Of a stretch of 40,780 nt of DNA, positions 1 to 40,780 are shown piece by piece (position 1 is the stretch's first letter; each line of letters opens with the position of its first letter). Location of the stretch: positions 1-40,780 of the forward strand of contig SKJG01000032.1 of assembly GCA_007116035.1 (NCBI GenBank), given 5' to 3'. The translations under genes were made by a program, and so were the position numbers. The DNA comes from Thioalkalivibrio sp. (GTDB taxonomy: Bacteria; Pseudomonadota; Gammaproteobacteria; Ectothiorhodospirales; Ectothiorhodospiraceae). Under the pieces are notes generated by a model. It saw only the letters and a program-made list of their open reading frames with translations, was not told the origin of the DNA and searched no databases.

Positions 1-387
<387 letters not shown>

Positions 388-485
388 TAACACCCAAGTA
401 GTTGGGTTGGTCTCGATCGTTGACACACTGCCTAGAATGCATTCCAGAATTGATGCACGCGCATTAGCGTGTGCGTCAGCCAGTT

Positions 486-605
486 TGCCTGGCGGCCATA
501 GCGTACAGGAACCACCCGATCCCATCTCGAACTCGGAAGTGAAACTGTTCAGCGCCGATGGTAGTTTGGGGTCTCCCCATGTGAGAGTAGGTCACTGCCA
601 GGCAT
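486..605 (+). rRNA. 5S ribosomal RNA
   Basis: Begins TGCCTGGCGGCCATAGCG and ends CACTGCCAGGCAT, with internal 'gatcccatctcgaactcggaagtgaaac' and 'gcgccgatggtagt'. The ends pair. Confidence 0.96.
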
Positions 606-613
606 TTACCCGT

Positions 614-648
614 AACCCGGTCGTCTTTGGACGGCCGGGTTTTTTTCG
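614..648 (+). terminator. Rho-independent terminator of the rRNA operon
   Basis: AACCCGGTCGTC-tttg-GACGGCCGGGTT followed by a T run. Confidence 0.9.
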
Positions 649-649
649 T

Positions 650-810
650 CCTGAATATCACGCAGGCTTCACAGAGCATCCCTTTGCGCGCAAGGCGCTC
701 TCCTACGGGTTCTTGCCGTTGTTGGAGCGTGCGTCGCAGGCGGAGATTTTGGGGATTTCGCTGCAATCAGCGCGATTTTCCCGGCCTCTGGGGGATTCGG
801 GATCATGCTG
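650..810. repeat. REP-pair element, diverged copy 'C' of the ~160-bp family
   Basis: CCTGAATATCACG...GGGATCATGCTG ends; internal CTTTGCGCGCAAGGCGCTCTCCTAC and GTTGGAGCGTGCGTCGCAGGCGGAGATTTTGG; collinear with 6725-6888. Confidence 0.7.
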
Positions 811-846
811 TTGTTGGTGGGGCTCGGGCGGACGGGGGCGCCAGGC

Positions 847-1611
847 TTAGCGCAGTTCGCGCCAGGGGAAGCCGTCGGCCTGTGTAGCGACGACGGTTTC
901 CTCGGGGCTGCAGCCGAGTCCGTTGGCAAGCGCACGGCGGGCGAGGTCGGGGTGGTTGTTCCGCTCCGAGAGGTGCATGCCCACCACGTGCTGCAGCCGG
1001 CTGCGGTCGATCAGGGCGAGCAGACGCTCGGACTCGTGATTGGGTAGATGACCGTAGCCGCCCCCGACACGCTTCTTCAGTGCGGGAGGATAGGGGCCGG
1101 CGGCCAGCATGGCGGGATCGTGATTGCACTCGAGGAGCAGTCCATCCACGGCGTCAACGCAGGCTGCCATGTGCGCCGTGACGTGTCCGGCATCGGTGAG
1201 CAGGGCGAGGCGGACGGCGCCATCGGTGAATACGAATTGGGCCGGCTCGCGGGCGTCGTGCGGGACGGTGAACGGTTCCACCTGGAGATCGCCGAGGGCA
1301 ATGATCTGGCCGGCGTGGAATTCGTGCAGGCGGGGGTAGGCCGCGTCACGGGCGGCCAGGCGTGTACCCGGGGTCATGTAGACCGGCAGGCGATGACGGC
1401 GCGCCAACGCCGCAGAGGATCCGATGTGATCGGAATGCTCATGGGTAATGATCGTGGCGTCGAGATCCTCGGGTACAACACCGAGGCGGGCGAGGCGCAG
1501 CGTGGTCTCCTGGACGGAGAATCCACAATCGACCAGGACCCGGGTGCGGCCGACCTGAACGAGCAGGGCGTTGCCGGCGCTGCCGCTGCCCAGCGACGCG
1601 AAACGGATCAT
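847..1611 (-). CDS. MBL-fold metallohydrolase, YycJ-like
   Basis: MIRFASLGSGSAGNALLV..., HEHSDHIG metal-binding motif, 'LLLECNHD' and 'GHLPNHES' motifs. Confidence 0.88.
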   Translation of the reverse strand: MIRFASLGSGSAGNALLVQVGRTRVLVDCGFSVQETTLRLARLGVVPEDLDATIITHEHSDHIGSSAALARRHRLPVYMTPGTRLAARDAAYPRLHEFHAGQIIALGDLQVEPFTVPHDAREPAQFVFTDGAVRLALLTDAGHVTAHMAACVDAVDGLLLECNHDPAMLAAGPYPPALKKRVGGGYGHLPNHESERLLALIDRSRLQHVVGMHLSERNNHPDLARRALANGLGCSPEETVVATQADGFPWRELR

Positions 1612-1617
1612 CCTGTC

Positions 1618-1793
1618 CCCTGGTCATCAGATTCGTGTGGTTTCAAGGGGCCCGGATGTAGGAGGCCAGCCCCTGGCCGATGGGTTTTCCGGCCCCGGAT
1701 CGGCGAGAGGGCTCGCCTCCTACCGGGAGCGGCCGATGCGGAGAGAGCGTCATGCACCACGGGAGGCCCTGCGGACCTTGCGTGATCATCAGG
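1618..1793. repeat. GTAG-REP inverted pair element 'D' with the same right terminus
   Basis: GTAGGAGGCCAGCCCCTGGCCGATGGG (1658-1684) opposed to CGGCGAGAGGGCTCGCCTCCTAC (1701-1723); right end CGTGATCATCAGG (1781-1793) identical to the terminus of the 23457 copy. Confidence 0.65.
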
Positions 1794-1821
1794 TCGCCGC
1801 ATGACCCACCACCAGGACGGG

Positions 1822-2988
1822 TCAGCGCAGTTGCGGCTGAATGAGTTCAAGGACGAACCGTGCGTCACGATCCCGCAATGGTTCGCCTTCGATGGACAGG
1901 GCCTCGATCTGCAGGTCGCGCCCATTCTCGATCATCCGGATCTGGTAGCGCTCATCCTGGCGTCGGGGGGTTGCGCGCCCGAAGCTGAGTGCGCGGCGCA
2001 GGACCCCGGGCCGGTCCTCGGCAGAGTCGACGATGTCGGGCCGGTAGGTGACCAGGAAAAAGCCAGCGGAACGGTCCTGTTCGTCAATCATGAGGCCCGT
2101 GCGGTCGAGTGCCAGACCGAGGCGTCGCCAAAGCGCGTCAGGTTCGCCCCAGACAACGAGGACCGGTCGGCCGTCGCGTTCCGTCAGGTCGACCTGGCCG
2201 GTGCGTTCGAAATCGGCTTCGTCCACGCGTGTGGACACGGTCTCTGCCGCCGTGACCTCCCCGGTGGTGAGAAAGACGAGGAGTCTGTTGAGCATTTCGG
2301 CTTCCAGCTGCGGGTCGGGATCGACGATCTCCCAGCGGCTGGTCTGGCCGTCGGCCTCGCCGCGTTCCACGGCACCGCGGTGGCTGATGAAGACCTCAGT
2401 GCCACCGTTCTGCCGCTCCACACGCAAACGGTACTGGTCGCGGGTGCCGGCGTCATAGAGGGTGCCGAGCGCGCGCGCGAGCAAACCTCGCGTCCCTCCA
2501 ATGGGGATCCCGGCCAGGTTCTCGGCCCACTCGGTTTCCATTACACCGACCGCAGGCTCATCGCGGGCGAGGGTCAGGTTCTGCCCGCGCCAGAAGGCTC
2601 GCAGCTGCGGCCAGAGTGCCTCTGGCGGCGCCTGGACACTCAGCCAGCGCATCTGGCCATCGCGGCGCAGCTGAACCTCCGGGCTCTCCGGCAGGATGGT
2701 CGTCGGCTGCCCAGTCGCCGTGCGCGGTGCCGTGCGCGCTTCGTGATCGAGTTCGCGGGCGCTGACGCGTTCACCGCGGCCCTCCGGAATGCGGTAGCCG
2801 GGGTCCATGCCGGGCGCGATCAGGCCGGGTGGCACCTCCAGGGAATCGACCTGTCGGCTGGCCTCGTAGCGAGGGCCCTCGACGGGACCGGTCGTCGTGC
2901 AGCCGGCAAGTGCCAGCGCGATCGCCGCAACCAGCATCGCCTTGGGCAGATGCACAGTTGCGATGGAGCGTTCATTCATCTCGTTCAT
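1822..2988 (-). CDS. bamC: Outer membrane protein assembly factor BamC (lipoprotein)
   Basis: Lipobox 'ALALAGC' near the N-terminus of [38 protein letters not shown]; immediately downstream of dapA with an ATGA overlap. Confidence 0.85.
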   Translation of the reverse strand: MNEMNERSIATVHLPKAMLVAAIALALAGCTTTGPVEGPRYEASRQVDSLEVPPGLIAPGMDPGYRIPEGRGERVSARELDHEARTAPRTATGQPTTILPESPEVQLRRDGQMRWLSVQAPPEALWPQLRAFWRGQNLTLARDEPAVGVMETEWAENLAGIPIGGTRGLLARALGTLYDAGTRDQYRLRVERQNGGTEVFISHRGAVERGEADGQTSRWEIVDPDPQLEAEMLNRLLVFLTTGEVTAAETVSTRVDEADFERTGQVDLTERDGRPVLVVWGEPDALWRRLGLALDRTGLMIDEQDRSAGFFLVTYRPDIVDSAEDRPGVLRRALSFGRATPRRQDERYQIRMIENGRDLQIEALSIEGEPLRDRDARFVLELIQPQLR

Positions 2989-3872
2989 CAATGGTCCACT
3001 GCGATGCCGGCCTGGCGCATCGCGTCCAGTACGGCGGCATGAAAAGGTTCGGACAGGGGTGTCAACGGCAGGCGGATACCATCCGGCATCAGGCCCATCC
3101 GCGCCACCGCCCATTTTACCGGGATGGGGTTGGCCTCATGGAAGAGCGCATGGTGCAGCCCATCGAGCCGTGCATTGATCTCGCGCGCCTCTGCCACGTC
3201 TCCGGCGAGGGCAGCCGCACACAGTTGGTGCATCGCTGCCGGGGCGACATTCGCGGTGACGGAAATCACCCCCTGTCCGCCCGCAAGCAGGAAATCCAGC
3301 GCGGTTGCATCATCACCGCTATACAGGTCGAGCCGTCCGCCCACGCGTTCGACAAGCTCACGGGTACGTTCGGGTCTGCCCAGGGCCTCCTTCAGCCCGA
3401 TGATGTTCGGAACACCAGCGAGCCGCTCCACCGTTTCCGGCAGCAGATCCACGGCGGTCCGCCCGGGAACATTGTACAGGATCTGGGGCACGTCCACGGC
3501 CTCTGCAATGGCCTGATAGTGGAGGAACAGGCCCTGCTGTGTCGGCTTGTTGTAATACGGTGTGACCAGCAGACAGGCGTCGGCGCCGGCGTCCTTCGCG
3601 CACTGGGTCAGATGGATGGCCTCGCGCGTCGCGTTGGCCCCGGTGCCGGCGATCACGGGGATCCGGCCGGCGACGTGCTTGACGACGTGCGAGATGACCG
3701 CGCAGTGTTCCTCGAAGTCCAGCGTTGCGGACTCGCCGGTTGTGCCCACTGCGACGATCGCGTCCGTGCCCGCGGACAGATGCCAATCCAGCAGGTGATC
3801 CAGGGCGTCCATGTCGATGCTGCCGTCTCTGCGCATCGGCGTGACCAATGCGACCATGCTGCCTTGAAACAT
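2988..3872 (-). CDS. dapA: 4-hydroxy-tetrahydrodipicolinate synthase
   Basis: [51 protein letters not shown]...; '[22 protein letters not shown]', 'IIGLKEA'. Confidence 0.97.
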
Positions 3873-4107
3873 TGCCCTCTCCGGGTACGCTAATGTCGCA
3901 GTCTAACGGTGGGCGAACAAGGGGTTCAAGCAACCTGCGTGGGGCAAGCCCCGCGTCGCCGGGTTCCGGCACGGCGTCTGCGTCCGCAGCCGAGATTCGC
4001 CACCGGTTGCACACGGCTGCCGGGTTGCACGCGTTCGTGGCAATCGTTTGCGCGGGGGGCGCAAGGTGATATGTTGCCCCCCTATCCCCGTTGGTTGCCA
4101 AACCGTC

Positions 4108-4662
4108 ATGTCGGATCTACCGGGCTCGACGCCTGCCAATCATCTCGTCATGGTCCTGATCGGGACCGATCGCCCCGGACTGCTCGAGCAGGTGTCCCGT
4201 TCCGTGATGGAAACGGGTTGCAACCTGGAGGAAAGCCGCATGTCGGTGCTGGCCGGGTTTTGCTGCATGAACCTGGCGGTCAGCGGCAACTGGAAAACGC
4301 TGGGCAAGCTGGAAAGCCAGCTCGCCCGGCTCGAGACGGACACCGGGTTGACCCTGATCGCCCGGCGCGCGCAGCCGGAAGAGGCCACGCCGCCGGTGAT
4401 GGCCTACTCGGTGGACGTCGTGGCGCTGGACCAGGTGGGGATCGTGCATGCGCTGGCGGGTTTCTTCACCAGCCGCGGCGTGAATATCCGGGACCTGCAC
4501 TCGCGCGTCTTCAGGGCCCAGCAGACCGGGACACGCATGTTTGCGGCCAACATGGTCATCGACATCCCTGCCGAGCAGCATCTGGCCAGCCTGCGCGGCG
4601 ACTTTCTGGATTTCTGCGACGAGCTCAATCTCGACGGCGTCCTGGACCCGATCAAGGGCTGA
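4108..4662 (+). CDS. gcvR: Glycine cleavage system transcriptional repressor (ACT domain)
   Basis: Two ACT-like repeats (VMVLIGTDRPGLLEQVSRSVMETGCNLEESRMSVL...); divergent from dapA and upstream of bcp, the usual gammaproteobacterial order. Confidence 0.85.
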   Translation: MSDLPGSTPANHLVMVLIGTDRPGLLEQVSRSVMETGCNLEESRMSVLAGFCCMNLAVSGNWKTLGKLESQLARLETDTGLTLIARRAQPEEATPPVMAYSVDVVALDQVGIVHALAGFFTSRGVNIRDLHSRVFRAQQTGTRMFAANMVIDIPAEQHLASLRGDFLDFCDELNLDGVLDPIKG

Positions 4663-4716
4663 TGCCGCTGGGCCTCAACAACCCGTTCTTTCCCCCGCAC
4701 CCACTCAGGAGATGCC

Positions 4717-5184
4717 ATGAGCGTAGCGATCGACCAGCCCGTTCCGTTGGATATCCGCTTGCCCGCGACCGGCGACCAGACACTGGCGCTGAGCGACTTC
4801 GCCGGGAAGCGGACCGTGCTCTACTTCTACCCCAAGGACGCGACTCCGGGCTGCACCAGTGAAAGTCGGGACTTCGCGGCGCAACAGGCGGATTTCGCGG
4901 CGGCGAATGCCGTCATTCTCGGCGTGTCCCGCGACAGTGTGAACAGTCACGAGAAATTCAGGACCAAGGAAGGACTGCCCTTCGATTTGCTGAGCGACGC
5001 GGAGGAAACGCTCTGCAATGCCTTCGATGTCATCAAGATGAAGAACATGTATGGCAAACAGGTGCGCGGTATCGAACGCTCCACCTTCCTGATCGACGAG
5101 CACGGCGTCCTGCGCCGCGAGTGGCGCAAGGTCAAGGTGCCGGGCCACGTCGCAGAGGTACTGGCCGCCGTGCGCGCGTTGTAG
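4717..5184 (+). CDS. bcp: Thioredoxin-dependent peroxiredoxin (Bcp/PrxQ)
   Basis: LYFYPKDATPGCTSESRDF peroxidatic Cys motif. Confidence 0.95.
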   Translation: MSVAIDQPVPLDIRLPATGDQTLALSDFAGKRTVLYFYPKDATPGCTSESRDFAAQQADFAAANAVILGVSRDSVNSHEKFRTKEGLPFDLLSDAEETLCNAFDVIKMKNMYGKQVRGIERSTFLIDEHGVLRREWRKVKVPGHVAEVLAAVRAL

Positions 5185-5214
5185 CCCGCCCCTCAATCCG
5201 TCCGCGGAGGAATC

Positions 5215-6633
5215 ATGGTCAAGAAGGAGATGCGCTCCAACCGCCTGCTGGTGTTGGACACCAATGTCCTGATGCACGACCCCACGGCGCTGTTCCGTTT
5301 CCAGGAGCACGACATCTTTCTGCCCATGGTGGTGCTGGAGGAACTGGACCGCGGCAAGAAGGGTGTCTCCGAGGTGGCGCGCAACGTGCGTCAGGTCAGC
5401 CGCTTCATCGATGAGCTCACGCAGGACGCGACGCACGCGCAGATCACGCAGGGGCTGCCGCTGCACCCCCCGTCGCTGGCCGACTCCCCGCTGAACGCCA
5501 CGGGGCGGCTGTTCTTCCAGACCCGGGCGATGGCGGCCCACCTCCCGGAGAGCCTGCCCGGTTCGACACCCGACAACACGATCCTCGCGACCGCGCTGGC
5601 GCTGCAGGGCGAACAGCCCGACGCGAACATCACGCTGGTCTCCAAGGACATCAACCTGCGCATCAAGGCGTCGGTGCTCGGGCTGCATGCCGAGGACTAC
5701 TTCAACGACCAGGTGCTGGACGACGTCAGCCTGCTGTACTCGGGGATGGTGGAGTTGCCGCCGGACTTCTGGGAGTCCCACGGCCGGGAGATGGAGTCCT
5801 GGCAGGAGAGCGGGCGTACCTATTACCGCGTCACGGGTCCGCTGGTGATGCAGTGGCAGCCCAACCAGTTTCTGTACCGGGACGGAGACAACCCCGTGCA
5901 GGCCATCGTGCTGGAGATCGACCAGCGTGCCGAGGCGGCGGTGATCGAACTGGTCGATGACTACATGCATCCCCGCCACACGGTCTGGGGAATCAACGCC
6001 CGCAACCGCGAGCAGAATTTCGCGCTGAACCTGCTGATGGACCCCGAGGTCGATTTCGTGTCCCTCGTCGGTGCCGCCGGTACCGGCAAGACCCTCCTGA
6101 CTCTGGCTGCAGGCCTCGCGCAGACGCTGGAGGACAATACCTACCGGGAAATCATCATGACCCGGGTTACCATCCCGGTCGGCGAGGATATCGGCTTCCT
6201 GCCCGGCACCGAGGAGGAGAAGATGACCCCGTGGATGGGGGCGCTGATCGATAATCTCGAGGTGCTGACCAAGTCCGACAGTGCGGGCGACTGGGGTCGG
6301 GCGGCGACCAACGACGTCATCCAGAGTCGGATCAAGATCCGCTCTCTGAACTTCATGCGCGGGCGCACCTTTCTGAACCGGTTCATCATCCTCGACGAAG
6401 CGCAGAACCTGACCAGCAAGCAGATGAAGACGCTGATCACCCGGGCCGGGCCAGGGTCCAAGGTAGTCGCCCTGGGCAACATCGCGCAGATTGATACCCC
6501 GTATCTGACCGAGACCACGTCAGGCCTGACCTTCGTGGTGGACCGCTTCCGCAGCTGGACCCACAGCGGGCACATCACCCTGACGCGGGGCGAGCGCTCG
6601 CGTCTGGCGGACTTTGCGTCGCGCAATCTCTGA
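5215..6633 (+). CDS. PhoH family protein with N-terminal PIN domain (YlaK/PhoH2-like)
   Basis: N-terminal PIN: NRLLVLDTNVLMHDPTALFRF; Walker A GAAGTGKT; Walker B 'FIILDEAQN'. Confidence 0.93.
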   Translation: MVKKEMRSNRLLVLDTNVLMHDPTALFRFQEHDIFLPMVVLEELDRGKKGVSEVARNVRQVSRFIDELTQDATHAQITQGLPLHPPSLADSPLNATGRLFFQTRAMAAHLPESLPGSTPDNTILATALALQGEQPDANITLVSKDINLRIKASVLGLHAEDYFNDQVLDDVSLLYSGMVELPPDFWESHGREMESWQESGRTYYRVTGPLVMQWQPNQFLYRDGDNPVQAIVLEIDQRAEAAVIELVDDYMHPRHTVWGINARNREQNFALNLLMDPEVDFVSLVGAAGTGKTLLTLAAGLAQTLEDNTYREIIMTRVTIPVGEDIGFLPGTEEEKMTPWMGALIDNLEVLTKSDSAGDWGRAATNDVIQSRIKIRSLNFMRGRTFLNRFIILDEAQNLTSKQMKTLITRAGPGSKVVALGNIAQIDTPYLTETTSGLTFVVDRFRSWTHSGHITLTRGERSRLADFASRNL

Positions 6634-6724
6634 GACCGGAAGGTAAAGAATCGAAGCCTTCAGGTGGGCTTCGTCGCGTCTCGAGTCTGGCCGCCCGCCA
6701 TCACGACGGTGAGGCAACTATCGA

Positions 6725-6888
6725 CCTGATGATCACGGAAGGCTCCGCAGAGGATCCCCTCGCGCGCAGACATCGAATCTCCCACGGGTTCCTGCCCCGT
6801 AGGAGCCTGCCTTGCAGGCGAAGATTTTGGTGGTTTCGGCACGGTCAACGCGATTTTCGTTGGCTGCGGAGCTTTCGGCTCATCACGA
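6725..6888. repeat. REP-pair element, copy 'A'
   Basis: Left terminus CCTGATGATCACG; GTAGGAGCCTGCCTTGCAGGCGAAG (6799-6823). Collinear over its whole length with the reverse complement of 23457-23617. Confidence 0.8.
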
Positions 6889-6899
6889 CGATCGAAGTC

Positions 6900-7298
6900 T
6901 CATGCCACCGCGTTTTCGGAGGACTCGGTGTAGCGTACGCAGGCGCGCTCGGTTTCCCAGAGGGTCAGCGAGCTGACCCGCAGCCCCGGGCGGTTGATTC
7001 CAAGGGCCATCTCGCGGAAGAACCACTGCGCGATATTCTCCGCGGTGGGGTTGATCCGCTGGAACGGTTCGACATCGTTCAGGTACTGATGATCCAGCCG
7101 TCCCGCGATCTCCCGCGCCAGGTTCTTGACGACCTTGAAGTCGACGGCCATGCCGAGTTCGTCCAGATCGCTGGCCTCCACTTCCACCTCGACCTTCCAA
7201 TTGTGACCGTGCAGGTTCGCGCACTGGCCCGGGTAACCGCGCAGCGTGTGTGCGGACGCAAAGTCGGTCAGGACACGAAGGGTGTAGGTCGCAGCCAT
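6900..7298 (-). CDS. queD: 6-carboxytetrahydropterin synthase (QueD/PTPS family)
   Basis: MAATYTLRVLTDFASAHTLRGYPGQCANLHGHNWKVEVEVEA...; conserved C..LHGHN. Confidence 0.9.
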   Translation of the reverse strand: MAATYTLRVLTDFASAHTLRGYPGQCANLHGHNWKVEVEVEASDLDELGMAVDFKVVKNLAREIAGRLDHQYLNDVEPFQRINPTAENIAQWFFREMALGINRPGLRVSSLTLWETERACVRYTESSENAVA

Positions 7299-7300
7299 GC

Positions 7301-9217
7301 CTATTTCTGGTTGCCAGTCTGGAAGCGAGGGAACGTTACTTTCCCCTCTCCCTTTGCGCAAGTCACCGGATCCGGCGCGCGGCGAATCGCCTCGAGGATT
7401 CCGCGTGCGTCCAGGCCATGATCCGCGAGGAGCCGCTCTCTCGACCCGTGCTGGGTGAAACGGTCCGGCAGCCCCAGGGTCAGGCAGGGCAGCGTCAGCC
7501 CCTCGGCCGCGAGCCACTCCAGTACCGCGCTTCCCGCACCGCCGGCCACCACATGCTCCTCGACGGTGACGAAGCGCTCGTGGACGCGGGCCAGTGCGGC
7601 CAGCAGAGCCGTATCCAGCGGCTTGATGAAACGCATGTTCACGACCGTTGCGTCCAGTTCCTCGCCCACCGTCATCACCGCATCGAGCAGCGGGCCGAAG
7701 CTGAGCAGCGCGATGCGCTGCCCCTTGCGCTCGAGCCTGGCGGTACCGATCGGCAAGGTGTCGAGGCTGGCGCCGGGCAGCCGTCCCGGGCCGCCGCCAC
7801 GCGGGTAGCGAACGGCAGCCGGTCCGTCGTGCGCGTAGCCGGTGCTGAGCATCTGGCGGCACTCGCTCTCGTCGGCGGGCGCCATCAGCACCAGGTTCGG
7901 GATCGAGCGCAGCAGGCTGATGTCGAAGGTTCCGGCGTGGGTAGGGCCGTCCGGCCCGACGATCCCGGCGCGATCGATGGCAAACAGGACCGGCAGGTTC
8001 TGCAGTGCCACGTCGTGGATCACCTGATCCATGGCTCGCTGCAGGAAGGTCGAATAGATCGCCACCACCGGATGCAGGCCCTCGCAGGCCATGCCCGCCG
8101 CCAACGTGACTGCGTGCTGCTCGGCGATCCCCACGTCGAAATAACGCTTGGGAAATTCTTCGGAAAACTTGACCAGCCCGGAGCCCTCGCGCATGGCTGG
8201 CGTGATGGCCATCAGCCGGGAATCCGCGCGGGCCTGGTCGCATAGCCAGGTTCCGAAGATGTCGGTGTAGGTCGGAGGCTTGGTCTTGGAGCTGCTCGCG
8301 ATTCCGGCCTCGGGGCTGAATTGGCCGACCCCGTGGTAGCGGCAGGGATCGTCCTCCGCCGGCGCGTAGCCATGTCCCTTGTGGGTCACGATGTGCAACA
8401 TGCGCGGTCCTTCGATATCGCGCAGGTTGCCGAGCATGGTCACCAGGCCATCGACATCGTGGCCATCGACCGGCCCAAAGTAGCGGAACCCGAGTTCCTC
8501 GAACAGGGTGCCGGGGGTGATCATGCCCTTTACGTGCTCCTCGGCGCGCCGGGCGAAGGCCTTGACCGGCGGCATGTACTCCAGCACCTTTTTGGAGCCC
8601 TCGCGTACGCTCGAGTACAGGGCTCCGGAGAGCAGGCGCGCGAGATACTGGCTCATCGCGCCGACATTCTTCGAGATCGACATCTCGTTGTCGTTCAGGA
8701 TCACCAGTAAATCGCAGTCCAGGTCGCCCACGTGGTTGAGCGCCTCGAAGGCCATCCCGGCGGTCATCGCCCCGTCACCGATCACGGCGACGTGGCGGTT
8801 GTCCCTGCCGGCCTGGGCCGCGGCAAGGGCCATGCCGGCGGCGGCGCTGATCGAGGTGCTGGAGTGTCCGGTGCCGAAGGCGTCGTATTCACTCTCGTCG
8901 CGCTTGGGGAAGCCGGCGATCCCGCCGTACTGCCGCAGGGTGGCCATCGCGGCGCGGCGCCCACTCAGGATCTTGTGCGCGTAGGCCTGGTGACCGACGT
9001 CCCAGACGATGCGGTCAGCCGGCGTGTCAAACACATAATGCAGCGCCAGGGTGAGTTCCACGGTGCCCAGATTGGCCGCCAGGTGCCCACCGGTACTGGC
9101 CACCGTGTCGATCAGGAACTGCCGCAATTCCAGGGCGATCGGCCCGAGATCCGACGCTTTGCAGCGGCGCAGGTCGGCGGGCCAATTGATCCCATCCAGC
9201 AGCGGGGTCGGTTTCAT
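7301..9217 (-). CDS. dxs: 1-deoxy-D-xylulose-5-phosphate synthase
   Basis: [18 protein letters not shown]...[24 protein letters not shown]...[19 protein letters not shown]-binding [15 protein letters not shown]. Confidence 0.98.
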
Positions 9218-9364
9218 CACTGTCTGACCCTGTGCCCTGGGTCCAATTGGGTCACAGGGGGGCGTGCGGCACGCAGTAGACCGGGTGCGGAGAAGCGCGC
9301 CGTGCGGCGGTGCCTGGTGCCGCATCCACGGCAATGACGGTCAATCCCCATCGATAGTCCCACC

Positions 9365-10243
9365 TCAATGCATTCTTTCTACAATGTAACGGGCGAGAAA
9401 ACGAAGCAAATCGGCCTCCCGCCCAAGGGGTTGCAGGTTGTCCAGTCCCTCGTCCACCAGCTGCTGCGCCCGCTTGCGCGAAGCCTCGATCCCCAGCAGG
9501 CTTGGGAAGGTGGCCTTGTTCAACAGTTGGTCGGCCCCGCAGGCCTTGCCGAGCAGCGCGGGGTCGCCTTCGACGTCCAATAGATCGTCGCGGATCTGGA
9601 AGGCCAGGCCAATGCACTCGGCGTAGGTGGAAAGGCGCGCCCGAGTTCCTGCATCGGCATTGCCCGCCGTCGCGGGCAGCAGAACCGAAGCGTGAATCAG
9701 CGCGCCCGTCTTCAGTCGGTGCATCCTTTCCAGGTCCTCGACACTGAGCACCTTGCCCTCGGAAGCCAGATCCATCGCCTGGCCCCCAGCCATGCCGCGC
9801 AGACCGGCAGCGTCGGCCAGGCCGCTCACCAGCGCAAGGCGCAGATCGGGATCGGGGCTGATCGCCTCATCGGCCAATGTCGCAAAGGCCAGTGCCTGCA
9901 GGGCATCCCCGGCGAGAACCGCCAGGGCCTCGCCATACGCTTTGTGGCAGGTAGGCTTGCCGCGGCGCATGTCGTCATCGTCCATGGCCGGCAGGTCGTC
10001 ATGGATCAGCGAGTAGACATGGATCATCTCCAGCGCTGCCGCGATCCGATCCAGCGCGGCTTCCGGCGCCGCGACGGCCTCGCCGGTCGCGTAGACGAGC
10101 AACGGGCGCAGGCGCTTGCCGCCGCCCAGCGTGGAATACCGCATCGCCGCCATCATCTCGGGGACCGGCGTCTGCAACGGATCCAGAAGCCGATCGAGGA
10201 ATGCCTCGATGCGGTTCTGATACGCTTCGATTCGGGTTTTCAC
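9365..10243 (-). CDS. ispA: Farnesyl/geranyl diphosphate synthase
   Basis: Polyprenyl synthase motifs DDLPAMDDDDMRRG and LAFQIRDDLLDVEGD. Confidence 0.97.
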   Translation of the reverse strand: MKTRIEAYQNRIEAFLDRLLDPLQTPVPEMMAAMRYSTLGGGKRLRPLLVYATGEAVAAPEAALDRIAAALEMIHVYSLIHDDLPAMDDDDMRRGKPTCHKAYGEALAVLAGDALQALAFATLADEAISPDPDLRLALVSGLADAAGLRGMAGGQAMDLASEGKVLSVEDLERMHRLKTGALIHASVLLPATAGNADAGTRARLSTYAECIGLAFQIRDDLLDVEGDPALLGKACGADQLLNKATFPSLLGIEASRKRAQQLVDEGLDNLQPLGREADLLRFLARYIVERMH

Positions 10244-10258
10244 GCGTTCGGCAGGCGG

Positions 10259-10546
10259 CTAGAACGGAAAATCATCGGGATCGGCAATATCCGGAACTTT
10301 TGTGGAGTCATTGCGGTCTGATGGCCCGGATGGTGGCGGTTCCGTGCCCTCGATCACGCTCTCGATCCGGCGCTGCGCCTCGTCCAGGGCGCCCTGGCAG
10401 GTTCGGACCAGGTCCATGCCGCGCTGGTATTCCTGCAGCGATTCCTCGAGCGGCAGGTCGCCGGCCTCCATGCGGGCGACCAGCTGTTCCAGGGCGTCCA
10501 TGGCCGCTTCAAAACCGGCTGGAGAATCAGGGGGGGTGGTTGGCAT
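10259..10546 (-). CDS. xseB: Exodeoxyribonuclease VII small subunit
   Basis: FEAAMDALEQLVARMEAGDLPLEESLQEYQRGMDLVRTCQGAL; upstream of ispA-dxs, the standard order. Confidence 0.95.
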   Translation of the reverse strand: MPTTPPDSPAGFEAAMDALEQLVARMEAGDLPLEESLQEYQRGMDLVRTCQGALDEAQRRIESVIEGTEPPPSGPSDRNDSTKVPDIADPDDFPF

Positions 10547-10634
10547 GATCTGCGCAGGATTGGAGGAGTCGGAGAAGGTACCGAATCCGAGGCCATCTGG
10601 AAAGGTTTGCCGCGCCGAAGTCCCCCGCCCAAGG

Positions 10635-10663
10635 TTGACATTGGTTTAGACCGAGTCTAAAGT
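10635..10663 (+). promoter_or_regulatory. Predicted sigma70 promoter of the rubrerythrin cluster
   Basis: TTGACA (10635-10640), 17-nt spacer, TAAAGT (10658-10663); upstream of the rubrerythrin ORF at 10764. Confidence 0.55.
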
Positions 10664-10690
10664 TGCGCCACGGTTTAGACGCAGTCTAAA
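10645..10690 (+). promoter_or_regulatory. Tandem operator: two perfect 7-3-7 palindromes
   Basis: TTTAGAC-CGA-GTCTAAA (10645-10661) and TTTAGAC-GCA-GTCTAAA (10674-10690), centres 29 bp apart. Confidence 0.8.
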
Positions 10691-10763
10691 TACCGTGTCT
10701 GCACACCGCAGACGCCAAAGAGCAGTTTGACGCACAGCAACCCAGTACGAGAGGAGCATCAAG

Positions 10764-11183
10764 ATGGAACTGAAAGGCAGCAAGACCGAGAAGAACCTTC
10801 AGGAAGCCTTTGCCGGCGAATCCCAGGCCAACCGTCGTTACCTGTACTTCGCATCCAAGGCCGACGTGGAAGGCTACAACGACGTCGCCACCGTGTTCCG
10901 TTCCACGGCCGAAGGCGAGACCGGACACGCGCATGGCCACCTCGAGTACCTCGAGTCCTGTGGCGACCCCGCCACCGGCCTGCCGTTCGGCGGCACCGAG
11001 GCCAACCTGAAGACGGCCATCGCCGGCGAGACGCACGAGTACACCGACATGTACCCGGGCATGGCCAAGTCGGCCCGCGATGAAGGCTTCGACGAAATCG
11101 CCGACTGGTTCGAGACTCTGGCCAAGGCGGAGCGTTCCCACGCCAACCGCTTCCAGAAGGCGCTGGATACCCTGAACGCCTGA
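10764..11183 (+). CDS. Rubrerythrin-family diiron protein lacking a rubredoxin domain
   Basis: [34 protein letters not shown]...; ExxH-type helices ([34 protein letters not shown]); ends without CxxCG motifs. Confidence 0.95.
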
Positions 11184-11258
11184 TCGGTTCCAGGGAATGT
11201 GATCGGGCGGGGCCGGCTTGCCGGCCTCGTCCCTTGTCAGTGACGACTTCAGGCCCCG

Positions 11259-12617
11259 TTGGAGGGATTCATGTCCGCGCCCACGCAAAGTAAACGTGAA
11301 GGCAATCTGGAAGCTCCGACCCGCCATCCGCTGGATTGGCAAAACCCCGAATTCTATGACGAAGCCCCGCTCTTCGCCGAGATGGAGCGCGTCTTCGACA
11401 TCTGTCACGGCTGCCGCCGCTGCGTCAGTCTGTGCAATTCCTTTCCCACCCTGTTCGATCTGGTCGACGAGTCGGAGACCCTGGAAGTGGACGGGGTGAA
11501 GAAGGCCGACTACTGGAAGGTGGTCGACCACTGCTACCTCTGCGATCTCTGCTACATGACCAAGTGCCCCTACGTGCCGCCGCATGAGTGGAACGTGGAC
11601 TTTCCGCACCTGATGCTGCGAGCCAAGGCGACGCGCTTCAAGAAGGAGGGTGCCAAGGCGGCGCACAAGCTGATGTCCAGCACCGACATGATCGGTACGC
11701 TGGCCGGAATCCCGGTAGTCGCGCAGACAGTCAACGCCGTGAACAAGACCGGCTTTGCACGCAAGATCCTGGACAAGACGCTGGGCGTGCATCCGGACGC
11801 CAGCCTGCCGAAATATCACAGCAAGAAGGGCCGTGGCCGTGCCACCAAAGCGGCGTCCCCCATCAGCACCCCGGAACCCGTGAACGGCACGACCGGTCGC
11901 GTGGCGCTGTTCGCTACCTGTTACGGCAACTACAACGAGCCGCACATCGTCGAGGACCTGGTCAAGGTCTTCAACCACAACGGCATCGAAGTGACGCTGG
12001 TCGACAAGGAGCAGTGCTGCGGTATGCCCAAGCTCGAACTGGGCGACCTGGAGGCGGTGGCCGCGGCCAAGGATGTCAACGTACCTGCGATGAAGCGCAT
12101 GATCGATCAGGGCTACGATATCGTCGGTCCGGTGCCCTCCTGCGTGCTGATGTTCAAGCAGGAACTGCCGCTGATGTTCCCTGAGGACGGCGACGTGCAG
12201 GCCGTGAAGGGCCGCATCTTCGATCCCTTCGAATACCTGATGGCGCGCCATTCCGGCGGCAAGCTGAAGACCGACTTCCCGCAGCCTCTGGGCAAGATCG
12301 CGTATCACGCCGCATGCCACCTCCGGGTGCAGAACATGGGCCTGAAAACCCGTGACCTGCTCAAGCTCGTGCCGGACACACAGATCGACGTGATCGAGCG
12401 CTGCTCGGGCCACGACGGGACCTACGGCGTGAAGAGCGAGTATTTCGAGACCGCGACGAAGATCTGCCGCCCGGTGGTGACGCGTGTGCAGAAGGCCGAG
12501 GCCGATCACTTCTCCAGTGATTGCCCGATGGCCGGACACATGATCGAGAACGGCCTGAAGGATGGCCGCGAACCCGAGCATCCGCTGACGCTGCTGCGCA
12601 AGGCCTACGGGCTTTAA
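11259..12617 (+). CDS. Fe-S oxidoreductase related to heterodisulfide reductase subunit D/GlpC
   Basis: Two ferredoxin-like clusters CHGCRRCVSLC and CYLCDLCYMTKCPY, plus CCG-type segments QCCGMPKLELG and ERCSGHDGTYG. Confidence 0.9.
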   Translation: MEGFMSAPTQSKREGNLEAPTRHPLDWQNPEFYDEAPLFAEMERVFDICHGCRRCVSLCNSFPTLFDLVDESETLEVDGVKKADYWKVVDHCYLCDLCYMTKCPYVPPHEWNVDFPHLMLRAKATRFKKEGAKAAHKLMSSTDMIGTLAGIPVVAQTVNAVNKTGFARKILDKTLGVHPDASLPKYHSKKGRGRATKAASPISTPEPVNGTTGRVALFATCYGNYNEPHIVEDLVKVFNHNGIEVTLVDKEQCCGMPKLELGDLEAVAAAKDVNVPAMKRMIDQGYDIVGPVPSCVLMFKQELPLMFPEDGDVQAVKGRIFDPFEYLMARHSGGKLKTDFPQPLGKIAYHAACHLRVQNMGLKTRDLLKLVPDTQIDVIERCSGHDGTYGVKSEYFETATKICRPVVTRVQKAEADHFSSDCPMAGHMIENGLKDGREPEHPLTLLRKAYGL

Positions 12618-12633
12618 CGTGAAAGCGAGAAAC

Positions 12634-12663
12634 GTCGCGTTACGCCCTTTGGGCTAACCCGAC
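12634..12663. repeat. Palindromic intergenic repeat
   Basis: GTCGCGTTACGCCC-TTT-GGGCTAACCCGAC, near-perfect inverted repeat. Only one copy seen in the window. Confidence 0.55.
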
Positions 12664-12743
12664 TTGCAGGTTGCGGTTTTTCTTCGTCAGGGTTGGCGCA
12701 GAGCCATGAGAGTCAGACGAACCCAAAACAAGGAGAGCTCATC

Positions 12744-13046
12744 ATGTCGAGTGATGGATATCACGAGCCGGTAGAGGAATTGAGCGACGAGAGCCGGGAG
12801 ATGCACCGCGCGATCGTGTCGCTGATGGAGGAACTCGAGGCCGTCGACTGGTATCAGCAGCGTGTCGATGCCTGCAAGGATCCCGAACTGAAGGCGATCC
12901 TCGCGCACAATCGCGACGAGGAGATCGAGCACGCCGCAATGGTGCTGGAGTGGATCCGGCGCAAGAACAAGGTGTTCGACAAGGAACTCCGGGAGAACCT
13001 GTTCTCCGACAAGGACTACACCGATATCGGACACCACGATCATTGA
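12744..13046 (+). CDS. Encapsulated-ferritin-like (EncFtn family) protein
   Basis: MSSDGYHEPVEELSDESREMHRAIVSLMEELEAVDWYQQRVDACKDPELKAILAHNRDEEIEHAAMVLEWIRRKN...; matches remembered EncFtn signatures EELEAVDWY and AHNRDEE-EHAAM; RBS aaggag. Confidence 0.88.
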   Translation: MSSDGYHEPVEELSDESREMHRAIVSLMEELEAVDWYQQRVDACKDPELKAILAHNRDEEIEHAAMVLEWIRRKNKVFDKELRENLFSDKDYTDIGHHDH

Positions 13047-13086
13047 CCGCCCCGCGTCCCGGGGCAGTAACGAACTGGAGGCAAGT

Positions 13087-13680
13087 GTGAGCAAACTCAG
13101 CCGAGAAGACCTGTTTTCCCTGGAGATGTACTCGGAGATGCGACCCGGCTTCCGGGCCGAGATCATGCAGCACAAGAAGAACCGCGTGCTGCAGGTGGGG
13201 CCGAACGTGACCCTGCATTTCGAGGATCGCAAGACCATGCTGTACCAGGTACAGGAGATGCTGCGGGCCGAAAAGATTTTCGACGCAGCGGGCATCCAGG
13301 AGGAACTGGACGCCTACAATCCGCTGATTCCGGACGGCAGCAACTGGAAGGCCACGATGATGGTCGAATTCCCCGATATCGACGAGCGCAAGGTCGGGCT
13401 CTCCCGGCTGATCGGCATCGAGGACCGGACCTACGTTCAGGTCGATGGCTTCGAGAAGGTCCACCCCATTTCCGACGAAGATCTGGAGCGGGACACCGAG
13501 GACAAGACGTCTTCGGTGCATTTCCTGCGCTTCGAGTTGAGCGCGGACATGGTGTCCGCGGTGAAGAGCGGGGCCGCCATTGCCGTCGGTATTGACCACG
13601 AGAACTACACGCACCGGGTCGACGCCGTGCCCCCCGCCACGCGTGATTCCCTCGCGGCGGATCTTGCCACGGTCAACTGA
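13087..13680 (+). CDS. DUF3501 family protein (GTG start)
   Basis: SKLSREDLFSLEMYSEMRPGFRAEIMQHKKNRVLQVGPNVTLHFEDRKTMLYQVQEMLRAE...; next to rubrerythrin and the Fe-S protein. Confidence 0.8.
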   Translation: MSKLSREDLFSLEMYSEMRPGFRAEIMQHKKNRVLQVGPNVTLHFEDRKTMLYQVQEMLRAEKIFDAAGIQEELDAYNPLIPDGSNWKATMMVEFPDIDERKVGLSRLIGIEDRTYVQVDGFEKVHPISDEDLERDTEDKTSSVHFLRFELSADMVSAVKSGAAIAVGIDHENYTHRVDAVPPATRDSLAADLATVN

Positions 13681-13704
13681 CCGGCAGCCCTCGCCGGAAC
13701 GCGA

Positions 13705-15057
13705 TCAAAGCAGATCCAGGGCGTCCGACAGGTGTTCGACGGGGTGGATCTCCATGCCTTCGATGCGTCGGCGGATCCGGTTGCCCGCCGGGATGATTGC
13801 GCGCGTCAGGCCGTGCTTGGCCGCCTCGGAAAGGCGTTCCTCGCCGTTGGGCACTGGGCGCACCTCGCCGGACAGGCCGATCTCGCCAAAGCAGACGAGG
13901 TCCAGACCCAGTGGCCGGTCGCGCAGCGACGACATTGCGGCCACCAGCATCGGCAGGTCGGCCGCGGTCTCAGAGACCCGGACCCCGCCCACCACGTTGA
14001 TGAAGACGTCCTGATCGAACAGCGCGATGGCTCCGTGGCGGCTGAGCACCGCGAGCAGCATGATCAGGCGGTTCTGCTCCAAGCCCAAGGTGACCCGGCG
14101 CGGCTGCGGCGCGTGGCTCTCCGCGACCAGCGCCTGCACCTCGACCAGGAGCGGGCGCGTGCCTTCGCGCGTGACCATCACTACGCTACCCGAGACCGGG
14201 CGACTGTGACGCGACAGGAAGATCGCCGAGGGGTTGGCGACCGGTTTCAGACCGTCCTCCTGCATTGCAAAGACACCCAGTTCGTTGACCGCTCCGAAGC
14301 GGTTCTTCACGGCGCGCAGCATCCGGTAGCGCCCGCCGGGGTCGCCCTCGAAATACAGCACGGTGTCGACCATGTGTTCCAGCACCCGGGGACCCGCGAT
14401 CTGTCCGTCTTTGGTCACGTGCCCGACCAGGATCACCGTGATGCCACGCTGCTTCGCCAGGCGGACCAGCGATGCGGCACTCTCGCGCACCTGCGACACC
14501 GACCCTGGGGCGGATTGCAGCGCGGCCGTGTAGAGAGTCTGGATGGAGTCGATGACCAGCACCAGTGGACGCTCGCGCTCGGCGGTGGCGATGATGTTCT
14601 CGACCTGGGTCTCGGTCAGCAGGCGCAGGCCGGAGACGTCGAGACCGAGCCGGTGGCCCCGCAGGCTCACCTGCTGCGCAGACTCCTCGCCGGTCACGTA
14701 AAGGGTCTGCTCGGCGGGGAGCAGCGCCAGCACCTGCAGCAGCAGGGTGGACTTGCCGATGCCGGGGTCACCCCCGATCAGGACCACCGAGCCCGTGACC
14801 AGCCCTCCGCCCAGACTGCGGTCCAGTTCGGAAATCCGGGTGGAGATGCGCGGGATCTCCGTCGCCGGCAGATCCCCCAGGCGCGTGATGCGCGCTGCCT
14901 CGCCGGCATAGCCCCCGGCCCGCGGACCTTGCGCGGCGGCACTGGGTTGCAGTTCCTCCATGCTGTTCCAGGCGCCGCAGTCGCCGCACTGCCCGGACCA
15001 CTTCGGACTCACCGCGCCGCAGTCGCGGCAGACGTACTGCAGCTTGGCCTTCGCCAT
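13705..15057 (-). CDS. radA: DNA repair protein RadA
   Basis: MAKAKLQYVCRDCGAVSPKWSGQCGDCGAWN zinc finger; GGDPGIGKSTLLLQ; KNRFG motif. Confidence 0.98.
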   Translation of the reverse strand: MAKAKLQYVCRDCGAVSPKWSGQCGDCGAWNSMEELQPSAAAQGPRAGGYAGEAARITRLGDLPATEIPRISTRISELDRSLGGGLVTGSVVLIGGDPGIGKSTLLLQVLALLPAEQTLYVTGEESAQQVSLRGHRLGLDVSGLRLLTETQVENIIATAERERPLVLVIDSIQTLYTAALQSAPGSVSQVRESAASLVRLAKQRGITVILVGHVTKDGQIAGPRVLEHMVDTVLYFEGDPGGRYRMLRAVKNRFGAVNELGVFAMQEDGLKPVANPSAIFLSRHSRPVSGSVVMVTREGTRPLLVEVQALVAESHAPQPRRVTLGLEQNRLIMLLAVLSRHGAIALFDQDVFINVVGGVRVSETAADLPMLVAAMSSLRDRPLGLDLVCFGEIGLSGEVRPVPNGEERLSEAAKHGLTRAIIPAGNRIRRRIEGMEIHPVEHLSDALDLL

Positions 15058-16337
15058 CAGGAGTCGCCCCCCTGGCCCGGCGACCACGGGGGCGGGATGC
15101 GGACGGTGCGGACGGTATTGTTCTTGATCTGGATGATGTCCATCACCACCCCGTCGATCCGGACGCTGGCCGCAGCCTCCGGTATGTCCTCGAGGTGCTC
15201 GACGATCAGACCGCTCAGGGTCTTCGGCCCGTCCACCGGCAATTTGAGCCCCAGCGCGCGGTTCAGTTCGCGCAGGTGGATGCCGCCATCGACGACCACG
15301 CTCCCGTCGATTTGGCGCAGCACCTCGTCACCCATGGTCGGCGAGTCCGTGGTGAACTCGCCGACGATCTCCTCCAGCAGATCCTCCAGCGTGACCAGTC
15401 CCTCGATGTCACCGTATTCGTCCACGACCAGCCCGATCCGCTGCTTCTGCTTCTGGAAGTTGATCAGCTGCCGGTTCAGGGCCGTGCCCTCGGGGATGAA
15501 GTACGGGGGCGTGATGACCTGGCGCAGGTCCTCCGGCGTGAACGACTCCCGGTAGGCCAGTGGCAGGATGTCGCGCATGTGCACGAAACCCAGGACCCGG
15601 TCCAGCTCGCCCTCGATCACCGGCAGCCGGGTGAAGCTGCCACTGAGGATCTGCTCCAGTACATCGTTCCAGTCCTCATCCAGGTCCAGGACCACGATCT
15701 CGTTGCGGGGAATCATGATGTCCTCGACGGTCGTGCGTTCGAGATCGAGCAGGTTGACCAGCATGCGCTGGTGCTTGGCGGGGATCAGCGCGCCGGCCTC
15801 GGTCACCACGGAGCGCAGTTCATCCGCGGTCAGGGCAGCGCGCTGGCGATCATCCATGCGGATCCCAAGCAGGCGCAGTACGCCGTTCGCGAGCAGGTTG
15901 ATCACGTAGACCACCGGCCAGAGAACCCGCAACAGCCCGGTGTAGATCCAGGCCGCCGGGTAGGCGATCCGCTCGCTGTGGAGCGCCGCCACCGTTTTTG
16001 GCGCGGTCTCGGCGAAGATCAGCAGCGCAAGGGTCAGCAGGCCCGTCGCAATCGCGATCCCGGGGTCGCCGAACAGCCGCCAGCCGATGAAGGTGGCGAT
16101 CTGGGTGATCAGGATGTTGACGAAATTGTTGCCCAGCAGGATCAGCCCGATCAGGCGGTCCGGGCGCTCCAGCAGGCGCGCGGCCAGCTGGGCGCCCAGG
16201 TGACCCTGCTGTGCCTTGTGCCGCATGCGGTAGCGGTTCAGGGCCATCAGGGCGGTCTCCGAACCCGAGAAGAAGGCCGAGAGCAGGAACAGCAGGAACA
16301 GGGCGCCGAACAGCGCGGCTATTGGAATGTCATGCAA
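15057..16337 (-). CDS. CNNM/CorC-type transporter (DUF21 + CBS + CorC_HlyC domains), probable TTG start
   Basis: IPIAALFGALFLLFLLSAFFSGSETALMALNRYRMRHK...; 'DIMIPRNEIVVLDLDEDW'; C-terminal 'GLKLPVDGPKTLSGLI'. Confidence 0.92.
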   Translation of the reverse strand: MHDIPIAALFGALFLLFLLSAFFSGSETALMALNRYRMRHKAQQGHLGAQLAARLLERPDRLIGLILLGNNFVNILITQIATFIGWRLFGDPGIAIATGLLTLALLIFAETAPKTVAALHSERIAYPAAWIYTGLLRVLWPVVYVINLLANGVLRLLGIRMDDRQRAALTADELRSVVTEAGALIPAKHQRMLVNLLDLERTTVEDIMIPRNEIVVLDLDEDWNDVLEQILSGSFTRLPVIEGELDRVLGFVHMRDILPLAYRESFTPEDLRQVITPPYFIPEGTALNRQLINFQKQKQRIGLVVDEYGDIEGLVTLEDLLEEIVGEFTTDSPTMGDEVLRQIDGSVVVDGGIHLRELNRALGLKLPVDGPKTLSGLIVEHLEDIPEAAASVRIDGVVMDIIQIKNNTVRTVRIPPPWSPGQGGDS

Positions 16338-16362
16338 GGGCGGGTACCGTGCTGGAGGCGCA

Positions 16363-17163
16363 TCAGACGCGCTGCAGGATGACTTCCAGCACCAGCTTGG
16401 AGCCGAAATAGGCCAGCACCAGGCTGACGAAGCCGCCAGTCGTCCAGGCCAGGGCCCGGGTGCCGCGCCAGCCAAAGCGCCAGCGTCCGATCAGCAGTAC
16501 CGAGAACATCACCCAGGCCAGGATCGACAGCACCGACTTGTGTACCAGGTGCTGCGCGAACAGGTCCTCGAGGAAGATCATGCCGCTGGCGAGGCTCAGG
16601 GTGAGGAACACCCAGCCGACGAAGATCATCCGGAACAGCCACATCTCCATCGAGAACAGCGGTGGCAGGTAGCGCACGATGCCCTTGGTGTGGTGCTCGT
16701 GCAGGGCCTTGTGCTGTGCGGTCATCACCGCGGCCTGCACGGTCGCCAGCGCGAGGAAGGCCCAGCCCAGAGCCGCCAGCATGATGTGGATCCCGACATA
16801 GGGGGTGGTCGCGACCCGTCTGCCATCGTCGCAGGTGAGCGCGACCAGCAGCGCCAGCGCCGTCAACGGCAGTACGATCACGCCCATGATTGCCAGCGGA
16901 TGACGCAGCGCTGCCAGCCACAGCAGGACCGCGACCAGCCAGAGGGCGGCCGCGAGCGCGTTGCCCAGGCAGAGATTCGGACCCAGGTCCGTCATGACCA
17001 GTTGCGACAGGGCCGCCAGGTGTACCGCCAGAGCCAGCGCCCAGGTGATCAGCGGCCCGCGCGGTTGCGCCGGCGCGGGCGGCTGCAGGCGCGCGGATGC
17101 GACCAGGTAACCCGTGGTCAGGAGATAGAGGAAGATCGCGACGAGGCCGATGGCAATGCTCAT
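16363..17163 (-). CDS. Cytochrome c assembly-type inner membrane protein (YpjD/CcsA family)
   Basis: Eight or so hydrophobic segments; 'YVGIHIMLAALGWAFLALATVQAAVMTAQHKALHEHH'; divergent from ffh, the usual location. Confidence 0.85.
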   Translation of the reverse strand: MSIAIGLVAIFLYLLTTGYLVASARLQPPAPAQPRGPLITWALALAVHLAALSQLVMTDLGPNLCLGNALAAALWLVAVLLWLAALRHPLAIMGVIVLPLTALALLVALTCDDGRRVATTPYVGIHIMLAALGWAFLALATVQAAVMTAQHKALHEHHTKGIVRYLPPLFSMEMWLFRMIFVGWVFLTLSLASGMIFLEDLFAQHLVHKSVLSILAWVMFSVLLIGRWRFGWRGTRALAWTTGGFVSLVLAYFGSKLVLEVILQRV

Positions 17164-17257
17164 GGTGCACGATTATCCACGCATCGTGCCGACAATGCAC
17201 CGCGGGTGCCGGTGCAGGTACACTGCCCCGGTATTGGCAACGGTTTCAGGAGCAGAC

Positions 17258-18658
17258 ATGTTCGACGGCCTTTCCAGCCGCCTCCAGGCAACGGTCAAGC
17301 GCCTCAAGGGCCAGGCCCGGCTCACCGAGGACAATATCCAGGAAGCGCTGCGCGAGGTGCGCATGGCCCTCCTCGAGGCCGATGTCGCGCTCCCGGTGGT
17401 GCGCGAATTCATCGGCGAGGTCCGCGCGAAGGCCCTGGGCAAGGAGGTCATCGGCAGCCTGACCCCGGGTCAGGCCTTCATCAAGGTCGTGAACGACGAG
17501 TTGGTACGGGTGATGGGGGGCGAGGGCGCGAGCCTGAACCTCGCCAGCCAGCCACCGGCGATCGTGCTTGTCGCCGGCCTGCAGGGGGCTGGCAAGACCA
17601 CCAGCATCGGTAAGCTGGCGCGGCTGCTGCGTGAGCGCCAGAAGAAGAAGGTGGCCGTGGTCAGCTGCGACGTCTACCGCCCTGCGGCCATCCAGCAGCT
17701 CGAGACGCTGGCGGCGCAGGTCGGCGTCAGCTTCTACCCCAGTGACACCAGCCAGCGTCCGGAGCAGATCGCCCGGGCAGCGGTGGAGCGAGCCCGCCGG
17801 GAGCTGCAGGACGTGCTGTTGGTCGATACCGCCGGGCGGCTGCACATCGACCAAGCGATGATGGCCGAGATCCAGACGCTGCATCAGGCGATCGATCCGA
17901 TCGAGACCCTGTTCGTGGTCGACGCGATGACCGGCCAGGATGCCGCCAACACCGCGCGCGCCTTTGGCGAGGCCCTGCCGCTGACCGGGGTCGTCCTGAC
18001 CAAGGCCGACGGCGATGCCCGCGGCGGTGCCGCGCTGTCGGTGCGCAAGATCACCGGCGTGCCGATCAAGTTTCTGGGCATGGGGGAGCGCTCGGAGGCC
18101 CTGGAGCCCTTCCATCCCGAGCGTGTCGTCTCGCGCATCCTCGGCATGGGTGACGTGCTCACCCTGGTCGAGGAGGCGACCCGCCAGGTCGATCAGGACA
18201 AGGCCGAAAAGCTCGCCCGCAAGCTGAAGAAGGGCCGTGCCTTCAATTTCAACGATCTGCATGACCAGCTCTCCCAAATGCAGCGGATGGGTGGAATCGG
18301 CAGCCTGCTGGAGAAATTGCCGGGTGCCGGGCAGCTGCCCGATGCAGTGAAGAACCAGACCAACGACCGCGAGATCCGGCGCATGATGGCGGTGATCGGT
18401 TCCATGACCGAGCAGGAGCGGCGGCACCCGGAACTGATCAAGGGTTCGCGCAAGCGGCGTATCGCCGCCGGGTCGGGTGCGCAGATTCAGGATGTGAACC
18501 GCCTGTTGAAACAGCACACCCAGATGAGCAAGGCGATGAAGAAGTTTTCCAAGGGCGGAGCCGGCAAGATGATGCGGGCGCTGGGCGGACGACTCGGCGG
18601 CCTGGGCGGCATGGGAGGGCCGGGTGGACCGGGGGCGGGCGGTTTCCCCTTCCGATAG
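17258..18658 (+). CDS. ffh: Signal recognition particle protein Ffh
   Basis: MFDGLSSRLQATVKRLKG...; GLQGAGKTTSIGKLA; C-terminal Met-rich M domain. Confidence 0.98.
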   Translation: MFDGLSSRLQATVKRLKGQARLTEDNIQEALREVRMALLEADVALPVVREFIGEVRAKALGKEVIGSLTPGQAFIKVVNDELVRVMGGEGASLNLASQPPAIVLVAGLQGAGKTTSIGKLARLLRERQKKKVAVVSCDVYRPAAIQQLETLAAQVGVSFYPSDTSQRPEQIARAAVERARRELQDVLLVDTAGRLHIDQAMMAEIQTLHQAIDPIETLFVVDAMTGQDAANTARAFGEALPLTGVVLTKADGDARGGAALSVRKITGVPIKFLGMGERSEALEPFHPERVVSRILGMGDVLTLVEEATRQVDQDKAEKLARKLKKGRAFNFNDLHDQLSQMQRMGGIGSLLEKLPGAGQLPDAVKNQTNDREIRRMMAVIGSMTEQERRHPELIKGSRKRRIAAGSGAQIQDVNRLLKQHTQMSKAMKKFSKGGAGKMMRALGGRLGGLGGMGGPGGPGAGGFPFR

Positions 18659-18714
18659 TGAAGACTCGGGTCGCCAGGTCCAGCGGTTTTCGAGACTTTC
18701 ACCAACTCGACAGG

Positions 18715-18742
18715 TTGTTTCGCGACCGCAGTACGCTATAAT
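18715..18742 (+). promoter_or_regulatory. Predicted sigma70 promoter of rpsP operon
   Basis: TTGTTT (18715-18720), 16-nt spacer, TATAAT (18737-18742), 48 nt before rpsP. Confidence 0.6.
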
Positions 18743-18789
18743 CCCCGGTTTCCTAAAGCACACTGAATTCCCCGAGGTCCAGAACAGGT

Positions 18790-19050
18790 ATGGTTACCAT
18801 TCGTTTGTCCCGCCGTGGTGCGAAGCGCGCGCCCTTTTATCAGATCGTCGTCACCGACTCGCGGGCCCGTCGCGACAGTGGTTACATCGAGCGCATCGGC
18901 TTCTTCAACCCCGTTGCCCGGGGCCAGGAAGTGCCGCTGGAGATCGATCTGGCGCGTGTCGACCACTGGCTGGAGCGCGGCGCCGCGCCCTCGGAGCGAG
19001 TGGGGCGGTTGATCAAGAATCATCGCAAACAGACCGCCGTAGCCGGCTAG
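18790..19050 (+). CDS. rpsP: 30S ribosomal protein S16
   Basis: [41 protein letters not shown]. Confidence 0.98.
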
Positions 19051-19073
19051 GACGGTCAGGGGCGCCGGCTCGG

Positions 19074-19583
19074 GTGCGTTCCGAAGCGGAGCGCCTGGTC
19101 GTCGGACGCGTCTCCGGTGTGTATGGGGTCAAGGGCTTCGTGCGAGTCTTCTCCGACACCGAACCGCGTGAAGCGATCGCCGAATTCCCCCGCCTCTGGG
19201 TGGAGCGCGGTGGCAGTTGGGAGTCTTTAGAGGTCGAGGACGGACGTGCCCACGGGCGCGGCGTGGTCCTGAAGTTTCGGGAGACGGCGGATCGGGAGGC
19301 GGCGCATCGCCTGATCGGTTGCACGCTGGCGGTCGAGCGCGACTGGCTCCCGCCTCCCGAGGACGGAGCGTTCTATTGGGCCGATCTGCAGGGCCTGAGG
19401 GTGGAAACGATGGATGGCACGGTGCTGGGAAAGATCCATGGTTTCATTCAGACCGGCGCCAATGATGTGATGGTGGTCAAGGGCGACCGGGAGCGCTTGG
19501 TGCCCTGGGTGCGCGGGCGGTACGTGATGGATGTGGATTTGGAAGGCGGTTGCGTGCGGGTGGACTGGGATCCGGATTTTTGA
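19074..19583 (+). CDS. rimM: Ribosome maturation factor RimM (GTG start)
   Basis: [28 protein letters not shown]...; '[36 protein letters not shown]'. Confidence 0.95.
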
Positions 19584-20359
19584 GCGCCGCGATACGCTTT
19601 GATGTGATCACCCTGTTCCCCGAGATGGTGGCCACGGTCGCGGACTACGGGATTACCGGCCGCGCGGCGGATGACGGGTTGTTCGAATTGCATACCTGGA
19701 ACCCCAGGCGCTGGGGCGCCGGGGTGCACCAGGCGGTCGACGACCGGCCCTATGGCGGCGGACCGGGCATGGTGATGCAGTACGCCCCGCTGGCGGCGGC
19801 GCTGCTGGCCATGCGGCAGGACGATCCGTGTCCTCCGCTGGTCGTCGCGCTGACGCCGCAGGGGCGTCCGCTGGACCAGGCCGCGGTACGGCGGTTTGCG
19901 CGGCTGCCCCGGGTGGCGCTGCTGTGCGGGCGTTACGAGGGATTCGACGAGCGGCTGCTGGAGGCCGAGGTCGACGAGGAGTGGTCGATCGGGGATTATG
20001 TGCTCTCCGGCGGAGAACTGGGGGCGATGGTCTTGATCGACGCCTGTGTCCGCCTGCTGCCGGGGGCCCTGGGCCACGCCGACTCGGCGGCACAGGATTC
20101 CTTCACCGACGGCCTGCTCGACTGCCCGCATTACACGCGGCCGGAGTTGGTCGCGGGGCGCGGTGTCCCGGCTGAGTTATTGACCGGCCACCACGCACAG
20201 ATTGAGCGCTGGCGCCGTCGTGAGGCGCTGGGACGCACCTGGGAACGCAGGCCCGACCTGTTGGCCGGCCTGAATCTGGGGCCGGATGACGCGGCCCTGC
20301 TGGACGAATACCGCTGCCTGCGGAAGACCTCCGCGGGCGGCAGCAATAGCGACGATTGA
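19580..20359 (+). CDS. trmD: tRNA (guanine-N1)-methyltransferase (probable TTG start)
   Basis: [13 protein letters not shown]...; '[13 protein letters not shown]'; '[15 protein letters not shown]'; '[24 protein letters not shown]'. Confidence 0.97.
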
Positions 20360-20368
20360 GGTTCGACG

Positions 20369-20725
20369 ATGAAGAGCATTATTCAGCAGCTGGAAGCCGA
20401 GCAGATGAAGAGCGCGGTACCCGACTTCGGCCCCGGCGACACCGTCGTGGTTCAGGTCAAGGTCAGGGAAGGCGAGCGGGAGCGGCTCCAGGCCTTCGAG
20501 GGCGTAGTGATCGCCAAGCGCAACCGCGGCCTGAACTCGGCGTTCACCGTGCGCAAGATGTCCTACGGCACGGGTGTGGAGCGAGCCTTCCAGACCCACA
20601 GTCCGCTGGTCGCCGAGATCCAGGTCAAGCGGCGGGGCGCGGTACGCCGTGCCAAGCTTTACTATCTGCGTGACCGCACCGGCAAGGCCGCGCGGATCAA
20701 GGAAGACATCAAGGCCGCGCGCTAG
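20369..20725 (+). CDS. rplS: 50S ribosomal protein L19
   Basis: [32 protein letters not shown]...[20 protein letters not shown]. Confidence 0.98.
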
Positions 20726-20736
20726 TCGGGGCTGCG

Positions 20737-21336
20737 ATGACCGAGCGTTCGGGCCCGCCGAGTATCGACCTTCGCCGCTGCCGCGTCCCGCAGGCGGCGC
20801 TGGAGTTCGTCTGTGCCTGCTCGCCGACGCACGGCCTGCTGGTCGCCGACTGGCTGGTGTCCGCGCCAGAGGGTACGCCGGCACCGGGTGCCTCCCAACG
20901 CCTGCCCACCGCGTTTCGCGCCGCGGTGGACGGTGCTGTTCGCCAGCGGGTCGCGGGTGCGCCGGTGGCGCTTCCGTTCGATCCCCTCGACTTCCTGCGC
21001 GATCCGCGGAACTGGCGCGCACCGGCCGAGGTTCCGCCTGGGAGCCCGCATTCCCGTAAGGTCTGGCAGGCGCTCTGCCGCATCCCGGTCGGCGAGACCC
21101 GAACCTATGGCGAGATCGCGCGCGAGATCGGTTCGTCTCCCCGGGCGGTGGGCCAGGCCTGCCGAGCGAATCCCTGGCCATTGTTCATCCCCTGCCACCG
21201 GGCCGTGCCGGCCTCGGGTGCGCGCGCAGGCGCCGGCGGCTATGCCGGGCAGCGGCAGGGTCCCTTGGCGGACATCAAGGGCTGGTTGCTGGATCACGAA
21301 AGGGCAGGACTTCGGCAAGAGCCCGTTGCCGACTGA
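20737..21336 (+). CDS. ogt: Methylated-DNA--protein-cysteine S-methyltransferase
   Basis: VGETRTYGEIAREIGSSPRAVGQACRANPWPLFIPCHRAV; PCHR active site and GGYAG. Confidence 0.88.
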   Translation: MTERSGPPSIDLRRCRVPQAALEFVCACSPTHGLLVADWLVSAPEGTPAPGASQRLPTAFRAAVDGAVRQRVAGAPVALPFDPLDFLRDPRNWRAPAEVPPGSPHSRKVWQALCRIPVGETRTYGEIAREIGSSPRAVGQACRANPWPLFIPCHRAVPASGARAGAGGYAGQRQGPLADIKGWLLDHERAGLRQEPVAD

Positions 21337-21683
21337 AAAGCCGTCCGTCCCTCGGCGGTTGCCGTGAGGTGCATCCGAACCGTCCCGTCAATTTGGCCAA
21401 GGTTCGCTGGCAAGCGGACACTCTCCTATGAGGGTGCCGTGAGGCGGAACCGAACCGCGCCCCGACGACGCGAGGGCGAACCCTCGGCCCTTTCGGCATG
21501 CATCGGCGCACCTTGCTTCCCGGCTCCTTGCGCTCTCGGTCAGGCGTGCCATCCCCTGATGTACGTCGAAACCGTCGCCACGGGCTCCAGCACGCGGAAT
21601 CTCTTTTACGCAAGGGAATAATCCCCGCGCCTGGCCCGTCTGCACCGTGATGTTGTCTTGAGCCTCCCAATCGAATCAGTACG

Positions 21684-21697
21684 TTAGCAGAAGCTAA
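21684..21697 (+). promoter_or_regulatory. Short inverted repeat upstream of soxA (possible operator)
   Basis: TTAGC-AGAA-GCTAA within ACGTTAGCAGAAGCTAATGT. Confidence 0.35.
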
Positions 21698-21810
21698 TGT
21701 CGGAGTTTTTGTTGACAGGGGGTTCTGCGCATTTGCAGGATGAAGGGAGGTTCGGCTTCAACGGCGCCGCACCCAATAAAAACGATGTTCACCTTTTGAT
21801 GGAGGTTTCC

Positions 21811-22647
21811 ATGTTCAGAAAAGCCTTGCTCGCGCTACCCGTGGCACTGGCTCTGGGGGCTACGGCCCATGCCGAAAAAGCACCGGAAGAGGTCCTTCAG
21901 GGACTGATTGATTCCATCGATTCCCGCTATCTCACGCAGAGTGAGATGAATCTGATGATGATGCCCGACAACCCCGCCCTATGGGTTGGCATGGACGGCG
22001 AGGACCTGTTCCACACGGCCCGCGGGCCGAACAACGTCTCCATGGAAGCCTGTGATTTCGGTAAGGGTCCCGGCGTACTGGAAGGCGCCTACGTCGAAAT
22101 GCCGCGTTATTTCGAGGACACCGGCAAGGTGATGGACCTCGAGACCCGCATCGTGCATTGCATGACCGACGTCCAGGGATTCGCGTCGGACGATCCTGCC
22201 GTGCGCCAGCGGCATGGCTCGGGTTCCGACCACATGAAGCTCCAGACCTACATCGCGATGCAGTCTAACGGCATGGAATGGAACAACCCGCTCGATCACC
22301 CGCTGGAAAAGGCGATGCGTGACGCCGGTGAGGTCCTGTTTGCCCGCCGTGCCGGGATGTCCGATTTCAACTGCTTCGCCTGTCATGGTCAGTCCGGTAA
22401 GCAGGTGCGTGCCTCGGTGCTTCCGAATGCCAAGATTGGGGAAGACTGGACCAAGGCGATCTCCTGGCCGGCCCATCGAGTCGGTCACGACAACGTGCGT
22501 AGTAGCCAGCACCGCGTCCGCGGTTGCTACTACCAGATGCGGCAGCCCGGCATGCTTGCGGGATCCGACGCGTCCATCGCGCTGATCTCGTACTGGACCG
22601 ATCTGGCACGTGGCCAGCCCGCCATTCTGCCTGACATGAAGCGCTGA
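21811..22647 (+). CDS. soxA: Sulfur oxidation c-type cytochrome SoxA (mono-haem type)
   Basis: Signal peptide MFRKALLALPVALALGATAHA; one CxxCH (CFACH); C-terminal RVRGCYYQMR carrying the active-site cysteine. Confidence 0.92.
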   Translation: MFRKALLALPVALALGATAHAEKAPEEVLQGLIDSIDSRYLTQSEMNLMMMPDNPALWVGMDGEDLFHTARGPNNVSMEACDFGKGPGVLEGAYVEMPRYFEDTGKVMDLETRIVHCMTDVQGFASDDPAVRQRHGSGSDHMKLQTYIAMQSNGMEWNNPLDHPLEKAMRDAGEVLFARRAGMSDFNCFACHGQSGKQVRASVLPNAKIGEDWTKAISWPAHRVGHDNVRSSQHRVRGCYYQMRQPGMLAGSDASIALISYWTDLARGQPAILPDMKR

Positions 22648-22674
22648 TCCCGGACGCACAAGGAGATTCGACAT

Positions 22675-23373
22675 ATGTTCAAGAAGAAGACCCCTATGGC
22701 GGCTGGTATTGCCGCTTTCGCAACCATCCTGTTCGCCGGCGGCTGCGCCGTGGCCGATACGGGCAAGTCCGGTCAGGTCGACTATACGGCCATGACCCCG
22801 CACGAACTCGCCGAATACCTGATCTTCGAGGCCAACGGCGGCGGATTCAACCTCTCCCAGGAAATGCAGGAAGGCGGTACCGCGCGTGAGCGCATGCAGC
22901 AGGACGAACTGCAGAAGGCCTGCTCGATCATCGATGACGGCAAGCCCGATGCGGAAACGATGGCCGCTATCCGTACCGCCGCCCAGGAATCGATCGTCTA
23001 CCCGGAAGGTGGGATCCAGCTGGGCGACTGGAAAAGAGGCCGTGAGCTCGCCTGGTCCGGTTTCGGTTACCGCGTCGGTCACAACTATGACGACCACAGT
23101 GTCCGCGACGTCGGCGGTACCTGCTACAACTGCCACCAATTCGCCACCGACCGCACCGGCGGCAATGTCGGTCCGGTGCTGACCGGTTACGGCAAGACTC
23201 GTGGCACCAGCGACGCAATCCTGAAGTATGCGTACGACATGATCTACAACCCGCATGTCTATTTCCCCTGCACCCACATGCCGCGTTTCGGTTCGAGCGG
23301 TTTCCTGGATGAGCAGTCGATCGCCGACATCATGGCGTACATGTTCGACCCGGAGTCCCCGGTCAACGAGTAA
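22675..23373 (+). CDS. soxX: Sulfur oxidation c-type cytochrome SoxX
   Basis: GGTCYNCHQ haem motif, 'NVGPVLTGYGKTRG', 'CTHMPRFG' distal Met; follows soxA. Confidence 0.92.
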   Translation: MFKKKTPMAAGIAAFATILFAGGCAVADTGKSGQVDYTAMTPHELAEYLIFEANGGGFNLSQEMQEGGTARERMQQDELQKACSIIDDGKPDAETMAAIRTAAQESIVYPEGGIQLGDWKRGRELAWSGFGYRVGHNYDDHSVRDVGGTCYNCHQFATDRTGGNVGPVLTGYGKTRGTSDAILKYAYDMIYNPHVYFPCTHMPRFGSSGFLDEQSIADIMAYMFDPESPVNE

Positions 23374-23396
23374 GAACGAGTAAGCAAGTGATGATC

Positions 23397-23453
23397 GGGG
23401 GTCCTTCGGGACCCCCACCAGGCCGCCGGTGGAGACACCAGCGGCCTTTTTTC
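23397..23453 (+). terminator. Tandem hairpins ending in a T-tract downstream of soxX
   Basis: GGGGGTCC-TTCG-GGACCCCC, then GGCCGCCGGTG-GAGA-CACCAGCGGCC-TTTTTT. Confidence 0.85.
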
Positions 23454-23456
23454 TGT

Positions 23457-23617
23457 CCTGATGATCACGAATCCTCCGCAGGCGGGGAACATCGCATTGA
23501 CCGCAGCAAAACCGCCAAAACCTTCGCCTGCAAGGCAGGCTCCTACAAAGGCAAGGACCCGTGGGAGCGCGCCTTGCGCGCGAAGGGATCCTCTGCGGGG
23601 CTTCCGTGATCATCAGG
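23457..23617. repeat. REP-pair element, copy 'B', with perfect 13-bp terminal inverted repeats
   Basis: CCTGATGATCACG...CGTGATCATCAGG; internal CTTCGCCTGCAAGGCAGGCTCCTAC (23522-23546) opposed to GTGGGAGCGCGCCTTGCGCGCGAAGGG (23561-23587). Confidence 0.88.
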
Positions 23618-23762
23618 TTTTCTGTTGGGTCGGTGGCATCACAGCTACGGGAAGCTCATGGAGTGCGGCGGCTTGCCGCCGCTTTGGGCGTTGCGGACCT
23701 GGTGTGAAGGCGTCGCCAATGTTGGTTCGAAGGGCGCTTTACAGGTATCGTCTGTGCCCGCC

Positions 23763-24689
23763 ATGCTCAGCTACCAGCACGAATACCACGCCGGCAACGT
23801 CGCCGATGTCCACAAGCACCTGCTGCTCTGGCTGGTGCTGGACGCGTTGTTGGCCCGGCCGAAGCCCTTCGTAGTGGTCGATCTCTTCGCAGGCGCCGGC
23901 CAATACCACCTTGACGCCGGAGCGGCCCGGCGGAGCGGCGAGTGGCGCCACGGCATCGGCCGCCTGTGGTCTGTTGCCGGCGGGCCGGCCGCGCTACGGG
24001 CCTACCTGGATGCGCTGCGCGCGCTGCAACCGGACCCGGCGGGGGAGTTATCCTTGTATCCCGGGTCGCCGCAGTGGATCCGATCACGCCTGCGGACACA
24101 GGACCGCCTGATCGCCTGCGAACTGCATCCCGCAGCCCACGCCGCATTGCAGGCCGGTTTGCGTGCGGATGCGCGTTGCCACGTGCACCGTCGCGATGCG
24201 CGCGAGGCGGCACGGGCACTGTTTCCCCCGGAGCCCCGCCGCGGGCTGGCGCTGCTCGATCCGGCGTACGAGCGGAACGCGGAATACGACGAGACCGCGG
24301 AGATCGCCGTCGAGATCCGACGCCGCTGGAATACCGGCATCCTGATGGTCTGGTACCCGATTCTGGCCGAGGGCCGCCACGCTGCGCTGCGCGACAGCCT
24401 GCTGGCCACCCATGCGGGTGAGCGCATCCTGCTCAGCGAGCTGCGCCTGAGCCAGCCGGTTCGGGGTCCGGGTCTGCAGGGATCGGGCATGGCCGTGCTC
24501 GGCGCTCCGTGGCAACTCGACCGGTGGGCGCGGCAGACCCTGTTTGCCGCCTGGCGGTGTCTCGATCCCAATCGGGCTGGTGGCCTGTTTCAGGCGCTTG
24601 CCCTTGAAAATCAGGTCGGCCGCCCCCAGTTTCACCGCGTCGAATCCTCCGAACCAACCGAAACCCTGGATGTGAAGGACCATGACTGA
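23763..24689 (+). CDS. rlmJ: 23S rRNA (adenine2030-N6)-methyltransferase RlmJ
   Basis: [30 protein letters not shown]; '[15 protein letters not shown]'. Confidence 0.95.
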
Positions 24690-26571
24690 GACACAACGCG
24701 AGACACGAAGCTTCGAGACCGAGGTCAGCCAACTGCTGCACCTGATGGTGCATGCACTGTATTCCAACCGCGAGATCTTCCTGCGGGAGCTCATCTCCAA
24801 TGCGGCCGATGCCTGCGACAAGCTGCGCTTCGAGGCCCTGGCCCAGCCGGATGCGATTAGCCAGCCAGCCCAGTTGACCATCGACGTCAGCGTCGACAAG
24901 GAGACCCGCCAGATCCGCATCACCGACAACGGGATCGGCATGTCGCGGGACGAGGTGGTCGCGAATATCGGCACCATCGCCCGTTCGGGCACGAAGGAGT
25001 TTGTGAGCCGCCTGACCGGGGACCAGAAGAAGGATGCGCAGTTGATCGGCCAGTTCGGCGTCGGGTTCTACTCGGCGTTTACCGTGGCCGACCGCGTGAC
25101 CCTGGAGACGCGCCGCGCCGATGCGCCCGAGGATGCCGCAGTGCGCTGGGAGTCCGAGGGCACCGGCAGTTACACGCTGGAGGACTGTTCGCGCGGGCTG
25201 CCGGGTACGGAGGTCACGCTGCACCTGAAGGAGGACGCCGACGAGTTCCTGGAGTCCTACCGGCTGCGCCATATCATCACCCGTTACTCCGACCACGTGG
25301 CCTTCCCGATCCGCATGCCGAAGGAGGACGACGACGGCAAGGCAACCGAGGAATGGGAGACCGTGAACCGCGCCAGCGCGCTGTGGACCCGCCCGAAAAG
25401 CGAGATCAGCGAAGAGGAATACCGCGAGTTCTACAAGCACGTGGCGCATGACTTCGAGGATCCCACTGCCTGGGTCCACAGCCACGTCGAGGGCCGCCAG
25501 CAGTACACGACGCTGTTCTACATCCCGAAGCGGGCGCCTTTCGATCTCTGGGACCGGGATCGCCGTCACGGCGTGAAGCTCTATGTGAAGCGCGTCTTCA
25601 TCATGGACGACGCCGATCAGATGCTGCCGAACTACCTGCGTTTCGTCCGTGGCGTGGTCGATTCCTCGGATCTGCCGCTGAACGTCTCCCGCGAGATCCT
25701 GCAGAGCAACCGGCTGGTGGACAGCATCCGCTCCGGGTCGGTAAAGAAGATCCTGGGGCTGCTCGATTCCATTGCGGAAAACGAGCCCGAGAAATACGCC
25801 GAAATCTGGACGAACTTCGGGCGGGTGCTGAAGGAAGGCCCCGGTGAGGATTATGCGAATCGGGAGTCGATCGCGAAGCTGTTGCGTTTCGCCAGCACGC
25901 AGAACAGCGACGACACCCAGAGCGTGTCCCTGGCCGAGTACAAGGGCAGGATGAAGGAGGGCCAGAAGGCGATCTACGTGGTGACCGCCGACAGCGCGGC
26001 CGCTGCCCGCAACAGCCCGCACCTGGAGGTCTTCCGCAAGCACGGCATCGAGGTGCTGCTGCTCTCGGACCGCGTGGACGAGTGGCTGCTGTCGCACCTC
26101 GACAGCTTTGACGGCACGCCGATCAAGTCGGTGGCCAAGGGCGATCTCGATCTCGACGAGGTGATCGGCAAGGACGAGCAGGAAGAAGGGGGGTCATCCG
26201 CGGCCAAGGACGATCTCGGCGACCTGGCCGAGCGCATCGGCAAGACCCTCGGCGACCGGGTGGAGAGCGTGCGTGCCTCGAAACGCCTGGTTGAGTCCCC
26301 GGCCTGCATCGTGCTGGGCGAGCACGAGATGGCACTGTACCTGCAGGAGTTGATGAAACAGGCCGGCCAGCCGACCTTTGGCAGCAAACCGGTACTCGAG
26401 GTGAACCCGGCACATCCGCTGGTGCAGCGCCTGAAGGAGGCGGATGGCGCGGCGTTCGACGACCTCGCCACCCTGCTGTTCGAACAGGCACTGTTGACCG
26501 AAGGCGGACAACTCGACGACCCGTCAGGATTCGTCGCGCGCCTCAACCGGTTATTGCTGAAGGCCGCCTGA
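24682..26571 (+). CDS. htpG: Molecular chaperone HtpG (Hsp90)
   Basis: [46 protein letters not shown]; '[11 protein letters not shown]'. Confidence 0.99.
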
Positions 26572-26586
26572 CCCCCCGCCCGACCC

Positions 26587-26660
26587 GTAGGAGCGACCTC
26601 TGGTCGCGATTGGGGCTGTGTGGCTGGGCCGGGCGGATCGCGGCTGGAAGCCGCTCCTAC
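26587..26660. repeat. GTAG-REP inverted pair 'E'
   Basis: GTAGGAGCGACCTCTGGTCGCGAT ... ATCGCGGCTGGAAGCCGCTCCTAC. Confidence 0.85.
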
Positions 26661-26681
26661 ATCGATCCTGCGCGGGTGGGT

Positions 26682-27677
26682 TTAGCGCTGGAGGAGGCGG
26701 TCCAGGGCCTGCTCGAAGGCGATGCCGATGCGTCGGCCCACGGCCTGCCGCCGGTTGAAGGTGACCTCGTAGAGTTCGTGCTCGCGGCTGAGTGCCATCA
26801 GCAAGTCGTCGCTGGTGCGCAGTTCATCGACCAGCTTGAGTTCCAGCGCCTGCTCGCCGTACCAGTGCTCGCCGGTGGCGAGGGTATCGAGATCCAGCTC
26901 GGCGCGGTAGCGCTGCAGGTAGGCTTTGAACAGGCCGTGGGTCTCCTCCAGTTCCTGCTGGAACTTCGCCCGGCCCTCGGGCGTGTTCTTGCCGAGGATG
27001 GTCAGGGTGCGCTTGTGCTGACCCGCCGTGAGCAGCTCGATATCGACGTCGTGACGCTTCAGCGGCCGATGGACGTTGGGTATCTGCGCCACCACCCCGA
27101 TTGAGCCGACCACGGCGAACGGCGCGGCCGCGATACGGTTGGCGACCGCCGCCATCAGATAGCCGCCGCTGGCCGCCACCCGATCGACGGCGACGGTGAG
27201 ATGCAGTCCGGCGTCGCGCAGGCGAGCCAGTTGGGCGGCTGCGAGGCCGTAGGAGGGTACCAGCCCACCCCCGCTCTCCAGGCAAAGCACAACGCGGTCG
27301 ACCTTCGGCCGGGCAATGGTGAGGATCGCGGAGATCTCCTCGCGCAGGTTATCGACCCGGGTGGCGCGGATGTCGCCATGAAAACGCAGCACGTAGATCC
27401 GTGGTTGCTCCTCGCGCCGCTCCCGGACGACCTGCTTGCGCTCGCGCTTGAAGTCCTTCATGTGCCGGCGTACGGCCCGCCAGCCGAGCACGCGCAGGCG
27501 CAGGATGCGCTCCATGTTCCGGTAGCGTTGGTTCAGGTGCTTCACGGTGAGCTGTTCTTCGCCCCGGCCCCGGCCCCGTTGGGCCATCGCGGCGATGCTG
27601 CCGAACACCAGCAGCGTCATCATCACAATGGTCAGACCCTTGGCCAGAAACAGCGCATATTCCTGCAGGAACTCCAT
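26682..27677 (-). CDS. sohB: S49 family serine protease, SohB-like
   Basis: MEFLQEYALFLAKGLTIVMMTLLVFGSIAAM; 'LESGGGLVPSYGLAAAQL', 'VAASGGYLMAAVANRI', 'VGSIGVV'. Confidence 0.9.
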   Translation of the reverse strand: MEFLQEYALFLAKGLTIVMMTLLVFGSIAAMAQRGRGRGEEQLTVKHLNQRYRNMERILRLRVLGWRAVRRHMKDFKRERKQVVRERREEQPRIYVLRFHGDIRATRVDNLREEISAILTIARPKVDRVVLCLESGGGLVPSYGLAAAQLARLRDAGLHLTVAVDRVAASGGYLMAAVANRIAAAPFAVVGSIGVVAQIPNVHRPLKRHDVDIELLTAGQHKRTLTILGKNTPEGRAKFQQELEETHGLFKAYLQRYRAELDLDTLATGEHWYGEQALELKLVDELRTSDDLLMALSREHELYEVTFNRRQAVGRRIGIAFEQALDRLLQR

Positions 27678-27727
27678 GCTTCCTCCCGTGTTGTTCGGAA
27701 CCCGCGAAGGACTCCCGGTATTCTCAG

Positions 27728-28087
27728 TTGGGGATATTACGCGTGAAGGGCGGGAACGTGTCCGATTATGCAGACCAGCCGTGTGGGACTCCGGGCCCGA
27801 TGCAAGCTTCGGCGGGGCCGCGTGCCATCCGGTTTCGCGGTCGGGACACCCTGAGCCTGCGGCAGCTGGACGAGCTGAATCATGTGCCAAAGGGGACGAC
27901 ATTCCGGCGCTTCAAAGCCTGCAGGGCCGATCTCGTCGAGGGGCAAGACTTTTTCCGCCTCGATGCCGGCGAACATTCGCCCTTGCTGGACAGCCTGCGC
28001 GAAGAGGGGCGGATCTATCCGTCGAGCGTCCACGTGGTGCTGCTCACCGAATCCGGGTACCAGCGCCTGATGGGAGCCTCCTGCTAG
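27728..28087 (+). CDS. Small protein resembling the ORF6N domain, possibly truncated
   Basis: IRFRGRDTLSLRQLDELNHVPKGTTFRRFKACRADLVEGQDFFRL...HVVLLTESGYQRL; stop lies exactly at the edge of the 28084-28247 palindrome. Confidence 0.5.
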   Translation: MGILRVKGGNVSDYADQPCGTPGPMQASAGPRAIRFRGRDTLSLRQLDELNHVPKGTTFRRFKACRADLVEGQDFFRLDAGEHSPLLDSLREEGRIYPSSVHVVLLTESGYQRLMGASC

Positions 28088-28247
28088 TGGGCCATGCGGA
28101 ACGTTCGGTATCCGATCGCGTCGTCAGACGCGCCGGCGCTGCGTTGGGCAGGTTTGAAATAGAGTGGCTATTCCTGCACTTGCCCGCCTTGCTCCGACGC
28201 GTCTGGCTGTGCTCCATCGTTACCGAACTTCCCGCATGGCCCACTAG
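28084..28247. mobile_element. MITE-like palindromic element, 164 bp
   Basis: Ends CTAGTGGGCCATGCGGAACGTTCGGTA / TACCGAACTTCCCGCATGGCCCACTAG pair 25/27. The pairing continues imperfectly toward the centre (CAGACGCG, GGGCA-GT, AATAG). Confidence 0.75.
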
Positions 28248-28819
28248 CGCCCACGGCGTTTCTTGGCCAACTCGCGGAGGAGGGTTTCCTGTTCGTTGAA
28301 CGAGGGCTGCCGGCGGCGTTTGGTCGGGTCGAGGCTGCCCGATCCTTCGCGCGGTGCCGGGACATGCCCGGCGCGTTCGTTCTCCTTCAGCGCCTGGTAG
28401 TCGGCGAGGTCTCGGGTGATCGATTCCGCGTCTTGCTCGTCGGTGTAGCGACCGCGGTAATCCGTGGGCGGTTTCTTCCCTTTGCGCAGAAAGAGCTGCA
28501 TGCGGAGTTGCTTGTTGTAGGCAACCACCCTGCGGTCGATCCAGAAGAGATCGTGGACTGCCAGGGCAGCCAGGAGTGCCGACGGCAGCAGCCACCACCA
28601 GGCAGGGGCCAGCCAGGCCGCACCGGCGGTCAGCACACTCAGGACCAGGAATGCCGCGCCGCCACGGGGTTCGGCGAGGTAGAATCGGTGCAGGCCCAGT
28701 GGAAACAGGACCCACGCCGCATAGGCGCGGGTCCGGGAACGCATCTCGTTTGCCAGAATCGCATTGACGGCCTGGAGGCCGCCGCCTTCGAGGTTGAGTT
28801 TCTGCCAGGCTTTGCTCAT
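28244..28819 (-). CDS. TM2-domain-like membrane protein
   Basis: MSKAWQKLNLEGGGLQAVNAILANEMRSRTRAYAAWVLFPLGLHRFYLAEPRGGAAFLVLSVL...HDLFWIDRRVVAYN. Confidence 0.7.
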   Translation of the reverse strand: MSKAWQKLNLEGGGLQAVNAILANEMRSRTRAYAAWVLFPLGLHRFYLAEPRGGAAFLVLSVLTAGAAWLAPAWWWLLPSALLAALAVHDLFWIDRRVVAYNKQLRMQLFLRKGKKPPTDYRGRYTDEQDAESITRDLADYQALKENERAGHVPAPREGSGSLDPTKRRRQPSFNEQETLLRELAKKRRGR

Positions 28820-28948
28820 TGCTGCATCCGATTGCGGGTCGAGCACCCAGCATAACCCCGGGCTGAGTTGTCGCAGGGAAAGTCCGCCTGCTATTGCGGC
28901 CTTGCCGGGCTTGCTAGCATGCGGAGGATCATCCGGGGAAGCACGCCC

Positions 28949-29890
28949 ATGTCGGATCGGCGACTGCAGGTCTTTTTCACCGTGGCCCGGCTGCTCTCGT
29001 TCACGCGGGCGGCCGAAGTGCTGCACATGACCCAGCCCGCGGTCACCTTCCAGGTGCGCCAGCTGGAGGAGCAATTCGACACGCGCCTGTTCGATCGTAA
29101 CCACAACCGGGTCACGCTGACGGAGGCCGGACGCCTCGTGTTCCGCTACGCCGAGCGCATCTTCGAAACCTACTCGGAAATGGAAGCCGCGATGCGCGAG
29201 CTGAAGGGCGCGGTTGGGGGTGCTGTGGTACTGGGTGCGAGTACGACGGTCGCGGAGTACCTGCTGCCGACGCTGCTCGGCGCCTTCCTCCGCAGCCATC
29301 CCGAGGTGGGTATCAGCCTGCGGGTCGGCAACACCGAGGCGGTCGTGGCCATGGTGGAGGAGAGCGAGATCGACCTGGGTGTGGTCGAGGCCCCGGTCAG
29401 CAACCGGAACCTGATCGTGCAGCCCTGCCTGATCGACCATCTGCGCCTGATCGTCGCGCCCGACCATCGCCTGGCGAAACACAGAAAGGTCACGCTGCAC
29501 GATTTTCTCGACGAGCCCTTCGTATGTCGTGAGGAGGGTTCCGGGACGCGCGAGGTGATCATGGAATACCTGACCCGCCAGAGCTGCAGCCGCAACCGCC
29601 TCAATCTGTGCATGGAACTGGGCAGTCCGGAGGCGATCAAGGGGGCGGTGGCTGCCGGTATGGGCGTGTCCATCCTGTCGGAATCCGTGATCGCCAAGGA
29701 GGTCACGCTGAGCCATTTGGTGGCGATTCCTCTGGAGCCTCCGCTGGAGCGCCCGATTTCCCTGGTCCATGCGCGCCAGAAGTTTCGGGTGCCAACCCTG
29801 GAGGTTCTGCTGCGCTTCATCCGCGAGTACTGCACCCGCGATGTCCCCCCGGGAACCCCCTCCATACCCCACGGCAAGGAGACCACATGA
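28949..29890 (+). CDS. LysR family transcriptional regulator
   Basis: MSDRRLQVFFTVARLLSFTRAAEVLHMTQPAVTFQVRQLEEQFDTRLFDRNHNRVTLTEAGR. Confidence 0.95.
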   Translation: MSDRRLQVFFTVARLLSFTRAAEVLHMTQPAVTFQVRQLEEQFDTRLFDRNHNRVTLTEAGRLVFRYAERIFETYSEMEAAMRELKGAVGGAVVLGASTTVAEYLLPTLLGAFLRSHPEVGISLRVGNTEAVVAMVEESEIDLGVVEAPVSNRNLIVQPCLIDHLRLIVAPDHRLAKHRKVTLHDFLDEPFVCREEGSGTREVIMEYLTRQSCSRNRLNLCMELGSPEAIKGAVAAGMGVSILSESVIAKEVTLSHLVAIPLEPPLERPISLVHARQKFRVPTLEVLLRFIREYCTRDVPPGTPSIPHGKETT

Positions 29891-30630
29891 AGAATTACTG
29901 CGTCGTACAACATACCTATTCGGAATTCCTGGGCCTGATAGAATCCCAGTTGGAGAAGAGAGATATCGGCTTTTCGTATCATCGGCCGTTTGTGGGCCAG
30001 GACATGCCCGGCTCGGCGGCGCAGTTCGATGGTCTGTGGCTGCTGGGTGGCGCATGGCCGCTCACGGACGAGGAGCACAACCCGCAGGTGCCGGACGAAC
30101 TGGCGCTGATCGATATCTTCCGTCGCTCCAACCGGCCGGTGATCGGTCTGGGCATGGGCGGTATGCTCGTCGCCCTGCAGGCAGGGGGCACGGCCCAGCC
30201 GGAGCCCGCCTATCGGGCCGAGTTCGTGACGGCGCACAAGACCCCTGCGGGGGCTGGCGACGCGCTCGCCGAAGCCGTGGATGGCCGCAAGGTGCTCGTG
30301 CTGGTGCATGGCAGCGTGGACTTGCCCGAAGGCCTGGAGCCCACATTGGTCGACGACGACGGGCATTGGCTTGCGGTGCGTCCGGACGGCCTGACCTACG
30401 GACTGCTGTTCCGCCCGGAAATGAAACCGGGCATGCTGGAAGATATCATCATGGAAGCCCGGCATAATCCGCCTCCGAACATGGGCGAACTGCTCGGCGA
30501 GGCCCGGATGGAGTGGCAAAACATGCAGGAGGTCACCAACCACGTCGTCGCGGGGCTGGTGACGGAACTGTCCCTGATGCAGGAACGGCGCAAGATGCCG
30601 GTGTTCAGCCTGAAACTGGAGACGGAATAA
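29887..30630 (+). CDS. Class I glutamine amidotransferase-like protein with substituted nucleophile elbow
   Basis: MKNYCVVQHTYSEFLGLIESQLEKRDIGFSYHRPF...FDGLWLLGGAWPL...RPVIGLGMGGMLVALQAGG; ATGA overlap with the LysR gene. Confidence 0.65.
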   Translation: MKNYCVVQHTYSEFLGLIESQLEKRDIGFSYHRPFVGQDMPGSAAQFDGLWLLGGAWPLTDEEHNPQVPDELALIDIFRRSNRPVIGLGMGGMLVALQAGGTAQPEPAYRAEFVTAHKTPAGAGDALAEAVDGRKVLVLVHGSVDLPEGLEPTLVDDDGHWLAVRPDGLTYGLLFRPEMKPGMLEDIIMEARHNPPPNMGELLGEARMEWQNMQEVTNHVVAGLVTELSLMQERRKMPVFSLKLETE

Positions 30631-30643
30631 GTTGATCGCACCG

Positions 30644-31033
30644 ATGAATATGGCCCGCAAGAACAAGGCCTCGCGCGGCAAGGGCGGCGCCGCCGCACGG
30701 GTGGCCGAGATCGCCGGCAAGCTGCCCGAGGAGGAGTTGCGCACGCTGCTGCAGTTCTCCGAATTCCTGCTCGCCCAGGTGCCCGATGCCGCGGCGGCGG
30801 ATGCGCCGCTGCCGGAGCCCAAGCCGCTCCCGAGGCCTGCCGAGGAGTCGGTGATCAAGGCCATGCGCCGCCTGTCCGAGACCTATTTCATGCTCGATCG
30901 GGGTCCGCTGCTGAACGAGACCTCCGCGTTGATGGCCCAGCACGTGATGCAGGGCCGCAAGGCGGCGGAGGTGATTGACGACCTCGAGGCGGTGTTTTCG
31001 GCCCAGTACGAGCGGGTGCGGTCCTCCCAATGA
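30644..31033 (+). CDS. Conserved hypothetical protein
   Basis: MNMARKNKASRGKGGAAARVAEIAGKLPEEELRTLLQFSEFLLAQV...; ends in a 4-nt overlap with the next gene. Confidence 0.65.
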   Translation: MNMARKNKASRGKGGAAARVAEIAGKLPEEELRTLLQFSEFLLAQVPDAAAADAPLPEPKPLPRPAEESVIKAMRRLSETYFMLDRGPLLNETSALMAQHVMQGRKAAEVIDDLEAVFSAQYERVRSSQ

Positions 31034-32169
31034 TCGAAGTGTTCCAGCGCTGGTATCACCGGCATTTCACCGATCCGCAGGTGGTGATCCTGGCTTTCCT
31101 GCTGCTCATCGGGTTTTTGCTGGTGATCCTCGCCGGACGCATCCTGGCTCCGCTGCTGGCGAGCCTCATCATCGCCTATCTGCTGGAAGGCGCGGTGGCG
31201 AAGCTGACGCAGCTCCGCATGCCGAGGCTGCTCGCGGTGATCATCGTGTTGCTGGGCTTCGTCGCGCTGGTGGCCGCGGCACTGTTCGGCCTGGTGCCGT
31301 TGATGTCGCAGCAGGTCACGCAACTGGTCAGGGAACTCCCGGTGATGATCTCCCAGGGCCAGGCGCTGCTGCTGCAGCTGCCGGAGCGATACCCGCAGGT
31401 CATCTCCGAGGAGCAGGTCTTCGACATCATGGGTGCGATCCGAGCCGAGGCCACCCAGTTCGGGCAGCAGGTGGTGAAGATCTCGCTGGCTTCGGCGCAG
31501 CACCTGGTGACGGTCGTGATCTATCTGATCGTCGTTCCGCTGATGGTCTTCTTCATGCTCAAGGACCGCGATGCGATCCTGAACTGGTTCATGGGCTTCA
31601 TGCCACGTGACCGGCATCTCGCCGGGCAGGTCTGGAACGAGGTGAACGTGAAGATCGCCAGCTACGTGCGCGGCAAGTTTCTCGAGATTCTGCTCGTCTG
31701 GGCGGTCAGCTTCATCACCTTCCACTGGTTCGGGCTGCAGTACGCGGTGCTGTTGTCATTCATGGTGGGAATCTCCGTGATCATTCCCTACATCGGCGCG
31801 GCCGTCGTCACCATCCCGGTGGCGCTGGTCGCCTATTTCCAGTTCGGCCTGTCCAGTGAGTTCGCCTGGGTGCTGATCGCCTATGGCGTCATCCAGTTTC
31901 TGGACGGCAACGTACTGGTGCCCTTGCTGTTTTCCGAAGTGGTCAACCTGCACCCCGTGGCGATCATCGCCGCGGTGTTCATCTTTGGCGGTATCTGGGG
32001 ACTGTGGGGGGTGTTCTTCGCGATCCCGCTGGCCACGCTGGTGCACGCCGTGTTGAAGTCCTGGCCCCGTCATGACCTGCCCGAGGAGCTGTCGCGAAAA
32101 GATCCGGGTGGCCCCAAGCCCAAGGGTGAAGAACAGGCGGATACGGCAACGGGTCCCAGCCAGGCGTGA
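31030..32169 (+). CDS. AI-2E family transporter / PerM-like permease
   Basis: Multiple TM segments; '[49 protein letters not shown]', '[24 protein letters not shown]'. Confidence 0.93.
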   Translation: [379 protein letters not shown]

Positions 32170-32254
32170 CCGTTCGGGGGCAAAGGGATTCAAGCCCCTG
32201 TTCCGGGAGCCGTGGACCTGTCCGGTGCGCGGAATCCAATACAAGAGAGGATGC

Positions 32255-33739
32255 ATGACCGGCACTGAACTGTTGATGAACATCACCCCGCAGGAGAGTC
32301 GGGTCGCCCTGGTCGAGAACGGGATCCTGACCGAGCTGCACCTCGAGCGGAGTCGCCGGCGTGGCCTGGTCGGCAGCATCTACAAGGGGACGGTGTGCCG
32401 TGTGTTGCCCGGGATGGATGCGGCCTTCGTGGATATCGGGCTCGACCGTACCGCCTTCCTGCATGCCTCGGATGTGGCGCCGGTCGAGCGCGAGGAGCTG
32501 TGCAACAACGGCGAGGTGCCCCGGCGCAATGAATCGATCAGCCAGTTGCTGCGTGAAGGCCAGGAACTGCTGGTCCAGGTGATCAAGGACCCCCTCGGCA
32601 CGAAGGGCGCGCGCCTGACCACCTATGTCACCGTCCCGTCACGGCACCTGGTACTGATGCCGAACCAGAGCAACATCGGGATCAGCACCCGCATCGAGGA
32701 CGACTCGATCCGCAGCCGCCTGCGTGAGCACATGGAGGCGCTGCGTGCGGGGCTGGCACCGGAGCATGGCTTCATCGTGCGCACCGCGGCCGAACTCGCC
32801 GACGGGGAAGCCCTGCGCAACGATGTGCTGTTTCTGAAGAAGCTCTGGGACACGCTGAAGGAAAACGCGGCCAACTGCGCCGCGGGACAGGAGATTCACG
32901 CCGATCTGCCGTTGGTGCTGCGTATCCTCCGGGACATGGTGGGAGTGGAGCTGGAGCGGATTCGGATCGACTCCCGCGAGACCTGGCAACGGGTCTGCGA
33001 ATTCGCCGAGCGCTACATTCCGGAGCTGAACGATCGGATCGAGCATTATCCGGGGGAGCGCCCGATCTTTGAGCTCTTCAACGTCGAGGAGGAGATCCAG
33101 CGCGCGCTCGAGCGCAAGGTCGAGCTGAAATCCGGCGGCTACCTGATCTTCGATCAGACCGAGGCAATGACCACCGTGGACATCAACACCGGTGGCTTCG
33201 TCGGACACCGCAACCTCGAGGAGACGATCTTCAAGACCAATCTCGAGGCGGCACAGGCGATCGGGCGGCAACTGCGACTGCGCAATCTCGGCGGCATCAT
33301 CATCATCGATTTCATCGACATGCAGGATGACGAACACAAGCGCCAGGTGATCCGCGCCCTGGACCGTGCCCTGGAGCGCGATCACGCCAAGTGCCAGATC
33401 TGTGACGTGTCGCCGCTGGGCCTGGTGGAGATGACCCGCAAGCGTACACGGGAAAGCCTGGAGCACCTGCTCTGCGAACCCTGTCCCACGTGTGGGGGGC
33501 GCGGCTATCTGAAATCGGCCGAGACCGTTTGCTACGAGCTGTTCCGCGAGATTCTGCGCGAAGCCCGCCAGTACGACGCCAGGGAACTGCGCGTGCTGGC
33601 CTCGCAGAGCGTGATCGACCTGCTGCTGGACGAGGAGTCGTCGAGCCTCGCCGAGTTGCAGGAATTCGTCGGCGTGCCGATCCGGTTCCAGGTGGAGACG
33701 CTGTATCAACAGGAGCAGTTCGACGTGGTCTTCATTTGA
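32255..33739 (+). CDS. rng: Ribonuclease G
   Basis: MTGTELLMNITPQESRVALVENGILTELHLERSRRRGLVGSIYKGTVCRVLPGMDAAFVDIGLDRTAFLH; 'CPTCGGRGYLKSAETVCYE'. Confidence 0.98.
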   Translation: MTGTELLMNITPQESRVALVENGILTELHLERSRRRGLVGSIYKGTVCRVLPGMDAAFVDIGLDRTAFLHASDVAPVEREELCNNGEVPRRNESISQLLREGQELLVQVIKDPLGTKGARLTTYVTVPSRHLVLMPNQSNIGISTRIEDDSIRSRLREHMEALRAGLAPEHGFIVRTAAELADGEALRNDVLFLKKLWDTLKENAANCAAGQEIHADLPLVLRILRDMVGVELERIRIDSRETWQRVCEFAERYIPELNDRIEHYPGERPIFELFNVEEEIQRALERKVELKSGGYLIFDQTEAMTTVDINTGGFVGHRNLEETIFKTNLEAAQAIGRQLRLRNLGGIIIIDFIDMQDDEHKRQVIRALDRALERDHAKCQICDVSPLGLVEMTRKRTRESLEHLLCEPCPTCGGRGYLKSAETVCYELFREILREARQYDARELRVLASQSVIDLLLDEESSSLAELQEFVGVPIRFQVETLYQQEQFDVVFI

Positions 33740-33850
33740 GCAGGTCGCGCTTCTGAACGGCATGTCGCCCGCTCCGCCAACGGGAGGCTCCGGGGCGCGC
33801 CCCGTCCAGCGCTGGTCCTCGGTGCGAAGACCCGCTCCGGGCTTCGGGTC

Positions 33851-36800
33851 ATGATCCGCCGCAGCCTGCGCATCACCCAGGCCACTTTGGCCCCCTTGCT
33901 TCTGTTCCTGTTGCTGGCTCTGCTGGCGCTGCGGCTGCTGCTGCCCCAGTGGGACGGTCTGGCGGCGGTGGTCGAGCAGCGGGTCGGGACGATGATCGAC
34001 CGTGAGGTGCACTTGGGTTCCCTGCACTTCGGCTGGTCCGGATGGGTCCCGGAGCTGGTGGCGAATGAGGTGCGCATCTCGCAGCCGGGCGCAGGCCCGC
34101 TCGAAGCCCGGGAACTGGGGGTCAGCCTGGCCCCGTTGCGCAGCCTCCGGGCTCGCAGCCCGGTATTGGGCCATGCCCGCCTGACCGGCATCCATCTGAA
34201 CGTCGAACGCGACCTCGATGGCGGGTGGAAAGTGCATGGCTGGCGTTTCGGCGGCACCGGCTCGCTGGCGCTCGACTGGAGACGGCACTTCGCCGGCATG
34301 GAACGGCTGCAGATCGAGGAAGCCACGCTGGATTGGGTCGACCGCCTGACCGGTATCGAGACCGGCCTGCGCGTGGACTCACTGGGGCTGCGGTCGGATC
34401 GGTCGGGCCTTGCCCTCGTGGGGCGGGGCAGTTTTCTTCCCGAGGCCGGCGGGCCGGTGTATGTCGGCATTACGGTTCCCCCGGCAGGCCCCGACCGCAT
34501 CGAATTCTTTCTGGATGCGCAGGGCGTGCAGCTGCCCTACTGGAGCCAGCTGGGCGGCTGGCTCCAGGGGGGGGCGCACGGCACCGCTTCGGTGCGCCTC
34601 TGGGCGACCCTGGAAGATGGACGGGTCCGGCAGCTGCAGGGCGAACACGACAGCCGCCTGCTCGTGGTTCGCGATGGACGCTGGCGCGAGCAGCCGGTGG
34701 GGCACCGCTTCCGGTGGCGGCGCGACGGCTCGGCCGTCGTGTCGCACTGGGCCGAGACCACCCCGGGTGCGGGGAATGCGCGCCTGGAATACCGCATGCC
34801 GAATGCCGGTGAGGGCGTGGACCACGTGGTCCTGGCCGCGGCCAGCATCGATATCGGCCACTACGTGCCAACCGGTGCGGCATTGCGGTTTCGCGATGTC
34901 CCGGATCTCGCGTGGCTGGCGCACAGCGACCCCTCGGGCAGACTCGAGACGTTGCACGTGGTCCTTGAACGCGACCTGGAAGGGTGGCAGGTACAGGCGG
35001 CGGATGCGCAGTTGCGTGATCTCGCGCTGCATGCCGCCGGCCCGATTCCGGGGGTGGAAGGTCTCGATGTGAACCTGGAATGGGCCGGCGGCCAGGGCGC
35101 GCTGGTGCTGAACAGCAATGGCCTGCGCGTTGCGATGCCGACGCTGTTTCCGGAGGCGTTTCTCTTTGACCGGGTGCAGGCGCGGTTGCAGTTGAGGCGG
35201 GACGAGGCCGCTTGGCACCTGGAGGCACGCGATCTTTTCCTGGAAAACCAGGATGCCGCGCTGGAAGGCCGCGGCAGGATCGAATTCGGCGCGGCACCTC
35301 ATGTGGACCTGGCTTTGCGGTTCCTGCGTGCCGACGGCCGGCAGCTGGCCCGCTACCTGCCGGTGCACAGGCTCCCCGAGCGGACTTCCCGCTGGCTGGC
35401 CGAGAGCATTCGTTCCGCCACCGTGACCGAAGGTGGCATGGTGTTCCGCGGTCATCCGAAGGATTTTCCCTTCACCGACAACCTGGGTGTGTTCGATCTT
35501 TGGGCGGTGGTCGAGGACGGCCTCCTGGACTACCGTCCGGATTGGCCGATGGCGGAGGGGTTGTCGGGAACGCTGCATTTTCACAATGCCGGGTTCCGGG
35601 CGGAACAGGCATCCGGGAAGATTCTGGGTTCCGAAGTGAGCGAGACCACCGTGGTCATCGGCAACATGCTCAGGGAACCGGAACTGGAGATCCGGGGACA
35701 GGCGCGTGGTCCGGTTCAGGACCTGTCCACGTACCTGCGCCAATCCGGGATCGGGCGCGGCTTCCTTCCCTACCTGGCGGGCGTGCAGCCGCGGGGCAGC
35801 AGTGCGCTGGACCTGGAGCTTTCGATCCCGCTGCACGGACCCGGACCGGCTCGGACCCATGCCGCTGGGCGGCTCGGTCTCGACGGCGCAGCGCTGGAAT
35901 TACCCGAGGGCAGGCTCACACTGAACGATATCAGGGGTGATATCCGCTTCGATTCGGAGAGAGGGTTCCGGGGCCAGGGAATCCGCACCGAGATCCACGG
36001 CGAGCCGGTGCTGCTGAGCCTGCAGCGCGATGCCACGGGCCCCGCGATGCGCATCCATGCCCAAGGCCGACAACCGCTCGCACCTTGGGTCGGGGAGCGG
36101 GCCGCTGCGCGCCTGGCGGCCAAGGGGAATGCGCACTGGGATGCCGAGATCGTGGTCGACGGCAACGGTGATTCGCGGTTGGAACTGGCCTCGAATCTCG
36201 AGGGAATGCAGATGGATTGGCCGGCACCGCTGGCCAAGACGCGGGGTACCCGGCGTCCATTGCAGATCTCCTGGCCGTTGCGGAGCCAAGGCGAGGCGAT
36301 CGCACGGGTGCGTTTTGATCGGGTTCTGGAGGCCGACGTCCGGGTCGCGCCGGCGCGCGCGGGCGAGGCCGGAGAGGTCCAGGCCATTGCCCTGAACCTC
36401 GGACGTCCACCGCCGGGGATGCCCGCACTGCCCGAGCGTGGCATCGATCTGCAGGCCCGCCTGGATTCAGTGGACGTGGATGCCTGGCTCAAGGCCATGG
36501 GGGGCTTGACGGCTGACACGGTGCCCATCGAGGCGGCGGCTGGCCTGGAACTGGTTCGCGCCGATATCGAGGCCTTGGAGAGCCTGCGCTGGGGCGGCAG
36601 GGTCCTCCCGGGAGGCCGCCTGCGGGTCGAGCCGGGCGCCGATGGCCGGCGGCTGGTGCTGGATTCGGAATGGGTGCAGGGCGACGCCGAATGGACCGAC
36701 CCGGTGGCCGGAGATCGGCAGGCCGGCGCGCGCGGTCAGTGGCAGGTGGACCTTGCGCGCCTGCATCTGGATCCGTGGGAGACTCCGGCCGGGCGCTCCC

Positions 36801-37675
36801 GGCCCCTTGCACAGGATGCCTTCGCGGATCCTCGCACGTGGCCGGGCATGGATCTGCAGGTTGCCGACCTGCGGGTCGGCAACCTGCATCTGACCGATGT
36901 CGCACTCGTGCTGCTTCCGTCAACGGATGGCCTGGAACTGCGGGAGTTTCGGCTGCGTGCGCCGCAGGGGGACGTGAGCCTGCTGGGCGAGGGGCACTGG
37001 GAGATGTCCCCGGAGGGCGTGACGCAGACGCGGATTCAGGCCGAGGCGACCGGGACTGACTGGGGCAGCGCACTGCATTCGATGGGGGTCTCTCCAGCGA
37101 TGCAAAGCGGGTCCGGCAGCGCGCGGGTCAGGCTGGTCTGGGTTGGCCCGCTGTTCGTACCCGACATCGCCGGGATGAGCGGGACGGTCGACATCGACCT
37201 CGCGAACGGTCGCCTGCACGAGGTCGAGCCAGGTGCAGGGCGTCTCCTGGGGCTGGTGAGCCTGGACGTGATCCCGCGCAGGCTGCGCCTGGACTTTCGG
37301 GACGTCTATACTCAGGGGTTGGCGTTCGACCAGATGGTTGGCGAGGCGGTGATCGACGGCGGCGATCTGCTGTTGCCGGAATTGCGCATCGCCAGCCCCG
37401 CGGCGGTGGTGCGGGTCAGCGGGCGCACCGGTCTTGTGGCCCGCGACTTCGACCAGTCGATCGTCGTCGTGCCGCGACTGCGTTCGACGCTGCCCATCGT
37501 CGGTGCGCTGCTCGGCGGTCCGGTAACCGGAGCTGTCGTATTGTTGGTGGAACGCGCCCTGGGAATCGGGGACCAAATGGAAGAAGCGGCTCGAGTGGAA
37601 TATTTTGTCTCGGGTCCGTGGTCTGACCCAGAGATAAGGGCACGAGTGAAGACGGAACAGGGAACCCCAGAGTGA
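33851..37675 (+). CDS. yhdP: YhdP family AsmA-like protein
   Basis: 1274 aa with N-terminal TM helix, 'YLPVHRLPERTSRWLAESIRSATVTEGGMVFRGHPKDFPF' and 'GRLLGLVSLDVIPRRLRLDFRDVYTQGLAFD'; downstream of rng. Confidence 0.93.
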   Translation: MIRRSLRITQATLAPLLLFLLLALLALRLLLPQWDGLAAVVEQRVGTMIDREVHLGSLHFGWSGWVPELVANEVRISQPGAGPLEARELGVSLAPLRSLRARSPVLGHARLTGIHLNVERDLDGGWKVHGWRFGGTGSLALDWRRHFAGMERLQIEEATLDWVDRLTGIETGLRVDSLGLRSDRSGLALVGRGSFLPEAGGPVYVGITVPPAGPDRIEFFLDAQGVQLPYWSQLGGWLQGGAHGTASVRLWATLEDGRVRQLQGEHDSRLLVVRDGRWREQPVGHRFRWRRDGSAVVSHWAETTPGAGNARLEYRMPNAGEGVDHVVLAAASIDIGHYVPTGAALRFRDVPDLAWLAHSDPSGRLETLHVVLERDLEGWQVQAADAQLRDLALHAAGPIPGVEGLDVNLEWAGGQGALVLNSNGLRVAMPTLFPEAFLFDRVQARLQLRRDEAAWHLEARDLFLENQDAALEGRGRIEFGAAPHVDLALRFLRADGRQLARYLPVHRLPERTSRWLAESIRSATVTEGGMVFRGHPKDFPFTDNLGVFDLWAVVEDGLLDYRPDWPMAEGLSGTLHFHNAGFRAEQASGKILGSEVSETTVVIGNMLREPELEIRGQARGPVQDLSTYLRQSGIGRGFLPYLAGVQPRGSSALDLELSIPLHGPGPARTHAAGRLGLDGAALELPEGRLTLNDIRGDIRFDSERGFRGQGIRTEIHGEPVLLSLQRDATGPAMRIHAQGRQPLAPWVGERAAARLAAKGNAHWDAEIVVDGNGDSRLELASNLEGMQMDWPAPLAKTRGTRRPLQISWPLRSQGEAIARVRFDRVLEADVRVAPARAGEAGEVQAIALNLGRPPPGMPALPERGIDLQARLDSVDVDAWLKAMGGLTADTVPIEAAAGLELVRADIEALESLRWGGRVLPGGRLRVEPGADGRRLVLDSEWVQGDAEWTDPVAGDRQAGARGQWQVDLARLHLDPWETPAGRSRPLAQDAFADPRTWPGMDLQVADLRVGNLHLTDVALVLLPSTDGLELREFRLRAPQGDVSLLGEGHWEMSPEGVTQTRIQAEATGTDWGSALHSMGVSPAMQSGSGSARVRLVWVGPLFVPDIAGMSGTVDIDLANGRLHEVEPGAGRLLGLVSLDVIPRRLRLDFRDVYTQGLAFDQMVGEAVIDGGDLLLPELRIASPAAVVRVSGRTGLVARDFDQSIVVVPRLRSTLPIVGALLGGPVTGAVVLLVERALGIGDQMEEAARVEYFVSGPWSDPEIRARVKTEQGTPE

Positions 37676-37694
37676 TGACTCAACGGTGCATGCC

Positions 37695-38537
37695 ATGACG
37701 AATGTTGCCGCCATCCAGATGGCGTCGGGACCGCAGCCGCAGAACAACATGCTGGAGGCGAAGCGGCTGCTCAAGGAAGCGGCGGACAAGGGCGCGCAGA
37801 TGGTCGTGCTGCCCGAGAACTTCGCGATGATGGGCATGCAGGATGAAGACGTCCTCAAGATTGCCGAGGAGCCTGAGGCGGGTCCGCTGCAGGCCTTTCT
37901 CGCCGAACAGGCGAAACGTCTCGGCATCTGGCTGGTGGGCGGCACCGTCCCGCTGCGCACCCGACGCGGCGATCGTGCCATCTCTGCCTGTCTGGTGTTT
38001 GACGACCGGGGTCAGCGCGTGGCCCGTTACGACAAGATTCACCTGTTCGACGTGCGGATACCGGATGGCGACGAGCACTATGCCGAGTCGCGGATCTACC
38101 AGCCCGGGGACCATATCGTTACGCTGGATACGCCTTTTGGGCGAATGGGTCTTGCCGTCTGTTACGATCTCCGCTTCCCGGAGCTCTTCCGCGGGCTGCT
38201 GGATCAGGGCGCTGAATTCGTGGCGATGCCGGCAGCCTTCACCGCGCAGACCGGGCAGGCGCATTGGGACATCCTGTTGCGCGCCCGTGCCATCGAGAAC
38301 CAGTCGTTCATGCTGGCTGCGGCCCAGGGCGGGTTCCATGTCAATGGTCGCGAAACCTATGGCCACAGCGCCCTGGTGGATCCCTGGGGACGGGTTGTGG
38401 CGCAGCTGGGCCGTAACCCCGGTGTTCTCGTCGCCGACCTGAGTTGCGACTGTGTCGGCCGGATCCGGACCCTGTTCCCGGCCGTGCATCATCGGCGCCT
38501 GTCCTGTGAGGTCCAGGTGTCGAAGACCGGAACCTGA
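37695..38537 (+). CDS. Carbon-nitrogen hydrolase (Nit/nitrilase family)
   Basis: VVLPENFAM (Glu), YDKIHLFDV (Lys), LAVCYDLRFPELF (Cys) catalytic triad. Confidence 0.95.
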   Translation: MTNVAAIQMASGPQPQNNMLEAKRLLKEAADKGAQMVVLPENFAMMGMQDEDVLKIAEEPEAGPLQAFLAEQAKRLGIWLVGGTVPLRTRRGDRAISACLVFDDRGQRVARYDKIHLFDVRIPDGDEHYAESRIYQPGDHIVTLDTPFGRMGLAVCYDLRFPELFRGLLDQGAEFVAMPAAFTAQTGQAHWDILLRARAIENQSFMLAAAQGGFHVNGRETYGHSALVDPWGRVVAQLGRNPGVLVADLSCDCVGRIRTLFPAVHHRRLSCEVQVSKTGT

Positions 38538-38590
38538 GGCCGGCGGTTCCGCCGTCCACCCGTGCATCGAAACAGCCAACAGGAATCACG

Positions 38591-40033
38591 ATGATCGACA
38601 GCTTCGTTCGACAAACGCTCCTTGACCCCGGCAGTATCAGCGAAGAGGGGCTTGCCTCCGTCCTGGGGGCCGCCTTCGGTCGCGGGACCGACGGTGGCGA
38701 CTGCTACTTCCAGTTCGTCTGCCAGGAGGGCTGGTCGCTGGAAGACGGCCTGGTCAAGAGCGCGAGCTTTAACATCGAGCGTGGTGTGGGCATCCGGGTG
38801 ATCTCCGGCGAGCAGACCGGCTTCGCGTATTCCGACGAGATTTCCCTGCCGGCGATGCTGGAGGCCGGGCGCACGGCACGCAGCATCGCCGGCGCCGGGC
38901 AGACCGGTTCCGTGGCCGTGCGCCCCGGCATCGGGCGCGAGTCGGCGCTGTACCTGCCCGACGACCCGCTGGGCTCACTGGACGAGGCCCGCAAGATCGG
39001 CCTGCTCAAGCACGTCGATGCCGAGGCCCGTGCCGCCGACCCGCGCGTGACCCAGGTCATGTGCTCGCTGGCGGGGGTGCGCGAGGTGGTGCTCATCGTC
39101 ACTGCGGAGGGTGAAATGGTCACCGATGTCCGGCCCCTGGTGCGGATGAACGTGCAGGTGCTGGTGGAGCAGGGCGGGCGCCGGGAATCCGGATCTGCCG
39201 GCGGCGGTGGCCGCTCCGGCTATGTGTACTTCACCGAGGAGGATCGGGCCGGTGCCTATGCCCGGGAAGCCGTGCGCCAGGCATTGGTCAACCTCGACGC
39301 GGTGGACGCTCCAGCCGGCAGCATGAAAGTGGTGCTCGGCCCCGGCTGGCCCGGGGTATTGCTGCACGAGGCGATCGGTCACGGCCTCGAGGGCGACTTC
39401 AACCGCAAGGGCACTTCGGCCTTTGCCGGCCGGGTGGGCGAGCGGGTCGCTGCCCCCGGCATCACGATCGTCGATGACGGTACACTGCCCGGCCGGCGGG
39501 GTTCCCTGAACGTCGATGACGAGGGCACCGTGACCCAGCAGACGACGCTGATCGAGGACGGCTACCTGCGCGGCTATATGCAGGACCGCCTGAACGGCCG
39601 CCTAAGTGGCACACGGTCCACCGGCAACGGGCGCCGCGAGTCCTACGCGCACCTGCCGATGCCGCGCATGACCAATACCTACATGCTCGCGGGTGGCCAC
39701 GACCCGGCCGAGATCATCGCATCGGTGGATCGTGGGCTCTATGCGGTCAACTTCGGCGGCGGGCAGGTGGACATCACCTCCGGGAAGTTCGTTTTCTCGG
39801 CCTCTGAGGCCTACCTGATCGAGGATGGACGGGTGACCCGGCCGGTGAAGGGGGCTACCCTGATCGGGAATGGCCCGGACGTCTTGACCCGTGTCTCGAT
39901 GGTCGGCAGCGACCTGGAGCTCGACACCGGCGTCGGCACCTGCGGCAAGGAAGGGCAGGGCGTGCCGGTGGGTGTCGGCCAACCGACGCTGCGCATCGAC
40001 GGAATGACCGTGGGCGGCACCCAGGCGGCCTGA
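38591..40033 (+). CDS. tldD: Metalloprotease TldD
   Basis: GVGIRVISGEQTGFAYSDE; HEAIGHGLEGDFNRKGTSAF zinc motif; 'MPRMTNTYMLAGG'. Confidence 0.98.
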   Translation: MIDSFVRQTLLDPGSISEEGLASVLGAAFGRGTDGGDCYFQFVCQEGWSLEDGLVKSASFNIERGVGIRVISGEQTGFAYSDEISLPAMLEAGRTARSIAGAGQTGSVAVRPGIGRESALYLPDDPLGSLDEARKIGLLKHVDAEARAADPRVTQVMCSLAGVREVVLIVTAEGEMVTDVRPLVRMNVQVLVEQGGRRESGSAGGGGRSGYVYFTEEDRAGAYAREAVRQALVNLDAVDAPAGSMKVVLGPGWPGVLLHEAIGHGLEGDFNRKGTSAFAGRVGERVAAPGITIVDDGTLPGRRGSLNVDDEGTVTQQTTLIEDGYLRGYMQDRLNGRLSGTRSTGNGRRESYAHLPMPRMTNTYMLAGGHDPAEIIASVDRGLYAVNFGGGQVDITSGKFVFSASEAYLIEDGRVTRPVKGATLIGNGPDVLTRVSMVGSDLELDTGVGTCGKEGQGVPVGVGQPTLRIDGMTVGGTQAA

Positions 40034-40111
40034 ATGTAATCTCCTTGCCTACGAAGGGAATCGCCCGAGGCCGTCGCGGCGGGCAACGATCAACAGCTTT
40101 CAGGAGCAGGC

Positions 40112-40375
40112 ATGATGCATCTAGCAATCCTCGAAGAAGAGCAATCGCTACCGGAGGGACACGGCGCCGACCACGTCGTCCAGTGGCATGTCTTTCGGTC
40201 CAGGGCGCAGGCCGAGCGGTTCGCCGAGGGCATCCAGCTGGATGCCGGGCAGGAATTGGTGGGCGGCTTCACCCGGGATAGCCTGGGGATCCTGTATTGG
40301 GTGGGCGTCCACGTCGAGGATCTCGATCGGTGGGGCAACCGCGGCGCCGTGAACAAGCACGGCGCGAGTCCCTGA
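40112..40375 (+). CDS. Hypothetical protein between tldD and pmbA
   Basis: MMHLAILEEEQSLPEGHGADHVVQWHVFRSRAQAERFAEGIQLDAGQELVGGFTRDSLGILYWVGVHVEDLDRWGNRGAVNKHGASP; preceded by an AGGAG-type RBS. Confidence 0.6.
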   Translation: MMHLAILEEEQSLPEGHGADHVVQWHVFRSRAQAERFAEGIQLDAGQELVGGFTRDSLGILYWVGVHVEDLDRWGNRGAVNKHGASP

Positions 40376-40459
40376 CCCGTCCATTCCCCACCCGGTCGCA
40401 TTGTCATGATCAGCCGCCCCGAATTGCGGGACTCGGCCCCTCCGTCTGTCCAGGAATCG

Positions 40460-40780
40460 ATGAAGAGCATGGATCAGTTGACTGAAGTACAGGCACTCTC
40501 GCACAGTCCCGGATCAATGGAGGAACGGGTACGCATGGTCCTCGACCACGCCCGTACCTGCGGTGCCTCGGCGGCACAGGTGATCGTCACCCACAACGTG
40601 GGACTGAGCGTGACCGTGCGCAAGGGCGAGGTGGACACGCTGGAGCACGAGCGCGACCAGCAGATGGCCCTGGTGGCCCATTTCGGCCAGTCCAAGGGCT
40701 CGGCCTCCACCACGGACTTCAGCGCTTCGGCCTTGCGCCAGACTGCCGAGGCTGCCTGTCGCATCGCTCGCTACACCGAA
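40460..40780 (+). CDS. pmbA: Metalloprotease PmbA/TldE, N-terminal part (runs off the window)
   Basis: MKSMDQLTEVQALSHSPGSMEERVRMVLDHARTCGASAAQVIVTHNVGLSVTVRKGEVDTLEHERDQQMALVAHFGQSKGSASTTDFS. An in-frame upstream ATG exists at 40406. Confidence 0.92.
   Translation, partial: MKSMDQLTEVQALSHSPGSMEERVRMVLDHARTCGASAAQVIVTHNVGLSVTVRKGEVDTLEHERDQQMALVAHFGQSKGSASTTDFSASALRQTAEAACRIARYTE

What the first reader, a model, noticed from the sequence alone, without database searches (positions are those of the whole stretch)
12744..13046. EncFtn-like ferritin with no encapsulin shell gene and no targeting tail
The 100-aa protein carries EncFtn-family signatures (EELEAVDWY, AHNRDEEIEHAAM) containing the metal-ligand Glu/His and Trp-Tyr positions. 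Characterised EncFtns are cargo: they carry a short C-terminal encapsulation peptide and sit next to an encapsulin gene. Here the C-terminus is ...SDKDYTDIGHHDH, which is His/Asp-rich and not a recognisable targeting peptide, and the next gene is DUF3501, then radA. A free-standing EncFtn would change the usual picture, because EncFtn is a ferroxidase that normally needs the shell to store iron. It may hand Fe(III) to another partner, act as a detoxifying ferroxidase, or use the DUF3501 protein in place of a shell.
Basis: partly seen in the sequence, partly recalled or inferred. Interest (0 to 1): 0.78.

Follow-up and report, generated by a model that had tools for sequence, protein, structure and literature searches.

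The report
Shell-less EncFtn in rubrerythrin operon
This gene encodes a small iron-oxidising ferritin relative of a type usually known from inside protein shells, but here, as in most related bacteria surveyed, it has no shell and no shell-targeting tail, and it sits in an oxidative-stress operon, which suggests it works free in the cell.

Summary
Window 12744-13046(+) is an intact 100-aa EncFtn-family protein (PF22277 146 bits; TIGR04535 134 bits, cut-off 125) with every known metal and ferroxidase residue and no targeting peptide. It is not an isolated oddity. It belongs to the short class (s-FLP, "Non-EncFtn"; PDB 3K6C, 73% identical) already named in the literature, whose encapsulation was left unclear. 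In 370 genomes of its class, 106 carry EncFtn and 84 of these have no encapsulin. All 91 EncFtns away from a shell gene lack a targeting motif; 19 of 20 beside one have it. The window's own genome holds a gutted encapsulin operon on another contig: cargo and shell genes each carry an in-frame internal deletion, while the short EncFtn is intact. DUF3501 resembles 3FJV, not a capsid, so it is no shell substitute. Most likely the protein is a shell-free decameric ferroxidase in iron/peroxide defence, with Fe(III) probably passed to bacterioferritin, which the genome has. The decamer, activity and acceptor are inferred.

The parts
10764..11183 (+). Rubrerythrin of the short 'aerobic' type (139 aa, no rubredoxin domain)
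   Evidence: Pfam PF02915 3e-30, no rubredoxin domain hit; NCBIfam rubrerythrin model below cut-off; matches the RBR-RFO-DUF3501 cluster described in PMC5114695
11274..12617 (+). [quoted passage not shown]
   Evidence: Pfam PF02754 1.6e-14, GlpC model 2e-71 but below its cut-off
12730..12735 (+). Ribosome-binding sequence AAGGAG upstream of the EncFtn ATG
   Evidence: read from the sequence
12744..13046 (+). Short EncFtn (s-FLP), 100 aa; ferroxidase residues E30, Y37, E60, H63; entry E29, E32; exit H55, E59, E62; His/Asp-rich C-terminus without targeting peptide
   Evidence: PF22277 2.3e-43, TIGR04535 2.5e-39; 3K6C 2.6e-40; residues invariant or nearly so in 108 relatives; AF2 model pLDDT 89.5 matches 3K6C, TM 0.83/0.90
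13087..13680 (+). DUF3501 protein (197 aa), 40 bp downstream
   Evidence: PF12007 2.8e-73; model matches 3FJV only
13705..15087 (-). radA, convergent, not part of the operon

Best explanation
The gene encodes a free-standing short EncFtn that works in the cytosol without an encapsulin shell. Two copies form a diiron ferroxidase site, and five such dimers are expected to form the ring seen in PDB 3K6C. It oxidises Fe(II) as part of an operon with a short rubrerythrin, an Fe-S electron-transfer protein (RFO) and DUF3501, so that iron and peroxide are removed together. Because a ring has no storage cavity, the Fe(III) is most likely passed on, with the genome's bacterioferritin as the natural acceptor. 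Shown here: family, predicted monomer fold, complete active site, absence of a targeting tail, no intact shell gene found, recurrent gene order. Inferred: decamer, activity, co-transcription, iron acceptor.
For: EncFtn family and fold. Catalytic and channel residues intact and conserved in shell-less relatives. No targeting motif in 91 of 91 EncFtns away from a shell gene (88, plus the window and two relatives), against 19 of 20 beside an encapsulin. 84 of 106 EncFtn-bearing genomes have no encapsulin, including several single-contig genomes. Short and tailed forms largely separate on the tree: 4 changes against 22.7 in shuffles. RBR-RFO-EncFtn-DUF3501 order in several families, 25 of 91 free copies beside DUF3501. 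Genomes with both forms keep the tailed one beside the shell and the short one elsewhere, in four of six in the RBR cluster. Own genome has a bacterioferritin over its cut-off. EncFtn without a shell is an active ferroxidase in vitro (PMC5012862).
Against: No activity has been published for any short EncFtn that I could find. In PMC5012862 shell-free R. rubrum EncFtn was slower than apoferritin and gave iron precipitate and aggregation, so a shell-free role needs an acceptor that is only guessed. Most short EncFtns (66 of 91) are not beside DUF3501, so the operon cannot be essential to their function. Only a monomer was modelled.
Confidence: 0.66

Rival explanations
1. The protein is cargo of an encapsulin after all, through an unrecognised short C-terminal sequence, as PMC11202242 left open for s-FLPs.
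For: An encapsulin trace exists in the genome; five same-genus genomes have intact encapsulins; the short C-terminus is conserved, with His in the last 10 residues in 81 of 88 free copies.
Against: 84 genomes carry the gene with no shell gene found. Own shell gene has lost about 200 codons. Every encapsulin locus fetched has its own EncFtn alongside, tailed in all but one fused case. The window's C-terminus differs from the common ...DKPIAHx ending.
Confidence: 0.05
2. DUF3501 acts as a substitute shell or scaffold for EncFtn.
For: Adjacent in 25 of 91 cases.
Against: Predicted fold matches 3FJV and nothing capsid-like in the top 50. DUF3501 is found in many genomes of the class that have no EncFtn match over the cut-off, and 66 of 91 free EncFtns lack it as neighbour.
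Confidence: 0.04
3. The protein is mainly an iron carrier or metallation factor that supplies iron to the rubrerythrin diiron site or to bacterioferritin, with oxidation secondary.
For: Gene cluster with rubrerythrin; conserved His near the C-terminus on what should be the outer rim of the ring (rim position of the C-terminus from PMC5012862); no storage cavity.
Against: All ferroxidase residues are invariant, which a pure carrier would not need.
Confidence: 0.2

Closest known systems
Nitrosomonas europaea NE0167 (PDB 3K6C), the structure that stands for the s-FLP class
   Same: Short EncFtn without targeting peptide, 73% identical over 90 residues, same predicted fold
   Different: W36 is Leu in NE0167; different C-terminus; its gene neighbourhood was not checked here
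Rhodospirillum rubrum EncFtn (Rru_A0973, 5DA5) and Haliangium ochraceum EncFtn (5N5F), encapsulin cargo
   Same: Same fold and, for R. rubrum, all ferroxidase, entry and exit residues
   Different: Those carry a linker and a targeting peptide and have a shell; the window protein has neither
Aerobic-type rubrerythrin cluster RBR-RFO-DUF3501 (Cardenas 2016, PMC5114695)
   Same: All three genes are present in order
   Different: An EncFtn gene lies between RFO and DUF3501; the passages of that paper I read name a HYP gene in the figure and never mention encapsulin

Membership tests
EncFtn-like family (Pfam PF22277 / TIGR04535) | Sequence score above the curated cut-off | tested here: met
   146 vs 27 bits; 134 vs 125 bits
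EncFtn-like family (Pfam PF22277 / TIGR04535) | Ferroxidase residues E32, Y39, E62, H65 (R. rubrum numbering) | tested here: met
   E30, Y37, E60, H63
EncFtn-like family (Pfam PF22277 / TIGR04535) | Two-helix fold that pairs into a four-helix bundle, D5 decamer | tested here: inconclusive
   Monomer fold met; the decamer was not modelled
Encapsulated cargo EncFtn (FLP-TP) | C-terminal targeting peptide such as DGSLGIGSLK | tested here: not met
   Protein ends SDKDYTDIGHHDH
Encapsulated cargo EncFtn (FLP-TP) | Encapsulin gene in the genome, usually adjacent | tested here: not met
   Only an internally deleted remnant on contig C34; family 2A search negative but its controls were silent too
s-FLP / Non-EncFtn class | About 95-103 aa, EncFtn core, no targeting peptide, no long disordered tail | tested here: met
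   100 aa; falls among the short forms with 3K6C on the tree, though branches are weakly supported
RBR-RFO-DUF3501 cluster | Rubrerythrin without rubredoxin domain, CCG Fe-S protein, DUF3501, co-localised | tested here: met

The most novel reading that the evidence does not exclude
Free-standing EncFtn is a long-standing, possibly ancestral, shell-independent enzyme of a four-gene rubrerythrin operon, forming with RFO and DUF3501 a cytosolic system that couples Fe(II) oxidation to peroxide reduction; encapsulin cargo EncFtn is the specialised branch.
Probability: 0.25. Interest if true: 0.7.

Novelty: new member of a known kind. Interest (0 to 1): 0.45.

Why it matters
A 2024 review leaves open whether the short EncFtns are encapsulated. 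The survey answers most of that by genome content: most carriers have no shell gene to put them in. The link to the rubrerythrin-RFO-DUF3501 cluster gives a functional context for a structurally solved but, as far as I found, functionally unstudied class, and makes shell-free EncFtn function directly testable.

Tried and rejected
A hidden longer C-terminus by frameshift: rejected, since close relatives end at the same place. An intact encapsulin elsewhere: only the C34 remnant found; a gap in the 186-contig assembly is not fully excluded. Family 2A encapsulin search: negative but uninformative because the controls were silent too. Conserved neighbours across the 80 nearest named relatives: no gene recurs in most of them; the RBR cluster genes are found in nine loci. 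Promoter and terminator scan: one promoter-like site upstream of rubrerythrin at 10635, close to chance. Literature on function of short EncFtns: none found.

Full report
Observation. It scores in Pfam EncFtn-like at 2.3e-43 and in TIGR04535 at 134 bits against a cut-off of 125. Its best solved relatives are 3K6C (N. europaea NE0167), then the H. ochraceum and R. rubrum EncFtns. The AlphaFold monomer (pLDDT 89.5) matches 3K6C with TM 0.83/0.90. R. rubrum E32, Y39, E62, H65 (ferroxidase), E31, E34 (entry) and H57, E61, E64 (exit), roles from PMC5012862, correspond to window E30, Y37, E60, H63, E29, E32, H55, E59, E62, and are invariant or nearly so in 108 relatives.

Surroundings. Upstream lie a 139-aa rubrerythrin without a rubredoxin domain (10764-11183) and a GlpC-like Fe-S protein (to 12617); downstream is DUF3501. 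This is the aerobic-type RBR-RFO-DUF3501 cluster of Cardenas et al. 2016 (PMC5114695) with EncFtn placed between RFO and DUF3501. RFO, EncFtn and DUF3501 keep this order in two genera of the window's family (rubrerythrin lies outside most of those short stretches), and all four genes do in named Thioalkalivibrio and in other families of the class. RFO and EncFtn are about 30 bp apart in several relatives, but 126 bp in the window.

Shell. The window's own genome (3.03 Mb, 186 contigs, 99.67% complete) has one encapsulin match, 60 residues on contig C34. Compared with an intact operon in a same-genus genome, both genes there carry internal deletions: 312 bp in the tailed EncFtn, leaving MTSETLH joined to ADGSLGIGSLREED, and 609 bp in the encapsulin, leaving about 58 N-terminal residues joined to its last few. 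Both lengths are multiples of three, and the junctions share 9 bp (imperfect) and 3 bp. So this lineage appears to have lost both shell and tailed cargo while keeping the short EncFtn; an assembly error cannot be ruled out without reads.

Survey. In the family, 37 of 47 genomes have EncFtn, but only five have an intact encapsulin, each with its own tailed EncFtn. In 370 genomes of the class there are 113 EncFtn hits in 106 genomes (four hits below the cut-off); 22 genomes have an encapsulin match, one of which is the window's remnant; 84 have EncFtn and no encapsulin. Of 91 EncFtns not beside an encapsulin, none has a targeting-type motif (88, the window and two relatives); of 20 encapsulin-adjacent ones fetched, 19 do and the other is a fusion. 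The motif pattern was written by me from the published consensus (PMC8346489, PMC11202242) and from the tails seen, so the 19 of 20 is partly by construction; the absence in the free set is not. Several carriers without encapsulin are single-contig genomes, so gaps do not explain the absence. The 80 closest named relatives, mostly Proteobacteria, all lack a tail and have no encapsulin within 6 kb or to the contig end; they were chosen by similarity to the window protein, so are biased to short forms. On a tree of 115 sequences the two forms need 4 changes against 22.7 in shuffles, although many forks are unresolved.

Neighbour DUF3501. 25 of 91 free EncFtns lie within 1.5 kb of DUF3501 and none of the shell-adjacent ones do. 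The DUF3501 model matches 3FJV, a protein of unknown function, with no capsid-like match among the top 50, so the shell-substitute idea has no support.

Mechanism. The best reading is a shell-free ferroxidase ring in an iron/peroxide defence operon. PMC5012862 showed that R. rubrum EncFtn alone oxidises iron, slowly and with precipitation, has no peroxidase activity, and needs the shell for storage. Rubrerythrin would supply peroxide reduction, as known for that family, and the genome has a bacterioferritin (249 bits, cut-off 125.55) to take up iron. These last steps are inference.

Known and new. The short class is named in PMC5012862 (Non-EncFtn) and PMC11202242 (s-FLP), with the note that encapsulation is unclear. 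New here, as far as the searched papers show, are the counts, the operon link and the gutted encapsulin operon. The nearest named genomes are Thioalkalivibrio, so that is the likely genus.

Noticed in passing
L003 (own genome contig C34), about 470-740, minus strand: Encapsulin operon with two in-frame internal deletions, leaving a 21-aa peptide that keeps the targeting tail and a shell fragment of about 65 aa.
   Followed up: partly
L039:1477-1735 (genome G036, contig C38): A closely related same-genus genome, which also has an intact encapsulin operon (L038), carries a second, internally deleted scrap of that operon.
   Followed up: no
L142 (genome G220, contig C227): One 248-aa frame joins EncFtn residues 1 to about 97 to the C-terminal part of an encapsulin, apparently a deletion fusion of cargo and shell genes.
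   Followed up: no
free EncFtns L144-L231: Most short EncFtns end in ...LFTDKPIAHx; 81 of 88 have a His in the last 10 residues, suggesting a conserved role for the C-terminus unrelated to shell targeting.
   Followed up: partly
window 12618-12743: The RFO-EncFtn gap is 126 bp here but about 30 bp in several relatives, so the window may carry an insertion in the spacer.
   Followed up: no
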